Assembly: GCA_903928895.1 (NCBI GenBank)
Contig: CAIYSR010000095.1
Span: forward strand, 1-64,000
Length of the DNA: 64,000 nucleotides
DNA from: an uncultured Rhodospirillales bacterium
GTDB lineage: Bacteria; Pseudomonadota; Alphaproteobacteria; Acetobacterales; Acetobacteraceae
Reading direction: 5' to 3'
Part shown: in pieces, positions 1-64,000 of the stretch
Position numbering within the stretch: position 1 is the stretch's first letter
Layout of the letters: every line of letters begins with the position of its first letter
Made by a program: the position numbers and the translations under genes
The notes under the pieces: model-generated
Told to the model about the DNA's origin: nothing
The model's input: only the letters and a program-made list of their open reading frames with translations
Database searches by the model: none

Positions 1-48
1 CATGGTACTGTGTCTCAAGGCACGGGAGAGTAGGTCGCCGCCAGGTCT
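1..48 (+). rRNA. rrf: 5S ribosomal RNA, 3' end only
   Basis: The first bases match the conserved 3' third of bacterial 5S rRNA: the GGTACTG...TCTCAAGG helix IV segment, GGGAGAGTAGGTCGCCGCCAGG, then a T-rich tail. The 5' two thirds lie outside the window, and the 3' end is placed to within a few bases. A tRNA-fMet begins about 45 bases downstream, the usual gene order at the end of alphaproteobacterial rRNA operons, so the 16S and 23S genes should lie just upstream of base 1. Confidence 0.9.
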
Positions 49-91
49 TCCAACCCAGACTCTTCACTCAAAACCAACCCACCCACACCCA

Positions 92-168
<77 letters not shown>

Positions 169-340
169 ACGTTCCCATCAATTCCATCCGCCCAGAACAA
201 CCGTTGCCCGTAAGGGGAACGGCTGTTCGCGTTTGTGCGTCCGCACCATCACCCGCGGGTGGGTCCGGGAGATAGACAAACGCAGCCAGGTCGCCGCGAA
301 GTTCCACCCGGACCTCGCCGCGGCGGCGGCAGAATGGTCA

Positions 341-949
341 TCAGATTTCAACCAGCTTGTCGGGCAGTTCGTCCCGTTTGAGCGTTCCCGGCGGGAAGTG
401 TTCCGCAAGGATCGCGCCGCATCGCTCGATTGCGGCCACGAAACCGTCTGCCGGGCGGCCATCCTTCACAGCCGACACCAGCGCGTCAACCGCGTCGCCC
501 CAGACGTCAGGTGGAACCCTGTCGTTGATCCCTGCATCGGCGACGACCTCCACATACCGCTCGGCCGCAGATGCGAAAATGAGCACGCCCGTGCGATGCT
601 CAGTCTTGTCGATTCCCTGCGCGAAGAACTGACGCATTGCCTCGGCATGCGCCCGATCGTGCCGGGCCTGACGCGGCACGATTCTGAACCTGATCTTCGA
701 ATGGGACAGGCCGATTGCTATCAACAGAAACGCGATGATTTGGAGGAGGTAGACGACCGGCGCTGGCCAGTTTGTCAGCGCGAGCAGCGGAAGCGGCGCG
801 AACAATGCCGCCGCGGCCGCCCACGCGATAGGAACAAGGCGATAGTCGCTGGATTGCCGCGCGATGACGCAGAAGATCTCGCCGGCGGTGCGCGACTCCG
901 CCGCATGGATCGCCGAGGTGACGCGGACTTTGTCAGACTCCGTGATCAT
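341..949 (-). CDS. TPM-domain membrane protein
   Basis: A 202-residue protein of the TPM (DUF477) family, last gene of a LemA-TPM-TPM set. The N-terminal 40 residues resemble the start of a TPM fold (an acidic, Ala-rich helix, then GEIFCVIA). Two hydrophobic helices follow (about residues 41-60 and 64-82), and the C-terminal half carries the rest of the domain, with [10 protein letters not shown] and DRVPPDVW near residues 130-150. The domain is therefore split by a membrane hairpin, as in the short TPM paralogue that often accompanies LemA. The ATG at 949 was chosen over an upstream in-frame start because homology begins there and it lies 10 bases after the preceding stop. The biochemical role is unsettled; TPM proteins have been linked to phosphatase activity and to photosystem II repair in plants. 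Confidence 0.85.
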
Positions 950-959
950 TCGTTTTTCC

Positions 960-1730
960 TCACCAGCTTCCCGAACTCCCGCCACCGCCGAAGGAGCCGC
1001 CGCCTCCCGTAAAGGATGACGATCGGTCGCGCGATGCGCCGCTCCTGCCGGAGAGCGCGAGCACGAGAAGAATTTGCATGATCCCGCGGCAGGCAATTCC
1101 TCCGGCCACGGCGCAGTAGATCAATAGTCCCACTCCACCCACGGCCAGAACGATGACAAGCCAGACGGGCATGCTCGTGTTCGATTTGGCGGGTGCGGCT
1201 GTCTGTCGCTGCGCCGCTGACGCACTCCTGCCGTCGCCATGAAGCAACTGGATGATCTGATCGGCGCCGCTCTTGATGCCACCCGCAAAATCGCCTGTCT
1301 TGAACGCCGGAAGAATCGTGTTCTCGATGATCAGCTTCGTCGCGGCATCGGTGAGCGTGCCTTCGAGGCCGTAGCCGACCTCGATCCGGACCTTCCGCTC
1401 GGTTGGCGCGATGATCATCAGGACGCCGGAATCCTTGTCCTTCTGCCCGACCCGCCAATGGCGCCCGAGCTGGTAGCCATAGTCTTCGATCGCCCTCCCA
1501 CCGAGCGACTTCAGCGTCACGACCACGAACTGGTCCGTCGTCGTCGCCTCGAGGTCGGCAAGCGACGCGGTGAGCGACACGCGCTCCGCGGCGGAGAGCA
1601 GTCCGGCCTCGTCCACCACCCGGCCGATGAGCGCGGGGAATGTGGGCGATGTTATCGCCGGTGTCTGTCCCATACCGGCGCCGATGAGGCAGAGCCAGGC
1701 GATCAGTATGAATGCCGCTCGACGGATCAC
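960..1730 (-). CDS. YgcG-type secreted TPM-domain protein
   Basis: A 256-residue protein with an N-terminal signal peptide (hydrophobic residues 5-20). The complete TPM domain, residues about 30-160, includes [12 protein letters not shown] at the start and [15 protein letters not shown] near residue 115. A transmembrane helix lies near residues 188-210. The C-terminal tail ends in a Gly/Ser run ([15 protein letters not shown]), the typical end of YgcG proteins. It is probably anchored in the inner membrane with the TPM domain in the periplasm. It lies 11 bases after lemA, and the next TPM gene follows after another 10 bases, so the three are probably one transcript. Confidence 0.9.
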
Positions 1731-1741
1731 CGCTTGGCCCT

Positions 1742-2353
1742 TCAGAACCTGACCGCGGGGACCGTCTTCACATTGTCGGCAACCGTGAACTCTTCCATGG
1801 GTTTATTGCTGGAATAGAACATGCGCGCCCAGAGCCAGCCGGGAAACGTCCTCAGCTCGGTGTTGTACACCCGCACGGCCTCGATGTAGTCGTGACGCGC
1901 GACCGCGATGCGGTTTTCCGTGCCCTCCAGCTGTGACTGCAAGGCGAGGTAGTTCTGGTTCGACTTGAGAACCGGATAGCTTTCCGAAATCGCCAGGAGG
2001 CGACCCAGCGAGCCGGACAACTGGGCCTGTGCGTCCTGGAATTTCCTGAACGTCTCCGGATCGGTGATTGTGCTTGTGTCGACTTTGACTGACGTCGCCG
2101 TGGCACGGGCTGTGGTGACCGCCTCCAGCACGCCACTCTCCTGCTTCGCGAAGCCCTTGACGGTCTCGACCAGGTTGGGGATGAGGTCGGAGCGGCGCTG
2201 GTACTGGTTCAGCACGTCCGACCATTTTGCCTTTGCTTGTTCCTCATAGGTTGGGATGTTGTTGTAGCCGCATCCCGACAGCAACAGGCTGAGCAGGGGC
2301 ACCAGGAAGGCGATGCGGAACGGGCGTGCGGCATGGGCGCGTGCGCAGGGCAT
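1742..2353 (-). CDS. lemA: LemA family lipoprotein-like protein
   Basis: A 203-residue LemA-family protein. The first 27 residues form a signal sequence ending in LLSGCGYN, a plausible lipobox with Cys at about residue 28. The rest is the long alpha-helical LemA domain with the hallmark QYQRRSDLIPNLVETVKGFA motif near residues 45-65, and EAVRVYNTELRTFPG and the aromatic FYSS patch near the C-terminus. LemA proteins are envelope proteins of unclear function, commonly encoded with TPM proteins as here. The ATG at 2353 matches the signal peptide; the longer in-frame reading to 2518 overlaps the ATPase relic and is not supported. Confidence 0.9.
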   Translation of the reverse strand: MPCARAHAARPFRIAFLVPLLSLLLSGCGYNNIPTYEEQAKAKWSDVLNQYQRRSDLIPNLVETVKGFAKQESGVLEAVTTARATATSVKVDTSTITDPETFRKFQDAQAQLSGSLGRLLAISESYPVLKSNQNYLALQSQLEGTENRIAVARHDYIEAVRVYNTELRTFPGWLWARMFYSSNKPMEEFTVADNVKTVPAVRF

Positions 2354-2400
2354 GGTGGTTCTCCGAAATGGGCGGATTGCCCCAGCTGGTTTGCCAGGTC

Positions 2401-2541
2401 TCACAGCGGTGCCGCCCGAAGCCGCAGAGCGTTCACGATGACCGATACGGAACTCAGCGACATCGCCAGCCCTCCCGCGCCGAGCACGACGAGATACCGC
2501 ACGATTGCGGGAAGCCAAGCGCGGGATAGCGCCATCAACCG
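2401..2541 (-). pseudogene. Relic: C-terminal end of a heavy-metal P-type ATPase
   Basis: Reading the minus strand from about 2541 to the TGA at 2401-2403 gives a hydrophobic helix and then MSLSSVSVIVNALRLR, followed by four more residues. Ala/Met-Ser-Leu-Ser-Ser-Val-Ser-Val-x-x-Asn-Ala-Leu-Arg-Leu is the signature of the last transmembrane helix of CopA/ZntA-type P1B ATPases. Upstream the frame meets a TGA at 2560-2562, and the remaining ~650 residues of an ATPase (phosphorylation DKTGT, nucleotide-binding domain) are absent. It is therefore the stump left by a deletion, squeezed between lemA and the Spy-like gene. Translation of the short ORF from its Met at 2535 is possible but unproven. 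Confidence 0.7.
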
Positions 2542-2554
2542 GTGTACAAGTCGG

Positions 2555-3127
2555 TCACATCATTCCCATCGGACCCGACATCATCTGGTCGAACGCCTTG
2601 CGCTGGTCCTCCGAAAGTGAAGTGTACAGCGCCTTGGTGCTGGCCTCGGAGCGTTCCATCATCCCGATGCGGGCGGTCATCATCTTGTGCTGGGCCGCCA
2701 TGCGTTCCGGCGTCGTCACGGGCATCCCGCTCTTCACCATCCCGTCGTGCATGGCCTTCATCGCGATCGCGTCGGCACGCACGATGTCGGCGAATGCGTT
2801 CCAGGGCGCTGCCTGAGCGTCGGTGATCTTCAACTCAGCCTTCAAATAGGCGATGCGGCCCTCGACATGCTCGAACGGCATTCCCATCCCGTCGCGGCCC
2901 GCCATCATCGGGCGCATCGTCTCCATCATGCGGCCCATGTCCATACCCGCAGCTCCGCCTTGGCCGCCCGGCGCATTCGCCGTGGGCATCGGCATACCTG
3001 CCGGCGTCGATGGCCCCGGTGCTGGGCTGGCGGGAGATTGCGGGGCGGCCGTCTGCGCATGCGAGACTGCAACCGAGGCCGCCAGGGCCAGCGCGGCGAG
3101 CGAGAGACGTTGGGTGGCAGGACGCAC
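2555..3127 (-). CDS. Spy/CpxP-like LTXXQ-motif periplasmic protein
   Basis: A 190-residue secreted protein. The signal peptide spans residues 1-24 with cleavage likely after SHA. A Pro/Ala/Gly-rich linker with many Met (about residues 25-75) follows, then a helical domain. The C-terminus has YTSLSEDQRKAFDQMM, the LTxxQ-like motif of Spy/CpxP chaperones. Methionine is very abundant (MDMGRMMETMRPMM and a C-terminal MGMM), which suggests copper binding; that is inference, helped by the P-type ATPase relic just downstream. The GTG at 3127 was chosen because AAGG lies about 7 bases upstream and the signal peptide starts there; the GTG at 3184 lacks a ribosome-binding site. Confidence 0.8.
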   Translation of the reverse strand: MRPATQRLSLAALALAASVAVSHAQTAAPQSPASPAPGPSTPAGMPMPTANAPGGQGGAAGMDMGRMMETMRPMMAGRDGMGMPFEHVEGRIAYLKAELKITDAQAAPWNAFADIVRADAIAMKAMHDGMVKSGMPVTTPERMAAQHKMMTARIGMMERSEASTKALYTSLSEDQRKAFDQMMSGPMGMM

Positions 3128-3498
3128 GGTTGTTGCCTTTTTGCTGAAGTGCAAGGCAGCCCCACGACGCCAACACGCTGGCACCGCGGTGTTTTTTTGT
3201 TCCTATATCAGACGTAACCGCATCGGAGCCGACGCGCTGCGAGACTGCCAATATCGCGACAAATCACCTTGCACCTTGGCCACGTTCGCAGACAGGGTCG
3301 GAACCTACTCAGGTCGCGGCATATCATGTCCCGACGCGTTGCTCCCGCGGCCCATCTGGCAGCATGACGACCCTGCCGGTCCCGCCGACCCAAAATGGTC
3401 AGCCAACACCCTGAGGCCGATCCTGGCACGCTGCGATTCCGGGTGCGCGGTGGGCATCATCCCCGCGCAGTGTTTTCGGCGTCCGGTCGATGCGTCGT
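3128..3498. other. Intergenic stretch, no gene seen
   Basis: About 370 bases between the Spy-like gene start and the end of the first ABC operon, both on the minus strand. It should hold the promoter of the Spy/LemA group, but I cannot assign clear -35 and -10 boxes. A palindrome CACCGCGGTG followed by seven T lies at 3182-3198; its stem is too short to call a terminator. Short ORFs here lack family features. Confidence 0.5.
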
Positions 3499-4470
3499 TC
3501 AGCGGCGCAGGTGGCAGGCGACCCAGTGGCCCATCGCATCTTGTTCGAGCGTGGGTGCGACGCGCTTGCAGTGATCCTGGGCGATCGGGCAGCGGGTGTG
3601 GAAGTGGCAGCCGGGGGGTGGGTTGGTGGGGCTGGGGACATCGCCCTGAAGGACGATGCGTTTGCGTTTGACTTTGGGGTCAGGGATGGGGACGGCGGAA
3701 AGGAGGGCTTCGGTGTAGGGGTGGAGTGGATTGTCATAGAGTTGGCGGGCGGAGGCGATTTCGACCACGCGCCCGAGATACATGACGGCGACGCGGTCGG
3801 AGATATGTTCAACCACCGAGAGGTCGTGGGCGATGAAGAGGTAGGTAAGCGCGAATTTCTCCTGGAGGTCTTCGAGCAGGTTGATGACCTGGGCCTGCAC
3901 GGAGACATCGAGGGCCGAGACCGGTTCGTCGCAGACGATGAGCTTGGGTTCGACCGCGAGCGCTCGGGCGATGCCGATGCGTTGGCGTTGGCCGCCGGAG
4001 AATTCGTGGGGGTAGCGGCGCATGTGGTCGGCGCGCAGGCCGACGGTTTCGAGAAGGTCGACGACGCGGGCTTCGATACCGGCGCGGGTTTTGGCGAGGC
4101 CGTGGATGACGAGGGCCTCGCTGATGATGGTGCCGATGGTGTGGCGTGGGTTCAGAGAGGCGTAGGGGTCCTGGAAGATGATTTGCAGGTCGCGGCGCAT
4201 GGCGCGAAGGTCTTCGCCGTCGAGGCGGGTGACGTCGCGGCTTTGGAAGTGAAGTTCGCCGGAGGTGGGTTCAATGAGCCGCATGATGCAGCGCCCGGTG
4301 GTGGATTTGCCGCAGCCGGATTCGCCGACCAGGCCGAGAGTTTCGCCGGGGGCGATGTCGAAGCTGACGCCGTCGACGGCGTGGACCTGACCGACCTGGC
4401 GGCCGAGGAGACCGCCTTTGATGGGGAAGTGCTTTTTGATGTTGCGGACGGACAGGAGCGGGTCGGTCAT
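3499..4470 (-). CDS. Dipeptide/oligopeptide ABC transporter ATP-binding protein (DppF type)
   Basis: A 323-residue ATPase of the peptide/nickel ABC family, probably the second nucleotide-binding subunit of this importer. It has Walker [10 protein letters not shown] near residue 50, signature FSGGQRQR near 158, Walker [13 protein letters not shown] near 175 and the switch His in IAHDLS. The C-terminal oligopeptide extension has the paired Cys typical of this subfamily ([14 protein letters not shown]). Its ATG overlaps the stop of the upstream DppD-type gene (ATGA), indicating translational coupling, and it ends the operon. The transported substrate cannot be told from sequence. Confidence 0.95.
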
Positions 4471-5438
4471 AGGATGCAGGCCACTTTGTGATCATGTCCG
4501 ACGGCGCGGAGCGGGGGTTCGGCGGTGCGGCAGGCGTCGGTCGTGAAGCCGCAGCGGGCGGCGAAGCGGCAGCCTTCAGGGGGATTGAGCAGGTTGGGCA
4601 CGGTACCGGGGATTTGTTCGAGGCGTTGGCGGCCGACGGCGGAGGCATCGACGCGAGGGATCGAGCGGATCAGGCCCTGGGTGTAGGGGTGACGGGGGTT
4701 GGCGAAGAGTTCCTCGACCGGGGCTTCCTCGACGACTTTGCCGGCGTACATGACGACGACGCGCTGGGCGTTCTCGGCGACGACGCCCATGGCGTGGGTG
4801 ATCAGCAGGATCGCCATGCCGAGTTTGGCCTGCATGGAGGCGAGGAGTTCGAGGATCTGCGCCTGGATGGTGACATCGAGCGCGGTGGTGGGTTCGTCGG
4901 CGATGAGGAGTTGGGGCTTGCAGGCGAGTGCCATGGCAATCATGGCGCGCTGGCGCATGCCGCCGGAGAACTGGTGGGGGTAGTCGTGGACGCGGCGTTC
5001 GGCGTTGGGGATCTGGACGAGGCGGAGCATGTCGACGGCGGCGTCGATGGCGGCTTTGCGGGAGAGTTTTTCGTGGGTCCGCAGTGACTCCGCGATCTGG
5101 TTGCCGATGGTGTAGACCGGGTTGAGCGAGGTCATCGGCTCCTGGAAGACCATCGCGATTTCGCGGGCGCGGATCTGATCCATCTCCTGGGCGGAGAGGG
5201 GGATGAGGTCGCGGCCTTTCCAGAGGATCTGGCCTGCTTCGAAGCGGCCGGGAGGCATGTCGATGAGTTTGAGGATGCTGCGCGCGGTGACGGTTTTGCC
5301 GCAGCCGCTCTCGCCGACGACGGCGAGGGTTTCACCGGCGGCGACTTCCATGCTGACGCCGTCGACGGCGCGGACCATGCCGTCTTCGGTTTTGAACCAG
5401 GTCTTGAGGCCGCGGATTTCGAGGATCGGGTCGGCCAT
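4467..5438 (-). CDS. Dipeptide/oligopeptide ABC transporter ATP-binding protein (DppD type)
   Basis: A 323-residue ATPase, first nucleotide-binding subunit of the importer. It has Walker A GESGCGKT near residue 39, signature FSGGMRQR near 155, Walker [13 protein letters not shown] near 173 and the C-terminal oligopeptide-family extension with Cys pairs ([14 protein letters not shown]). It begins directly after the permease stop and overlaps the DppF-type gene by four bases. It should form a cytoplasmic heterodimer with that protein under the two permeases. Confidence 0.95.
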
Positions 5439-6401
5439 CTACATCACTCGCCGCGGATCGAGGGCGTCACGCAGGCCGTCGCCGATGAAGTTGATGGAGA
5501 GCACGGCGAGGAAGATGGCCGAGCCGGGGAAGAGGGCCCAGTAGGGCGCCACGTCGAGATAGTCCTTGGCGTCGAACAGGACGCGGCCCCACGTGGGGAT
5601 GTCGGGGGGGAAGCCGAGGCCGAGGAAGGAGAGCGTCGATTCGGCGATGATGGCGTTGGCGACGTCGATGGTGCCGGCGACGATGACGGGGCCGAGGGCG
5701 TTGGGCAGGATGTGGTGGACGACCAGGCGCAGGCGGGAGGCGCCGAGGGCGCGGGCGGCCTCGACGAATTCCTTTTCGCGCAAACTGAGAAACTGGGCGC
5801 GGACGAGGCGGGCGACGGGCATCCAGCGCAGGCCGCCGATGACGGCGACGATGAGGATGAAGACGCCGCCTTCGGGGCCGAAGATGGATTTCAGGGAGTC
5901 GCGGAAGAGGTAGATCACCAGCAGCAGCAAAGGGAGCTGGGGTAGGGAGAGGAAAAGGTCGGCGAGCCACATCAGGCCGGCGTCGATGTGGCCGCGCGAC
6001 ATCCCGGCGGTGGCGCCGACGAGGACGCCGACGAGGACGGCCACCACCATGGCGGCGAGGCCGACGGCGAGCGAGATGCGGCCGCCCGAGATCAGGCGGG
6101 CCAGGATGTCCTGGCCGAGATCGTCGGTGCCGAAGGGGTGGGCGAGGGAGGGCGGTTTAAGCTGGGCGGCGAAGTCGATGTCGTTGATCGCCAGGCGCCA
6201 GATGAAGGGGCCGAAGACGACGGCGAACGCGATGATGCTGAGCACCCCCAGGCTGACGACGGCCAGGCGGTGGCGACGAAACCGACGCCACGCGTCTCGC
6301 GCAGGCGAGAACGCGGCGGCGGGGCGCACGGCGCCAGCGCGAGCCGCCTCATCGGCGGCCGCGGGGTCAACGGAGGGCGATGCGAGGGTCGAGCCAGCCA
6401 T
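5439..6401 (-). CDS. Peptide ABC transporter permease (DppC type)
   Basis: A 320-residue inner-membrane permease. A cytoplasmic Ala-rich N-terminus of about 45 residues is followed by the first membrane helix and the OppC N-terminal segment (HPFGTDDLGQDILARLISGG). The binding-protein-dependent transport domain carries the EAA loop EFVEAARALGASRLRLVVHH near residue 220, the contact site for the ATPases. The start overlaps the upstream permease by 35 bases. A shorter N-terminus starting at a later codon is possible, as the first 40 residues are not conserved in the family. Confidence 0.93.
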   Translation of the reverse strand: MAGSTLASPSVDPAAADEAARAGAVRPAAAFSPARDAWRRFRRHRLAVVSLGVLSIIAFAVVFGPFIWRLAINDIDFAAQLKPPSLAHPFGTDDLGQDILARLISGGRISLAVGLAAMVVAVLVGVLVGATAGMSRGHIDAGLMWLADLFLSLPQLPLLLLVIYLFRDSLKSIFGPEGGVFILIVAVIGGLRWMPVARLVRAQFLSLREKEFVEAARALGASRLRLVVHHILPNALGPVIVAGTIDVANAIIAESTLSFLGLGFPPDIPTWGRVLFDAKDYLDVAPYWALFPGSAIFLAVLSINFIGDGLRDALDPRRVM

Positions 6402-7329
6402 ACAGAATATCCGCGAGCAGGTTGAAGAGGACGACGAGGCAGGAGAACACGAAGGTGACGCCCATGATCACCGGGGTGTCGTTGGCGAGCATCGCCGAGA
6501 TCAGGAGCGAACCGATGCCGGGGACGCGGAAGATCTGTTCGGTGACGATGGCGCCGCCGAAGACGATCGGCATTTGCAGGGCGACCAGCGTGACCACCGG
6601 GATCAACGCGTTGCGCACGACGTGCAAAACCAGGACCTTGCGCTCGCCGATGCCCTTGGAGCGCGCGGTGGTGACGAAATCGAGCTTGATGACTTCGAGC
6701 ACGGAGGAGCGCACGTAGCGCACCAGCGAAGCGCCCTGGAACAGGCCTAGCACCGTGACCGGCATGATCGCCTGGCGCACCGCGTTCCAGATGTAGGTGA
6801 GGCCGCTGCCGCCGACTTCAGTGGAGTAGACGATCGGCAGCCAGTCGAGCTGGACCGAGAAGACGAGGATCAGCAGCAGGCCGGTGAAGAAGGTGGGCAG
6901 GGAGAAGCCGATGAAGGCGAAGGTGTTGGCGATCTGGTCGAACATCGAATAGGGCTTGGCCGCGGCCAGCACGCCGACGGGGATGGCCACCATGATCGCC
7001 AGGATCTGGGAGGCGCCGATGACGGCCACCGTGGTGGGCAGGCGCTGGAGGATCAGGCGATCGACGCTCATGCGGCTGACGAAGGAGAAGCCCCAGTCAC
7101 CCTGCAGCATGGCCCAGAGCCAGCGGAAATAGCGCAGATAGATCGGGTCATCGAGGCCGAGCGAGGCGCGCAGGGCGAGGCGGACCTCGGCCGGGACATT
7201 GGGGTTGGTGACCAGCTCGCCGAACGGATCGCCGGGGGCCAGGGCCAGCACCGTGAACAGCACGACGCTGATGCCGAGCAGGCTCGGGATCGCGATCAAC
7301 AGGCGGCGAAGCAGAAAGTCGCTGGACAA
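6367..7329 (-). CDS. Peptide ABC transporter permease (DppB type)
   Basis: A 320-residue integral membrane permease with the classic DppB start: basic LLRRLL, then a first helix, then LALAPGDPFGELV. About six hydrophobic helices follow, with an EAA-type loop FVTTARSKGIGERKVL near residue 222 and the FGGAIVTEQIFRVPGIG segment near 255. It pairs with the DppC-type permease to make the channel. The gene lies 93 bases after the solute-binding protein stop, in the order SBP-B-C-D-F. Confidence 0.95.
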   Translation of the reverse strand: MSSDFLLRRLLIAIPSLLGISVVLFTVLALAPGDPFGELVTNPNVPAEVRLALRASLGLDDPIYLRYFRWLWAMLQGDWGFSFVSRMSVDRLILQRLPTTVAVIGASQILAIMVAIPVGVLAAAKPYSMFDQIANTFAFIGFSLPTFFTGLLLILVFSVQLDWLPIVYSTEVGGSGLTYIWNAVRQAIMPVTVLGLFQGASLVRYVRSSVLEVIKLDFVTTARSKGIGERKVLVLHVVRNALIPVVTLVALQMPIVFGGAIVTEQIFRVPGIGSLLISAMLANDTPVIMGVTFVFSCLVVLFNLLADILYGWLDPRIALR

Positions 7330-7422
7330 GGCGCACCCCGGGTCAACAAGTCGTCAGGCCAAAAATACGAGGGGCGGATGCGACCAGCAGCCGCACCCGC
7401 CACGTAGCTGTGAGCCTGCCGC

Positions 7423-9219
7423 TCAGGCGTCCTTGTACCAGTCAAACAGGTCCCAGAAGTTGCTGTCCCAGCCGCTCGGGTTGGCCTGCAATTTGCCGTT
7501 CATCGCCGAAACGCCGGAGCGGGCGATGACGCCGACCACGGCGCGGTCGCGGACCACCATATTGTTCAGTTCCATGTACATCGCCGCACGCTTGATCGGG
7601 TCGAGCTCCTGCTCGGCCTTGTCGTAAAGGTCATCCCAGGCCTTGTTGCGGTATCGCGTGATGTTGCGGCCCTGCCACTTGTTGTCCTTCTGGCAGACTT
7701 CGCGCGACAGGTAGGACTGCATCCACACGCCCGGATCAGGGAAGGATGGGCCGGTCGTGTACATCTGCAGGTCAGTGTAGAAATGCGGGTAGGTGTCGGG
7801 GTTGGCGACGTCCGAGGAGAAGAACACCGAGGCGGTGACGGATTTGATCTCGATCTCGATGCCGGCCTTCTGGCAGGCCTGCTTGAAGATGGCCTGTGTT
7901 TTTTGCCGCGGCTGGTTGATCGAGGTCTGGAAGACGAATTTGAGCTTCTTGCCGCCCTTTTCGCGAATGCCGTCCGCACCCTTCTTCCAGCCGGCCTTTT
8001 CCAGGATATCGATCGCCGCATCGACGTTGAAGGTGTCGGTGATGCTCTTGGAGCGGAAGGCGGGCGGGTTGAACAAATAATTGGCGGTGGCGATGCCGGT
8101 GCGGCCGTAGATGTATTTCTGCACCGAATCACGGTCGATCAGCAGCGCCAGGGCATCGCGGACCGCCTTGTCCGACAGCGTCGGGTGCACGGTTTTGATG
8201 CTTGAGCGCTCGCCGTCAACCTCGGTCCAGGGATCGGTGGTGTTGAACTGGATGTGCTCCATCGAGCCGGATTCGTTGATGTGGACCCGGCCCTTGCCGC
8301 CTTTCTCGAGCCGCAGCAGCACCTCATCCTCGACCTGCATGTTCCAGGCGAAGTCATATTCGCCGGTCTGCAGCACCGCGCGCGCGGCCGACACCGCATC
8401 GCCGCCGCCCTTGAGTTCGAAGCTGTCGAAATAGGGGCGGTTCGGCATGTGGTAGTTGGGGTTGATATCGCCGGTGAGCAGATCGCCCGGCTTGAATTCC
8501 TTGAACAGGTACGGGCCGGTTCCGACCGGCTTGAGATTGGTCGGCGCCTCGCGTGACTTGGCGCCGGTGAAATCCTTGAACAGGTGCTTGGGGATGATCA
8601 TCCCGTTCACGCCGATGAAGGCGTCGGCCCAGAAGGGCTTGGAGACCGGGAAGATGACCTTGACGGTGAACTGGTCGATCTTCTCGACCTGGACGTCCTT
8701 GTAGCTGCCCGAGGTGACGGCCGCGGTCGCGGGGTCGCGGCTGTATTCCCAGTTGAACACCACGTCATCGGCGGTGAAGGGCGCGCCGTCGTGGAACTTC
8801 ACGCCCTGCTTGAGCTTCCAAGTGACCGACTTGCCATCCGCGGCGAGCCCGCCATTGGCACGCGTCGGAATCTCGGCGGCGAGAACGGGCACCAGGTTGC
8901 CCTCGGGGTCCCAGGCCGCGAGCGGCTCGTAGAAGACGCGCGAGCCGTCCTGGTCCTTGGTGCCGGTGGCGAAATGGGGGTTGAGCAGGGTCGGACCCTG
9001 CCACCACAGCACCTTCAAGGCCCCGCCGCCGCCGCGCTTGGTCGGCTTGTAGGACGATTTGGTTTGCGCTTGCGCCACGCCGCCGATCGCCAGCAACTGC
9101 GTCGCCAGCGGGGCGACCACGCCGACGGCCGCCATTCGTTGGACAAACCCGCGCCGGGACAGCCGCCCGCTGCGAACCTTGCTGAGCAAACCCTTCAGTT
9201 CCGTCTCGTCCATCATCAT
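7423..9219 (-). CDS. ABC transporter substrate-binding protein, family 5
   Basis: A 598-residue periplasmic peptide/nickel-type binding protein, first gene of the 3.5-9.2 kb operon. The N-terminus holds a twin-arginine signal (SRRGFVQRMA, then a hydrophobic stretch, then GGVAQAQ), so the protein is probably exported folded by Tat. The family-5 core includes VTWKLKQGVKFHDGAPFTAD near residue 135 and DRDSVQKYIYGRTG near 360. It is about 60 residues longer than DppA. Three consecutive ATG codons occur at 9213-9219; a GGGGA motif is best spaced for the third. The ligand is unknown. Confidence 0.93.
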   Translation of the reverse strand: MMMDETELKGLLSKVRSGRLSRRGFVQRMAAVGVVAPLATQLLAIGGVAQAQTKSSYKPTKRGGGGALKVLWWQGPTLLNPHFATGTKDQDGSRVFYEPLAAWDPEGNLVPVLAAEIPTRANGGLAADGKSVTWKLKQGVKFHDGAPFTADDVVFNWEYSRDPATAAVTSGSYKDVQVEKIDQFTVKVIFPVSKPFWADAFIGVNGMIIPKHLFKDFTGAKSREAPTNLKPVGTGPYLFKEFKPGDLLTGDINPNYHMPNRPYFDSFELKGGGDAVSAARAVLQTGEYDFAWNMQVEDEVLLRLEKGGKGRVHINESGSMEHIQFNTTDPWTEVDGERSSIKTVHPTLSDKAVRDALALLIDRDSVQKYIYGRTGIATANYLFNPPAFRSKSITDTFNVDAAIDILEKAGWKKGADGIREKGGKKLKFVFQTSINQPRQKTQAIFKQACQKAGIEIEIKSVTASVFFSSDVANPDTYPHFYTDLQMYTTGPSFPDPGVWMQSYLSREVCQKDNKWQGRNITRYRNKAWDDLYDKAEQELDPIKRAAMYMELNNMVVRDRAVVGVIARSGVSAMNGKLQANPSGWDSNFWDLFDWYKDA

Positions 9220-9693
9220 GTCCCCTGGGCTCTGTTTCCAGCGCGTATCAGATCAGCGTTGCGCTGGCGTCAATTCATTCATGCCCATGTAGCAGAGCGC
9301 GGAGTGTGCCTGTTCGTCAACACGTCTTTGTGACGCTGCGGTGTCGTCCCTCGAAGAAAAGATGCCTCGGGTGGCCGAGGGCGGTGATGCCACTGGGCTC
9401 CACCCGCAACGAAGGCTCTTGCGATGTCGGTTGGGTGACACGCACTTACCCCGCTTGTTCGGCAGGCATTCCGCCAGCGGCCCCACGTTTGCGTCATCGC
9501 GGGCGGTGGATCCGGCCGGACGAATGGCCGGAGGTTTCTCTTTTGGTTTTTTCCGGTGGAGAAGCTCTTCCGTCTTCTGCGCCCGCCAGAGGCGCGTGCC
9601 TTCAGCCGAGCGCCCCGAATGCCGTGCCCGCCGCTTGACAGCCTGCGGCGGGGGGCGTGCAGTGACGCCGACGGCAATCATAAGGAGTGCGGC
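9220..9693. other. Intergenic stretch between divergent genes
   Basis: About 470 bases between the divergent binding-protein gene and the small membrane-protein gene. Apart from the promoter candidate at 9245-9273 I see no gene. Open frames on both strands here are rich in Arg/Pro/Ser without recognisable motifs, and their composition looks like non-coding or decayed sequence. Confidence 0.5.
9245..9273 (-). promoter_or_regulatory. Candidate sigma-70-type promoter of the first peptide transporter operon
   Basis: On the minus strand TTGACG (9268-9273) is followed after 17 bases by TGATAC (9245-9250), about 25 bases before the first ATG of the binding-protein gene. The -35 box is close to consensus; the -10 box is poor. 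The call rests on position and spacing only. Confidence 0.3.
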
Positions 9694-9855
9694 ATGGATT
9701 TCATCGAGCAGCTTTTCGGCCTGTCGCCCGACGGCGGTGATGGCTCCCTCGAATTTCTCTGGCTCGCTGCAGCTCTTGTGGCCGTCGGCGTCTTCGTGTT
9801 CCGCCGCCGTATCCGCAGGGCGCTGACGGCCCGGGCCACCGCTCGCCGCGGATGA
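9694..9855 (+). CDS. Small single-span membrane protein
   Basis: A 53-residue protein preceded by a strong ribosome-binding site (AAGGAG, 6 bases before the ATG). Residues 1-20 are acidic and polar (MDFIEQLFGLSPDGGDGSLE), residues 21-38 form one hydrophobic helix, and the tail is strongly basic (FRRRIRRALTARATARRG). By the positive-inside rule the C-terminus is cytoplasmic. Its stop overlaps the ATG of the following SDR gene (ATGA), so the two are probably translated together. I do not recognise the family. Confidence 0.65.
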   Translation: MDFIEQLFGLSPDGGDGSLEFLWLAAALVAVGVFVFRRRIRRALTARATARRG

Positions 9856-10544
9856 CTTATCGTAGCGCGCTGATCGTCGGCACCGGGCCGGGTCTTAGCG
9901 CATCGCTCGCGCGCCTGTTCGCGCGCAACGGGATCGCGGTCTCGGTTGCCGCGCGCAATACCGCAAAGCTGGCCGAACTCTGCGCCGAAACGGGTGCCGC
10001 CGCCTTTGCCTGCGATTCAACGGACCCCGCTGCCGTCGCCGGCCTCTTTGCCGCCGTTGATGCCCGCCAGGGGGCGCCTGACGTCGTGGTCTACAATGCC
10101 TCCAACCGCACCCGCGGCCCGGTGGTCGATCTCGACCCGGCCGATGTCCAGCGCGCCATCGCGGTCAGTGCTTTCGGCGCCTTTCTCGTCGCCCAGCAGG
10201 CGGCGCGCCGGATGCTGAAGGAGGGCACCGGCGCCATTCTGCTGAGCGGTGCGACGGCTGGGGTGAAGGGGTTCGCGAACTCGTCGAGCTTTGCCATGGG
10301 CAAGTTTGCGCTGCGCGGGCTCGCGCAGTCGATGGCCCGCGAGATGTCGCCGCAGGGGGTGCATGTCGCGCATTTCGTCATCGATGGCGGCATCCGTTCG
10401 GCGGCGCGGCCAGTGCCGAACGAGGCGCCGGACAGCCTGCTCGATCCCGATGCCATCGCCGAGACCTACTGGCATGTGATGCATCAGCATCGCAGCGCCT
10501 GGAGCTGGGAAGTGGAAGTGCGGCCCTGGGTCGAGAAGTTCTAG
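9852..10544 (+). CDS. Short-chain dehydrogenase/reductase with Phe at the catalytic Tyr site
   Basis: A 230-residue Rossmann-fold SDR. The nucleotide-binding glycine motif is GTGPGLSASLARLFA near residue 10, the NNAG position reads YNAS near residue 82, and the catalytic Ser is in LLSGATAG near residue 135. The expected YxxxK reads FAMGK (about residues 148-152), so Lys is kept but the Tyr is Phe. Classical hydride-transfer chemistry would be impaired unless another residue takes over. It is shorter than classical SDRs and ends in a WSWEVEVRPWVEKF tail. The start overlaps the small membrane-protein stop, and its stop shares the CTAG at 10541-10544 with the convergent VOC gene. Confidence 0.85.
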   Translation: MTYRSALIVGTGPGLSASLARLFARNGIAVSVAARNTAKLAELCAETGAAAFACDSTDPAAVAGLFAAVDARQGAPDVVVYNASNRTRGPVVDLDPADVQRAIAVSAFGAFLVAQQAARRMLKEGTGAILLSGATAGVKGFANSSSFAMGKFALRGLAQSMAREMSPQGVHVAHFVIDGGIRSAARPVPNEAPDSLLDPDAIAETYWHVMHQHRSAWSWEVEVRPWVEKF

Positions 10545-10936
10545 GCCGGACTTGGCACAAAGCCCTTCGGCGCCTCCTGCATCAACGCGAGAATATGCCC
10601 GTCCGGGTCAGCGAAGAAGGTCATCCAGAGATCGTGGTCGTCCATCCGCGCGATCAGATGCGGCGCGTCGGCGAAGACCACGCTGAGGGCCGTCAGTTCG
10701 CGCACGGCCAGCGTGATGTCGGCGACGGTGAAGTAGAGCGGCGAGGCCCGGTTGACGTGGCCGGGTTCGTTGACCTCCTCGATCATCAGGCGCACGCCCT
10801 GGCAATCGAAGAAGCTCAACGTGCCGAAGCGGTAGAGGCGGCGTAGGCCGAGGACGTCGCGGTAGAAGGTCTCGGCGCGGTCGATGTTGGCGACTTGCAG
10901 GGCGATCTGGCCGAGGCGGTTGAGGGCGAAAGCCAT
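10541..10936 (-). CDS. VOC (glyoxalase/bleomycin-resistance) superfamily protein
   Basis: A 131-residue protein with two beta-alpha-beta-beta-beta modules. The first holds GQIALQVANIDRAETFYRDVLGL at residues 8-30, the second LYFTVADITLAVREL near residue 68. FFADPDGHILALMQE near the C-terminus carries the usual C-terminal metal-ligand position (Ile/Leu in place of Glu is possible, so metal binding is uncertain). Substrate unknown. It lies 4 bases downstream of the acyl-CoA synthetase gene on the same strand and is probably co-transcribed with it; a role as a CoA-ester epimerase or lyase is conceivable but unproven. Confidence 0.85.
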   Translation of the reverse strand: MAFALNRLGQIALQVANIDRAETFYRDVLGLRRLYRFGTLSFFDCQGVRLMIEEVNEPGHVNRASPLYFTVADITLAVRELTALSVVFADAPHLIARMDDHDLWMTFFADPDGHILALMQEAPKGFVPSPA

Positions 10937-10940
10937 CGGC

Positions 10941-13079
10941 TCAGACGGTCTTGTAGATGAGCGCATCGACCGCGAGGATGCGGGGGCCGGCGCAGATCAA
11001 CGGGTTGACGTCGATTTCGGCAACCACGTTGCGGTGATCGGCGATGAATTCGGAAACGCGGCCGACCAGGTCGGCGAGGGCCTCGAGGTCGACCGGCTCG
11101 CTGTTGCGGAAGCCGCACAGGGCGGCGGCGCCTTTCAGACCGGTGAGCATCTTGCGCGCCTCGTCCTGGGTGACGGGGGCGAGGCCGACCGTGGTGTCCT
11201 TGAGGAGTTCGACCAGGATGCCGCCGAGGCCAACCACGACCATCGGGCCGAACAGCGGATCGACCTTGGCGCCGACCATGATCTCGGTGCCCTGGGGCAC
11301 CATCGGCTGGACCAGTACGCCGTTGATGCGCGGCGGCGGGCTGACCTTGTGGGCGTTGGCCATCACGGCGTCATAGGCGGCTTTCACCTCGTCGGCGCTT
11401 TTGAGGTTGAGGCGGATGACGCCGGCCTCGGTCTTGTGCGGCAGGTCCGGGCTCTCGACCTTGAGGACGGCGGGCAGGCCCATGGATACCGCGACGTCCG
11501 CGGCTTGGGCGGCGCTGTGGACCAGGCGCTCCTGGACGACGGGGATGCCGTAATGGGCGAGCGCGGTCTTGGCTTCGCGCTCGGTGAGGACGCCGCCGGG
11601 GGCGGCAGCGATGACGGCGGCGGCGGCGGCTTTCGCGCTCTCGCTCACGCGGCGGATCTCAACGCGCGGGCCTTGGGCGAGCATGTCGGCGCGCCTGTGC
11701 CAGGCGGCAATGGTCGCGAAAGCGCGGTCCATGGAGCGGAACAGGCAGAGGCCCATGTTCCGCTCCACCTCGAGCGCGCCGGGACCCTCCAGCCAGTCCG
11801 ACATCCAGGTCATGATCATCGGCTTGCCGACACGGTTGCCGACATCGGCATAGAGGGGAAGACGGACATGGGTTTGTGGCGTCGAATAGACCATCGGCAC
11901 CATCATTGCGCCGTAGGCCGGATCGTCCATCATCGCGTTGGCGCATTTCGGCAGGACTTCGGGGTCGTTCATGACCTGCGCGGTGACGTCGCACGGGTTG
12001 CGGGGCGAGCCGAACTCGGCGATCGAGGCCTCCAGCACTTCGCGGGCGGTGGCGTTGGGCTGGGGCAGAGGGACGCCGTGTTTCTCGGCGTTATCGGCCG
12101 CGATGATGCCGGCGCCGCCGGAGCTGACCAGGACCGCGACACCCTTGGCCGTGGGCGGCGGGGCCTTGACGAAGAAACGGGCGGTTTCCATCAGGGCTTC
12201 GAGATTGTCGACCATGACGATGCCGGCGCGCTCGAAGGCGGCGCGGTAGGCGGCCTGGGAGCCGGCCAGCGAGCCGGTGTGAGACATGGCAGCCTTCGCA
12301 CCGGTTTCACCGACTGCGACCTTGCAGGCAATGACGGGCTTGCCGGCGGCGCGGGCAATCTCGGCGGCGGCGATCAGGCGGGTGGGCTCGGCCATGCCCT
12401 CGAACACCAGGGCGATCGCGGCACAGCTCGGATCGTCTGCGAGGTAGGAGACGTAGTCGGCGGCATCGACGTCGCAGGCGTTGCCGTTGGTCAGCACGTG
12501 GCTGATCGGGATGCCGCGGCGGAAGGCTTGTTCGAGGCCGAAGCCGATCGCGCCGGACTGGCTGATGATGCCGATCGCCCCGGGGCCGGGGACTGGCACG
12601 TCATCGGGCGGCATGAAGGTGATGCGCGCTTGCAAGCTATAGTTGTTCACACCGATGCAGTTCGGCCCGATCAGCGGCATGCGGGCGGTCCGCGCGATGC
12701 CGCCAAGGCGGGCCTGCTGTTCGGCGCGGCCGGGCTTCTCGACTTCGGCGTAGCCCGAAGCGAAGACGATGGCGCCGCCGGCCTTGATGGCGACGCACTC
12801 CTCCACCACGGGCTCCACCTGTTCGCGGGCGACGCAGATCATCACGCAGTCCGGCACTTCCGGCAGGGCGGAGAGGCTCGGGTAGCATCTGTGTTCGCCG
12901 ATGGTCTCGTAGCGCGCATTCACGAGGTAGACCCGGCCACCATACTTGCCGGCCAGGTTCGCCATCACCCGCTCGCCGAACGCGCCCGGCCGCTGGCTGG
13001 CGCCCACGATGGCCACGCTTTGGGGGTGCAGCAGGCGCTTGAGGTCGCCGTGCCGGTAGATGCCGCGCGCAACAGTCAT
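10941..13079 (-). CDS. NDP-forming acyl-CoA synthetase (acetate-CoA ligase family)
   Basis: A 712-residue fused alpha-beta ligase that makes acyl-CoA from acid, CoA and ATP with ADP and phosphate as products, through a phosphohistidine. Domain order: CoA-binding Rossmann domain (PQSVAIVGASQRPGAFGERV, residues 18-40), succinyl-CoA-ligase-like domains with GPNCIGVNNYS and ISQSGAIGF, the active His in SHTGSLAGS near residue 265, then a C-terminal ATP-grasp domain (VLKVESPDLPHKTEAGVIRL near 560). The ATG at 13079 follows GGGAGAA and was preferred to an upstream in-frame start. It diverges from paaG and may activate a related aromatic or short-chain acid. Confidence 0.93.
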   Translation of the reverse strand: MTVARGIYRHGDLKRLLHPQSVAIVGASQRPGAFGERVMANLAGKYGGRVYLVNARYETIGEHRCYPSLSALPEVPDCVMICVAREQVEPVVEECVAIKAGGAIVFASGYAEVEKPGRAEQQARLGGIARTARMPLIGPNCIGVNNYSLQARITFMPPDDVPVPGPGAIGIISQSGAIGFGLEQAFRRGIPISHVLTNGNACDVDAADYVSYLADDPSCAAIALVFEGMAEPTRLIAAAEIARAAGKPVIACKVAVGETGAKAAMSHTGSLAGSQAAYRAAFERAGIVMVDNLEALMETARFFVKAPPPTAKGVAVLVSSGGAGIIAADNAEKHGVPLPQPNATAREVLEASIAEFGSPRNPCDVTAQVMNDPEVLPKCANAMMDDPAYGAMMVPMVYSTPQTHVRLPLYADVGNRVGKPMIMTWMSDWLEGPGALEVERNMGLCLFRSMDRAFATIAAWHRRADMLAQGPRVEIRRVSESAKAAAAAVIAAAPGGVLTEREAKTALAHYGIPVVQERLVHSAAQAADVAVSMGLPAVLKVESPDLPHKTEAGVIRLNLKSADEVKAAYDAVMANAHKVSPPPRINGVLVQPMVPQGTEIMVGAKVDPLFGPMVVVGLGGILVELLKDTTVGLAPVTQDEARKMLTGLKGAAALCGFRNSEPVDLEALADLVGRVSEFIADHRNVVAEIDVNPLICAGPRILAVDALIYKTV

Positions 13080-13199
13080 TCTGATCGTTCTCCCGCCTAG
13101 TTTTTTTACCGTGCGCTTGGCGCCGGGCATTTGGTGCCGCTATCCTGAACCCGAAACACCTCCCCTGAAAAGGGAGGGGCATTGCACAGGGAGCAGCCC

Positions 13200-13994
13200 A
13201 TGGAAGCCGACGCCATTCGTTCGGAGAGCCGCGACGGCTATCGCGTGATCACCATCAACCGGCCGGACAAGATGAATGCGATGGACAAGGCGACCTGCCT
13301 GGCCCTCATTGCCGCGATCGACGAGGCGGAGGCCGATGAGTCCTGCCGGGCGCTGATGCTTACTGGCACCGGCCGCGCCTTCTGCGCCGGCGCCGATCTC
13401 TCCGGCCGCGTCAATGGCGAACGCCCCGCCGGCGACGCCGGCAACTCGATCGAGGCAACATGGAACCCGCTGGCGCGGCGGCTGCATAATCTGCGGATGC
13501 CGTCGGTGTCGGTGGTGAACGGGGTGGCTGCAGGGGCCGGCTCCTCGATCGCGCTGGGCTGCGACATCGTGCTGGCCGGCAAGTCGGCCTATTTCCTCCA
13601 GGCGTTCTCGAAGATCGGGCTGATCCCGGATTGCGGCGGCACCTTCCTGCTGCCGCGCCTGGTCGGCGAGGGCCGCGCCAGGGCGCTGGCGATGCTGGCC
13701 GAGCGCGTGCCGGCGGAACAGGCGCTGGCCTGGGGCATGGTCTGGCAGGTGCATGACGACGCGGTTCTGGCCGAGGAGGGGCACAAGATGGCGGCACGGC
13801 TGGCGGCGATGCCCGGCCATGCGCTGGTGCTGATCCGCAAGTCGCTGCGGGCCTCGGCGCACAATGACTACAACACCCAGCTCGACCTTGAGCGCGACTA
13901 CCAGGGCGAGGCCAGCCGCACGCCCGACCACAAGGAGGGGGTGGCGGCGTTTCTCGAGAAGCGCACGCCGAACTTCACCGGGAAGAAGGCGTGA
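13200..13994 (+). CDS. paaG: 2-(1,2-epoxy-1,2-dihydrophenyl)acetyl-CoA isomerase / enoyl-CoA hydratase PaaG
   Basis: A 264-residue crotonase-fold enzyme. In phenylacetate catabolism PaaG rearranges the ring epoxide to an oxepin-CoA. The oxyanion-hole motifs are visible (GRAFCAGADLSGR near residue 65; VNGVAAGAGSSIALGCD near 110). The segments FLQAFSKIGLIPDCGGTFLLPRL and the C-terminus (ERDYQGEASRTPDHKEGVAAF) closely follow PaaG rather than generic hydratases. The ATG at 13200 follows GGGAG at good spacing; an earlier TTG at 13182 is less likely. It is immediately followed by paaI and paaK, which supports the pathway. The ring-epoxidase genes paaABCDE are not in the window. Confidence 0.88.
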   Translation: MEADAIRSESRDGYRVITINRPDKMNAMDKATCLALIAAIDEAEADESCRALMLTGTGRAFCAGADLSGRVNGERPAGDAGNSIEATWNPLARRLHNLRMPSVSVVNGVAAGAGSSIALGCDIVLAGKSAYFLQAFSKIGLIPDCGGTFLLPRLVGEGRARALAMLAERVPAEQALAWGMVWQVHDDAVLAEEGHKMAARLAAMPGHALVLIRKSLRASAHNDYNTQLDLERDYQGEASRTPDHKEGVAAFLEKRTPNFTGKKA

Positions 13995-14437
13995 CGCCAG
14001 AGGAGCTGGCGCGCGATGCCTTAGCACGGGCCTGCGCCGATGCGATGTGGGAGGACGATCCGGCCTCCCGCTCGCTCGGCATGGTGCTCGAACAGGTCGG
14101 CCCCGGCACGGCGCGGATGGCGATGGAGGTGCGGGCGGACATGGTCAACGGCCACGGCATGTGCCATGGCGGCTTCATCTTCACGTTCGCTGACAGCACC
14201 TTTGCCTTCGCCTGCAACACCTACAACGAGCGTACGGTGGCGCAGCATTGCGCCATCACGTTCCTCCGCCCGGCGCAGCGCGGCATGCGGCTGGTCGCGG
14301 TGGCCACCGAGCGTGCGCGAGCGGGGCGATCGGGCATCTACGACATCACGGTGACGGACCAGCTGGACAAGGTGATCGCCGAATTCCGCGGCAATTCCCG
14401 CGGCCTCGGCACCAAGTTTTTCGAGGACCAGCCATGA
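13991..14437 (+). CDS. paaI: Hydroxyphenylacetyl-CoA thioesterase PaaI
   Basis: A 148-residue hotdog-fold thioesterase. The motif VNGHGMCHGGFIFTFADSTFAFA (residues about 52-74) contains the HGG turn and the catalytic Asp of the PaaI family. PaaI hydrolyses dead-end ring-hydroxylated phenylacetyl-CoA esters and so frees CoA when the pathway stalls. The start is GTG overlapping the paaG stop (GTGA), and its stop overlaps the paaK ATG, so the three genes form one tightly coupled operon. Confidence 0.92.
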   Translation: MTPEELARDALARACADAMWEDDPASRSLGMVLEQVGPGTARMAMEVRADMVNGHGMCHGGFIFTFADSTFAFACNTYNERTVAQHCAITFLRPAQRGMRLVAVATERARAGRSGIYDITVTDQLDKVIAEFRGNSRGLGTKFFEDQP

Positions 14438-15726
14438 CGTCCCGCCCGTTTTTCGACGCCATCGAGCAGGCCTCGCGTGACGAAATCACCGCCCTGCAAA
14501 CCGAGCGTCTGCGCTGGTCGCTGCACCGTGCCTACGGCCAGATCCCACACTACCGCCAGGCCTTCGACGCCGCCGGCGTCCATCCCGAAGACCTCAGGAG
14601 CTTGGCGGACCTGGCCAAGTTCCCGTTCACCACCAAGCACACGTTGCGCGACAACTACCCTTTCGGCATGTTCGCGGTCCCGCGCGCAGCCATCGCCCGC
14701 ATCCACGCCTCGTCGGGCACCACGGGCAAGCCCACTGTCGTCGGCTACACGCTGAAGGACATCGAGACCTGGGCGCATCTTGTCGCCCGCTCGATCTACG
14801 CGGCCGGTGGGCGGCCGGGCATGGCCGTCCATGTCGCCTACGGCTACGGCCTGTTCACTGGCGGCCTTGGCGCCCATTACGGGGCGGAACGGCTGGGCTG
14901 CACCGTGATCCCGATCTCGGGCGGGCAGACCGAGAAGCAGGTCCAGCTCATCAATGATTTCCGCCCCGACATCATCATGGTGACGCCGAGCTACATGCTT
15001 GCCATCCTCGACCATTTCCGCGCTGCCGGCCTCGATCCGCGTGCCAGTTCTCTGAAAACTGGTATTTTCGGGGCCGAGCCCTGGACCAACGCGATGCGCG
15101 GCGAGATCGAGCAGTCCTTTGCGATGGATGCCGTCGACATCTACGGCTTGTCCGAGGTCATGGGCCCCGGCGTCGCCCAGGAATGCGTGGAAACCAAGGA
15201 CGGGTTGCACATCTGGGAGGATCATTTCTACCCGGAGGTGATTGACCCCGTGACGGGAGCGGTCCTGCCGGACGGCGAACCGGGTGAGCTCGTCTTTACC
15301 GCGCTCAGCAAGGAGGCGATGCCCGTCATCCGCTACCGCACGCGCGATCTCACCCGCCTGTTGCCCGGCACCGCCCGCAGCATGCGGCGGATGGAGAAAG
15401 TCACCGGGCGCTCTGACGACATGCTCATTGTCCGCGGCGTCAACGTCTTCCCCACCCAGGTCGAAGACCAGATTCTCCGCTTCGACGCGTTGGCCGGCCA
15501 TTATCAAATCATCCTCAGCCGCGAAGGCCGCATGGACGACATGGAAGTCCAGGTGGAAGCCCGTGCGGAATTCTTCGGCCCCGCATCGGACGAGCAGGGC
15601 GGCGCCCTGGCCGTTCGCATCAAGGAACTCATTGGCGTTACTGCCCGCGTAACGGTGCTCGCTCCCGGCGCCGTCGAACGCTCCCTCGGCAAAGCCAAAC
15701 GCGTCATCGATCGCCGCCAAGGTTGA
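14434..15726 (+). CDS. paaK: Phenylacetate-CoA ligase
   Basis: A 430-residue AMP-forming ligase that converts phenylacetate to phenylacetyl-CoA in the cytoplasm, the entry step of the aerobic pathway. Visible motifs: P-loop SSGTTGKPTVVGYT near residue 92, YGLSEVMGPGVAQEC near 236, the hinge and ATP-ribose site YRTRDLTRLLPG near 303, and the C-terminal GRSDDMLIVRGVNVFPTQVE segment. The length is normal for PaaK. The ATG overlaps the paaI stop. A 350-base gap follows. Confidence 0.95.
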   Translation: MTSRPFFDAIEQASRDEITALQTERLRWSLHRAYGQIPHYRQAFDAAGVHPEDLRSLADLAKFPFTTKHTLRDNYPFGMFAVPRAAIARIHASSGTTGKPTVVGYTLKDIETWAHLVARSIYAAGGRPGMAVHVAYGYGLFTGGLGAHYGAERLGCTVIPISGGQTEKQVQLINDFRPDIIMVTPSYMLAILDHFRAAGLDPRASSLKTGIFGAEPWTNAMRGEIEQSFAMDAVDIYGLSEVMGPGVAQECVETKDGLHIWEDHFYPEVIDPVTGAVLPDGEPGELVFTALSKEAMPVIRYRTRDLTRLLPGTARSMRRMEKVTGRSDDMLIVRGVNVFPTQVEDQILRFDALAGHYQIILSREGRMDDMEVQVEARAEFFGPASDEQGGALAVRIKELIGVTARVTVLAPGAVERSLGKAKRVIDRRQG

Positions 15727-16076
15727 TCCGACACCCCGCTTGCCGCCATGCCGATGATTGTCCGACTGCCGGACTCGTCGGTGGCGTCTGAGTCACATGG
15801 CGCATTCCGCGACGCGGCAACTTTGGACCCTTTGGTCGTGCAAGAGGCCGGCGTTGGCCGGCGTGAGCGACGGCCAAATCACACTTAAGTGTCACTTAGA
15901 CGACCTCGTTACGGCCCGCGGCGGCCCGATTCCCGTTGAGAACTGCCGCGGCCAACCGCTATTCTTGGGCGGGAGCGGTAGGTTTTGCCGAATACCGCGG
16001 AACGTGTTTTGAACCAATAGGCCAGTTGTACGGAAATTCTAACGAATATCTGGTGGATCATTTGGAGATGAGTGGT
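15727..16076. other. Intergenic stretch upstream of the modular repeat protein
   Basis: About 350 bases. It holds the CACTTA/TAAGTG palindrome cluster at 15881-15898, annotated separately, and a T/A-richer stretch at 15970-16070 compared with the flanking genes, as expected for a promoter region. GGAAC at 15999-16003 recalls the -35 of extracytoplasmic stress sigma promoters, but no matching -10 sits at the right distance. No other gene is seen. Confidence 0.5.
15881..15898. promoter_or_regulatory. Operator-like palindrome cluster (CACTTA half-sites)
   Basis: ACACTTAAGTGT at 15881-15892 is a perfect 12-base palindrome. A third half-site CACTTA at 15893-15898 makes a second, overlapping inverted repeat TAAGTG-T-CACTTA at 15886-15898. 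Three regularly placed half-sites in otherwise GC-rich DNA, about 180 bases before the gene at 16077, look like a regulator-binding site. The regulator is unknown, and the distance is long for a simple operator. Confidence 0.4.
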
Positions 16077-18146
16077 ATGTCTTATTCTGGCTCTGACGCC
16101 GACAAGAAGATCGCCTGGTACTCGAAGCTCGGCGTTAAACAATTGCCGGCCTATGGCGGCACCCAGACGACGTCGACCAATCCAACGCCCAGCTTCTCGC
16201 CCCCGTCCACGACGCCCGCGCCGTCCTCCTCCAAGGGCACCGGCGCCGGCCTGAGCGCCGGCGGTTCGAGCAGTTCCAATACGCCGCGCACATCGCCCTC
16301 CGACACTCCGACGCCGACGACGAGCCCGAGTCAGTCGCCAAACCAGCCTTCCAGCGGCCCTAACCAGCCCTCGGTTGGCCCTAGCACGCCATCTGCCCCG
16401 CCCAATCAGCCCTCGACCGAGCCGAGCCGGCCGAGCACCGCGGAGGACCCGACTCCGTCCGCACCGAACCAGCCTTCCAGCGGCCCCAACCAGCCCTCGG
16501 TTGGCCCGAACACGCCATCTGCCCCGCCTAATCAGCCCTCGACCGAGCCGAGCCGGCCGAGCACCGCCGAGGACCCGACTCCGTCCGCGCCGAACCAGCC
16601 CTCCAGCGGTCCCAGCCAGCCCTCGGTCGGCCCGAGCACCCCGTCCGTCTCGCCCAATCAGCCCTCGACCGAGCCGAGCCGGCCGAGCACCGCCGAGGAT
16701 CCGTCGCCGTCGACGCCGAACCAGCCGAGTTCCGACCCCAGCCAGTCGCCTGCCACCGAAACCGCCCCCAGCCTGCCGCGTGGCAGTGGCAAGGGCGCCG
16801 GCCTCAGCCAGGGCGGCGGTGACCCCTCGCCCAGTCCGACCGGCCCCAGCACGGCGGAGAGCGATCGTCCGGCCCCGAGCCCGAGCCCCGATACCCCACC
16901 CGTCGCCCCGAATCCGCCGGAGGATGGCGGAGGAGGCGTGGTCGACACCGCCTCTGAGGGTGCCGAACGCATCCGCGATGCGGCCCAGGATGGCGTCGAC
17001 AACGTCACCGAGACCGCGTCCGACGCCGCGTCGGACGTGCGTGACACTTGGGACCGCAGCGCCGCGCCGGCGGTCGACGAGGCCGTCCAGACCGTGCAGG
17101 ACATGCGCGGCGCGATCGCCGACGTCCGCGACACCGCGATCGATGCCGGCGGCAAGGTCGCCGGCACCATGGCCGACGGTGCCGGACGCATTGCCGATGC
17201 CGTCGAGCACGCCAAGAGCGGCGAGGGCAGCATGCAGGACGTAATCGACACCGTCGCGGACGTACAGTCCGACGTGCGGGACCGGGTCGAGGACGGGATC
17301 GCCAAGGTGCGCGATACCGCGATCGACGATGCGAAGGAGGTGCTCCAGGAGGGCGCCAATGCCGCTTCGGACGCCGTCGCCGCGGCGCGCGACGTCGGCG
17401 GCGCAATGGGCGAGGGCGCCCGCGATGTCATCGATTCCGCGATCGAGGCGCGTGACAAGGTGGTCGACACCACCATCGACGCGGCCCGCGACACCGCCGC
17501 CGCGGCGCGGGAGGAATTGAACCAGATCGGCGCCGATGCCGTCACCGACGTTCACCAGCTCAGCGACGATGCCGCCAGCAAGGCCGGCGAGATCGCCTCC
17601 GACGCGGCCGACCAGGCCAGGCAGGCTGCCTCCGATCTGTCCGATCTCGGCGGCAAGATGGCCGATGTTGCGATCGATACCGCACGTGAAACGGCGGACA
17701 GGGCGAACGAGATCATCAGCGACGTCCGCGATCAGGTCAACGAGGTGATCGACAACACCATCCAAACCGTGACCGACACGGCGCGCGACGTGGCCAAGGC
17801 GGTTGAGGACGGCGGCGCCGTCAACGCTGAGGACGCGGCCGCCGATAGCGGCGACGGTAGCTCGGACGCCAGCGCAGACGGCTCCAACCAGGACGGCGAC
17901 GCCGGCGGCCAGGATGGATCGGGCCAGGATGGCGACGGTTCGAGCGACCGCGGCGGTGGCGGTGGTGAAGATGGTGGCCAGGACGGATCGGGCCAGGATG
18001 GAGGTCGCGACGAGCCGGCCCCGGCGGATGACGGCGGCGGTGGTGGCGGCGGTGACGGAGGCGGTGACGGCGGCGGCGGCGGCGGTGGTGACGGTGGCGG
18101 TGGCGATGCACCGGCCGAGACGCAACAGCCGGCCGACGGCAGTTAG
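16077..18146 (+). CDS. Modular low-complexity protein: Pro/Ser repeats, LEA-like helices, Gly/Asp tail
   Basis: A 689-residue protein I cannot assign to a family. Layout: a short unique head (residues 1-30, KIAWYSKLGVKQLPAYGG); a Pro/Ser/Thr-rich zone (31-285) with three 42-residue repeats starting NQPSSGPNQPSVGP at residues 89, 131 and 173 plus a partial fourth; a long amphipathic, Ala/Asp-rich helical zone (about 287-575) with recurring units such as VRDTAIDAGGKV and VDTTIDAARDTA; and an acidic Gly-rich tail (576-689). The motif KG(T)GAGLS(A/Q)GG flanks the repeats on both sides. There is no signal peptide or membrane helix. The helical part resembles LEA or apolipoprotein-type sequence in composition only. 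The ATG at 16077 has GGAG 9 bases upstream. Probably cytoplasmic and intrinsically disordered. Confidence 0.75.
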   Translation: MSYSGSDADKKIAWYSKLGVKQLPAYGGTQTTSTNPTPSFSPPSTTPAPSSSKGTGAGLSAGGSSSSNTPRTSPSDTPTPTTSPSQSPNQPSSGPNQPSVGPSTPSAPPNQPSTEPSRPSTAEDPTPSAPNQPSSGPNQPSVGPNTPSAPPNQPSTEPSRPSTAEDPTPSAPNQPSSGPSQPSVGPSTPSVSPNQPSTEPSRPSTAEDPSPSTPNQPSSDPSQSPATETAPSLPRGSGKGAGLSQGGGDPSPSPTGPSTAESDRPAPSPSPDTPPVAPNPPEDGGGGVVDTASEGAERIRDAAQDGVDNVTETASDAASDVRDTWDRSAAPAVDEAVQTVQDMRGAIADVRDTAIDAGGKVAGTMADGAGRIADAVEHAKSGEGSMQDVIDTVADVQSDVRDRVEDGIAKVRDTAIDDAKEVLQEGANAASDAVAAARDVGGAMGEGARDVIDSAIEARDKVVDTTIDAARDTAAAAREELNQIGADAVTDVHQLSDDAASKAGEIASDAADQARQAASDLSDLGGKMADVAIDTARETADRANEIISDVRDQVNEVIDNTIQTVTDTARDVAKAVEDGGAVNAEDAAADSGDGSSDASADGSNQDGDAGGQDGSGQDGDGSSDRGGGGGEDGGQDGSGQDGGRDEPAPADDGGGGGGGDGGGDGGGGGGGDGGGGDAPAETQQPADGS
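16341..16790 (+). repeat. 126-bp tandem repeat, three full copies and a partial fourth
   Basis: Copies begin at 16341, 16467 and 16593 with the same first bases (AACCAGCC), and a fourth, diverging copy starts at 16719. The exact 126-base period keeps the reading frame (42 codons). The copies differ by scattered, mainly silent substitutions, so the array is not a fresh assembly artefact. Copy number is likely to vary among strains. Confidence 0.9.
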
Positions 18147-18246
18147 CCCATCCTTTCCACCCGAATGCGCCGAGCCACAGCCGCAATGTCCGGCAACGCG
18201 GTCCTGCCCTTGGGGTGTGAAGCGGACCTCCGCTTGTGAGGTCGCC

Positions 18247-19701
18247 TCAGCCGGCGAGCCAGGGGTTGGGATCGAGGGGGGCGATCGGGCGGCGGATTTT
18301 CGTATAGGGAATACGCGCCGGGTCGGGCGGGTAGGGACCGCCGCAATCGACGTAGATGACGGCCGTGGCGAGTGGGGCGAAGGCGGCGTAGAAATGGTTG
18401 GAGGACTTGACCACCACCACTTTCTTCGCCGTGAGGTCAATGCCGAGCCGCGTAAACACCGCCGGGTTGAAGGTCTGAGCCCGCCCGCTCGCCAGCACCA
18501 CGTCCAGTCCGCCGATGCGGATGGCCGCCGCGGCGCCGAGCGAAACGGTGGACTGCTCGAAGGGGATGACAAGGTCATCCGTGGTGGCGATCACCTCCAC
18601 ATCGGCGTCGATCGGAGCGCCCGAAGTGGCAGCGGCCTTGCCGCCGAAGCGCAGCGGCATGCGCGCGCCGGGGCCGGCGGCGCGGCAGAACTGAACGGCC
18701 ACGGGGTCCCACAACGCACCGACCGCGGCGGGCACCTCCGGGTGCTTCAACAGTTCGGCGATTAGGAAGGTGCTGTCGCCGGCGACGCCGCCGCCCGGAT
18801 TGTCCCACCGGTCGGCCAATACCACCGGGCCACCGGGCAGGCGGATCGCCTCGGCGACGGCCTCGGCGGTCTTGAGATGGACCGGCACGCCGGCGTCACC
18901 CCATGCGATCAGTTCGCGCCCCAGGCACTCCGCCAGGACCGCGGCCTGTGCCCGGTCGCGCTCGGCGTAGACCAGGACCTTGGTGCCGACGTCGTACACA
19001 TCGGCGGCCTGGAAGCCATGGATGACGGAAATCGAGAGGATGCCGTCGCGTCCCTCCATCGCGATGAGGCGATCGACGAAGCCACGGCCAGGCTCGCGGC
19101 TGGTCATGTAGCCGCCGATCATGCGGCAGTCGAATACGGCAGCGGCAGGATGGATCTCGCCCCGTGCCTGGCGCAGGCACAGCGCCACCAGCTCTTCCGC
19201 TCGGGCGAGGAAGTCGGTGTGCGGGAATTCCTTGAAGGCGATGACGACGTCGGCATTCGCGACCATGGTCTCCGAGAGATGGGCGTGCAGGTCCAGCTCG
19301 GCGCCTATCACCGCGCTGGGGGCGATCTCCCGGGCGCGCCGGATCAGGTCGCCCTCGCAGTCGTCATAGCCGTGGGCGACCATGGCGCCGTGCAGGCCGA
19401 GCAGGATCACATCGAGCGGCAGTGCGGCGCGCAACTGATCGAGGATCTCATCGCGCAGTCCCTCGTATGTCGCGCGGCCGACCAGGCCGGCAGGCTCGGC
19501 CCAGGTGGCGGTGCCCTCGATCAGCGTGTGCCCACCGGCAGCCGCCGCGTGGCGGGCGGCGACCAGCGGGGCGCTGCACAGGGTCGGTGCGCCGGGATGG
19601 GTGCCGGGTGGGTAATAGGCGTGCGCGAAGGCGCTGCGGTCGGTCGGGATTGGGGCGAAGGTATTGGTTTCGGTGCCGAGGCTGGCGGCGAAAATACGCA
19701 C
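18247..19701 (-). CDS. M81 family metallopeptidase (MlrC-like)
   Basis: A 484-residue protein of the M81/MlrC family. The N-terminal DUF1485 domain starts with the characteristic ASLGTETNTFAPIPT. Candidate zinc ligands are seen in LLGLHGAMVAHGYDDCEGD near residue 105 and ELDLHAHLSETM near 140. The C-terminal MlrC domain begins near residue 290 with DRWDNPGGGVAGDSTF. MlrC cleaves the linear tetrapeptide in microcystin breakdown, but most family members occur beside peptide transporters and have unknown substrates, and no mlrA or mlrB is present here. The gene lies 3 bases after a family-5 binding-protein gene on the same strand, so it probably acts on what that protein imports. Confidence 0.92.
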   Translation of the reverse strand: MRIFAASLGTETNTFAPIPTDRSAFAHAYYPPGTHPGAPTLCSAPLVAARHAAAAGGHTLIEGTATWAEPAGLVGRATYEGLRDEILDQLRAALPLDVILLGLHGAMVAHGYDDCEGDLIRRAREIAPSAVIGAELDLHAHLSETMVANADVVIAFKEFPHTDFLARAEELVALCLRQARGEIHPAAAVFDCRMIGGYMTSREPGRGFVDRLIAMEGRDGILSISVIHGFQAADVYDVGTKVLVYAERDRAQAAVLAECLGRELIAWGDAGVPVHLKTAEAVAEAIRLPGGPVVLADRWDNPGGGVAGDSTFLIAELLKHPEVPAAVGALWDPVAVQFCRAAGPGARMPLRFGGKAAATSGAPIDADVEVIATTDDLVIPFEQSTVSLGAAAAIRIGGLDVVLASGRAQTFNPAVFTRLGIDLTAKKVVVVKSSNHFYAAFAPLATAVIYVDCGGPYPPDPARIPYTKIRRPIAPLDPNPWLAG

Positions 19702-19704
19702 CGG

Positions 19705-21306
19705 TCAGCCTTTTCGCCTGATGTTCCAGAGCACCACGGTCTCCGGCACCTGCAGCAGCCCGTCGAGATTATCCCGCCAGGCGGACGGGGTCAGATATTG
19801 GCCAAACGGGATATAGACCACGATCTGGGCGCCACGCAGCTGGATGTCCTCGGCCAGCCAGCGCGCCTTCACCGGGTCGGTTTCGCGGATCCAGGCCGCC
19901 CGCAGGCGCTCGAGCTCGGCGTCGCACGGCCAGCCGAACCAGGCCTGGTCGCAGGCGCCCGACATCTGGACATGGAATACCGGATTGGCCGGGCCGAGTG
20001 GGCCGCCCATAGTCTGAAACAAATGCCAGGAATTTGGCCCCGGCCCCTTCACCGCCCGGCGTGAGATGAGCGTCGCCCAGTCCATGGTCTGCAAGTCGAC
20101 GTTCACGCCGGCCTTTCGCATCGCCGCGAACAGCACCTGGGTGGCGCCGTGCATCACCGGCTGGTCCTGCGGGTCCAGGATGACGATCCTCTCCCCCTTG
20201 TAACCGCCCGCTTTCAGCATCTCCATGCCGCGCTTGAGGCGGACCTCCTCTGTGTCCTTGGAAATCAGCAGTTCGGCGCCGTATTCGCTGCCGTTGGGCG
20301 AGCCGCAGATCAGCAGCGCGCCGCAGACCTGGCCGAGCGAGGGATCGCCGAGCACGGCTTGGATCATGTCCGGCTGGCTGACGAAATTGTAAATGGCGCG
20401 GCGTGCGATCGGGTTGTCGAACGGCGGATTGGTCCAGTTGATCCGCATCGTCCCTTCGCTGCCGGTCGGCCACAGGGCTGCGACGTGCACGCCCTTGGTC
20501 GCCTTCAGCATCGGCACGAGGTCGAGCGTCGGCGTCTCGATGAAGTCGATCTCGCCGTTGCGCAGCGCCGCCGCCTGGGTTGCAGGGTCCGGCACCGCCA
20601 TCCACTCGACGCGCTCAACCAGCACGTGCTTGCCGCCGGCGACGCCGGAGGCCGGCTCGGGCCGCGGTACGTAACCCGGGTTCTTGACGTAGACCACCTT
20701 CGAGCCGGCGACCCACTCGTCTTTCTTCATGATGAAAGGGCCGGAGCCGGTCGGATCGGTGAACTGGGTGCGCGCCGGCAGGCCCTTGACGATCCTCGCC
20801 GGCTTGATGAACAGCGGCATCGCCATTGGCTTCGCCAGTACGTAGGTAAGCTGGCCGAACGGCTCCTTGAGCCGAACCCGGAAGGTCTTCGCGTCGACCG
20901 CGTCGAGTCCAGCCAGGAAGGTATTGATCATCATCCCGGCGCCGTCGGTCTCCGCCCAGCGTGTCCAGGATGCCACCACGTCTTCTGATGTCACCGGCGC
21001 ACCGTCGGAGAACTTCAGGTTGTCGCGCAGCGTGAAGGTGTAGGTGAGGTGGTCGGGGCTCTCGATCCAGCTGTCCGCCATCTGGGGCCTGATCATCTGT
21101 TCGGCGTCAAGGCCGAGCAGCGTGTCGTAGACCATGAAGGCGTGGTAGCGGGTCAGCGCGGCGGCGGTCCAGTCGGGGTCGATGCTGCGCAACTCGCCGG
21201 TCAGTACAACGCGCAGAGGGCGGCTGCCATCCTGCGCCGACGCCGGGGCGGCATCCGCCGCCGCGAACAGCACCAGCACTGCCAGAATGCGGAATATCGA
21301 TTGCAT
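19705..21306 (-). CDS. ABC transporter substrate-binding protein, family 5
   Basis: A 533-residue periplasmic binding protein with a Sec signal peptide (residues 1-23, ending PASAQ). The family-5 fold is indicated by LTYTFTLRDNLKFSDGAPVTSEDVV near residue 90 and DPTGSGPFIMKKDEWV near 180. The ATG at 21306 was preferred to an upstream reading because it starts the signal peptide and is preceded by GGGGGCG. It has no permease genes of its own. It sits between the M81 gene and the SDR that ends the second transporter operon, so it may serve that transporter as an alternative binding protein. Confidence 0.9.
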   Translation of the reverse strand: MQSIFRILAVLVLFAAADAAPASAQDGSRPLRVVLTGELRSIDPDWTAAALTRYHAFMVYDTLLGLDAEQMIRPQMADSWIESPDHLTYTFTLRDNLKFSDGAPVTSEDVVASWTRWAETDGAGMMINTFLAGLDAVDAKTFRVRLKEPFGQLTYVLAKPMAMPLFIKPARIVKGLPARTQFTDPTGSGPFIMKKDEWVAGSKVVYVKNPGYVPRPEPASGVAGGKHVLVERVEWMAVPDPATQAAALRNGEIDFIETPTLDLVPMLKATKGVHVAALWPTGSEGTMRINWTNPPFDNPIARRAIYNFVSQPDMIQAVLGDPSLGQVCGALLICGSPNGSEYGAELLISKDTEEVRLKRGMEMLKAGGYKGERIVILDPQDQPVMHGATQVLFAAMRKAGVNVDLQTMDWATLISRRAVKGPGPNSWHLFQTMGGPLGPANPVFHVQMSGACDQAWFGWPCDAELERLRAAWIRETDPVKARWLAEDIQLRGAQIVVYIPFGQYLTPSAWRDNLDGLLQVPETVVLWNIRRKG

Positions 21307-21553
21307 CACACGCCCCCATTGTTCGCGCCACGGCGCCGCGCCGGTGTTGTCCGACATTCCCAGGATGGCCTGCCGATCCGGCTGCTCTTCACTGAGTGTA
21401 TCGACGATCCGACAGCGGATGCAACGGCGAAGGCGGCGATATGGCGGACGCTGCGGGGCCGAGCTCTCACCAAAATGCCATTCCGCGGCGATCGCCTGCG
21501 CTACCCGATCATCGACGAAGCGACCCGCCATGCGAGGGCGAACCGCATCTGAT

Positions 21554-22303
21554 TCAGCAGGACCACTGAAATCCGTCGATGACATAGTGCTGCCCGGTGA
21601 GGAAACATGGTTCTGATGTCGCCAGAAACACCACCATCTGCGCCACGTCCTGCGGACTGCCGAGCCGGTTCAGCGCAATGCCCTTGACCAGTTCAGGCTC
21701 GCGTGCGCGGGTCAGCGCATTGCCGAGCTCGGTCTTGATGACGCCGGGGCAGAGCGCGTTGATCGGGATCTTTGGGCCAAACTCCTTGGCCAGCGACCGA
21801 GTCAGGCCGAGGATGCCAGCCTTGGCGGCGGCATAGGAGTGTTTGCTCACGGCGCTGGTCACGCCGCCGCTGAGCGCGTTCAGCGAAGACATGCTGACGA
21901 TCCGCCCGCCCGCCTCCTGCGCCAGCATGATCGGTGCCACGGCCTTGATGTAGTTGAAGCAGCTTTTCAGATTGATCGCGATGGTGCGGTCGAACTCGTC
22001 CTCGGTGATCTCCAGGATGCCCTTGGGGTTCGCCTTGCCCGCATTGTTCAACAGGAAATCGATCCGCCCGAACGCCGCGTGGATGTCCCCGACGACTGCC
22101 TGGGCGCGGGCGAAATCGGAGACGTCGGCCTCGTAGATCTCCACGCGCCGACCCATGGCGACGATTTCGGCCTGGGTTCGCTGCATCTCCGGGACCAGCA
22201 GGTCGACGATGGCGATGTCGAAACCCTTCTCCGCGAGCGCATGGGCGCAGCCGCGGCCGATGCCGCGGGCGCCGCCGGTGACGATGGCAAGTTTGCTGTT
22301 CAT
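21554..22303 (-). CDS. SDR family oxidoreductase
   Basis: A 249-residue classical SDR with an intact catalytic set. The cofactor motif is TGGARGIGRG at residues 9-18, followed by LLNNAG near residue 86, Ser in SMSSLNA near 138 and YAAAK near 157. Asp at the end of the second strand (DIAIVD) points to NAD(H) rather than NADP(H). It ends in the HYVIDGFQWSC tail. The start codon overlaps the stop of the ABC ATPase gene, so it belongs to the transporter operon and probably oxidises or reduces an imported hydroxy or keto compound. Confidence 0.92.
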   Translation of the reverse strand: MNSKLAIVTGGARGIGRGCAHALAEKGFDIAIVDLLVPEMQRTQAEIVAMGRRVEIYEADVSDFARAQAVVGDIHAAFGRIDFLLNNAGKANPKGILEITEDEFDRTIAINLKSCFNYIKAVAPIMLAQEAGGRIVSMSSLNALSGGVTSAVSKHSYAAAKAGILGLTRSLAKEFGPKIPINALCPGVIKTELGNALTRAREPELVKGIALNRLGSPQDVAQMVVFLATSEPCFLTGQHYVIDGFQWSC

Positions 22304-23283
22304 ATCGGATCTCCGGTGATCGCGGGGTGGTGGCAGGCGACGAGGCGCCCGTCGGCGTGGCGTTCGGGCCGTGGCTCATGACTGCGGCAGTGCGGATCGG
22401 CGCGCGGGCAGCGCGGCGCAAAGCGGCAGCCAGGAGGCAGCGCACCGGGGCTTGGCGGTTCGCCTTCGAGCCAGAAATTCTCGACCACGCGCCGCCCGCC
22501 GATCTCCGGCACCGCGGCCAGCAGCGACTGGGTGTAGGCGTGGGCGGGGGCGGCAAAGATCCGGTCGGTTCCGCCGATCTCGACCACCCGGCCGAGATAC
22601 ATCACCGCGATCCGCTGGCTGAACAGCCGCACCACGCTGAGGTCATGGCTGATGAAGACGTAGGTAAGAGCGAAGGCTTCGCGCAGTTCGAGCAGTAGGT
22701 TCAACACCACCGCCTGCACCGAGACATCGAGGCCAGAGGTCGGCTCGTCGAGGATCACGAGGCTCGGCCGCAGCATCAGGATGCGCGCCAGCCCGACCCG
22801 GCGCTGTTGCCCGCCGCTGATCTCGTGCGGGTAGAGGTCAAGATGGCGCTCCGGCAAGCCGACCGCGTGCAGCGTTGCCTGCACCCGCGCCAGGCGGTCG
22901 GTGCGGGTCATGTCGGTGTGAACAATCAGCGGCTCCTCCAGCGAGCGGCCGATCTTCCAGCGCGGATCGAGCGACGCGCCGGGGTCCTGATAGCAGTACT
23001 GCAAGTTGCGCCGAACCGCGCGTCCGGCACTGGGCGACAGCGTTGCAATCTCGTGTCCCTCGAAATGCACGCTGCCGGAGGTCGGCGGATGAATGCCGGC
23101 CACGGTTTTGCCGAGCGTTGACTTGCCACACCCGGATTCGCCGACGATGCCGAGGATGTCACCGCGCGAAATCGACAGCGACACGCCGTCGAGCGCGCGC
23201 AGCCAGCCGGTGCGCCGCCCCCACAGGTTGCGGATCGGGAAGTGCCGGTTCAGATCGACGATGTCGAGCAGGGCTTCGCTCAT
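22300..23283 (-). CDS. Peptide-type ABC transporter ATP-binding protein (DppF type)
   Basis: A 327-residue ATPase of the second transporter. Walker A is GESGCGKST near residue 47, the signature is ISGGQQRR near 155 (the third position is Gly-Gln-Gln instead of the usual Gly-Gln-Arg), Walker B is LVILDEPTSGLD near 173, and the C-terminal Cys pair is CRFAPRCPRADPHC. The ATG at 23283 overlaps the stop of the DppD-type gene (ATGA) and is preferred to an ATG four codons upstream. Confidence 0.94.
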   Translation of the reverse strand: MSEALLDIVDLNRHFPIRNLWGRRTGWLRALDGVSLSISRGDILGIVGESGCGKSTLGKTVAGIHPPTSGSVHFEGHEIATLSPSAGRAVRRNLQYCYQDPGASLDPRWKIGRSLEEPLIVHTDMTRTDRLARVQATLHAVGLPERHLDLYPHEISGGQQRRVGLARILMLRPSLVILDEPTSGLDVSVQAVVLNLLLELREAFALTYVFISHDLSVVRLFSQRIAVMYLGRVVEIGGTDRIFAAPAHAYTQSLLAAVPEIGGRRVVENFWLEGEPPSPGALPPGCRFAPRCPRADPHCRSHEPRPERHADGRLVACHHPAITGDPI

Positions 23284-24272
23284 GTAGCCGGCCATAGATG
23301 CGGATGGTGGCAGCGCACGTGATGCCCCGGCGCCGGTTCGGCGCTGGCGATCTGCGCCTGTGCGCAGACCTCGGCGGCGCGCGGGCAGCGCGGGTGAAAT
23401 CTGCAGCCGGGGGGAGGCGCGAACGGGCTCGGCACGTCGCCGGGAATGCCGCGCAAGGCGGCACCCTGGGTGGGCAGGCTGGCGAGCAGCATGCCGGTAT
23501 AGGGATGCCGTGGCCGGGCGAAGAAATCCACCACGTCCGCGGTTTCCGCCTCCTGTCCGGCATACATCACCGTGACGCGGTCGCAGATTTCCCAGGCCGT
23601 GCCCAGGTCATGGGTGGTGAACAGGACCGAGGCGCCGCGGTCGCTGGCAAGCCGCCGCAAGAGCTTGAGAATCTGCGCCTGGATGGTGACGTCGAGCGCC
23701 GTCGTGGGCTCGTCCGCGATCACGAGGCGCGGCTCCGGCAGCAACGCCATCGCGATCATCACGCGCTGACGTTGGCCGCCCGAGAGTTCGTGCGGAAATT
23801 TCCGCAACAGGCGCTCCGGGTCGGGAAGTTGGACATCGCGCAGCGCGGCAAGAATGCGGGAGGTATCCGACCGGCGGCGGCCCGCCGCGTAGCCGCGCTC
23901 GTCGCGCGCCCGGTCGGGCGATTTCCAGCGCATCAACTCGCGCATCTGGTCGCCCACGGTGAACAACGGGCTGAACGAGCCGAACGGGTCCTGCGGGATG
24001 AAGGTGATGACACGGCCACGCAGGGCCTGGGTGTCGGTTGCGAGCAGATCGGCGCCCTCAAAGAGGATGCGGCCGCCCCCGATCACGGCGGTCTCCGGCA
24101 GCACGCCGAGCACGGCGCGGGCCAATGTGGTTTTGCCGCAACCGGACTCGCCGACCAGGCCCATGATTTCCCCGGCCCGCATGCCGAAGCTGACGGCATC
24201 CAATACACGGGCCATGCCGTTCTCGGTCGCGAAGGCAACCGAGAGGTCGCGCACCTCCAGAAAAGTCGTCAT
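23280..24272 (-). CDS. Peptide-type ABC transporter ATP-binding protein (DppD type)
   Basis: A 330-residue ATPase, partner of the DppF-type subunit. It has Walker [10 protein letters not shown] near residue 40, signature LSGGQRQR near 165, Walker [13 protein letters not shown] near 185, and the oligopeptide C-terminal extension with [14 protein letters not shown]. An Arg-rich insert ([12 protein letters not shown] near residue 113) is longer than in DppD. The ATG at 24272 lies 1 base after the permease stop, so the longer upstream reading is rejected. Confidence 0.94.
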
Positions 24273-24273
24273 C

Positions 24274-25107
24274 TCAGCTGCCACGGCGGATACGCGGATC
24301 GAGCGTGTCGCGCAGCCCGTCACCCAACAGGTTGAAGCCCATGACGACAAGCAAAATGGCCAGACCCGGGGCAGTGGCATACCACCACGCCTGCGGCAGG
24401 AACTCGCGGCTTTCAGCGATCATACGGCCCCATTCCGGCGTCGGCGGCGGGGCGCCAAGGCCGAGGAAGCCGAGCGAGGCTGCGGCGAGGATCGTCGCCC
24501 CCATGCCAATGGTCGTACGCACAATGATCGAGGAGGCGATCGAGGGCAGCACGTGCAGCACCATCACGCGCAACGGTGAGGCCCCCATGGCGATCGCGGC
24601 CTCGATGAACACCTCGTTGCGCAGGCTCCGCGTCTCGGCATAGACGACACGCGTCCAGAACGGCCAATACGTGGCCGATAGCGCAAGGATGACGTTCTGG
24701 ATCGCCGGCCCCAGGGTCTGCGCGATGGCGATCGCCAGCACGATTTGCGGCACGGCAAGAAACACGTCTGACACCCGCATCATCAGATCGCTGAACCAGC
24801 GGTCGTAATAGCCGGCCACCAGCCCCATCGGCACACCGATCAGCACGGCGACCGCGGTTGCACTCACCGAGATCAGGATGGTGAGTCGCGCGCCGAACAG
24901 CAGCCGGCTGTAGATGTCCGCTCCCATGCGATCGGTGCCGAGCCAGTAGGTTTCACCGGGCGGTCGCAGGCGCTGGCTCGGGTCGAAGCCGGTGACGTGG
25001 CCCGGGAAATTCGACAGCGGGGCAGCAAAAATCGCCGCCAGCACGAGCAGGGTGACGATCACCAGGCCGGTCAGCAAGGCGCGGTCGCGGCTCAGCCGGC
25101 GCAGCAT
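24274..25107 (-). CDS. Peptide-type ABC transporter permease (DppC type)
   Basis: A 277-residue inner-membrane permease. The N-terminal helix is followed by the DppC signature YWLGTDRMGADIYSRLLFGAR near residue 65. The EAA loop EVFIEAAIAMGASPLRVMVLH lies near residue 180, and the protein ends in LLGDGLRDTLDPRIRRGS. The ATG at 25107 sits 1 base from the preceding permease stop; an ATG at 25128 would add seven residues and is a fair alternative. Confidence 0.92.
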   Translation of the reverse strand: MLRRLSRDRALLTGLVIVTLLVLAAIFAAPLSNFPGHVTGFDPSQRLRPPGETYWLGTDRMGADIYSRLLFGARLTILISVSATAVAVLIGVPMGLVAGYYDRWFSDLMMRVSDVFLAVPQIVLAIAIAQTLGPAIQNVILALSATYWPFWTRVVYAETRSLRNEVFIEAAIAMGASPLRVMVLHVLPSIASSIIVRTTIGMGATILAAASLGFLGLGAPPPTPEWGRMIAESREFLPQAWWYATAPGLAILLVVMGFNLLGDGLRDTLDPRIRRGS

Positions 25108-25108
25108 C

Positions 25109-26110
25109 TCAGCGCCCCCTCGGATCAAGAACAGCCTGCGCGATATCCACCAGCAGGTTCATGCCGATGAAGACCGAGCCGGTGAACAACGTGAACCCCA
25201 TGATCGCGTTGTAGTCGGATTGCAGGATCGAGTTGTAGGCATAGGTGCCGAGCCCCGGCCACGAGAACACCGTCTCCACCACCACCGCCCCGGCGAGGAG
25301 ATTGCCGAAAACCAGGCCGATCTGCGTCAGCGTGCCGATCAACGCCGCGCGCAGGATGTATTTCCAGATCACCACCCGGCGCGGCAGGCCCATCGCCGCC
25401 TGGTAGAACACGAACTGGCTGCGCATCACGTTCAGCACGCCGGCCCGGGTGAACCGCACGATGGTGGCCATCGCCGGGATCGCCAAGGTCAGCATCGGCA
25501 GCGTGAGGTAGCGCAGCGCGGTGAAGAAAGTCTCCCCGTCGCCGCGGATCAGGGCGTCGAGCGTATAGAATCCGGTGATCGGGTCAGGCCCCCAGCCGTT
25601 GATGCGGCCCTGCACCGGCGTCAGGTTGAGATGCATCGAGAACAGCAGCTGCAGCAGCATGGCGAGCCAGAACGCTGCCATCGCCAGCCCGGCGATGGTG
25701 ATCACCCGCACGACATGGTCCAGCAGGGAGTTGCGCCGCAGCGCCGAAACAACGCCAAGCGGCAGGCCGAGCAGGACGGCCAGTACAATGGCAAACAGCG
25801 CCAGTTCGACCGTCGCGGGAAGCCGCTCGACCAGGTCGTCCGCCACCGGCCGCTGGGTATAGAGGCTGATGCCCATATTGCCGTGGACGACGTCCGAGAC
25901 GTAGTGAACGAACTGCTCGGGCAACGGCTTATCCAGACCGAACTTGCGCCGCAGTGCCTCGACCTGCTCGTACGGTGCGTTCTCCCCCGCCAGCACCCGC
26001 GCCGGATCGGCGGGGATGATGTGGGAGACCGAAAAGACGATCAGCGTCAGGCCAAGCAGGGTCGGCGGCATCCACAGGCATCGCCGCAGCGCCAGGGCCA
26101 GAAGCCGCAT
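25109..26110 (-). CDS. Peptide-type ABC transporter permease (DppB type)
   Basis: A 333-residue permease with DppB features: basic ALRRCLW start, first helix, HIIPADPARVLAG, and PGLGTYAYNSILQSDYNAIMG near residue 275. Compared with DppB it has an extra loop near residues 165-190 (GRINGWGPDPITGF), as seen in many nickel- or peptide-type relatives. It starts 4 bases after the stop of the binding-protein gene and forms the channel with the DppC-type permease. Confidence 0.94.
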   Translation of the reverse strand: MRLLALALRRCLWMPPTLLGLTLIVFSVSHIIPADPARVLAGENAPYEQVEALRRKFGLDKPLPEQFVHYVSDVVHGNMGISLYTQRPVADDLVERLPATVELALFAIVLAVLLGLPLGVVSALRRNSLLDHVVRVITIAGLAMAAFWLAMLLQLLFSMHLNLTPVQGRINGWGPDPITGFYTLDALIRGDGETFFTALRYLTLPMLTLAIPAMATIVRFTRAGVLNVMRSQFVFYQAAMGLPRRVVIWKYILRAALIGTLTQIGLVFGNLLAGAVVVETVFSWPGLGTYAYNSILQSDYNAIMGFTLFTGSVFIGMNLLVDIAQAVLDPRGR

Positions 26111-26114
26111 CGGA

Positions 26115-27686
26115 TCAGCTGTTCATCTGGATCCAGCGGATATCCTGGGTATCGCCGATCGGGCAGAATCGCACCGACTTCACGCTCTTGCTGTACGGCC
26201 CATAGAACTTCGTGTTGTTGACGAACAGGCCGACCGCCTCGTCGACCAGGATGCGCGAGGCTTCCTCGTAAAGCACCCGGCGCTTCTCCTGGTCGGTGAT
26301 GACCAATGCCTGGTCGGTCAGCTCGTCGATGCGCGGGTTCTTGTAGAAGCTGGCGTTGCCGCCCTTGAAGTTCCGGCTGTTGAAAAGATAGCCGGTCCAG
26401 TTATGCGGATCGGCAAAATAGGCGCTGCGCCACAGCGGGATCAGGTCATGTGCGCGGTCGGGATCGTCGAGCTTGGGGGCGATTGTGGTGTAGGGTTCGG
26501 CCACCACCTTGATCTCCAACCCGGCCTTGGCAGCGCCAGCCTGCAACATCTGCGCGGCCTGTTCGGACTGCGGGTAGCCGGCCATGGCGCCGATCTGGAT
26601 CGGGCGGAGCTTCTCGGTCACCTTGCTGAGGTACCACTTCGCCTTGTCGATGTCGTAGCTGTAGCCCTTCAGGTCTTTCGGTGCGCCCCACATCGGATTG
26701 GGGATGATGCCCGGATTGCGCACCACCGTGCCGCCAAGGATGTTGTTGTTGAAGCCGTCGTAGTCGAACATGCAGCACAGCGCACGGCGCATGTTGATGT
26801 CGTTCAGCGGCGCCTTGCTGTGGTTGATGATGAAGTAGAAGGTGCGGATGCTCTCCGCCTCCTTGAACCAGACATTGCCGCTTGCCTTCATGCGTTCGAC
26901 CTGTTCGGCCGGCATGTAACCATCAGTGGTGTTGAACTCGCCCTTGATCATGCCGAGCACGCGGGTCGCGGTTTCCATCGACACGCGGAAATCCGCCTCG
27001 TCGATCGCGCCTGGTCCCCAAGGCATGAAATGTGCCTCGAAGCGCTCGCACTGGAAGCCGATCGCCGGATCGAAGCGGCGCAGGCGATAGCCGCCGGAGC
27101 CGGCCTCGTTGCGGGTCAACCACTCCGCGCCCCAATCGCCGTCCTTGACGTGCGACTGCACCACCTTGCTGTTGACCACCCAAAGTTCGGACAGCACCGC
27201 CATGAACACGGCAAACGGCTTGGTCAGGGTGAACTGCACGTGCAGCGCATCGAGCGCCTTGGTGCTGCCTGGCTTCACCACGTCGGAAAACAGTCCGTAG
27301 GCACCCTTTTTGAGGCCGAGAATGCGTTCCATCGAATAGACCACATCCGCAGCGGTCAAAGCGCTGCCGTCATGGAACTTCACGTTCGGGCGCAGCGTGA
27401 ACACGTAGGTCATGCCGTCGGCGGAAATCTCCACCTTGTCGGCCAGCCACAGATCCAGCTTGGCCGGATTGTCGACCCAGCGGACCAGGGCATCGTACAT
27501 GTTCAGCCGGATGGCGATGCGCCCAATGTCGAACACCTGGTGGGGATCGAGGATGTCGTAGGGATTGTTGTTCGCGGTGACGTAGCGGATGCGGGCCGCC
27601 TCCGCGGTGGAGGCATACATGCTCAGCGCGGCGCCGCCGGCGAGCACGCCGCGGCGGCCGATGGTCGGTCCGTCTGTCTGGCTCAT
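26115..27686 (-). CDS. ABC transporter substrate-binding protein, family 5
   Basis: A 523-residue binding protein that heads the second transporter operon. The N-terminus has a Tat-like signal (GRRGVLAGGAALSMYASTAEA, broken here after 20: final A omitted in the family core), and the core motif FTLRPNVKFHDGSALTAADVVYSM lies near residue 95. The start is set by an excellent ribosome-binding site (GGAGGAA, 6 bases before the ATG at 27686). The dimethylformamidase-like gene ends 141 bases upstream on the same strand, so the imported solute may be its substrate or product; this is inference from position. Confidence 0.92.
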   Translation of the reverse strand: MSQTDGPTIGRRGVLAGGAALSMYASTAEAARIRYVTANNNPYDILDPHQVFDIGRIAIRLNMYDALVRWVDNPAKLDLWLADKVEISADGMTYVFTLRPNVKFHDGSALTAADVVYSMERILGLKKGAYGLFSDVVKPGSTKALDALHVQFTLTKPFAVFMAVLSELWVVNSKVVQSHVKDGDWGAEWLTRNEAGSGGYRLRRFDPAIGFQCERFEAHFMPWGPGAIDEADFRVSMETATRVLGMIKGEFNTTDGYMPAEQVERMKASGNVWFKEAESIRTFYFIINHSKAPLNDINMRRALCCMFDYDGFNNNILGGTVVRNPGIIPNPMWGAPKDLKGYSYDIDKAKWYLSKVTEKLRPIQIGAMAGYPQSEQAAQMLQAGAAKAGLEIKVVAEPYTTIAPKLDDPDRAHDLIPLWRSAYFADPHNWTGYLFNSRNFKGGNASFYKNPRIDELTDQALVITDQEKRRVLYEEASRILVDEAVGLFVNNTKFYGPYSKSVKSVRFCPIGDTQDIRWIQMNS

Positions 27687-27827
27687 GAGATATTCCTCCA
27701 CAAGAAGGTGTTGTTCGGCTGCGGCGCGCACAGCAAGCCCCGCTCCTGTCCGGATTGCAAGAGCACTTCCGTCGACCATCTCCAGCCGGGCGGGAACAGC
27801 GATGCGCGATCCTGCGGGAGATTCAGG

Positions 27828-29993
27828 CTACCCCCTGCCTGGCACCACGAAGGGCGCCGGATCGGCGAAGCGGCGCACCACGTTGGCGGTCAGCCGGCTC
27901 AACACGGTGTCACCGCCATTGACCATCAGGCTCCCCGCATAGGTCATCGATCCGACCGAGAACACCGCGCCGCCGGCATGGGTTTCAAAGAACGTCATGT
28001 CCGCGCAGGACCAATCTTCCTGTGGCAGCGGATGACGGTGAACCAGCATGTCCTCGTTGACCCAGGCATAGTCGGGGTGGATGACGATCCCCTTGGCCAC
28101 CACCAGCGCGTGCGGCGGTGTGCCGTATTTCGGATTGACGCTGTCGAGCTCGAACCCCGCCGCGCCGCCGCCCATATACCCCTCGGCGCCAAACCGGCTG
28201 CCCGGGGTCACGTCCAGTCCCGCGATCATCCAACTGACGCGCGGGTCCTGCACGCCGCCGATGAAATGGTAGGGGAAGCCGAGATGACGGCCCTGGGTCG
28301 AAAAGCTGATGCCGACCAGCTTGTGGCTTGAGCGTCCGATGCGCCGCCACAGCCCGCCATATCCGCCTTCGAACTGGTGGTAGCTCTCGCCCGGCATGCT
28401 TTCCCACACCCGGATCCCGCCCTCGGCGCGACGCACCTCCAGCGTTTCCGGTTGCTCGGCAGAGGGCTCGGCGCGCCAGTAGAACCCGTTGCCCCCAAGA
28501 TAGATCAGCCGCCCGCCGATGCCGAGATGGTCCTCGAAGGCCTGCATCATCCGCTCGGAATGGTATTCCGGGTGCTGCCCCGCGATGACGACCCGGTAGG
28601 GCGCCAGTGCGGCGACCCCCTCGTCGTGCAGGTCGTGATCGGTGATGAGGTCGTGGTCCATGCCGACCGTGTGCAGCCACTGGTCGATATAGCTCTCCGC
28701 AACCCAGCGTGCGGTGCCTGAGCCGCCCTCGATCGGGTCCATCAGCGCGAACTGGCGGGGCCTGGTGTCAAGCATCGGGCGCGCCTGGGTCATCAGCGCG
28801 ACGCCGGAGCCGTCGGCATGGTGATTGTAGCAGGAGAGGCCGAATTGCGGGTTCATGTCCGGCGTTTGCGACAGCGCACCCCACGCGGCAGCGCGGCCCG
28901 CGATCTCGGCGCCGCGGCCGGGGCGCACGTAGCAACCATAGACCTGGTAGGAGAACGTCGGCACCAGCAGCACCACATCGCTGCGCGGCTGCGCCGGGCG
29001 AACGACGAAGGGGATATAGTCCTCGCCGGCGGCGTTCTTAATATGCGCTGCGTAAAGCCCGCTCGGCCAGTCCGCCGGCACTGTGAGCGTGAACGATTCG
29101 CGCCAGCCGAGCGGTCCCTGGTCGTCGTCGTGGAAATGGATGGCGCCGTACTGCTCGGGGGCGGATTTCCAATCATGCACCGTGCCGGTCCAGTTGGAGC
29201 CGGTCATCGCCCGGGTCGGCAGGTTGACGAGGCGGGCATGGGCGGCGTGCGGACCAATATCGGTTGCCGCCTGGGTGCCCATGCCGATGGCGAAATTCCA
29301 GACCGCGAGCGGGGCGCCGGACGGGCCGTGCAGGCTCGGGCGCTCGATCTTGCCATTGTAATGCGCGCTCGCGGGTGCCTCGCCTTCAGGCGGCAAAGCG
29401 GCGAGGAACACCTCGGCGGCTCCAGCAGGCGGCGCTGCGGCAAGCGCTTCGGCGGTGCCGGCATCGGCGAGCGGCGCATGTGGCCGCTGACTGACCGTTA
29501 ACCGTCCGTCATGGGTCAGTTCGGCCGCGACGTCATACCAGCGGTGGCCATGCAGTCGACACCGCACGGCCGCGTGGATCGACCTCCCGTCCGCCCCGGT
29601 CGCTTCGGCCTGTGTCGCGCCATCGGCGCCGATGGTCAGCGCCAGCTGCCAGGCGCCGATCCGCAGCGCGACCAGTCCCTGCCGCCCCTTGCCGGGCGTG
29701 GTCGGCCATATCGTCGCGGCGAGCCGCACACCCCCGCGCAGATCGGCCGGCAGCGCGGCGACATGGCCGAAACTGCCGAGATGGGCGGGTTGGAAACGAC
29801 CGTCGCAGATGCCGTCGAGCGGGCTCGCCATGGCGACCTCGGCATAGCCGGGGCCGGCCGGGTTGGGATCGGCGCAGAGATGGCGGACGAAGCGCAGGGT
29901 AAACGGGCGATTGGCCGCGCTCGAAACCATGAAGCGAAGGGCGCCGCCCTGCTTCGCGCTCCAGCGGTCAGTGTATCCGGTGAGGGCATGCAT
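27828..29993 (-). CDS. N,N-dimethylformamidase large-subunit-like amidohydrolase
   Basis: A 721-residue protein resembling the catalytic large subunit of N,N-dimethylformamidase, a mononuclear-iron amidohydrolase. The first ~200 residues are a beta-rich, lectin-like domain (MHALTGYTDRWSAKQGG start). The catalytic part begins near residue 300 and contains LLVPTFSYQVYGCY, SCYNHHADGSGVALMT, QHPEYHSERMMQAFEDHL and GGNGFYWR, all typical of the family. Known DMFase binds iron through two Tyr and one Glu; I have not mapped those residues. The small subunit of true DMFase (about 130 residues) is not encoded nearby, so the substrate may be another N-substituted amide. The ATG at 29993 was chosen from homology. 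The gene diverges from a Gfo/Idh/MocA gene and reads toward the transporter operon. Confidence 0.85.
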   Translation of the reverse strand: MHALTGYTDRWSAKQGGALRFMVSSAANRPFTLRFVRHLCADPNPAGPGYAEVAMASPLDGICDGRFQPAHLGSFGHVAALPADLRGGVRLAATIWPTTPGKGRQGLVALRIGAWQLALTIGADGATQAEATGADGRSIHAAVRCRLHGHRWYDVAAELTHDGRLTVSQRPHAPLADAGTAEALAAAPPAGAAEVFLAALPPEGEAPASAHYNGKIERPSLHGPSGAPLAVWNFAIGMGTQAATDIGPHAAHARLVNLPTRAMTGSNWTGTVHDWKSAPEQYGAIHFHDDDQGPLGWRESFTLTVPADWPSGLYAAHIKNAAGEDYIPFVVRPAQPRSDVVLLVPTFSYQVYGCYVRPGRGAEIAGRAAAWGALSQTPDMNPQFGLSCYNHHADGSGVALMTQARPMLDTRPRQFALMDPIEGGSGTARWVAESYIDQWLHTVGMDHDLITDHDLHDEGVAALAPYRVVIAGQHPEYHSERMMQAFEDHLGIGGRLIYLGGNGFYWRAEPSAEQPETLEVRRAEGGIRVWESMPGESYHQFEGGYGGLWRRIGRSSHKLVGISFSTQGRHLGFPYHFIGGVQDPRVSWMIAGLDVTPGSRFGAEGYMGGGAAGFELDSVNPKYGTPPHALVVAKGIVIHPDYAWVNEDMLVHRHPLPQEDWSCADMTFFETHAGGAVFSVGSMTYAGSLMVNGGDTVLSRLTANVVRRFADPAPFVVPGRG

Positions 29994-30108
29994 GTCGGTC
30001 TCCCCGCGCGTGACCTTCGCATGGTAGCGGCCAGTCACACGCAGGCAAGGGCACTGGCCCCGGCGCACGATCCCGCCAATACTCGACGGGCAAAGGCTGG
30101 AGGCGGCG

Positions 30109-31143
30109 ATGGACCGGATTGGGATCGGCTTGATCGGCTGCGGCGGCATCGCCCGCTCGGCGCATCTGCCGGCGCTGGCGGCGCTCTGCCAGCACGTCGA
30201 ACTGCGCGCCACCGCCGATGTCGACGCGGCGGCGGCGCAGGCGGCGGCCACGCCCTGGGGAGCGGCACATTCGACCGACTACCGCACCGTTCTGGCGCGC
30301 CCCGACATCGCGGCGGTGATCGTCGCCACCCCAGAATACCTCCACGCCGAGCAGGTTTCCGCCTCCGCCGCGGCGGGCAAACACGTGCTGTGCGAAAAGC
30401 CGTTGGCCCGCACCCTGGCCGAGGCCGACCGGATGATCGATGCCTGCGCCGCCGCCGGCGTGCATCTGCTGATCGGCCACAGCCGCCGCTTCACCCGCCG
30501 CTACATGGAAATCCGCGCCGCGATCGACCGCGGCGAGATCGGCGATGTTCGCCTGCTTCGGGAAAACGAACGGCGATCGCGCGGCCGGCCCCAGGTTTGG
30601 TGGTCGCCGGCGCACTGGACCGGCAATCCGCAAATCAGCGGCGGCGCGCCGATGATCAACGCCATCCACGAGACCGACCTGCTGCGCTGGTTCAGCGGTC
30701 AGGAGGCCGAAAGCGTGCAGGCCGAGACCAACGTCACCATCGCCGAGAATGTCGGCGTGATCGACTTCATCAGCCTCACCGTGCGCTTCCGGGGCGGCGC
30801 CATCGGCTCGGCCGAGGTCCTCAACAACACCCCGCCCGGCTATCCCGCCTTCCACCAGCTCGACATCTACGGCACGTCGGGGGCCATCCGCGCTCGCGAC
30901 CATGACCTCACCGGTCTCGCCCGCTTCACCGATACCGGCACCGAATATCCGGCGCAGTACGAGATGCTGCTGCACAACCTGCCGGCCTATGCCCGCGAAC
31001 TTGCCGAACTGGTGGACGCGATCCGAGCCGGCCGCCCGCTCGTGATGCCGCCGAGCGAGGCCCGGGCGGCGTTGGCGATCACGCTCGCGGCGATCCGCTC
31101 CGCTCACGAGGGCCGCGCGATTGCGATGGGAGAACTGGCATGA
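30109..31143 (+). CDS. Gfo/Idh/MocA family oxidoreductase
   Basis: A 344-residue NAD(P)-dependent dehydrogenase fold. The N-terminal Rossmann domain has IGLIGCGGIARSAHLPALAAL at residues 4-24 and the conserved EKPLARTLAEAD near residue 100, where Lys is the usual catalytic residue. The C-terminal alpha/beta substrate domain contains GGAPMINAIHETDLLRWF near residue 180, with the catalytic His-x-x-Asp. Substrate is likely a cyclic polyol, sugar or similar. It is preceded by GGAGG. Its stop overlaps the start of the smaller relative downstream, so the two products may act together. Confidence 0.92.
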   Translation: MDRIGIGLIGCGGIARSAHLPALAALCQHVELRATADVDAAAAQAAATPWGAAHSTDYRTVLARPDIAAVIVATPEYLHAEQVSASAAAGKHVLCEKPLARTLAEADRMIDACAAAGVHLLIGHSRRFTRRYMEIRAAIDRGEIGDVRLLRENERRSRGRPQVWWSPAHWTGNPQISGGAPMINAIHETDLLRWFSGQEAESVQAETNVTIAENVGVIDFISLTVRFRGGAIGSAEVLNNTPPGYPAFHQLDIYGTSGAIRARDHDLTGLARFTDTGTEYPAQYEMLLHNLPAYARELAELVDAIRAGRPLVMPPSEARAALAITLAAIRSAHEGRAIAMGELA

Positions 31144-32018
31144 ACCCGCCGGACATAAACCCGCCGGACATGATCACGCTGGGCATCATCGGCGATGGCC
31201 ATCACGCGCGCGCCCTGCGCGACCACGGCGCGCCACTCGGCCGCATCCGCCTCGTCGATACGCCGCGGCGCGCCTGGCGCGACATCGCCACCGATCGGGC
31301 GCTCGCAGCCGTACTGGTCGACCTGCCCGGCGCTGCCGGCCTCGCAGCGATCACCGCGGCGCTCGCGGCCGGCAAGATCGTCCTCAGCACGCCCTCGCCT
31401 GCCCACAGCGCGGATGAGGTGGCAAGCTTGCGTGCAGCGGCCATAGCGGGCGGCGGCACGCTGCTGCCCGGCGGCGAACTCGTCTACGGCGAAGCGGCCC
31501 GTCGCGGCCTCGCCGCCATCGCCGACCCGGCGTTCGGCCGCCTCACCTCGCTTTACATCGCCATCCGCCAGCCCCGTGGTCCCGGTGACGTGCTGGATGA
31601 CCTTGCTCCCGAGGCGGTGGCCTTCATCGCCGCTGCGATCCCGGATGCGTTCCCGTCCGTGCGGGTCAATGCCGGAGCCCTGTTCAGCGGGGACCGCGAC
31701 AGCGCGGTGATTCTCCTGCGCAGCGCCAACGATGTTGTGGTCACCATCGAACTCGCCCGCTGTCTGCCCGCGAGTCTGTCGGCTCCAGGGCTCGGAGAAA
31801 TCGAGATCGATGCTATCGGCACCGCCCAGGCGGTCCGCATCACCCCGCTCGACAGCGCCGTGCGCATCCATCGCGACGCTGGCAACGACGCCCGCCCCTG
31901 GCTCGATGCCGCGGTTCTGGCGATGCTGCGAGAGGTCGAAGCCCCCCCCGCCGACGGCATTGACCGCGCGGCGCGCCACCAGGCGCTGGTGGCGGCGATC
32001 CGCGCGGCGGCCGGCTGA
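31140..32018 (+). CDS. Divergent Gfo/Idh/MocA-like protein, short
   Basis: A 292-residue partner of the preceding dehydrogenase. It keeps a Rossmann start (ITLGIIGDGHHARALRDHG), but the second half of the fold is worn: the EKP catalytic motif reads STPSPAHS and the His-Asp motif is missing. It may be catalytically silent or bind a different ligand. The ATG at 31140 overlaps the upstream stop; a second ATG at 31170 lies after a 15-base in-frame duplication (NPPDINPPD), so the true start is uncertain. The gene ends 3 bases before the convergent binding-protein gene. Confidence 0.75.
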   Translation: MNPPDINPPDMITLGIIGDGHHARALRDHGAPLGRIRLVDTPRRAWRDIATDRALAAVLVDLPGAAGLAAITAALAAGKIVLSTPSPAHSADEVASLRAAAIAGGGTLLPGGELVYGEAARRGLAAIADPAFGRLTSLYIAIRQPRGPGDVLDDLAPEAVAFIAAAIPDAFPSVRVNAGALFSGDRDSAVILLRSANDVVVTIELARCLPASLSAPGLGEIEIDAIGTAQAVRITPLDSAVRIHRDAGNDARPWLDAAVLAMLREVEAPPADGIDRAARHQALVAAIRAAAG

Positions 32019-32021
32019 GCC

Positions 32022-33629
32022 TCAGGCCTTGGTTACGTCATAGAACAACGCGACCCAGCTCGCCCGCGCGAAATGATACCCCTTCTTCTCCGCGCGATAG
32101 GCCACCGTCTGCACCTGATTGTGCACTGACAGCCAGAGCGCGCTGTCCATGATGATCTTCTGCGCGTCCGCATAGATCGCGTCGCGCTTGGCTGGATCGG
32201 TCACCGCACGGCCCTCGGCGAACAGGGCGTCGAGCTTGGGGTCGTTCAACTGCATCCAGTTGTAGCGATACTTGCCGGGAGCCGGGATGTTGGCCGACGA
32301 GAACAGATTCTCCAGGCACATCGGGTCGGCCTGGATCCAGCGCACCGGCAGGAGGTCGAAGCTGTTGTCGAAAACGAGCTGCTGGTTCTTGGCAAAGGTG
32401 ATGGTCTCGACCTTGAGATCAAAGCCCACCCGTCGGGCCACCGCCTGGATTTCCACCGCCGTGTCCGGCTCCAGCGGAGGCGGGGCACCGTAGAAGGCGC
32501 TGAGACGCTGGCCATCCTTCACCCGCACACCGTCCGGCCCCATTTTCCAGCCGGCCTGTTCGAGCAGCGCAGCGGCGGCCTTCGGATCGTATTTGTACAT
32601 CTCTTCGCAGCCCGCCCAGTAGCCTGGCGTTCCGGCCGACAAGGCACCATAGGTCGGCTCGATCAGGCCGAAGAAGATGTTCTCGCACAGCGCCTTGCGG
32701 TCGATCGCCATATGCAGTGCGCGGCGCACCCGGACGTCAGAGAAAATGCCGCGGCTGCCGTTGAGTTCAAGGCCGAAGGGGATGCCAGCGGCATTGCCGA
32801 TCATCGTCGCGTAGCCCTTGGTGTCCTTGAGCCGCTTCATGTCGAGGATCGGCGTCACGTCGGAAATGTCGATCTCGCCCGCCTCGAGTGCGGCGACGCG
32901 GGTGGAGGCGTCGGCGATGAAGCGGGTGATGACGCGTTGGACGGACGACGGTCCCTTGTTGGCGTTGTAGCCGGGCGCCCAGTTGTACTTGTCGAAACGC
33001 TCCAGCGTCACCTGCCGCCCCTGCTCCCAGGAGACGAACTTGAATGGCCCGGCACCCACCGGGGCGCGAGCGAAATCCTGGTTGCCCATCCGCTTCACCG
33101 CCGTCGGCGAGACCGGCGCCAGGGTGCCTTCCGCGAAGCTGGCGATGGCGGCGCCGAAGGGTTGCTTGTAGTCGACGCGGATGGTGTGGCTGTCGATCAC
33201 CTTGCAGCCATCATAAGGGCCGAGCTGAGTGACGGCGCCCTCGGAGGCGGTTTTCGGGTCGGCGATCGTGTCGAACGTGAACTTCACTGCCTCGGCATCG
33301 AACGGTGTGCCGTCATGGAAGCCGACATCGGTGCGCAGCTTCAGCGTGACGGACTTGCCATCCGTCGCCGCCTCCCAGGCGGTGGCGAGCCCGGGGAACA
33401 GCTTGTTGGAACCGTCCGAGGCGATCAGCGTGTCGAACATCTGCCCGATCACCTGGTACTCGTGCCGCGAGCTGGTGACGCGCGGATCATAGGTGCGCGG
33501 CGCCACGTCATCCTCGCCCCAGGTGACGGTCAGCGGCGCCTGGGCGGACGCGCCGGTGTTGAGCAGCGGGGCGGCGAGCATGCCGCCCATGACGGCGCGG
33601 CGCGAGACCGAGGGCTTGCGGCGGGGCAT
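32022..33629 (-). CDS. ABC transporter substrate-binding protein, family 5
   Basis: A 535-residue periplasmic binding protein with a Tat signal (SRRAVMGGMLAAPLL, ending GASAQ). Family-5 core motifs: VTLKLRTDVGFHDGTPFDAEAV near residue 100, MAIDRKALCENIFFGL near 300. The ATG at 33629 follows the rules for a Tat start; the long upstream reading covers the divergent permease gene and is a shadow. It is divergent from two permease genes and probably works with them, sharing a 145-base promoter region. Confidence 0.92.
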   Translation of the reverse strand: MPRRKPSVSRRAVMGGMLAAPLLNTGASAQAPLTVTWGEDDVAPRTYDPRVTSSRHEYQVIGQMFDTLIASDGSNKLFPGLATAWEAATDGKSVTLKLRTDVGFHDGTPFDAEAVKFTFDTIADPKTASEGAVTQLGPYDGCKVIDSHTIRVDYKQPFGAAIASFAEGTLAPVSPTAVKRMGNQDFARAPVGAGPFKFVSWEQGRQVTLERFDKYNWAPGYNANKGPSSVQRVITRFIADASTRVAALEAGEIDISDVTPILDMKRLKDTKGYATMIGNAAGIPFGLELNGSRGIFSDVRVRRALHMAIDRKALCENIFFGLIEPTYGALSAGTPGYWAGCEEMYKYDPKAAAALLEQAGWKMGPDGVRVKDGQRLSAFYGAPPPLEPDTAVEIQAVARRVGFDLKVETITFAKNQQLVFDNSFDLLPVRWIQADPMCLENLFSSANIPAPGKYRYNWMQLNDPKLDALFAEGRAVTDPAKRDAIYADAQKIIMDSALWLSVHNQVQTVAYRAEKKGYHFARASWVALFYDVTKA

Positions 33630-33774
33630 TGGACAATCTCCACGGGTTTGGCGATGCCGGAGTGTGCGGGCGGCTTGGCTGGAGCGCAATCGGCATTTTG
33701 CCGCTTGTGCCGACTTGCGGTTTCGTATGCGATGGCATGATGACAACGAGCGGCGGACGGATAGGGCGATTGCG

Positions 33775-34691
<917 letters not shown>

Positions 34692-34695
<4 letters not shown>

Positions 34696-35552
34696 CGGCC
34701 TCCGGCATCCTGCGCCGGCCTTGGTTGCTCTCGCGCCTGCTCGGCGCCCCGGGGGCATTGGCGGGCGCAGTGGTGATCGCGGTGATCCTCGGCCTCGCCG
34801 TTCTGGCGCCCTATCTCGCGCCCTATGACTGGAACGCCAACTCGCAGTGCCGGCGGTTGGCCCCGATGTCCGCTGAACACTGGTTCGGCTGCGACCTGTT
34901 CGGGCGCGACATCTTCAGCCGGGTGATCTACGGCGCTCGGTTCTCGCTGGCGATGGGACTCACCACGGTTGTGATCAGCCTGGCATTCGGCGCCCTGCTC
35001 GGCATCGTCGTCGCCTATGGCGGCGGACGTATCGATCGCATCGGCGCCCGCGTGATCGACGCGATGCTGTGCTTCCCGCCGATCATCCTCGCCATCCTTA
35101 TCGTCGCGGTGCTCGGCGTCGGGCTGGTGAACGCAGCCCTTGCGGTGGGGATTTCCGGTATCCCCCGCTTCGCCCGCATCACCCGCGCCGCCACACTCTC
35201 GCTCGCCGCGCGCGATTTCGTCGAGGCCGCCCGTGCCGTCGGCGCCGGACATGCCCGCATCGTGCTGCGCCATCTGTTGCCCAATCTCGCGCCGATCCTG
35301 ATCGTGATCGCCACGCTCGATCTCGGCGGAGCCGTGCTGTTCACCGCGACCCTTTCCTTCCTCGGCCTCGGCGCCCAGCCGCCGACTCCGGAATGGGGGG
35401 CGATGCTGAACGCCGGGCGCGAGTACGTCCGCTACGCGCCCTGGACAATGATATTCCCCGGCCTCGCGCTGTTCCTCACCGTGATGGCGGTGAACCTGGT
35501 CGGCGATCGGCTCAGCCTGATCCTCGACCCCCGCCAGCGCGACCGTAGCTGA
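34692..35552 (+). CDS. Peptide-type ABC transporter permease (DppC type)
   Basis: A 286-residue permease. The DppC signature appears as EHWFGCDLFGRDIFSRVIYGAR near residue 60, with the EAA loop DFVEAARAVGAGHARIVLRH near 175 and TATLSFLGLGAQPPTPEWGAML near 220. A Cys pair (QCRRLAPMSAEHWFGC) lies in the first periplasmic loop and could form a disulfide. The start is GTG overlapping the previous stop. No ATPase genes follow; the next gene is convergent, with the stops of the two genes abutting in TGATCA. Confidence 0.9.
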
Positions 35553-37265
35553 TCAGAGGCAGGCGGCCAGCGCGGTATCGAGCGCGTGGCGCAACCGGTT
35601 GGCGGCACGAATGGCGCTGACCTCGCCGAATTTGGCGTCATCGCTGTCCGCCGCCGTGCCGGCAAGGCGCCGCATCGCGTCGAGCACCGGCCACGGCGCC
35701 AGACCGAGCGCGGGGTCGTGATCGAAACGGTCACCCAGGGTGTAGTCGAGGGGCACCAGCGCCCGGCCGAGCGCCATCAGTGCGGCGTTGACTGCATCAT
35801 CCTGCGCCGCCGGCCGCGCGATGAGCGCCGCTGCCGCGTCGCGCAACGCCGCGGCGCGGGCGCTCAACCCGGCGAGATCGAAGCGCGCGCCGAGTTTGGC
35901 CTGCAGCGCCGCGAGTTCGCCCAGCAGATCGCCGGCGGTCTCGGCATAGTCGAGCGGCAGGCGCGATTCGCTGAGCAGGCGCCAGAGCGTATGGAAATAG
36001 ATGCGGGTGTCGCGCGCCAGGTTCTCGGGGTCGATCTTGTCGATCGTGTCGTGCGGCGTGTGCCACCACCAGCCGAGCCCGGCGCCGCGCCGCCCGGCCC
36101 CGCCGCCGAGCACACCGGCGGCCGGATTGATGGTGCTGCCGGCCGGCTGCTCGCTCATCCCCATGTACATCGCCGGGATCCCGATGCCCCAGAACGATTC
36201 GTCGCCCGCCCGCGCCATGCGATGGCCGGCATGCACTTCGCCGCCCTGCGCCAGCACCGCATCCGCGGCAAGGCCCCGCAATTCGGCGGCCGACGGCGTG
36301 TCGGAGACCACGGTGGCGCCAATTCCACCGGTGCTGTCGACGTTCACATGCACCACGCAGCGCCGGTTGAGCTCATCCCAATGGGTATCCGCATACCAGG
36401 TCGAGCCGGAGTAGCGGCCATGCGAATGGCCGGACCAGAAGCACAGCCGCAGGCCGCGCGCCCAGTCCCCGCGCCGTGCCGCAGCGATGCGGGCGACTTC
36501 CAGCATCGTTGCGTTGGCGCTGCCGTTGTCCATCACCCCGTAGTACCAGGTATCGTGGTGGCCGGAGAACATCACGAACGGCGCTTCCGCGGCCGCGCCC
36601 TCGGGGAACAGCTCAGCCTCCAGGATCGGGGTTTTGCGCCACCCGGTATCCACCTCGGCCTGCAGCCGTGCGGTGACCGGCACATTGCCCGCCAGCGCCG
36701 CCTTCAGCCGCACCCCGTTGCTTTTGCCGACCGAGAGCACCACGGTGGTGGGCAGGTTGTGACGCGTCTCCGCCGTCGGGTTGCCCCAGACCGGGGAGAT
36801 GCACATCTCGTGCGGGTCCTCGTGCGGGCTGATATGGATCTGCCCCGCCGCCCCCGCCGCACTGGCGCGCAGGCCCACCGCGGGGTTGGCGATGCCATCG
36901 AGCAGAAGGATGCGGCCGGCGACGTTCTGCCCGGCGAAATCGGCCACCGATCCGGCGCCCAGATACACCACCTCGGCCACAAGCCCGGAGGCGGGCGAGG
37001 ACCGGGAGAACGAATGGGTGATGCAGTGCGGCGCGATGCCCGCCATTTCCAGCCGCGCCGCGCCGGGCAGGCTGATATAGGCGTCATGCGAGATAAGCCG
37101 CGTCGCATAGCCGATGCCGTCGAGCTCGGCCTGAAGATAGCGGAACGAGACCAGCTCCGCCTCCGTCCCCGACAACTTGATGCGTTTGGCGAATTCGGTG
37201 ACGTGGCGCATTAGCAGCCCGGCATCGACGGCGGCGATCAGATCGGCGGGTGGTGCGTGTGTCAT
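35553..37265 (-). CDS. M28 family zinc peptidase
   Basis: A 570-residue protein with an M28 (aminopeptidase Y/glutamate carboxypeptidase-like) core. The first metal ligand pair is in FSGHHDTWYYG near residue 235, the bridging Asp in GVMDNGSANATMLEVAR, later acidic residues near VNVDSTGG, and the final His in WWHTPHDTIDKID near 425. A PA-type insert precedes the core (VAEVVYLGAGSVADF near 110). No signal peptide is visible, so it is probably cytoplasmic and may trim imported peptides or amidated compounds. The neighbouring permeases are convergent. The ATG at 37265 fits the family start. Confidence 0.88.
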   Translation of the reverse strand: MTHAPPADLIAAVDAGLLMRHVTEFAKRIKLSGTEAELVSFRYLQAELDGIGYATRLISHDAYISLPGAARLEMAGIAPHCITHSFSRSSPASGLVAEVVYLGAGSVADFAGQNVAGRILLLDGIANPAVGLRASAAGAAGQIHISPHEDPHEMCISPVWGNPTAETRHNLPTTVVLSVGKSNGVRLKAALAGNVPVTARLQAEVDTGWRKTPILEAELFPEGAAAEAPFVMFSGHHDTWYYGVMDNGSANATMLEVARIAAARRGDWARGLRLCFWSGHSHGRYSGSTWYADTHWDELNRRCVVHVNVDSTGGIGATVVSDTPSAAELRGLAADAVLAQGGEVHAGHRMARAGDESFWGIGIPAMYMGMSEQPAGSTINPAAGVLGGGAGRRGAGLGWWWHTPHDTIDKIDPENLARDTRIYFHTLWRLLSESRLPLDYAETAGDLLGELAALQAKLGARFDLAGLSARAAALRDAAAALIARPAAQDDAVNAALMALGRALVPLDYTLGDRFDHDPALGLAPWPVLDAMRRLAGTAADSDDAKFGEVSAIRAANRLRHALDTALAACL

Positions 37266-37462
37266 TGCGGCATTCCCTCGGCTTCGCGGCGATGCTCGCA
37301 GCCCCGACCGCCCCCGGCAAGAGCCGACACCGCGTGATAGGTGCATGGGGCGTCCACGATTGACATGGATCAATGCCCGCCCGCTCAAGGCCGCCCTGAA
37401 CTGGGCGCGACGCCGCCATCGCCATATCCCATGGGCGATCGGCGTCGTGTGGAGCGATGGCC

Positions 37463-38167
37463 ATGGACTACAGCGATCCCGCCTGCGCCTATTGCCCCGG
37501 CACGGTGCGGGCCTGTCGGCGCGGGGAAGCCGAGGCCAAGGGCCCCGGCTTCTGCCCCTCCAAGGTCGACCCGGAAACCCAGGACGCCGCCCGTGCCTTG
37601 TATGATGACCCCGAAACGCTGCGGCTGGCGCGCGAGTCGGCCATCATCGAGGCCGAAGGCTATTGCAAATGGACCCGGGTGGAAGAAATCGTCCACTTCG
37701 CCAAACGCATGGGCTACCGCAAGATCGGCATCGCCAACTGCATCAGCTTTGTCGATCACGCCTACGTGCTGACCGGCATTCTCGAGAGCCACGGCTTCCA
37801 GGTGGCCTCGGTCGCCTGCAAAAACGGCAACATTCCGAAGGAGGACATCGGACTCGAGGACAGCCAGAAGATCCGCCCCGGCGGCTTCGAGGCGCTGTGC
37901 AATCCGGTGGCGCAGGCCGAGTTGCTCGCGGCGCATGGCTGCGAGTTCAACGTGGTGATGGGGCTCTGCATCGGCCACGACAGCCTGTTCTTCAAATACG
38001 CGCAGGCCCCTACCACCGTGCTCGTCGCCAAGGACCGCGTGCTCGGACACAACCCGATCGCCGCGTTGCAACTCGCGGACAGCTATTATAGTCGCCTGTG
38101 GGGGCCGGACCGTCCCGCCGCCCCGCCAAAACTGCCGCCCGAAGGCCGCAAGGGCGCCCGGCGGTAA
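37463..38167 (+). CDS. DUF1847 cysteine-rich protein
   Basis: A 234-residue protein of the DUF1847 family, function unknown. The N-terminus carries a Cys cluster (CAYCPGTVRACRRGE, then FCPSK, then GYCKW near residue 67). The central domain has GYRKIGIANCISFVDHAYVL and ASVACKNGN, and later NVVMGLCIGHDSLFFKYA, which reads like a metal- or redox-cofactor-binding fold. The second ATG (37463) is preferred to the one at 37457, since GGAG is then 8 bases upstream. It stands alone, with 190 bases before and about 90 after. Confidence 0.85.
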   Translation: MDYSDPACAYCPGTVRACRRGEAEAKGPGFCPSKVDPETQDAARALYDDPETLRLARESAIIEAEGYCKWTRVEEIVHFAKRMGYRKIGIANCISFVDHAYVLTGILESHGFQVASVACKNGNIPKEDIGLEDSQKIRPGGFEALCNPVAQAELLAAHGCEFNVVMGLCIGHDSLFFKYAQAPTTVLVAKDRVLGHNPIAALQLADSYYSRLWGPDRPAAPPKLPPEGRKGARR

Positions 38168-38260
38168 CCCCGCTCTGCGGCCACCGTCACGGGGTATGTC
38201 TCCGACAGCCGGTTCTTGTATAACCGGCGGAACAACAACGTCCGGGAGCAGCCAACCGCC

Positions 38261-39427
38261 ATGATACGTCCGCTGGCCAATATCCGCGTGCTTGATCTCG
38301 CCACCACCATCGCTGGCCCGTACTGCGCCCGGCTGCTGGCCGATGCGGGGGCGGAGGTCGTCAAGATCGAGACCGCGGAGGGCGAACTGATGCGGGCGCG
38401 TCCGCCCTATCGCAACGGCGCGAGTTCCTCCTATGGCCAGCTCAACGCCGGCAAGCGCAGTCTGGTGCTCGACCTCAAGCGCCCCGAGGCGGTCGAGATC
38501 GTCAAGCGGATGGTCGCCGACGCAGACGTCCTGGTAGAGAACTTCCGGCCCGGTGTGATGCGGCGCTTCGGCCTCGACTACGAGGTCCTGAGGGCGATCA
38601 ACCCTCGGCTGATCTACACCGCGATATCGGGCTTCGGCCAATCCGGCCCCTCCGCAGGCCTGGCTGCCTACGCGCCGGCGGTGCACGCCTCCTCCGGCTT
38701 CGACCTCGCCCACCTGACCTACCAGCCCGGGCGCGGGCGGCCGGACAACTGCGGCATCTATATCGCCGACGTGCTGACCGGCACCTACGCCTTCGGCGCC
38801 ACCATGACGGCGCTGTTCCAGCGCACCGCCACCGGGCGCGGGCAGATGGTGGATGTCTCGATGCTGGAATCGATGCTGACACTCACCCTCGGCGAAGTGC
38901 AGGCGGCACAGTTTCCCGTCGCCCCGCCCGGACGGCCGATGTTTGGCCCGGTCGCCACCGCCAATGGCTGGATCATGCCGGCGGTGGCAAGCGAGCGCAG
39001 CTTCCAGAACCTCGCCGCCGCGGCCGGTCGGCCCGACTGGATCAGTGACCCCCGTTTCGCCGCCTACGCCCAGCGGCGCGTCAACTGGGGCCAACTGATC
39101 GATGAGCTCGAGCAATGGTCGACGAAGCTGACGACGGCCGAGGTCGAGGCCGCCCTCAACCAGGCCGGCGTGCCGTGCTCGGCCTACCGCACTGTCGCCG
39201 AGGCGCTGGCTGATCCGCAGCTCGAACATCGCCGCGCTCTGGCGGAGGTGCACGACGCCGGTGGCAGCTTCAAGGTGGTCAACCCTCCATTTCGCCTGTC
39301 CGACGGCGACACCACGGTGCGGAATTTCGCCGCCGCGCTCGGCGAGCACAGCCGCGCCGTGCTGGGCGAACTCGGCTACAGCCCGGCCGCGATCGACGCG
39401 CTGTTCGCCTCCGGTGTCGCCGCCTGA
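38261..39427 (+). CDS. Family III CoA-transferase (CaiB/BaiF)
   Basis: A 388-residue CoA-transferase that moves CoA between carboxylic acids. The N-terminal domain shows IRVLDLATTIAGPYCARLLADAGAEVVKIE. The Arg/Asn-containing ENFRPGVMRRFGLDYE is near residue 88, the catalytic Asp is expected in IYIADVLTG near 168, and GRGQMVDVSMLESM follows. It precedes an alpha/beta hydrolase, enoyl-CoA hydratase and LLM oxidoreductase on the same strand, so it may activate the substrate of a short acyl-CoA degradation route. The acids used are unknown. Confidence 0.92.
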   Translation: MIRPLANIRVLDLATTIAGPYCARLLADAGAEVVKIETAEGELMRARPPYRNGASSSYGQLNAGKRSLVLDLKRPEAVEIVKRMVADADVLVENFRPGVMRRFGLDYEVLRAINPRLIYTAISGFGQSGPSAGLAAYAPAVHASSGFDLAHLTYQPGRGRPDNCGIYIADVLTGTYAFGATMTALFQRTATGRGQMVDVSMLESMLTLTLGEVQAAQFPVAPPGRPMFGPVATANGWIMPAVASERSFQNLAAAAGRPDWISDPRFAAYAQRRVNWGQLIDELEQWSTKLTTAEVEAALNQAGVPCSAYRTVAEALADPQLEHRRALAEVHDAGGSFKVVNPPFRLSDGDTTVRNFAAALGEHSRAVLGELGYSPAAIDALFASGVAA

Positions 39428-39499
39428 TCGCACCCGCCCCCCAGCCTTCCCAAGCGCACCCACTCACGCCACACTCGTCGCCAAGGGGAGAGAAATGCC

Positions 39500-40270
39500 A
39501 TGACGATGCTCAATCGCGGCGGGATCAATCTCTACTACGAAGTCCACGGCAGCGGCCCGACCCTGCTGCTCTCGCACGGGTTCTCCGCCACCTCGGCGAT
39601 GTGGCAGGGTCAGATCGGCGCCCTGTCCCGAGCCCATCGCCTCGTGCTTTGGGACATGCGCGGCCACGGTCAATCCGACTATCCTGACGATCCGGCTCAG
39701 TATTCAGAGGCCGCCACCGTGGCTGACATGGCGGCGATCCTGGATGCGGTCGAGGCACGGACGGCCATCATCGGCGGCCTGTCGCTCGGCGGCTACATGT
39801 CCCTCGCCTTCCACAAGACCCACCCGGAGCGCACCGAGGCGCTGCTGATCATCGACACCGGCCCAGGCTTCAAGAAGGACGCGGCCCGCGAGGCATGGAA
39901 CCAGCGCTCGCTGGGAACGGCGGCGAAACTCGAGGCCGAAGGCCTGGGAACGCTGCGCACCGCCAGTGCCGAACGCGCCCTCAGCCGGCATCGCGACGCC
40001 CAGGGCCTGGCTCATGCCGCGCGCGGGATGCTGACCCAGCGCGACGCGGGCGTGATCGAGTCGCTGCCCGACATCCGCGTCCCCGCACTCGTCCTCGTCG
40101 GCAGCAACGACATGCCGTTCCTGGCGGCGACGGACTACATGGCTGGCAAGATCCCCCATGCCACCAAGGTCGTCATCGAGGGTGCCGGCCACGCCGCCAA
40201 TCTCGACCAGCCCGAAGCCTTCAACGCCGCCGTCACAGCCTTCCTCGCAACCCTGGGACCGACCGCATGA
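39500..40270 (+). CDS. Alpha/beta hydrolase
   Basis: A 256-residue alpha/beta-hydrolase. The oxyanion segment is LLLSHGFSATSAMW near residue 23, the nucleophile elbow is GGLSLGGYM with Ser near residue 94, the acid Asp is probably in LVGSNDMPF near 212, and the His is in EGAGHAANLDQP near 237. All catalytic positions are present. A GGGAGAG ribosome-binding site lies about 9 bases upstream. It overlaps the next gene by four bases. Likely an esterase, lactonase or C-C hydrolase; sequence alone does not choose. Confidence 0.9.
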   Translation: MTMLNRGGINLYYEVHGSGPTLLLSHGFSATSAMWQGQIGALSRAHRLVLWDMRGHGQSDYPDDPAQYSEAATVADMAAILDAVEARTAIIGGLSLGGYMSLAFHKTHPERTEALLIIDTGPGFKKDAAREAWNQRSLGTAAKLEAEGLGTLRTASAERALSRHRDAQGLAHAARGMLTQRDAGVIESLPDIRVPALVLVGSNDMPFLAATDYMAGKIPHATKVVIEGAGHAANLDQPEAFNAAVTAFLATLGPTA

Positions 40271-41052
40271 CCGACTATCCCGACATCGCCGTCTCGCTGG
40301 CTGACCGGGTCGGTCTGGTGGAGATCCGCAAGCCGCCCAACAACTTCTTCGACGTCTCCCTCATCCGCCAGATCGGCGATGCGTTCGACGCCTTGGATAC
40401 CGATCCCGAATGCCGTACGATTCTGCTCGCGGCCCAGGGCAAGGCGTTCTGTGCGGGCGCCGATTTCGCGAGCCGCCCGGCCGATGGTGTGGAGGCCGGC
40501 GCCGGTGGTGGCGTGGCCAGGCACCTATATAAGGAAGCCGTTCGTCTGTTCCGCGTCAGAAAACCTGTGGTCGCGGCCATTCACGGCCCGGCAATCGGCG
40601 GCGGGCTCGGCCTCGCTTTGGTGGCCGACTTCCGCGTCACCTGCGCCGAGGCCCGGTTCGCCGCCAATTTCAACCGCCTCGGCTTCCACCCGGGATTTGG
40701 CCTCACCGTCACCCTGCCGCGCCTGGTCGGCACGCAAAAATCCGCCCTGCTGTTCTATACCGGGCGGCGCATCGGCGGCGAGGAGGCGGTCGCCATCGGG
40801 CTTGCCGACATGCTCGTGCCCGAGGCCGAGGTGCGCGATGCCGCCCGCGCGCTCGCCGTTGAAGTCGCCCAGTCCGCTCCCCTGTCCACCCAGTCAACCC
40901 GCGAGACCCTGCGCCGCGGCCTTGCCGATGCGGTGGAGGCGGCGACCGAGCGCGAACTCGTCGAGCAGGACTGGCAGCGCAAGACCGCGGACTTCCGCGA
41001 GGGCGTGAAGGCGATGGGCGAACGCCGCCTGCCCGACTTCAAGGGGACGTGA
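40267..41052 (+). CDS. Enoyl-CoA hydratase/isomerase family protein
   Basis: A 261-residue crotonase-fold protein. The oxyanion-hole motifs are KAFCAGADFASRP near residue 59 and IHGPAIGGGLGLALVADFRV near 105. FNRLGFHPGFGLTVTLPRLVG near 140 places a Gly/Phe where hydratases have the second catalytic Glu, so an isomerase or hydrolase activity is possible. The ATG overlaps the hydrolase stop (ATGA). Confidence 0.9.
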   Translation: MTDYPDIAVSLADRVGLVEIRKPPNNFFDVSLIRQIGDAFDALDTDPECRTILLAAQGKAFCAGADFASRPADGVEAGAGGGVARHLYKEAVRLFRVRKPVVAAIHGPAIGGGLGLALVADFRVTCAEARFAANFNRLGFHPGFGLTVTLPRLVGTQKSALLFYTGRRIGGEEAVAIGLADMLVPEAEVRDAARALAVEVAQSAPLSTQSTRETLRRGLADAVEAATERELVEQDWQRKTADFREGVKAMGERRLPDFKGT

Positions 41053-41056
41053 TCGA

Positions 41057-41914
41057 ATGAAACTCGGACGACTCGGCGTCTGGAACCCGAACGACCGCCT
41101 CACGCCACCAGAACTGGCCCGCCTTCTCGCCACCGCGGAGGACCTCGGCTACTCCGCCCTATGGTATCCCGAGGCGGTTGGCTACGAGGCATTGTCCAGC
41201 GCCAGCTTCATGCTCGCCCATTCGAAAACCTTGCGCATCGGCAGCTCGATCGCCAGCATCTACGCCCGCGATGCCTTCACCGCACGACGCGGACTGCTCG
41301 GGTTGAACCAGATGTACGACAACCGGTTCATCCTCGGCCTCGGCGTCAGCCACGCCCCGATGGTGGAGGCCCGCGGCCACGGCTACGACCGCCCGGTCCC
41401 GGCGATGCGCGCCTATCTCGACCGCCTTCAGGGCAATGAGGATGGCGCGGACCATTGGCCTGTCATGCTGGCGGCGCTGGGGCCGGTTATGCTCAAGCTC
41501 GCCTACGCGCGCAGCATGGGCGCGCTGCCGGTGAATGCGACGCCCGAGCACACAAGCTGCGCCGCCGCTCTGATGCCGGCGGGGAAACATCTGGCGGTGG
41601 CGCAGAAGTTCCTAATCGAGACCGACGCCACTCGAGCCCGCGCCATCGGCCGGGCCGAACTCGCGATGTACCTGGCGATGCCGAACTACATCAACCACTG
41701 GCTCCGTCTCGGCTTTACGCCCGACGAACTCCAGAACGGAGGCTCTGACCGGCTGGTCGATGCGATGATCAACTGGGGCACCGCGGAGCAGGTGAAGCAG
41801 CAGATCCGCGCCCATTTCGAGGCCGGTGCGACCCATGTCTGTATCCGCCCGGTGCACTCGAATGGAGATTTCGCGGCACGTGATGCCATGCTGCGCACAA
41901 TGGCCGACTTGTAG
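41057..41914 (+). CDS. LLM-class flavin-dependent oxidoreductase
   Basis: A 285-residue luciferase-like monooxygenase fold of the group typically annotated as F420-dependent (TIGR03620-like). The N-terminal GRLGVWNPNDRLTPPELARLL, ALWYPEAVGYE and LRIGSSIASIYARD fit the family, as does the later FILGLGVSH. Whether the cofactor is FMN or F420 cannot be read from the sequence. It begins 4 bases after the enoyl-CoA hydratase and ends the 38.3-41.9 kb operon. Confidence 0.88.
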   Translation: MKLGRLGVWNPNDRLTPPELARLLATAEDLGYSALWYPEAVGYEALSSASFMLAHSKTLRIGSSIASIYARDAFTARRGLLGLNQMYDNRFILGLGVSHAPMVEARGHGYDRPVPAMRAYLDRLQGNEDGADHWPVMLAALGPVMLKLAYARSMGALPVNATPEHTSCAAALMPAGKHLAVAQKFLIETDATRARAIGRAELAMYLAMPNYINHWLRLGFTPDELQNGGSDRLVDAMINWGTAEQVKQQIRAHFEAGATHVCIRPVHSNGDFAARDAMLRTMADL

Positions 41915-41994
41915 CCATACGGTGGTGCCGACAACGCGCATGACCCAGTGGCGTTCAATATCAACCCGCACCGATTCGTCCCAGGATCGTAGGC

Positions 41995-43044
41995 CTAATA
42001 TTTCGCATACCGCAACATCTGCAATGTGATCCGTTCGCAGAACAGCATTTGCGGATATTGCAGCGCGAGCACACGGGCCCCGAGGCCGAGGGATTGGCGC
42101 ATCGATGGACGATCGGCCAGGACTTGGAGGACGGCACGCAGGGCCGCGGCGTCTCCGGGCGGGTACATCAGGCAGTTCACGCCGTCCTGCCATCCCAGGG
42201 ACCGATAGACGGCAAGGTTGGCCAGCACGACGGGTTTGCCCAGCAGGCCGGTTTCCATGGGCGCGATGCCGAAGGTTTCGTCGGCCGAGGGGAAGCATCC
42301 GACGTCGGCGCCCGCGAGCAGGGCGGCCTTCCGCGACGCATCCACCACGCCGTGCCAGGTCAGGCGGGGGTGCTCGAGGCCGATGAGCGGGCGTTCCTGG
42401 TCGGACCAGAATTGCATGTAGCCGAGGTCGCCCACGATATCGCAGTGGATGGCGAAGCGGGCCTCCATTGCGAGCACGGCGCGCACCAGGTCGGGCTGCC
42501 GTTTGCGGGGATAAACGGAGCCGAGGGTGATCAGGCGGAGGGTTCCAGCCTGGCCGCGGGGTGGCGGCGGGGGGAGTTCAGTGGGGGTTTCGACACCGCA
42601 GGGCAGGGCGCGGGCGCGGCCTTCGCCGAGGCCGATGAGGAAGGAGGCGAACATCTCGCGCTGCCAGTCGGAATCGAACAGCACCTGGTCGCAGCGGGCG
42701 AAAAGGTCGATGGTGCGGGCCGGTGGGGTCTGGATGCCGTGGATGGCGCCGGTAGATTCGTGCACCCACCACACCACCGGCATGCGTGTCGCGAGTTGTT
42801 CCACCCAGTGCCCATCAAAGAAAGTGTTGACCAGTCCGCAGTCGAAGCGTTCGGTCACGTCCACCTCGGCACGCGGCGTGGCGCCGAGCGCGCGCAGGTC
42901 ATCGCCCCAGTCGCGCATGGCATCAGCGCCGAGCACGGCGTGGACTTCCCAGCCGTAGCGGCCGCACCAATGCCCGATCGCCCAGCGCAGCAGCGCCGCC
43001 GCCCCGTTCGGCCCGTAGGAATGAGTGACCACCAGGATTTTCAT
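41995..43044 (-). CDS. Glycosyltransferase, GT4-like
   Basis: A 349-residue GT-B fold glycosyltransferase. The N-terminal domain starts KILVVTHSYGPNGAAALLRW. The C-terminal nucleotide-sugar site is VGCFPSADETFGIAPMETGLLGKPVVLANL near residues 255-285, with the E-x7-E motif of retaining GT4 enzymes. LITLGSVYPRKRQPDLV near residue 185 is the typical interdomain start. Acceptor and donor are unknown. It stands alone between the LLM gene and the tRNA gene, and its GC-rich sequence matches its neighbours. Confidence 0.88.
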   Translation of the reverse strand: MKILVVTHSYGPNGAAALLRWAIGHWCGRYGWEVHAVLGADAMRDWGDDLRALGATPRAEVDVTERFDCGLVNTFFDGHWVEQLATRMPVVWWVHESTGAIHGIQTPPARTIDLFARCDQVLFDSDWQREMFASFLIGLGEGRARALPCGVETPTELPPPPPRGQAGTLRLITLGSVYPRKRQPDLVRAVLAMEARFAIHCDIVGDLGYMQFWSDQERPLIGLEHPRLTWHGVVDASRKAALLAGADVGCFPSADETFGIAPMETGLLGKPVVLANLAVYRSLGWQDGVNCLMYPPGDAAALRAVLQVLADRPSMRQSLGLGARVLALQYPQMLFCERITLQMLRYAKY

Positions 43045-43164
43045 GGATGAGCCTCCAACCAGGTCCGTGCCGCTGTCTGGCCAATGTCCGAACGCATGCC
43101 AAGACGTCCCCGTCCCATGATTTAGCAGGGTATGGAAGTCTCTAAGTCGGTCCGAGGGTAAGGA

Positions 43165-43239
43165 TGGTAGCGGCGGACGGATTTGAACCGCCGACCAAGG
43201 GATTATGATTCCCCTGCTCTACCGCTGAGCTACGCCGCC
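43165..43239 (-). tRNA. tRNA-Met (anticodon CAT), elongator type
   Basis: A 75-base cloverleaf on the minus strand with encoded CCA. The acceptor stem GGCGGCG pairs with CGCCGCT (one G-U), the D-arm is GCTC..GAGC, the anticodon stem-loop is GGGGA-ATCATAA-TCCCT, and the T-loop is GGTTCAAATCC. The paired first base excludes initiator tRNA. A CAT anticodon can also mark the lysidine-modified tRNA-Ile2; the GGGGA anticodon stem favours elongator Met, but I cannot fully separate the two. Confidence 0.9.
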
Positions 43240-43396
43240 ATCCATTCGTCGCACGGTTGCCTTGACGGCTGCGGGACCCGCACGAGAGGCGGGGTGATAG
43301 CGTCCGCGGTTTGGCACGTCAATCGTCGCCTCGTCATGGCTGGACGGAGGGCGGTGAGCAGGACAAGCTGGCGGCTTGGCAGGGGAGGAAATGACC

Positions 43397-43423
43397 ATGG
43401 CTCACGAGCAGGGTGCGGCGTGA
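43397..43423 (+). other. Possible leader mini-ORF before the CoA-transferase gene
   Basis: AGGGGAGGAA (43381-43390), the strongest ribosome-binding site of this region, precedes not the CoA-transferase start but a tiny frame MAHEQGAA. Its TGA at 43421-43423 overlaps the CoA-transferase ATG (TGATG). The ATG at 43391 would add two residues. This arrangement would couple translation of the two. It may simply be a start-site artefact, as a weaker AGGG also sits 9 bases before the CoA-transferase ATG. Confidence 0.35.
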
Positions 43424-44622
43424 TGATGGCGCAGGCGTTTGCCAATGTCCGGGTGCTCGACTTCACCCGCGTCCTTGCCGGCCCCTTCGCGTCGTTCCAG
43501 CTCGCCTTGCAGGGCGCCGACGTGATCAAGGTCGAGGCCCCTGGCGGCGAGGAGACCCGCACCATCGCGCGCCAGCGGGACTGGGTCGAGCGCAAAATGG
43601 CGCCGATCTGGATGTCGGTGAACGGCAACAAGCGCTCGATCGTGCTCGATCTGTCCAAGCCGGCGGCAGTCGCCGTGGTGAAGCGGCTGGCGGCGGCGGC
43701 GGATATCGTGGTCGAGAATTTCCGCCCCGGCGTGATGAACCGCCTCGGCATCGGCTACGACGCACTGTCCGCGATCAATCCGAAACTGATCTACTGCGCC
43801 ATCGCCGGGTTCGGCCAGGAAGGGCCCGAGCGCCGCACGCCCTCGTATGACGGCATGATCCAGGCGATGAGCGGCCTGATGGCGATGACGGGGACGCCCG
43901 AGAGCGGCCCGACGCGGGCGGGATTCGCCGCGGTGGACATGATCACCGGCATCAACGCCGCCTACGCGATGGCCACCGCGCTGTTCCAGCGCAGCCATAC
44001 CGGGCGGGGCCAGTTCGTCGATGTGGCGATGCTCGATTCGATGCTGGCCCTGCTGGCGCAACAAGTCGCCGAATATACCGTCACCGGGGACGTCGCCCAG
44101 CGCTCCGGCAATCTTTCGCCCTCGCGCAAGCCGACGGCTGACCTGTTCGCGGGTGCCGACGGGCACATCCTGCTCGCGGTGCTGACGGAAAAGCAGTTCC
44201 GTTCGCTGTTCACCGTCCTCGGGCGGACCGACGTGTTCGAGGACCCACGCTTCGTCGACTGGTTCGCGCGGATGGACAATGCCGCGCTGGTCAAGGCGAC
44301 GATCGAGGCGGCGCTGCAAACCGACACCTGCAAGGTCTGGGAGGCCCGGCTCAAGGCGGCCGACATCCCCTGCGCGCGGGTCTGGGCGATCGATGAGATT
44401 CTGGCCCATCCGCAGCTCGGCCATCGCGACATCATCCAGACCGTGGACAGCGAATTCGGACCGCTGCGGCTGACCGGGGCATCCTTCCGGCTGGCCGAAG
44501 GCAATGGCGGCATGACCCGCCCGCCGCCGCGCGTCGATGAGCATGGGGCGGAGATACTTGCCGAGGCCGGGTATTCCGGAGACGAGATCGCGGCATTGCG
44601 GGCCGCGGGCGCCCTGGGCTAA
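43423..44622 (+). CDS. Family III CoA-transferase (CaiB/BaiF)
   Basis: A 399-residue CoA-transferase, second of its family in the window. The start VRVLDFTRVLAGPFASFQLALQGADVIKVE is typical, followed by ENFRPGVMNRLGIGYD near residue 92, the probable catalytic Asp in AAVDMITG near 168 and GRGQFVDVAMLDSM. It is only a distant paralogue of the gene at 38261. The downstream HAD hydrolase follows after 30 bases. Two ATG codons at 43423 and 43426 are equally possible starts. Confidence 0.92.
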   Translation: MMAQAFANVRVLDFTRVLAGPFASFQLALQGADVIKVEAPGGEETRTIARQRDWVERKMAPIWMSVNGNKRSIVLDLSKPAAVAVVKRLAAAADIVVENFRPGVMNRLGIGYDALSAINPKLIYCAIAGFGQEGPERRTPSYDGMIQAMSGLMAMTGTPESGPTRAGFAAVDMITGINAAYAMATALFQRSHTGRGQFVDVAMLDSMLALLAQQVAEYTVTGDVAQRSGNLSPSRKPTADLFAGADGHILLAVLTEKQFRSLFTVLGRTDVFEDPRFVDWFARMDNAALVKATIEAALQTDTCKVWEARLKAADIPCARVWAIDEILAHPQLGHRDIIQTVDSEFGPLRLTGASFRLAEGNGGMTRPPPRVDEHGAEILAEAGYSGDEIAALRAAGALG

Positions 44623-44652
44623 GCCTATGGGGCGTTGAAGGAGCCGTCTGGG

Positions 44653-45375
44653 ATGAAACTGCGAGACTTCTCGGTGCTGACGTTCGACTGCTACGGCACC
44701 TTGATCGACTGGGAAACCGGCATTTTCGCCGCCCTGCAGCCGCTTCTGGCGCGCGGCAATCCTGGCCTCGGGCGTGACGAGGTCCTCGCGGCCTTTGCCC
44801 GCCACGAGTCCGCGCAGGAGGCTGAAACCCCAGACATGATCTATTCCGGGCTGTTGTCTGCGGTGCATCGGCGCTTGGCCGTCGAATGGGATGTGGCCCC
44901 CGACGGGGCGGCCGACGCGCGTTTCGGCGCCGCCGTGCCGCACTGGCCGGCCTTTCCCGACTCGGCGGAGGCCTTGGCCTATCTCAAGCAGCACTATCGG
45001 CTGGTGATCCTCTCCAATGTCGACCGGGTGAGTTTCGCCGGTTCCAACCGGCGGCTGGGCGTGGCGTTCGATGCCGTCTTCACCGCGCAGGACATCGGGT
45101 CGTACAAGCCGGACCTGCGCAATTTCCACTTTCTGCTGGAGCGCTTGGCCGAAATGGGGATCGCCAAGGATCAGATCCTGCACACCGCGCAGAGCCTTTA
45201 TCACGATCACGCCCCGGCGCAGCAGATCGGCCTGGCGCGGGCCTGGATCGACCGGCGCAGCGATACCGGCTGGGGCGCCACCAAGGCGCCGCCGGCCGGC
45301 GTGACGTGGGATTTCCGCTTCCCCTCGCTCGCGGCCCTGGCCGCAGCGCACGCAGCCGACGTGGCTGGCGCCTGA
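44653..45375 (+). CDS. HAD-family hydrolase, haloacid dehalogenase type II-like
   Basis: A 240-residue HAD protein. Motif I is LTFDCYGTLIDWETG with the nucleophilic Asp at about residue 10, motif II is VILSNVDR near 118, the Lys is in GSYKPDLRNF near 152, and motif IV is SLYHDHAPAQQIGL near 182. The His-Asp-His pattern and overall length resemble type II haloacid dehalogenases, but the activity could equally be a phosphatase. The ATG at 44653 has GGAG about 10 bases upstream; an earlier TTG is rejected. It converges with the chemotaxis gene, the stops being 9 bases apart. Confidence 0.88.
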   Translation: MKLRDFSVLTFDCYGTLIDWETGIFAALQPLLARGNPGLGRDEVLAAFARHESAQEAETPDMIYSGLLSAVHRRLAVEWDVAPDGAADARFGAAVPHWPAFPDSAEALAYLKQHYRLVILSNVDRVSFAGSNRRLGVAFDAVFTAQDIGSYKPDLRNFHFLLERLAEMGIAKDQILHTAQSLYHDHAPAQQIGLARAWIDRRSDTGWGATKAPPAGVTWDFRFPSLAALAAAHAADVAGA

Positions 45376-45384
45376 CCGGAAATA

Positions 45385-47097
45385 TCAGGCGGCGCGAACC
45401 CCGTCGATGAACGCGGTGACTTCGCGCCGCAACTGCTCAGCCTGGCGGGAGAGCTGATCGGCAGCGGACTGCACCTGGCCGGCGACCGCACTGGTGCCTT
45501 CGACGCCCGTGCTGACCGATCCGATGGTCGTGCTGACCTGGGCCGTGCCGATCGCCGCCTGCTGGATGTTGCGGGCGATCTCGCGGGTTGCCCCATCCTG
45601 GCCTTGCATGGCGCGGGCGATGCCGACCGAGATTTGATGCACCGCGCCAATGGTGGTGCCGATCGAACGAATTGAGGCGACGGCGTGTTCCGTGGCGGAC
45701 TGGATGCCGGCAATCTGGCGGCCGATATCCTCGGTCGCCCTCGCGGTCTGGGCGGCCAGATGTTTCACCTCGGAGGCGACGACGGCGAAGCCCTTCCCCG
45801 CGTCGCCGGCACGGGCCGCCTCGATGGTGGCGTTAAGCGCGAGCAGGTTGGTCTGGCGCGCGATCCCGGTGATCAGGCCGACGATTTCGCCGATGCTCTT
45901 GGCCCCCTCGCTCAGGGTGCGAACGACCTCGTCGGTCCGGAGAATGTCGGCCGCCGCCTGCGCGGCTGTCGATGACGCGTGGCTGACCTGGAGCGTGATT
46001 TCGACGATTGAAGCGGCAAGCTGCTCGGCGGCGACGGCGACGGCCTGGACGTTGTGGCTGGCCTCGCCAGCGCTCCCGGCGACCGTCGCGGCCTGCTGCA
46101 TCGTCATCCCGGCGGTGCCGGCGACAGAGCGGGCGGCGGTATCGAGCTGGCCGGATGCGGCAATGACGGTTTGCACGAGCGAGCCGGCGCTCAGCTCGAA
46201 GGCGGCGGCCAAAGCGTCCAGCCTGGCGGCACGCTCCGCCTTCGCCACAGCCTCGGCGGTGGCCTGGGCTTCGAGCACCCGGGCCTGGCGGGCGCTGGCC
46301 TGAAAGGTGCCGAGCGACCGCGCCAGGCTGCCGACTTCGTCGCGCCGGAGAACGTTGCCGACCATGAAATCGAGATCGCCAGAGGCGAGCCGCGCCATCT
46401 CGTGGGCGCTGGCACGGATCGGGCGGACCACCTGGGCCGATGCCACCCAGAACGCAACGCCCAGGGAGGCAAGAATGCCGGCGATATCAATGAGGGTGAT
46501 CACGGTGTCGGTCTGGGCGATGACGGTGTCGATCCGCTCGGTGGCGGCGGCAAGGGTGGTTTGCAGGATGTGGACCAGAGCCTGTGACGCTTCGAGCGCC
46601 TTGAGGCGGCTGGCGCGTCCTTTGACCGCCGAGAGCTGTGTCGCCAGTCCCACGTCGCCCTGCCCGACGGCGGCAATGACGGCATCGGTGTTGCGGGCAC
46701 GCGCCTCGATGGCGGCGATGAAGCTGTCAGCCAGCGCCAGATGTGCTGGCTCGGCGAGGCGCCCGCGGGTGAGCGCGATGGCGGTCAGCGCGCCGTCGAT
46801 CTCGGTGCGGTAGACCTTGGCGTATTGCGCGATGCTGGCGGCGTCGCCGGCCGCGAGGATGATGTTCTTCTCGGCGATCGCCGCATCCGAAAAATGCCGC
46901 TGTGCTTCCACGGCGGCAAGCAGGGCCGGGGCATGGCCGCGCAGCGCATCATCGGCCGCCGCCCGGATGGCGCTGGCCGAGAACCACAGCGCCACGATCA
47001 CCGCGGCGCAGGCGAGCGTGGTGATCACAGCGGGCACCACAAGTTTCGCGGTCAGCGGCCAATGGGCGAAGAGATGAGCAAGAGACTTGGCGGGCAA
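45385..47097 (-). CDS. Methyl-accepting chemotaxis protein
   Basis: A 570-residue transmembrane receptor. The first membrane helix is at about residues 15-37 ([19 protein letters not shown]). A helical periplasmic ligand domain of about 150 residues follows, then the second helix near 197-217, a HAMP domain starting [19 protein letters not shown], and the cytoplasmic signalling coiled coil. Its hairpin tip, [20 protein letters not shown], near residue 420 is the hallmark of the family. The sensor domain is a four-helix bundle without a recognised ligand pocket. No other chemotaxis genes are nearby, so it is an orphan receptor. Confidence 0.95.
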
Positions 47098-47170
47098 GGG
47101 GGGATCTTCCTAGGCGGTGCCAGCCAGACCTAACGCGCAAAAGGAAAGAAACCCTGAATCCGCCTCGCCC

Positions 47171-49213
47171 TCAGCCAAGGATATTCAGGTCGAGCCAGCC
47201 CCGCGCGGTCACGGCGGCGCGGTTGCCCGGGCGCAACAACACCGTCGTCATCGCTGATTCGACAATCGCCGGCCCCTGGATCGCCTTCCCCGGGGCCAAC
47301 AGGTCGAGCGCATAGACCGGCACCGTCATCCATTCGCCGATATGGATCCGGCGTTCGCCCGCAGGGGCCGCCGGGTCGCGCGGAACCAGCGCCGGTTCCT
47401 GTGGCAGATCCGGGAGGATCCCCACCACCGCGCAGCGGGCGTTGACCAGCACTGCCTCCTGGCTGCGCAGCGCATAGGTGTACAGCGCCTCGTGCCGCGC
47501 GTGGAAGCGTTCGACGATCTGCGGCAGCGGATCCGCGACCGACCAGTCGATCCCGCCTAGGGGCACCGCGATCTCGAAGATCTGCTCGCCATAGCGCATC
47601 TCGACGCTGCGCTCGCACCGCACCGGCCCGTCGAAACTGGCGGCCAGCCGGGCGCGGCCTTCGGCTTCCATGGCCTCGAACATGCGCGTGACGGCGCCGC
47701 CGTCGAGCCGGCCGGCATCGCCGATATGGGTGCGCGACACCTCGTAGCGCAGGTCGGTGGCAAGCATGCCCCAGGCCGAGAGCACCGAGGCCACGCGCGG
47801 CACGATCACCCGGGTCAGGTCCAGCTGCCGCGCGACATCGGCGACATGGAGGCCCGCCGCGCCGCCAAAGGCGAGCAGGGCGAAGCGCCTTGGGTCGACG
47901 CCGCGGCGCACCGAAACCAGGCGGATGCCCTCCGCCATGTTGGTGTTGACGACGCGATGGATGCCCTCGGCCGCTTGCAGCCGCCCAACCCCGAGTTCCC
48001 CGGCGAGACGATCCACCGCCGCTTCGGCGGCGCCAACATCCAGCCGCGCCCGCCCGCCGAGAAACCCGGCGGGGTCGAGATAGCCGAGCACCAGGTTGGC
48101 GTCGGTCACCGTCGCGCGCATGCCGCCATTGCCATAGCAGGCCGGACCCGGCTGCGCGCCGGCCGATTCAGGGCCGACATGCAGAATGCCACCGGCATCG
48201 GCGCGTCCGATGGAGCCACCGCCGGCGCCGAGACTGGCGATGTCGAGGCTGTTGAGCGCCAGCCGATGCCCGCCGACGCCGCGCCCGGTGGCGAGCGTGG
48301 GCTCGCCGTTCACGATCAGGCAGATATCGGTGCTGGTGCCGCCCATGTCGAACGGGATCAGGTCCGGGGTCGCCAGCAGGCGGGCGGCATAGCGGCTGCC
48401 GGCAACCCCGCCGGCCGGGCCGGAGAGGACCCCCCCCGCGGCGATGCGGGCGGCTTCGTCAACCGGGGTGACGCCGCCGTGGGACTGGATGATCAGCAGC
48501 GGTCCGCCGTAGCCGCTCTCCTTCAGCCGGGACTCCAGGCGCCGGAGATAGCGCGAAAGGGCAGGGCCGACATAGGCGTTGACGATCGTGGTCGAGACCC
48601 GGTCGAACTCCTTGATCTGCGGAAAGACCTCGCACGACAGCGACAGATAGACCCCGGGCAGCGCGGCAGCCACGGCAGCGGCAGTTGCCCGCTCGTGGCT
48701 GGCATCGCGCCACGCGTGCAGATAGCAGATCGCCACCGCCTCCACCTCTTGCGCCTTGAGCGCGGCGATGGCGGCATCGAGCGAGGCGCGGTCGAGCGGG
48801 ATTTCGATCCGCCCATCCGCCCGGATGCGCTCGCGCACGCCCAGCCGCCGCGCACGGGGCACAAGCTGAACCGGAGGCGGCAGACGCAGGTTGTAGCGGT
48901 CGTCCTTGAGCCCCTCGCGCATCTCGATGATGTCGCGATGGCCCTCGGTGGTGAGCAGCCCGACCCGGGCGCCCTTGTGTTCGAGCAGCGCATTGGTGGC
49001 CACCGTGGTGCCGTGCACGATCCGCTCGGTGCCGGCAAGCAGGCCTCCCAGCGTCAGCCCCAGCGCCTCGGCCAGCCCCGCCAGCCCGTCGAGCACGCCG
49101 ATCGACGGATCGGCCGGCGTCGAGGCCGACTTGGCCAAGGTGGTGCGCCCGCCGGGGTCCACCGCGACCAGATCGGTGAACGTGCCGCCGACGTCGATCC
49201 CGATGCGCAGCAT
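47171..49213 (-). CDS. hyuA: Hydantoinase/5-oxoprolinase subunit A
   Basis: A 680-residue ASKHA-fold subunit of an ATP-dependent amidohydrolase that opens 5-oxoproline or hydantoin-type rings. Visible motifs: phosphate-binding loop IGIDVGGTFTDLVAVD at residues 4-19, IPFDMGGTSTDICLIVNGEP near 285, GAGGGSIGRADAGGILHVGP near 325 and CYGNGGMRATVTDANLVLGY near 355. The ATG at 49213 is the only start in keeping with the family. It follows hyuB by 2 bases, and the two subunits should form a complex. Whether the substrate is 5-oxoproline, a hydantoin, N-methylhydantoin or acetophenone-like cannot be decided. Confidence 0.95.
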   Translation of the reverse strand: MLRIGIDVGGTFTDLVAVDPGGRTTLAKSASTPADPSIGVLDGLAGLAEALGLTLGGLLAGTERIVHGTTVATNALLEHKGARVGLLTTEGHRDIIEMREGLKDDRYNLRLPPPVQLVPRARRLGVRERIRADGRIEIPLDRASLDAAIAALKAQEVEAVAICYLHAWRDASHERATAAAVAAALPGVYLSLSCEVFPQIKEFDRVSTTIVNAYVGPALSRYLRRLESRLKESGYGGPLLIIQSHGGVTPVDEAARIAAGGVLSGPAGGVAGSRYAARLLATPDLIPFDMGGTSTDICLIVNGEPTLATGRGVGGHRLALNSLDIASLGAGGGSIGRADAGGILHVGPESAGAQPGPACYGNGGMRATVTDANLVLGYLDPAGFLGGRARLDVGAAEAAVDRLAGELGVGRLQAAEGIHRVVNTNMAEGIRLVSVRRGVDPRRFALLAFGGAAGLHVADVARQLDLTRVIVPRVASVLSAWGMLATDLRYEVSRTHIGDAGRLDGGAVTRMFEAMEAEGRARLAASFDGPVRCERSVEMRYGEQIFEIAVPLGGIDWSVADPLPQIVERFHARHEALYTYALRSQEAVLVNARCAVVGILPDLPQEPALVPRDPAAPAGERRIHIGEWMTVPVYALDLLAPGKAIQGPAIVESAMTTVLLRPGNRAAVTARGWLDLNILG

Positions 49214-49215
49214 GC

Positions 49216-50862
49216 TCAGCCCTCCGTCACGAAACCGGTGGCACGGTCGGCGTCGCGCTGGTCCGCACCGCGCAGCGCCGGATCGCCCCAGCCGCCGCCG
49301 CCGCCCGATTCCACCACGAACACGTCGCCCGGGCTCACCCGCAGGCCGACCTCCTTGGTCTTGATCACCCGCGGCGGCCTCCCTTTGGAATACAGAACAT
49401 AGCGATGCGGCGCCCCGTCCGCGCCGCCCAGGATGCCGCACGCACCGTGGCGCACGCCGTCACCGGCGGTGTTGGCCAGCGCCGGTTCGGCGATCTCGGC
49501 CACCATTTCCAGGATACCGCCGGGCCCGCCGCGATACTGGCCGTCGCCCCCCGAATTGGGACGAAACTCGTGGCGCCGGAACAGGAACGGGAAGCGCACC
49601 TCGGTGACCTCGAGGCTGCCGAACTTGATCCCGCCCGCGGCCTGCCATTCCCCCGCGCCCGGCCAGCCGTCCCCCGCCGGCGAGGCACCTCCGCCCGGCC
49701 GGGCCTGGAACAAATGCCAGATGAACGCCTTGCCCGTGCGCGGGTCCTTCCCCGAGACCGCGATGCGGAACCGCCGGCCCCACCCCGCCATCGCCCGCTC
49801 CGGACAGGCCGGCGCCAGCGCGGTGATGATCGCCTCCATGATCTCCTGCCCGCAATGGTTGGTGCACAGCGTCACTGGCGCCCCCGGGTTGGCCCACACC
49901 ACGGTGCCGGGCCGGGCGATCACGGTGAGCGGACGAAACGCGCCATCGTTCTTCGGTGTATGTGGATCGATCAGATAGGAAAGCGCCACCGCCACCGCCG
50001 ATTGCATGTTGGGGTGCGACGAATTGACGAACCCGATCACCTGCGGGTCGCTCTCCGTCAGGTCGATGGTGAGATCGCTGCCCGATTTGGTGACGGTGGC
50101 GCGGATATGGATGTCCTCGATGCCGTGCCCGTCATCGTCCAGGATCGCCTCCCCCCGATAGACCCCGTCCCGCCACGTCGCGATCACCGCGCGCGCCTGG
50201 CGCTCGGCGCCATCCAGCACCGCCTCGATCGCGGCATGGGTGGTGGCCCAGCCGAACTCCCCGGCCAGCGCCAGCAGCCGCCGCTCGCCGACATGCGCCG
50301 AGCCGATCATCGCGGCAAGGTCGCCCCGGAAGTCGTTGGGATGGCGCACATTGACCACCAGCATCTCCAGCACGTCGCGGTGCGTCCGCCCCCCCGACAC
50401 CAGCCGCAGCGGCGTCACCCGCAGCCCTTCCTGCCAAATCTCGGTCGCCCCCGCATTGTAGGCGCCATGCGTCGCCCCGCCGATATCGGATTGGTGCGCC
50501 CGGTTGATCGCCCAGAACACCGGCGTCGCGCCGTCGAACACCGGCACGAACACGGTCAGATCGGGCAGATGATTGCCGCCGTGGTAGGGGTCGTTGAGCA
50601 GGAACACGTCGCCCGGATGGATGTCGCCCGCGAAAAACCCGCTGATCGCCCGCGCCGCCCACGGCAGCGCGCCGACATGGATCGGCACATGCTCGGCCTG
50701 TGCGATCAGCCGCCCGTCGAGTCCGCATATCGCGGTCGAGAAATCCCGGCTCGAATTGAGGATCTGCGAATACGCGGTCCGCAGCATCGCCTCGCCCATT
50801 TCCTCCACGATCGCGTGCAGCCGGTGCTGGATGACGGAGACGGTGATGCGGTCGGGGCTCAT
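49216..50862 (-). CDS. hyuB: Hydantoinase/5-oxoprolinase subunit B
   Basis: A 548-residue catalytic-partner subunit. The start ITVSVIQHRLHAIVEEMGEAMLRTAYS and LNDPYHGGNHLPDLTVFVPVF near residue 100 are characteristic. Later come CTNHCGQEIMEAIITALAPAC near 335, and the C-terminus has the GGGGGWGDPALR tail usual in HyuB. The ATG at 50862 begins the family region; a longer reading upstream overlaps the divergent gene at 50984. Together with hyuA it forms a two-gene operon with a divergent promoter region of about 120 bases shared with the Cys-cluster genes. Confidence 0.95.
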   Translation of the reverse strand: MSPDRITVSVIQHRLHAIVEEMGEAMLRTAYSQILNSSRDFSTAICGLDGRLIAQAEHVPIHVGALPWAARAISGFFAGDIHPGDVFLLNDPYHGGNHLPDLTVFVPVFDGATPVFWAINRAHQSDIGGATHGAYNAGATEIWQEGLRVTPLRLVSGGRTHRDVLEMLVVNVRHPNDFRGDLAAMIGSAHVGERRLLALAGEFGWATTHAAIEAVLDGAERQARAVIATWRDGVYRGEAILDDDGHGIEDIHIRATVTKSGSDLTIDLTESDPQVIGFVNSSHPNMQSAVAVALSYLIDPHTPKNDGAFRPLTVIARPGTVVWANPGAPVTLCTNHCGQEIMEAIITALAPACPERAMAGWGRRFRIAVSGKDPRTGKAFIWHLFQARPGGGASPAGDGWPGAGEWQAAGGIKFGSLEVTEVRFPFLFRRHEFRPNSGGDGQYRGGPGGILEMVAEIAEPALANTAGDGVRHGACGILGGADGAPHRYVLYSKGRPPRVIKTKEVGLRVSPGDVFVVESGGGGGWGDPALRGADQRDADRATGFVTEG

Positions 50863-50983
50863 GCGGCGCGTCCTCGGCTGGCTCGGACGCGAGTGTCCGG
50901 CGCCGGCCATGGTTGCGCAACCCCCTGGCAGTGGTCGAAATCGGCGTGGTAGCGTGACGATCGGGACAACGAGGATGAGGGCC

Positions 50984-51568
50984 ATGGGCGAGACGCGCGC
51001 CGACCTGCCGCTGGTCGAGGGGCGCACCTGCGGCGCCTGCACGGCCTGCTGCCGGGCGCTGACGATCGACGAGCCGGCGATGCAGAAGCTGCCAGGCGTC
51101 CCGTGCGTCCATCTCGACGCCGACCGCCGCTGTGGCATCTACGAAACGCGCTACCGTGCCTGCCGCGCCTTCCACTGCGGCTATCGGCTCCTCCCCTGGC
51201 TGCCCGAGACGATGCGACCGGATCAGGCGGGCGTGCTGGTGTTGCCGCCGACAACGCAGGAGGCGAACGGTGACGGGCGGCTCTCGGCCGCCTTCATGAT
51301 TTTGACCCACGCGGCGCTGGACAACGAGGGGCTCGCACAGTCCATCATCGCTGCCGTGCGGGCCGAGGTGGCGGTGTTTCTCAGCGTGCCCGGCCCGCCC
51401 GGCACCAAGGCAACGCGGACCGACCTCACTGACGCTGTGATGATGCCGGCGCTGCTGCGGAGCAGGAGCGCGGTTCTCGCCGTGGTGCGCGAGACCTATG
51501 AACGGGCCAAACGCGTCGAACGGCCGCCGGTGGTGTTCAAGTCCGCCGCGGCGCCGCAGCCGGAATAG
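50984..51568 (+). CDS. YkgJ-like cysteine-cluster protein, copy 1
   Basis: A 194-residue protein with an N-terminal C-x2-C-x2-CC cluster (CGACTACCRAL, residues about 16-26) and a second Cys set (CVHLDADRRCGIYETRYRAC, then FHCGYR). This pattern matches the putative zinc- or iron-chelating Cys-cluster family (YkgJ). The C-terminal two thirds are an alpha/beta region without known motif, with LSVPGPPGTKATRTDLTDAV near residue 128. First of three tandem relatives, divergent from hyuB. Cofactor and function are unknown. The ATG at 50984 is preferred because GAGG lies 9 bases upstream; the ATG at 50975 is possible. Confidence 0.82.
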   Translation: MGETRADLPLVEGRTCGACTACCRALTIDEPAMQKLPGVPCVHLDADRRCGIYETRYRACRAFHCGYRLLPWLPETMRPDQAGVLVLPPTTQEANGDGRLSAAFMILTHAALDNEGLAQSIIAAVRAEVAVFLSVPGPPGTKATRTDLTDAVMMPALLRSRSAVLAVVRETYERAKRVERPPVVFKSAAAPQPE

Positions 51569-51592
51569 GACGCCGTCCATGGGGAGGGAGCG

Positions 51593-52210
51593 GTGAGCGA
51601 ACAGGATGCTGCGGTCGCATTGGTGCCGGATCGGGCATGCGGGTCGTGCCATGCCTGCTGCGTTGCGCTGTTGATCGACACGGCGGCGTTTCAGAAGCAT
51701 TCCGGCGTCGCGTGCCATCATCTCGACAGCGACCGCCGGTGTGGCATCTACGCGAGCCGCTACGAGGCGTGCCGGGCGTTCCACTGCGGGTATCGGCAGC
51801 TGCCGTGGCTGCCCGAGACGATGCGGCCGGACCAGGCCGGCGTGCTGGTGCTGCCGCTGATGACGCGACCGGACGACGCGCCCGACGGCAAGCTCCTGCC
51901 CTCGGTCGTGTTCGTGATATTGGATGAGGCATCGCTCGACAGCGAGGCGCTCACGACATCGGTGATTGCGGCGGTGCGGGAGGAGGTGCTGATCGTCTTG
52001 AGCGTGCGCGGACCGCCCGGCACCACCTCGAGCCGGATCGATATCAGCGAGGCGTTGCTGCTGCCGGCCATGATGCGGAACCGGCGCGGGATCCAGCGCA
52101 TCCTGCGCGAGGCCTACGCCCACGCAAAGGCGGTCGAGCGGCCGGCGGTGGTGTTCAGGAACGGCGGCGAGCGCCGTCCACGGGGAGGTGGCGATGAGCA
52201 AGCCGAGTGA
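51593..52210 (+). CDS. YkgJ-like cysteine-cluster protein, copy 2
   Basis: A 205-residue paralogue of the preceding gene, starting at a GTG with GGGAG 7-8 bases upstream. The Cys motif is CGSCHACCVAL near residue 16, the second set is CHHLDSDRRCGIYASRYEAC then FHCGYRQLPW, and LSVRGPPGTTSSRIDISEAL corresponds to the same region of copy 1. It is clearly closer to copy 1 than to copy 3. It overlaps the start of copy 3 by 17 bases, so all three are probably one transcript. The tail is Arg/Gly-rich and unlike the other two copies. Confidence 0.82.
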   Translation: MSEQDAAVALVPDRACGSCHACCVALLIDTAAFQKHSGVACHHLDSDRRCGIYASRYEACRAFHCGYRQLPWLPETMRPDQAGVLVLPLMTRPDDAPDGKLLPSVVFVILDEASLDSEALTTSVIAAVREEVLIVLSVRGPPGTTSSRIDISEALLLPAMMRNRRGIQRILREAYAHAKAVERPAVVFRNGGERRPRGGGDEQAE

Positions 52211-52817
52211 CGAGATCCCGCTGGTGCCGGGGCGGGAATGCGGCACCTGCAACGTCTGCTGCGTGGCGCTCACGATCAATGAGCCGCCCCTGCTGCAGAA
52301 GGTGCAGGGCGTGCGCTGCCGGCACAACCAGACCGACAATCTCTGCGCGATCTATGCGAGCCGGCCCGATACCTGCCGCACCTTCTTCTGCGGGTTCCGC
52401 CATCTGAGCTGGATCAAGCCGACGCTGCGGCCGGATGTGTCGGGCGTGCTGGTGCGGATGCAGGCGGAAAAGCCGGACGGCTCCGGCGTCCAGAAGGTCA
52501 GCCCGGTGTTCATGCTGCTCAACCGGGAGGCGGTGAAGGCGGAGGGCTTCGCGGAATCGATCGCCGCCGCGGTGATGTCCGATGTGCCCACCTATGTCAG
52601 CATCCCCGGGCCCCCCGGCTATACCGCAAGCCACGCCAAGGTGAACGACGTGCTGCGCCATGCGGTGATCACCAAGGACAAACCCGCGGTGCTGCGCCTG
52701 TTGCGCCAGATCTACGCCAAAGGACGCGGCGGCAAGCGGGAGCCGGTGACGTTCAAGCGGGTGACCGGCGGGCCAGGGGTGGAGCCCACCGGCGGACCAG
52801 AAAAGCCGGCGGATTGA
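52194..52817 (+). CDS. YkgJ-like cysteine-cluster protein, copy 3
   Basis: A 207-residue relative, the most diverged of the three. The N-terminal CGTCNVCCVAL keeps the C-x2-C-x2-CC pattern, and the second set reads CRHNQTDNLCAIYASRPDTC then FFCGFR. The segment VSIPGPPGYTASHAKVNDVL aligns with copies 1 and 2. The ATG at 52194 has GGGGAGG 5-6 bases upstream inside the end of copy 2, so the GTG at 52188 is rejected. The last ~25 residues are Gly/Pro-rich. The A/T-rich inverted repeat follows 60 bases after its stop. Confidence 0.82.
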   Translation: MSKPSDEIPLVPGRECGTCNVCCVALTINEPPLLQKVQGVRCRHNQTDNLCAIYASRPDTCRTFFCGFRHLSWIKPTLRPDVSGVLVRMQAEKPDGSGVQKVSPVFMLLNREAVKAEGFAESIAAAVMSDVPTYVSIPGPPGYTASHAKVNDVLRHAVITKDKPAVLRLLRQIYAKGRGGKREPVTFKRVTGGPGVEPTGGPEKPAD

Positions 52818-52876
52818 TACCAACCCTGCGAGATGCTGACCTTTGCGGTTCGCGGAGAAGGAGCAGCGGGCAGGAA

Positions 52877-53001
52877 GGAAGCGTTTCTTTTTTTGAAAAA
52901 AAGAAACAAAAAAACTTCACCCTGGCTTCGCCGCAGATGGAATGACAGACTCCAACGGATGAAAGTTTTTTGCTTCTTTTTTCCAAAAAAGAAGCGCTTC
53001 C
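52877..53001. repeat. A/T-rich inverted repeat with nested hairpins; possible bidirectional terminator or mobile relic
   Basis: Two arms of about 43 bases, 52877-52919 and 52960-53001, are near-perfect reverse complements (starting GGAAGCG... and ending ...CGCTTCC) around a 40-base GC-rich centre. Each arm is itself a hairpin: a 12-base stem at 52883-52907 and an 11-base stem at 52972-52995, made of T-runs pairing with A-runs. The composition contrasts sharply with the GC-rich surroundings. It lies between convergent genes (stops at 52817 and 53044), so it can end transcription from both sides. Similar poly-A/T hairpins are, as far as I recall, common in Acetobacteraceae genomes. Confidence 0.75.
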
Positions 53002-53043
53002 CTGCCCTGATGAAGGAAGCGCGATTATTCACCCCACATCGTA

Positions 53044-53910
53044 CTATGCCTTCCCGGCGAGCCGCAGGTCCTCGGCAAGATACTCCGCACGGCGGACCGC
53101 GACGGCGAGGGCGGCCGGCGTTTCCAGCCCCACCGGCTCGCCCCCGGCCTGCAACCCCGCCAACGTCGCGCGGATCGCCTTCACGCTCGCCGACAGCACT
53201 TCCTGCGGATAGACCGCGATCTTGATGCCGTTCGCCTTCAGCTCCGCATTGATCGCCGCATAGGGCTTGCCGGTCGGACCCGTCACCGAGATATGCGGCT
53301 TGCCGCCCGAGGCCTGCACCGCGGCGCGCTGCTCCTCGCCGTTGGCGGGGCTGTCCAGGAACAGGATGTCGGCGCCCAGCGCGGTGAAAATCTTGATCCG
53401 CTCCAGCGCCTCCTCGAACCCGCGCGACGGCCGGCTGTCCGTTCGTGCCAGCAGCAGCACCCCCTCCTCCTTGGCAGCCGCGATCGCCGCGGTCAGCCGC
53501 AGCGTGGCGGCGTCCCGCTCGATCGTGAGCTTGGCGCCGTCCTTGGCGAGCTGGCGCGGCCACTGCTTGTCCTCGATCAGCACCGCGGCGCAGCCGAGCC
53601 GGGCGTATTCCCGCACCGTGCGCTGCACCGCGAATTCATTGCCATAGCCGGTGTCGCCATCGCCGAGCCACAGCACCGAGGGGGCGGCGGTCACCACGTT
53701 GGAAACCGCGTCGCGCATTTCGGGAAACGACAGCAGGTCCATGTCGGGCATCGCCAGCTTCATCGCCGAGATCGACGAACCCGACGCGAAGCCGACCTTG
53801 AAGCCCGCCTCGGCGACGAGGCGGGCGCCCATGCCATCGCCCACGCCGGGCATCAGATACATATCGGGGCCTTCGAGCAGGGCCTTCAGGGCAGCAGCTT
53901 GGGGACGCAT
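53044..53910 (-). CDS. Isocitrate lyase/PEP mutase superfamily protein
   Basis: A 288-residue (beta/alpha)8-barrel protein. The Mg-binding Asp pair is in LWLGDGDTGYGNEF near residue 85, followed by VLIEDKQWPRQ near 115. The loop after that Lys lacks both the KKCGH of isocitrate and methylisocitrate lyases and the K-x-N-S of PEP mutase, so neither reaction can be assigned. Relatives act as 2,3-dimethylmalate lyase or oxaloacetate decarboxylase. It lies 22 bases downstream of an Fbp-type ABC transporter operon and is probably co-transcribed, which hints that the transporter brings in a carboxylate or phosphonate. That link is inference. Confidence 0.88.
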   Translation of the reverse strand: MRPQAAALKALLEGPDMYLMPGVGDGMGARLVAEAGFKVGFASGSSISAMKLAMPDMDLLSFPEMRDAVSNVVTAAPSVLWLGDGDTGYGNEFAVQRTVREYARLGCAAVLIEDKQWPRQLAKDGAKLTIERDAATLRLTAAIAAAKEEGVLLLARTDSRPSRGFEEALERIKIFTALGADILFLDSPANGEEQRAAVQASGGKPHISVTGPTGKPYAAINAELKANGIKIAVYPQEVLSASVKAIRATLAGLQAGGEPVGLETPAALAVAVRRAEYLAEDLRLAGKA

Positions 53911-53932
53911 GGGGTATTTCCTTGGGTGGGGA

Positions 53933-55018
53933 TTACGGCGCCGGATAGGCCCAGCAGACCTCCGGCGGAATGTTGAGGGTCACCGTCGTGCCGGCAGGGT
54001 GGCGCATCGTGGTGCCGGTGGCCAGCGCCTCGATGGTGGTCCCGGCCAGCCCCAGCGCATAGGCGGTCTGCACCCCCTGGAAGCGCTGGCTCACCACCAT
54101 GGCCTCGAACCGGTTGACCGCGCTCGCCGCCTCCAGGCGGATATTCTCCGGCCGGATCGCCAGCGTCACCGCGGTGCCCGGCGCGAGTGCGGCAGCGCAC
54201 CAGGCCTGCATGGTATGGCCGCCGGCCAGTTCGATTGTGCCGAACTCGCCCTGCCGCGTGCGCAACACGCCCGGCAGGAAATTCGACGCGCCGGTGAAGC
54301 TCGCCACGAACAGATCGGCCGGCCGGTTATAGACCTCCTCCGGCGCCGCCATCTGCAACAGCCGGCCCTGCTGCATCACCCCGATCCGGTCGCCCAGCAC
54401 CACCGCTTCGAGCTGGTCATGGGTCACATACAGCGCTGTCAGCCCGGCCGCCTTGATGATGCGGCGCAGATCGTCGCGCAGCCGCAGCCGCAACTGCGCA
54501 TCGAGATTGGACAGCGGTTCGTCCAGCAGCAGCAGCCGGGGCTCGTAAACCATCGAGCGCGCCAGCGCGACGCGCTGCATCTGCCCGCCGGAAAGCTGCA
54601 CCACCGGCCGCTCGGCGTACTGCGCGAGATCGACCAGATCGAGCGCGCCGTCGACCTTGCGCGCCGCCTCGGCCCCGCTCAATCCCCGGTGCTTCAGCGG
54701 ATACGCCACGTTCTGCCGCACCGTCATATGCGGCCACACCGCGTAGGACTGGAACACCATGCCGACATTGCGCGCCCGCGGCGGCACCAGCAGCCCATGC
54801 GCGGGGTCCGAGACCAGGGCATCACCGATGCGGATGGTGCCGCCGGTCGGATGTTCGAGCCCGGCGACGCAGCGCAGCGTGGTGGTCTTGCCGCAGCCGG
54901 ACGGGCCGAGCAGCACCACGATCTCCCCGGCCTCGACCGTGAACGAGACATCGTCCACCGCCGGCTTGCCAGTGTGAAAGACCTTCCGCAGACCCGAGAT
55001 TTCGAGGTTGGCGGACAT
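53933..55018 (-). CDS. ABC transporter ATP-binding protein, Fe3+/spermidine/putrescine type
   Basis: A 361-residue ATPase. It has Walker A GPSGCGKTTTLR near residue 39, signature LSGGQMQR near 138, Walker B LLLLDEPLSNLD near 157, the switch His in YVTHDQLEAV near 193, and a C-terminal TOBE-type regulatory domain from about residue 245. It belongs to the CUT1/PotA/FbpC group. It starts 11 bases after the binding-protein stop and powers the fused permease encoded upstream. Confidence 0.94.
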   Translation of the reverse strand: MSANLEISGLRKVFHTGKPAVDDVSFTVEAGEIVVLLGPSGCGKTTTLRCVAGLEHPTGGTIRIGDALVSDPAHGLLVPPRARNVGMVFQSYAVWPHMTVRQNVAYPLKHRGLSGAEAARKVDGALDLVDLAQYAERPVVQLSGGQMQRVALARSMVYEPRLLLLDEPLSNLDAQLRLRLRDDLRRIIKAAGLTALYVTHDQLEAVVLGDRIGVMQQGRLLQMAAPEEVYNRPADLFVASFTGASNFLPGVLRTRQGEFGTIELAGGHTMQAWCAAALAPGTAVTLAIRPENIRLEAASAVNRFEAMVVSQRFQGVQTAYALGLAGTTIEALATGTTMRHPAGTTVTLNIPPEVCWAYPAP

Positions 55019-55029
55019 TCAGCGTGCCG

Positions 55030-56061
55030 TCACTGCCGGTACCCGAACACGGTGTTCCATTCCTCGATCCAGCGGTCGTGCAGATCGCGGAACTCCTCGA
55101 ACTTGGGCACCCACACCTTCGCCACCTTGGGGTCGAAGCCCTCGGGCAGGAACGGCGGCACCTTCAGCGCGGTCAGATTGCCCTGGTCCTTGATGGTGAA
55201 GGCCTGACCCTCCTCGGACAGCGACCAGTCCAGGAACAGGCGCGCGGCATTGGGATTGGCGGCGGTCTTGGGAATGCCGGTGGCATAGGGCGAGGCCGGC
55301 ACCCCCTCCGGCGGGAAGAAAATCTCGACCGGGGCGCCGTCGCGCTTTTTCGGGTAGATCGCATTGAAGATCAGCGGCGCGATCAGCACCTCTCCGCGCA
55401 CCACGGCGTCGGCCAGCGGCGCGCCGGAGGGGTAGAGCTGCGGCTTGGTCGCCGCCTGACGCTTCCAGTAGTCCTCGCCGAGCACCTGGCGCTCGAACAT
55501 CACCCGCGTCCAGGTGGTGCCGCCGGAGGCGGCGATGACGGTGCCGATCTGCTTGTTGCCGTATTCCGGCTTGCACAGGTCCTGCCAGGACCGGGGCGGC
55601 TTTTTGACCAGTTCGGAATTATACGCGATCGACCACGCCGGCGTCAGCCGCGGCCACAGCTTCGGCGAGACGATCGCGCTCTCCAGGTAGTCCTTGGCAT
55701 TGGGCGGCGCATAGTCCTGGAACAGGTCCTCGATCCCCTTCATCAACCCGCGGTCGGAATGGTCGATCACATCGGCGCTGAGCTTGCCCGCCGCGGCCTC
55801 GGTCTTGATCCGGGTGATCAGCTGGCCGCCGGAGGCGCGCACCATCTGGATGCGGAGGAACGGGAAGGACTTGTTGAAGGCGTTGATCACCTCCTGCTCC
55901 ACCTCGGTGAAGGAGGCGGTGTAGTAGACCATCCTACCCTCCTTTTTCGCCGCCGCGATGAGGTCGGCCGACGCGACAAAGGGCGCGGCCATGGCGCGGC
56001 GGCTCAGAATGGCGGGTGCCGCCAGGGTGGTGCCGATCAGGGCGCGGCGGGTGAGTTTCAT
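55030..56061 (-). CDS. ABC transporter substrate-binding protein, FbpA/AfuA type
   Basis: A 343-residue periplasmic binding protein with a Tat-like signal (LTRRALIGTTLAAPAIL, ending AMAAP). The family region has DLIAAAKKEGRMVYYTASF near residue 33, SADVIDHSDRG near 97 and a long C-terminal lobe (PYATGIPKTAANPNAARLFL near 260). The Tyr pair that binds iron in FbpA is not evident, so iron is doubtful and an organic anion is plausible. The ATG at 56061 has AGGAGG 7-8 bases upstream. It sits between the permease and ATPase genes. Confidence 0.9.
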   Translation of the reverse strand: MKLTRRALIGTTLAAPAILSRRAMAAPFVASADLIAAAKKEGRMVYYTASFTEVEQEVINAFNKSFPFLRIQMVRASGGQLITRIKTEAAAGKLSADVIDHSDRGLMKGIEDLFQDYAPPNAKDYLESAIVSPKLWPRLTPAWSIAYNSELVKKPPRSWQDLCKPEYGNKQIGTVIAASGGTTWTRVMFERQVLGEDYWKRQAATKPQLYPSGAPLADAVVRGEVLIAPLIFNAIYPKKRDGAPVEIFFPPEGVPASPYATGIPKTAANPNAARLFLDWSLSEEGQAFTIKDQGNLTALKVPPFLPEGFDPKVAKVWVPKFEEFRDLHDRWIEEWNTVFGYRQ

Positions 56062-56080
56062 GGCATATCCTCCTGCGAAA

Positions 56081-57814
56081 TTATCCGGCACGGCCGACAC
56101 CGCCGGCGGCGCCCTGGGAAAGCCGGTTGGTGACACCGATGAGCACGCCGAGGATGACCATCTGCACCAGGCTGAACGCGGCGGTCACGCTGACATTGCC
56201 GCCCTCGTAGTAGCCGAGCAGCTGCACCGCCATCACCATCGTGCTGCTCGAATACAGGAACAGCGAGGAGCCGAGCTCGCGGATCGCCAGCACGAACAGC
56301 AGCGTCATCGCCGCCACCACACCGGGCCGCGCCAGCGGCAGCATGATGGTGGCGATGGTGGACAGCGTGCCGCGTCCGCAAATCCACGCCGCCTCCTCCA
56401 GCTCCCGGTGGATCTGCATCAGCGAGGTCGACAACGCCTTGACCGTATCGGGCAGGAAGCGGGCGACGAAAGCCAGCGCCAGGATCCAGATGGTGCCGTA
56501 GAAGCCGCCGGGCAGCCCGATCCAGGCCCAGAGATAGGCGACACCGATGACGAGGCCGGGAATGGCCACCGGCACGGTGGAGACCAGATCGATCAGCCGG
56601 CGGCCGGGCGCGTCGCTGCGAATGATGGTGTAGCCGATCGCGAACGACAGCACGCCCCCGATCAGCGCGGTGATGACGCCGACCTCCATCGTGTTGATGA
56701 TGGAATCGATGGTGGCGGGGTTGGCGAACAGGCGTTCGAAGTGCAGCAGGCTGTATTGTTTGGCATCAAACAATGATGCGATATCGCGAATGAACAGGAA
56801 CTTGCGGAACGCCGCCACCAGCAGTGCCAGCGTCGGCAGCACCACCACGATCACGAGATAGATGATCGCCAGCCCCAGCGTCAGGAAGCGCCACGGCCCC
56901 AGGTTCAGCGCGCGCGGCCGGAACGCCTTGCCCGCCACCGTGGTGAAGCTGCGCCCGGAAACCACGCGCTGTTGCAAATACACCAGCACCCCGGTGACCA
57001 GCATCAGGATGAAGGCGACCGCGGCGGCGGTGCTGTAGCGCGGCGGCGCCCAGGAGGTCAGCGCGAAGATGTAGGTGGTCAGCACCGAGATATTGGCCGG
57101 CGCCCCCAAAACGGCGGGGATGCCGTAGATGCCCAGCATCACCACGAAGCTCAGCAGCATGCCCGAGATGATGGCGGGCAGGATCAGCGGGAAGGTGACG
57201 GTGAACAGCGTCCGCACCGGCCCCGCGCCCGAGATCTCCGCGGCCTCCTCCAGCGACGGGTCCATGTTGCGCAGCGCCGAGGCGGTGAACATGTAGACAT
57301 AGGGCGCATAATACATGCCGAAGACGAAGATGATCCCCGCCATCGAATACAGGTTGATCCGCCACTCCACCCCGGCCCGGGCAAGGAAGGTGTTGATCAG
57401 GCCGGTTTTCGGCGAACCCAGGATCGACCACGCCACCCCCGCCACCAGCGGCGGCACGAACAGCGGCAGCATCCCGGTCGCCGCGATCAGCCCCTTCCAC
57501 GGCGTATTCGTCCGCACCACGATCCAGGCGAAAAACAACCCGATCACAACCGCAAACGCGGTGCCGCCAGCGCAGGCGAGCAGCGAATTGCCGAGGATGT
57601 CATGGACATTGGGGTTGGCCAGCACGGCGGCGAAATTGCCGAGCGAGAGATGCATGCCGGCATAGCCGTCGGTCACCGGATTGCTGTCGGTCAGGGTGCC
57701 CAGCAGCAGCATCAGCACCGGATAGATCACCAGAAACGCCAGGATCGCGAGCAACAGCGCACTCCACGCCCAGGCGCCCAGCCGCCCGTTGCCCGCCCTC
57801 GCGCCTGCCGCCAT
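56081..57814 (-). CDS. Fused two-domain ABC transporter permease (FbpB type)
   Basis: A 577-residue inner-membrane protein with two permease domains in tandem. The first half covers about residues 15-280 (EAA loop SLEEAAEISGAGPVRTLFTV near 205) and the second about 310-560 (EAA loop ELEEAAWICGRGTLSTIATI near 480). Roughly 12 hydrophobic helices are visible. The fusion replaces two separate subunits, as in FbpB. First gene of the Fbp-type operon. The ATG at 57814 was chosen since upstream codons are Arg/Gly-rich and unlike a permease start. Confidence 0.93.
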   Translation of the reverse strand: MAAGARAGNGRLGAWAWSALLLAILAFLVIYPVLMLLLGTLTDSNPVTDGYAGMHLSLGNFAAVLANPNVHDILGNSLLACAGGTAFAVVIGLFFAWIVVRTNTPWKGLIAATGMLPLFVPPLVAGVAWSILGSPKTGLINTFLARAGVEWRINLYSMAGIIFVFGMYYAPYVYMFTASALRNMDPSLEEAAEISGAGPVRTLFTVTFPLILPAIISGMLLSFVVMLGIYGIPAVLGAPANISVLTTYIFALTSWAPPRYSTAAAVAFILMLVTGVLVYLQQRVVSGRSFTTVAGKAFRPRALNLGPWRFLTLGLAIIYLVIVVVLPTLALLVAAFRKFLFIRDIASLFDAKQYSLLHFERLFANPATIDSIINTMEVGVITALIGGVLSFAIGYTIIRSDAPGRRLIDLVSTVPVAIPGLVIGVAYLWAWIGLPGGFYGTIWILALAFVARFLPDTVKALSTSLMQIHRELEEAAWICGRGTLSTIATIMLPLARPGVVAAMTLLFVLAIRELGSSLFLYSSSTMVMAVQLLGYYEGGNVSVTAAFSLVQMVILGVLIGVTNRLSQGAAGGVGRAG

Positions 57815-57878
57815 AACCCGTCGCCTCCCCGTCTTTGCAGGCAGGGTCGCAGAACCGCCGCCGCGCGGGAAGCCCCCG

Positions 57879-59204
57879 CTACTTGACCAGCGACACCAGG
57901 GTGGTCCCGACCGGCACATTGAGTGGCTTCACGCCGGAATTCGAGTTGCAGGCGTTGGCGAACTTGGCGCCGCCATTGATCGTCAACGAACTCGCCACCA
58001 CAACGCTGCACGTCGCGCTCGATGTGTTGAAGCCGTTGTCCGCTTCGACATGGCCGCTCGGGTAGTAGATCATCCCGGTCAGATAGAACTTGGTGCCGCT
58101 GTTCAGCGCCAGGTCCTGGCTCGATTTGCTGGTCAACGCCACCCCCGGCACCCCCACGCCGGAACTCACCGTTGGCGCCGCCAGCGTGATCGTGGCGCCA
58201 TTGGTCACGCTCATCTGGTCGGTAAAGACGATGGTGACATTGGTGCCCGTCACCGAGCCGCCGCTGATGTTGATCGCGCCATGGACCAGGTACAGCCCGG
58301 GATTGAGGGTGACCGTGGCGCCATTGGAAAAATTCATCGACGAGTACGACCCGGGTGAGAACGTGTAGGTCGTGTTTGCGCTGGCGCTGAGCGCCGAGCC
58401 GGACGCGCTGTTCGCCGCCGTCAGCGCATTCTGCGTCTTGGTATCGCTCGCATAGGGATCGGTGAACGTGCCGCCGTTGGCTTTGACCGTCCCGGTTATG
58501 CTTGCCCCATTCGACACCGTCACGCTGCCGCCGGCGGTCAGCCCCCCGGTATTGAGCTTGGCCCCGCCGGAGAGGGTGACGCCGCCGTTGACCTGCGTCG
58601 CACATCCGGCCTCGTCCACCGACGCGCCGTTGTCCATCGACAGCGCCGAGCCGCCGCTGCCGGTGATCATGATGCATCCCTGCACCGCCGATGTGATCAC
58701 CTCGGCGTACCCGGTGGCCGAGACCGTCACCGTGCTGAGGCTGCTGACCAGCTTGGTGATCACCATATCGACGTTGCGCGTCACGATGGCCTGATAGGCA
58801 AAGCCGCCGGTGTTGCGGATGCCGGTCACCCGCTTCACGATGATCTTGTTGTCGGTGAGGACGTTGTTCGATCCATCCCACGTCCGCGTCGCCGTCCCGC
58901 TGGCGCCATTCAGCTCGGCCACATCCGCCCCGGCGTTGAGCGCGGTCTGCGTGTTGGCGCCGGCCTTGATCGCCGCCGTCGCCGCCAGCGCCGCCGCATC
59001 GGCAATCGTCTGCAACTCGATTTGTTGCAGGCTCCAGTTGCTGACCTCGACGCCCAGCCCCGCCGCGCCGGTCATCGCCGGGATCAGCAAAGCCGCCAGC
59101 ATCGCGACATTGCCCCTTCGCGCCGCGAGCCAACTGCCCCCTCGCGCCGCGAGCCAACTGCTCCGCCGCGCCGCGAGCCATGCTGAAACCGTCCTGCGCT
59201 GCAT
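57879..59204 (-). CDS. TadG/TadE-like surface protein with Gly/Ser/Thr-rich passenger
   Basis: A 441-residue protein. Residues 1-32 hold three 8-residue repeats of W-L-A-A-R. Residues about 31-50 give RGNVAMLAALLIPAMTGAAG, the TadG-like membrane anchor with the Gly-x-x-Ala region of putative Flp-pilus assembly (pilus_TadG-like) proteins. VEVSNWSLQQIELQTIADAAALAA follows. The rest (from about residue 150) is Gly/Ser/Thr/Asn-rich with strand-like repeats (GGSVTVSNGASITGTV, GGAKLNTGGL), like a beta-helix. Four Cys are scattered through it. No other tad or flp genes are seen nearby. It may be a surface-displayed or adhesion protein; this is inference. Confidence 0.75.
   Translation of the reverse strand: MQRRTVSAWLAARRSSWLAARGGSWLAARRGNVAMLAALLIPAMTGAAGLGVEVSNWSLQQIELQTIADAAALAATAAIKAGANTQTALNAGADVAELNGASGTATRTWDGSNNVLTDNKIIVKRVTGIRNTGGFAYQAIVTRNVDMVITKLVSSLSTVTVSATGYAEVITSAVQGCIMITGSGGSALSMDNGASVDEAGCATQVNGGVTLSGGAKLNTGGLTAGGSVTVSNGASITGTVKANGGTFTDPYASDTKTQNALTAANSASGSALSASANTTYTFSPGSYSSMNFSNGATVTLNPGLYLVHGAINISGGSVTGTNVTIVFTDQMSVTNGATITLAAPTVSSGVGVPGVALTSKSSQDLALNSGTKFYLTGMIYYPSGHVEADNGFNTSSATCSVVVASSLTINGGAKFANACNSNSGVKPLNVPVGTTLVSLVK
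59113..59184. repeat. 24-bp tandem repeat, three copies, in the N-terminus of the TadG-like gene
   Basis: Copies start at 59113, 59137 and 59161 on the plus strand, each reading close to CCCCTTCGCGCCGCGAGCCA followed by four more bases. They keep the frame and encode the W-L-A-A-R units. The third copy is the most diverged. Such short in-frame arrays can change length by slippage. Confidence 0.85.
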
Positions 59205-59249
59205 GCCCGCAAGCTAGCCCAGTTCAGGTTAAGGAACAGCTAGGAAACC

Positions 59250-59474
59250 TCAGGCATGCCCCGCCGGCGCCAGCGCCTCCAGCCCGTTCACCCGGACCAC
59301 ATTGGCCAACAGCCGCAGCGCATCCGGCCCGCCCCGATCGAGCAACCCGCCTTGCTCCATCTCCGCCGCCAGCACCTCCGCCTGCCCGGCTATCGTCTCC
59401 GCCGCGCGCCGCAACGCCGCGCGCGCCAGCGCCAACTGCTGCTCGTCGGAGAGCATGCTCCACTCGCGTTCCAT
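59250..59474 (-). CDS. Small helical protein of unknown function
   Basis: A 74-residue protein, mostly predicted alpha-helix with Ala/Leu/Glu/Arg alternation (EQQLALARAALRRAAETIAG, then EVLAAEMEQGGL). Its codon use has the strong third-position GC of a real gene. There is no signal peptide or Cys. It lies between gamma-glutamyltransferase and the TadG-like gene on the same strand. The ribosome-binding site (GGGAT, about 8 bases upstream of the ATG) is weak; a Met six codons in is another start. I do not know the family. Confidence 0.55.
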   Translation of the reverse strand: MEREWSMLSDEQQLALARAALRRAAETIAGQAEVLAAEMEQGGLLDRGGPDALRLLANVVRVNGLEALAPAGHA

Positions 59475-59581
59475 AACATCATCCCGGTCTGGCCTTCCTG
59501 GCGATGAAGTGCCGCGGGGACTTTCTCTCGCGGTCGCAGCCAAATCCTGAACCCAAATCCCTAACGTCCCCTGAACGCCCC

Positions 59582-61177
59582 TCAATAAGCCCCCGCCCAG
59601 CCATCCCGCCGCGGGTCCGACCCCGCCATCCGCACCCCATTGTCCAACACCCGGATCGCCTGCATCGCGCACGGCCCGTCGAGATGCGCCAGCCGCTTGA
59701 TCACATGCCCCCTCCCCGCCAGATCGGCCAGCACCGCCTCGCCATGATCCACCTCGATCGACAACGCCTCATCCCCCTCGTGCGGCCAGTTCGCCCCCTG
59801 GCCCGCCTGGTTCGACGTCCACCGCGGCAACTCCACCGCCACCTGCGGATCGGCCCCAAGATCCAACATCGCCGTCACCACCTGCGCATTCACCTGCACC
59901 TGGTTGTCCGCCCCCGGCGTCCCCAGCACCGCCACCAGCTTGCCGTTCTTCAACACCATCGGCGCATTCATCGTGTGCCGAACCCGCTTGCCCGGCACCA
60001 GCCGGTTCGCATGCCCCGCCGCCACATGCCAATACGCCATCCGGTTGTTCATCAGAATCCCGGTATCCCCCGCCGTCACCCCCGAGCCCCACCCGCTGTT
60101 GAGGCTCTGGATCGCGGAGACCGCATTCCCCTGATCATCCACCACGCAAAAATACGTCGTATCCCCGGCCGCCGCCGCTGCCGGCAACGCCATCACCGCC
60201 GCCCGCTTCATGTCGATCCGCGCCGCCAGCGCATCCGCATGCGCATCCGACAACAGCCGCTCCAGCGGCACCGTCTCGAACCGCGGATCGGCCCCGAACC
60301 GCTCCCGGTCCAGAAACGCCAGCTTCTTCGCCTCCACCAGCACATGCACCCGCTCCGCCGGCGACAGCCCCGCGATATCGAACCGCTCGGCAATCTTCAG
60401 CATCTGCAACATCGTGAACCCGGTCGAATTCGGCCCGGTCTGCGTCACCGTCCAGCTCCGATACCCGATCCCGATCGGCGCCTGCACCTCGGCAAAACAC
60501 GCTGCCAGATCGGCGTCCGTCACCATCCCCCCGGCCTCCGCCATCCCCGCCGCGATCCGCCGCGCCAGCCGCCCGCGATAGAACGTCTCCGCCCCATCCG
60601 CCGCGATCTCCTCCAGCGTGCGCGCCAGATCCGGCTGGATCACCAGCCCCCCCAGCTCCTGCCCCAGAAACACCGCCGCACTGCGCCCATCCGCCGCCAG
60701 CCGCGCCCGATTGTCCTCGGCGATCTGCACATGCTTGTGCGTCGCCGCAAACCCGTCCCGCGCCAACCCGATCGCCGGCTTGGCCAATTCCCCCCACGCC
60801 ATCCGCCCCTGCGCCGCATGCATCGCGCCCACCCCGGCCAGACACCCCGGCACCGAAACCGACAACGCCCCCGTCACCGCCACCCCATCCGCAAACCGCT
60901 CCGCCGTCGCCGCCCCCGGCGCCGCCCCGGTCCCGTTGAACACCACCGCCTTCCCCGAAGCCCCATCGAACACATGATAGAACCCATCCCCCCCCAGCCC
61001 CGACATCATCGGCTCGCAAACCCCCAGCGCCAGCGAAACCGCCACCGCCGCATCCACCGCATTCCCCCCCGCCCGCAACACATCCAACCCCGCTTGCGTG
61101 GCCATCGGATGATTGGCCCCCACCGCCCCCTTCCGCCCCATGATCAACGGACGGTGGCTGCGCATCAATGGCTGCAT
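59582..61177 (-). CDS. ggt: Gamma-glutamyltransferase
   Basis: A 531-residue Ntn-hydrolase. The proenzyme cleaves itself before a Thr that becomes the nucleophile: the segment GDTTYFCVVDDQGNAVSAIQ near residue 348 carries it. Other family landmarks are GGNAVDAAVAVSLALGVCEP near residue 38, MSGLGGDGFYHVFDG near 58 and LNSGWGSGVTAGDTGILMNN near 375. No signal peptide is visible, so the enzyme is probably cytoplasmic or a non-secreted GGT-like hydrolase of a gamma-glutamyl amide. The gene runs alone, 107 bases from the small helical gene. Confidence 0.93.
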   Translation of the reverse strand: MQPLMRSHRPLIMGRKGAVGANHPMATQAGLDVLRAGGNAVDAAVAVSLALGVCEPMMSGLGGDGFYHVFDGASGKAVVFNGTGAAPGAATAERFADGVAVTGALSVSVPGCLAGVGAMHAAQGRMAWGELAKPAIGLARDGFAATHKHVQIAEDNRARLAADGRSAAVFLGQELGGLVIQPDLARTLEEIAADGAETFYRGRLARRIAAGMAEAGGMVTDADLAACFAEVQAPIGIGYRSWTVTQTGPNSTGFTMLQMLKIAERFDIAGLSPAERVHVLVEAKKLAFLDRERFGADPRFETVPLERLLSDAHADALAARIDMKRAAVMALPAAAAAGDTTYFCVVDDQGNAVSAIQSLNSGWGSGVTAGDTGILMNNRMAYWHVAAGHANRLVPGKRVRHTMNAPMVLKNGKLVAVLGTPGADNQVQVNAQVVTAMLDLGADPQVAVELPRWTSNQAGQGANWPHEGDEALSIEVDHGEAVLADLAGRGHVIKRLAHLDGPCAMQAIRVLDNGVRMAGSDPRRDGWAGAY

Positions 61178-61220
61178 GACGGTCTCCCCGGAGTATGTCC
61201 GGGAAGACTATCGCGCGGTG

Positions 61221-62171
61221 TCAGGCGCCTGTCACGGGCCTCGGATCTTCATAGGGCTTTTGGGCACCCCATTCAGTCGCGGCATCATTCGCGACCTTGC
61301 AGAAGGAGGGCGTCTTTCCCAGGGCGAACAACACCTTCGGGGCCATCGTCTTGCTCGCCATGGTATCGCTCGGCCAGTGCAGCCCCGCATACTCGCGCAT
61401 TAAACCGACCCGCTCCGCCAGTGCGCCGCACACGTTCGCGACCTGAACAGGCACGACCAGCCGCAGCGCTCGCGCGATCACCGTCGCCTGCAACGCATGC
61501 CCGCTCGGGTAGGAGGCGTGCCCCGGCACCTGCAACCTCGGAAACAACCATGGAAAAACCTGCGATGGGCGCGCCCGATTATGTTGCAACTTGTAGTATG
61601 CCGCCACTGAACCCGCGACAAAATGGGCCGCGACAATGAGTTGCCGCGTCGCCGGACGAGCCAATCCGGTCGAGCCGGTCGCCGCATAGAAATATGGCAG
61701 GAAGTCCACCGCCTGTACAACGGTCTCCTCCTGGAACCGGGCACGCGGCGCTGGGAATTTGTCCGACGGCTGCCTCACCATATAGCCGAGCAGCGTTTTG
61801 ATTTCCGCTGCCAACGTCGCTTCGCTATCATCGGGCTTGCCAGGGTCGATTTGCAACGCCCGGTCTTGCCAGCCACTGACCGCGGCGAACTCCGTCGCCA
61901 CAGCCCAGGCCCGAAAGGTCGGATCCCAACCGCTGGGTGGGAAGCTTATCCCGAAGGCGGCGGCCGCCTTGAGATCATCGTCCTTGGTGAAGGCGTCCAA
62001 CGCGAACAACGGCACCCCCAGGGGCGTCGGGTCTACCGGGTTCATCATCCGCGCGCCCCCACCGCCCGGTTCTCCCTCGCGGTCGACGCCCCGGGCGCCA
62101 CCTGGCTCTCCTTCCCACTCGCCAGCTTTCTCAATGGTCGGTTCACTCCCATCCGCATCGCTACCCGACAT
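61221..62171 (-). CDS. PAP2/vanadium-haloperoxidase-fold protein
   Basis: A 316-residue protein with the three acid-phosphatase motifs: K-x6-RP as KLQHNRARP near residue 195, PSGH in GHASYPSGHALQ near 217, and R-x5-H-x3-D as REYAGLHWPSD near 260. The N-terminal 90 residues are polar, Glu/Gly-rich and then helical, as in non-membrane vanadium-dependent haloperoxidase relatives. It lacks the many membrane helices of lipid phosphatases. Whether it is a phosphatase or a haloperoxidase is open. The ATG at 62171 is preceded by GGGAGAG; an earlier GTG is rejected. Confidence 0.85.
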   Translation of the reverse strand: MSGSDADGSEPTIEKAGEWEGEPGGARGVDREGEPGGGGARMMNPVDPTPLGVPLFALDAFTKDDDLKAAAAFGISFPPSGWDPTFRAWAVATEFAAVSGWQDRALQIDPGKPDDSEATLAAEIKTLLGYMVRQPSDKFPAPRARFQEETVVQAVDFLPYFYAATGSTGLARPATRQLIVAAHFVAGSVAAYYKLQHNRARPSQVFPWLFPRLQVPGHASYPSGHALQATVIARALRLVVPVQVANVCGALAERVGLMREYAGLHWPSDTMASKTMAPKVLFALGKTPSFCKVANDAATEWGAQKPYEDPRPVTGA

Positions 62172-62227
62172 AATCACTCTCCCTGTCCGTCACTCCGCCC
62201 CGCCACAATGGCGGGCCGATCGCAGCT

Positions 62228-64000
62228 TCATGCCGGCAATCCCGCCGCCATCATATGTTCCGTTATCCGTACATTCATGCCCTGGTCCCGAAACGGCATC
62301 CGCCTCCCCAGCGCCACCGCCCCGAACCGCGGCCGCGCCGCCGCGATCGCCGCCACGAGCGGCCGCGCCTGCGCCGCATCACCCAGCGCCCCCAACGCGG
62401 CCAGCAGGAACGGCCGATACGTCGGCGACGGCGTGCTCAATGCCATCGATCGCACCCCCCAGAACCGTGCCCCCTCGTAGTCCCCGAGCACGTAATGCCC
62501 GAGGCAAAGCGCCCCGAGGAAAAAATGTGCCTCCGCATCCTGCGGCGACAACGCCAGCGCCATCTCCGCCCGTCGCACCGCCTCCTCAGCCTCCCCCATG
62601 TAGGAATACGTATGGCTGCTCCAGAGCCATGCCTGCGCCGAATGCGGCGCCGCCGTCAGCGCCCGCCCGAACAGCCCCAGCGCCCCCTCATAGTCCCTAT
62701 GGTGCAACATCCGCCGATGCCCCAGCCGCACCAGCGCTCGTAGATTGTCGGGATCACGCGCCAGCGCCGCCCGCCCCAGCCGCTCCGCCTCCGCCAGCGC
62801 CACCACACGGTCCCCGGCGAGGCTCTGCGCCAGCCGCAACCCATGCCAATCCGCCGCCAGCGCATAGGCCTCCCCATAATCGGGGTCCTCCGCCAGCGCC
62901 GCATCCAGCAGCCCCCGCGCCTGCTCGAACCCACCTTCGTCCTGCGCCTGTAACAACTGCCGCACCAGCAGTGTCTTCTCGTAGGCATCGAGGCTCTCCG
63001 GCCGTCGCCCCCGGATCCGCCGCAACTCCGCTCCTTGCACATGCGGAGCCAACGCATTGACGATCTGCGCCACGATCCGATCCTGCTCGACAAATGACGG
63101 CGTCGCCGGCCCGTCCTGCGCGCGCGCATTCACCACGATCCCGCTCTCAGCGTCCGCAAGTTCCGTCGTCAGGCGGAGCCCTTCGCTCGATGCCCGCACC
63201 ATCCCCCGCACCACATACCGCGCACCCAACGCCCGCCCGATCCCGCGAGGATCATCGCCGGCTTCCCGCAGCCCCGCCGTCGAGCCATGCGAAATCACCC
63301 GCAGCTCCCGCAAGCCAGACAATTGGCAAACGATATCGGCCACCAACCCATCACCCAGATGACTCGCCAACGCCGTCCCGCCGAGCAGCCGAAACGGCAA
63401 CACCGCTATCGTCGGCCGTCCCCCCGCCGCACTTGGCGCAGCGGCCACAGTTGACGGAGCTGCCGCCACCCCCCGCAAGGACACCGCCTCCACCTGTCCC
63501 TGCTTGATCCGCGCCACCAGCGCCTGCGTCGCCTCCGACGGCTCCATGTCGAGGTCGACCCCCATCGCCTCATATAACGCCTCATACGCCTTCAGCGCCG
63601 GCCCATACTCCCCCGCCTCGGCCGCCAGCCGCATCACCGTCCGGCACGCCGCCTCATGCAGCGGGTCCATCCGCAGCGCCGCCTCTGCCAGTCGCCGCCG
63701 CGCCGCCGTCGGCAGGCCCTCTCCCTCATACCCCACCTCCAGCGCCCGCAGCAGCCGCTCATGCGTCACCCGCCGCTGTCCCTCCATCCACTCCTGGAAA
63801 TCCGCCGGCATCGTCTCATAGCCATCGAGCAGCCGCTCCGCGCAGGACCCAGCCTTCTCCAGCTGCGCCGGTACCGCCCCCCGGCCAATCGCCGCCAGCA
63901 TCGCATCAAGATCGAGATCGATCATTCCGCAATCCAACTGGATCGCACCGGGCAGCCGCTCCAGCGCCGCACACCCGCACGCCGCCAACGCCCGATCAAT
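62228..64000 (-). CDS. BTAD/TolB-like/TPR regulatory protein, N-terminus beyond the window
   Basis: The frame remains open through base 64000, so the start and the expected N-terminal winged-helix domain are missing; 590 residues are visible. A bacterial transcriptional activation domain (about visible residues 30-175: LEVGYEGEGLPTAARRRLAE, ACRTVMRLAAEAGEYGPALK) is followed by a TolB-like segment (RPTIAVLPFRLLGG near 205, LGDGLVADIVCQL) and then TPR helices to the end (QARGLLDAALAEDPDYGEAY, AVRRAEMALALSPQDAEAHF). This order is typical of SARP/CadC-type regulators seen in alphaproteobacteria. The regulated genes are unknown. Confidence 0.88.
   Translation of the reverse strand: MDRALAACGCAALERLPGAIQLDCGMIDLDLDAMLAAIGRGAVPAQLEKAGSCAERLLDGYETMPADFQEWMEGQRRVTHERLLRALEVGYEGEGLPTAARRRLAEAALRMDPLHEAACRTVMRLAAEAGEYGPALKAYEALYEAMGVDLDMEPSEATQALVARIKQGQVEAVSLRGVAAAPSTVAAAPSAAGGRPTIAVLPFRLLGGTALASHLGDGLVADIVCQLSGLRELRVISHGSTAGLREAGDDPRGIGRALGARYVVRGMVRASSEGLRLTTELADAESGIVVNARAQDGPATPSFVEQDRIVAQIVNALAPHVQGAELRRIRGRRPESLDAYEKTLLVRQLLQAQDEGGFEQARGLLDAALAEDPDYGEAYALAADWHGLRLAQSLAGDRVVALAEAERLGRAALARDPDNLRALVRLGHRRMLHHRDYEGALGLFGRALTAAPHSAQAWLWSSHTYSYMGEAEEAVRRAEMALALSPQDAEAHFFLGALCLGHYVLGDYEGARFWGVRSMALSTPSPTYRPFLLAALGALGDAAQARPLVAAIAAARPRFGAVALGRRMPFRDQGMNVRITEHMMAAGLPA

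Follow-up and report, generated by a model that had tools for sequence, protein, structure and literature searches.

An orphan acidic protein with a long amphipathic helical array, possibly a phasin-like coat, from an uncultured Rhodospirillales bacterium

A gene for a 689-residue orphan protein is present in a 64,000-nucleotide stretch of DNA from an uncultured Rhodospirillales bacterium (the whole stretch is called the window below). The gene is real, purifying selection acts on its sense frame, and its product consists of a small cationic head, a Pro-rich tether, a long amphipathic helical array, and an acidic Gly tail (Table 1). The protein is also rare and restricted to a narrow lineage. 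The explanation that we favor, tentatively, is that it might work in the manner of a phasin, as a tethered protein that coats or shields a hydrophobic interface free of phospholipids, for instance a PHA granule. Several other readings can be given to the same features, and each is weighed below alongside the evidence that bears on it.

Table 1. Positions of the gene, its modules, and neighboring elements in the window
Feature	Position	Strand	Remark
Orphan protein gene	16077-18146	+	689 aa
Promoter-like TTGAGA-N18-TATTCT	15936-15965	+	Ortholog TTGAGA-N18-TATTAC
Conserved cationic, aromatic head, residues 1-28	16077-16160	+	68% identity to ortholog
First Gly motif KGTGAGLSAGG, residue 53	16233-16265	+	Ortholog GTGAGIAGG
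Pro/Ser tandem repeat, 126 bp (42 aa) x 3.1	16336-16726	+	Tandem Repeats Finder, 90% matches
Second Gly motif GKGAGLSQGG, residue 238	16788-16817	+	Ortholog GTGPGLRGGG
Amphipathic helical array, residues 285-579	16929-17813	+	Hydropathy period 3.64, acidic polar face
Acidic Gly/Asp tail, residues 576-670, length variable	17802-18086	+	Composition, ortholog alignment
Conserved C-terminal end, residues 671-689	18087-18143	+	Contains DAPAExQQPA; 79% identity
45-bp scar; the parent repeat is multicopy in genome G002	18148-18192	.	91% identity (41/45)

The Gene and Its Modular Product

An ortholog of 592 residues, with its modules in the same order, is encoded in a metagenome-assembled genome of the same genus (uncultured Rhodospirillales bacterium MAG, AlinenLipids_bin-4869; record CAIMWH010000102.1; called G002 below). 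Over 291 array codons compared between the window and this ortholog, dN/dS in the sense frame is 0.35 by the NG86 method and 0.23 by YN00. A long antisense ORF (15909-18578, 889 aa) was considered as the true gene and rejected, given that Pfam returns nothing for it at E<=1 and that its reading of the array has a dN/dS of ~1.2. A different antisense frame, whose third positions coincide with those of the sense frame, yields the expected low value (0.40). A GGAG lies 9 nt 5' of the ATG at 16077. An alternative in-frame ATG at 16068 is possible, and the ortholog has an ATG at the equivalent place that is out of frame.

An initial annotation had described an ORF of 689 residues carrying three 42-residue Pro/Ser units, an Ala/Asp array of ~290 residues, and an acidic Gly tail. 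All of these are seen, and the two conserved ends (residues 1-28 and 671-689) had been missed. The order of the modules, which was said to be fixed, is indeed the same in the ortholog, but the three-fold Pro/Ser repeat is absent there and thus is not constant within the family. Identity in the repeat zone is 39% over 90 aligned positions with 58 gaps. Similarly, a KGxGAGLSxGG motif had been proposed to bracket the repeats; the copy at residue 53 fits this pattern exactly, whereas the copy at residue 238 departs from it. Both Gly motifs hold the same places in the ortholog. The head, the array, and the C-terminus are conserved between the two proteins, and the linkers differ in length and sequence. 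Residues 576-689 are 40% Gly and 20% Asp, with a net charge of -26.

The protein has no membrane helix, as had been claimed, with the highest 19-residue Kyte-Doolittle mean reaching only 0.41. It also contains no Cys and few aromatic residues, and a charge-hydropathy plot places it on the disordered side. The proposal of a large disordered protein holds for the regions outside the array, since the full-length AlphaFold2 model shows coil on both sides of residues 286-579, but the ~290-residue array is predicted with low confidence to be helical. Extended helices appear in the arrays of both AlphaFold2 models, whose mean pLDDT values are low (49 and 50).

The Amphipathic Array

Residues 287-575 are 21% Ala and 17% Asp, with a net charge of -37, and the array (residues 285-575) is 61.5% identical to that of the ortholog. 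Its hydropathy has a period of 3.635 residues with a power of 41.6, compared to a maximum of 9.2 among 300 shuffles that were scanned over a coarser period grid than the real array. The corresponding values for the ortholog are a period of 3.64 and a power of 51.3 versus a shuffle maximum of 10.6. These best periods fall between 3.6 and 11/3. On a helical wheel, Ala, Val, and Ile occupy one side and Asp and Glu lie opposite. Near array residues 66-99 the phase shifts by ~100 degrees and then drifts back, with a nearly identical course in the ortholog, and the difference in length between the two arrays is exactly 11 residues, or three turns. The mean hydrophobic moment is 0.37 (ortholog 0.40) in 18-residue windows at 99 degrees per residue. 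Net charge is approximately -4.4 per 33 residues (ortholog -4.9), compared to -0.4, -0.2, and -0.2 in three phasins from the same genus. A lipid-binding score D was calculated with a cut-off of 0.68. The cut-off is exceeded in 0 of 278 windows of the array, 5 of 288 of the ortholog array, and 16 of 160 windows in one of the two phasins of the window's own genome.

Some of these features would suit a LEA-like shield against desiccation or freezing, a reading that we rank second, ahead of the scaffold discussed below, and consider somewhat unlikely. Such a protein would be soluble and mostly unfolded, would become helical on drying, and would keep proteins and membranes apart. The amphipathic array agrees with this function, as do hydropathy correlations of 0.40 at lag 11 and 0.35 at lag 22 (0.44 and 0.49 in the ortholog), although the correlations at lags 7 and 18 are similar. 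The lack of Cys, the scarcity of aromatic residues, and the position on the charge-hydropathy plot also point in this direction, and the low lipid-binding score suits a soluble protein. The Gly content (13.4%, ortholog 14.2%) lies above the limit of one hydrophilin definition, namely Gly >6%, GRAVY < -1, and mean hydrophilicity >1 (PMC4190154), but GRAVY values of -0.84 and -0.70 for the two proteins miss the limit. Furthermore, LEA_4 (PF02987) has no match at E<=1 in the window's own genome or in G002, nor in Pfam scans of the protein, the ortholog, or the array. The resemblance to LEA proteins that had been suggested from the sequence is therefore not borne out by either measure. LEA_4 repeats are described as having regularly repeating Lys (PMC8096337), whereas residues 285-579 include only 8 Lys. 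A LEA-like shield also leaves the conserved head and C-terminus unexplained, and no stress promoter is recognized upstream of the gene.

Family Searches and Reversed-Sequence Controls

Searches of Pfam, NCBIfam, and PHROGs with the protein, and of Pfam with the ortholog, place no family above its curated cut-off where such a cut-off exists. This upholds the original statement that the protein fits no known family, and the helical zone finds no clear match to a named one. The NCBIfam matches, like those in Pfam, all lie under their cut-offs. Among the sub-threshold Pfam scores for the whole protein are Apolipoprotein at 26.1 bits (cut-off 90), Senescence at 18.0 (24.6), and Phasin_2 at 15.7 (24.9), and the list for the ortholog is similar but longer. 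When the window array is searched alone, Apolipoprotein (PF01442) gives 31.2 bits against the cut-off of 90 and Phasin_2 (PF09361) gives 21.8 bits against 24.9. The ortholog scores 29.5 and 18.0 bits with these two families.

A reversed array retains the composition, the periodicity, and the spacing of nearby residues, whereas any trace of ancestry is lost. The reversed arrays score 34.6 and 37.9 bits with Apolipoprotein and 17.6 and 22.7 bits with Phasin_2, which is the same range as the real window array. Homology to apolipoproteins or phasins is therefore left unsupported, because matches that survive reversal are no evidence of descent, and the apolipoprotein resemblance noted in the initial annotation likewise does not indicate kinship. 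Neither of two shuffled versions of the window array, one preserving global phase and one full, matches any family. Since reversals match and shuffles do not, local order is needed for these matches, beyond composition and global phase. Thus, caution is warranted with such proteins, for which weak apolipoprotein or phasin profile matches are unfit as a basis for naming when a reversed array scores about equally.

Matches to phage tail tape-measure families were also examined. Full-length queries match phrog_167 at 1.4e-8 and, for the ortholog, at 2.9e-13, which might suggest that the protein is a remnant or relative of a tape-measure protein. The ortholog value is clearly better than that of its reversed array with the same family (4.1e-5). 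Array-only reversed queries nonetheless match tape-measure families too, more weakly than forward sequences do, with best values of 4.3e-5 and 1.6e-6. None of the six flanking proteins scanned is a phage structural protein, no relative is present in phage records or viral contigs, and the protein has no membrane segment and an array flanked by Pro/Ser and Gly/Asp modules. Origin from, or kinship with, a tape-measure protein is judged very improbable.

Searches for structural relatives were negative as well. The best sequence match in the PDB has an E value of 0.083, and a fold search, for which the query was a low-confidence model, gave 0 matches at E<=0.001.

The Conserved Head and the Separation of Charge

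The head is the sole cationic module, with a net charge of +2 (ortholog +3) compared to -73 for the remainder of each protein, and four of the six aromatic residues lie within it (four of five in the ortholog). It was considered as an N-terminal amphipathic membrane anchor, which its charge would fit, and this role was rejected because its hydrophobic moment is not above that of shuffled sequences. Among 2000 shuffles for each of the two proteins, 894 and 946 reach the moment, so the head does not qualify as an amphipathic helix.

One explanation for the head is that the protein is a self-assembling scaffold or forms a condensate, in which each head would bind a neighboring molecule at its acidic array or tail and the Pro/Ser zone would be a spacer. 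The extreme and conserved charge separation between 28 residues and the rest argues for this arrangement, along with the concentration of aromatic residues in the head and the conservation of head, array, and C-terminus while linkers vary. However, a large excess of negative charge would persist after heads had paired with arrays, and the head does not form an amphipathic helix. On balance, a scaffold of this kind seems unlikely.

Distribution

A search of five genus genomes with the first 63 residues yields strong matches in two, which are the window's own genome and G002 (E 3.2e-13). The best E values in the other three congeners are 0.024-0.124. Of the weak candidates from this search and from the head search of 150 family genomes described below, seven loci were translated from the frame of the match start and two more were inspected as ORFs, and the motif is present in none of these nine. 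The two ORFs are presumably AMP-binding ligases, as identified by eye. The array profile has strong matches in 2 of 397 family genomes, again the window's own and G002, and five others score 20.7-23.8 bits with partial coverage of the array. Among 385 class genomes that include the window's own, that genome has the only strong match and six matches are weak. Beyond it, no strong array match occurs in any of the 384 class genomes, where, as in the family search, at most five or six first-look candidates per genome were scored, such that weak relatives could escape.

Earlier samples of 150 family genomes gave comparable results, with the array (E<=1e-5) found in the window's own genome alone and the head giving a match there along with nine weak ones at E 0.0085-0.043. 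No relatives are found in plasmids, phage records, or viral contigs. Of two scans of genome contigs, the first revealed no relative and the second revealed one, the G002 record. Lack of the gene in all relatives, together with lack of a transcript, had been named as grounds for doubting it, and the congener with an ortholog of the same layout speaks against that doubt.

Upstream Region and Genomic Setting

The promoter-like site is at -141 in the window and at -145 in the ortholog, with TTGAGA-N18-TATT as the common core. When the two genes are compared over the 143 nt 5' of the ATG, the alignment score is reached by 3 of 500 shuffles, whereas the score for the next 157 nt upstream is reached by 338 of 500. 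Thus, the promoter-like site, leader, and gene constitute a conserved unit, and their surroundings are not conserved. An EcfG stress promoter was considered and rejected, as an upstream GGAAC has no fitting second box. A palindrome around CACTTAAGTG (15871-15902) lies 5' of the promoter-like site, beyond the stretch that is shared with the ortholog, and could be an operator.

The gene is flanked in the window by an AMP-binding ligase gene on one side and an M81/MlrC gene on the other. The six flanking proteins scanned are enzymes, a member of a peptidase family, and a solute-binding protein. Both flanks are present in four of four congeners at 78-81% identity, on different contigs. Homology to the congeners ends between 15599 and 15716 and restarts at 18237-18259. 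Other, collinear genes are common beside the M81 gene in the four congeners, so the two flanks are not neighbors there, despite fragmented assemblies. By this comparison, the window has a different arrangement and the gene sits at a rearrangement junction (15716-18259). Further, diverged matches to the M81/MlrC gene (64-72% DNA identity) occur in all five genus genomes.

In G002, the ortholog gene is on another contig in different surroundings, beside genes that we take by eye to encode a LOG-family protein and a histidine kinase. The 45-bp scar in the window starts one base past the stop codon. The G002 repeat that it resembles has 18 full-length matches listed, and each of the 16 copies fetched carries it. 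All 16 are at contig ends and have ~130 bp in common, and the repeat is probably the end of an insertion sequence. Elsewhere, another contig of the window's genome contains an open frame of 1841 aa with repeated domains and a Gly/Asp calcium-binding-like stretch, which by eye is probably a large adhesin.

A Possible Coat for a Hydrophobic Interface

If the protein is a coat, the array would lie along a hydrophobic surface by its Ala/Val/Ile side, with the Asp/Glu side turned toward the cytoplasm. The Pro/Ser tether and the acidic Gly tail might then constitute a charged, hydrated brush that prevents surfaces from merging or sticking, and the cationic aromatic head could dock on a partner such as the acidic array of a neighbor, the nucleoid, or a membrane. 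The likeliest surface would be a PHA granule or some other hydrophobic body that lacks phospholipids. Surface binding, the identity of the surface, and docking of the head are what we infer from the observed layout, conservation, periodicity, and charge pattern. Such a protein would be phasin-like in its working, cytoplasmic, and lineage-restricted, and it is not indicated to be a phasin by descent.

Strong amphipathicity, phase shifts that are nearly alike in both orthologs, and purifying selection on the frame are consistent with a coat. Selected helices of PhaP1 from R. eutropha have hydrophobic moments of 0.34-0.40, and the same source describes PhaF as an amphipathic helix that binds PHA, fused to a charged segment that binds DNA, and as perhaps being mostly disordered when unbound (PMC5658603). 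Against a coat are the very acidic polar face, the low D score, and a Phasin_2 score below the cut-off. In HeLa cells, the Plin4 helix was reportedly lost from lipid droplets once its net charge per 33-mer was altered from +1 to -1 (PMC5889406). Given this precedent and the acidity of the array, binding to a phospholipid surface should be weakened. PHA granules, in contrast, have been reported to be without phospholipids (PMC4879537), so they would not necessarily repel an acidic helix and the charge objection weighs less there. Canonical phasins are already represented by two Phasin_2 matches in each of five congeners, three of which do not have the orphan gene. No PHA synthase was detected at E<=1e-8 in the six ORFs beside one phasin gene.

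A more elaborate reading, which we consider quite unlikely, is that the protein is the first member of a new family of tethered rods made of acidic helices. Heads would bind the arrays of neighboring molecules, so that charge would hold together a mesh or coat enclosing a hydrophobic body, and the promoter-leader-gene unit would occur at different, rearranged places.

Comparison with Known Systems

PopZ and MamJ are acidic bacterial organizers with acidic, Pro-rich, or repetitive linkers and conserved ends. Their likeness to the orphan protein is one of general description, namely linkers and ends of this kind. The likeness to group 3 LEA proteins and hydrophilins consists of an amphipathic period near 11/3, predicted disorder outside the array, and high Gly. 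The orphan protein differs from them in having no LEA_4 match, few Lys, and a GRAVY outside the hydrophilin range.

Apolipoproteins A1, A4, and E and the giant 11-mer helices of perilipin 4 offer the parallel of a very long, weakly hydrophobic amphipathic stretch. The orphan protein nonetheless falls far below the apolipoprotein cut-off, and its reversed array scores higher than the real one. Plin4 is reported to carry +1 per 33 residues (PMC5889406), unlike the strongly negative orphan array. If the protein does coat granules, bacteria of one narrow lineage would seem to have arrived independently at a giant amphipathic helix of the perilipin 4 type, with the charge inverted.

Phasins, including Phasin_2 members and PhaF of Pseudomonas putida, share with the orphan protein the presence of amphipathic helices, a similar hydrophobic moment, and the absence of a membrane helix. 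PhaF also joins its helix to a charged module (PMC5658603). In contrast to phasins, the orphan protein is about four times as long as the 177-aa phasin read from the same genome, is strongly acidic, has additional Pro/Ser and Gly/Asp modules, and scores below the family cut-off. Overall, it represents an orphan family that employs a known physical principle.
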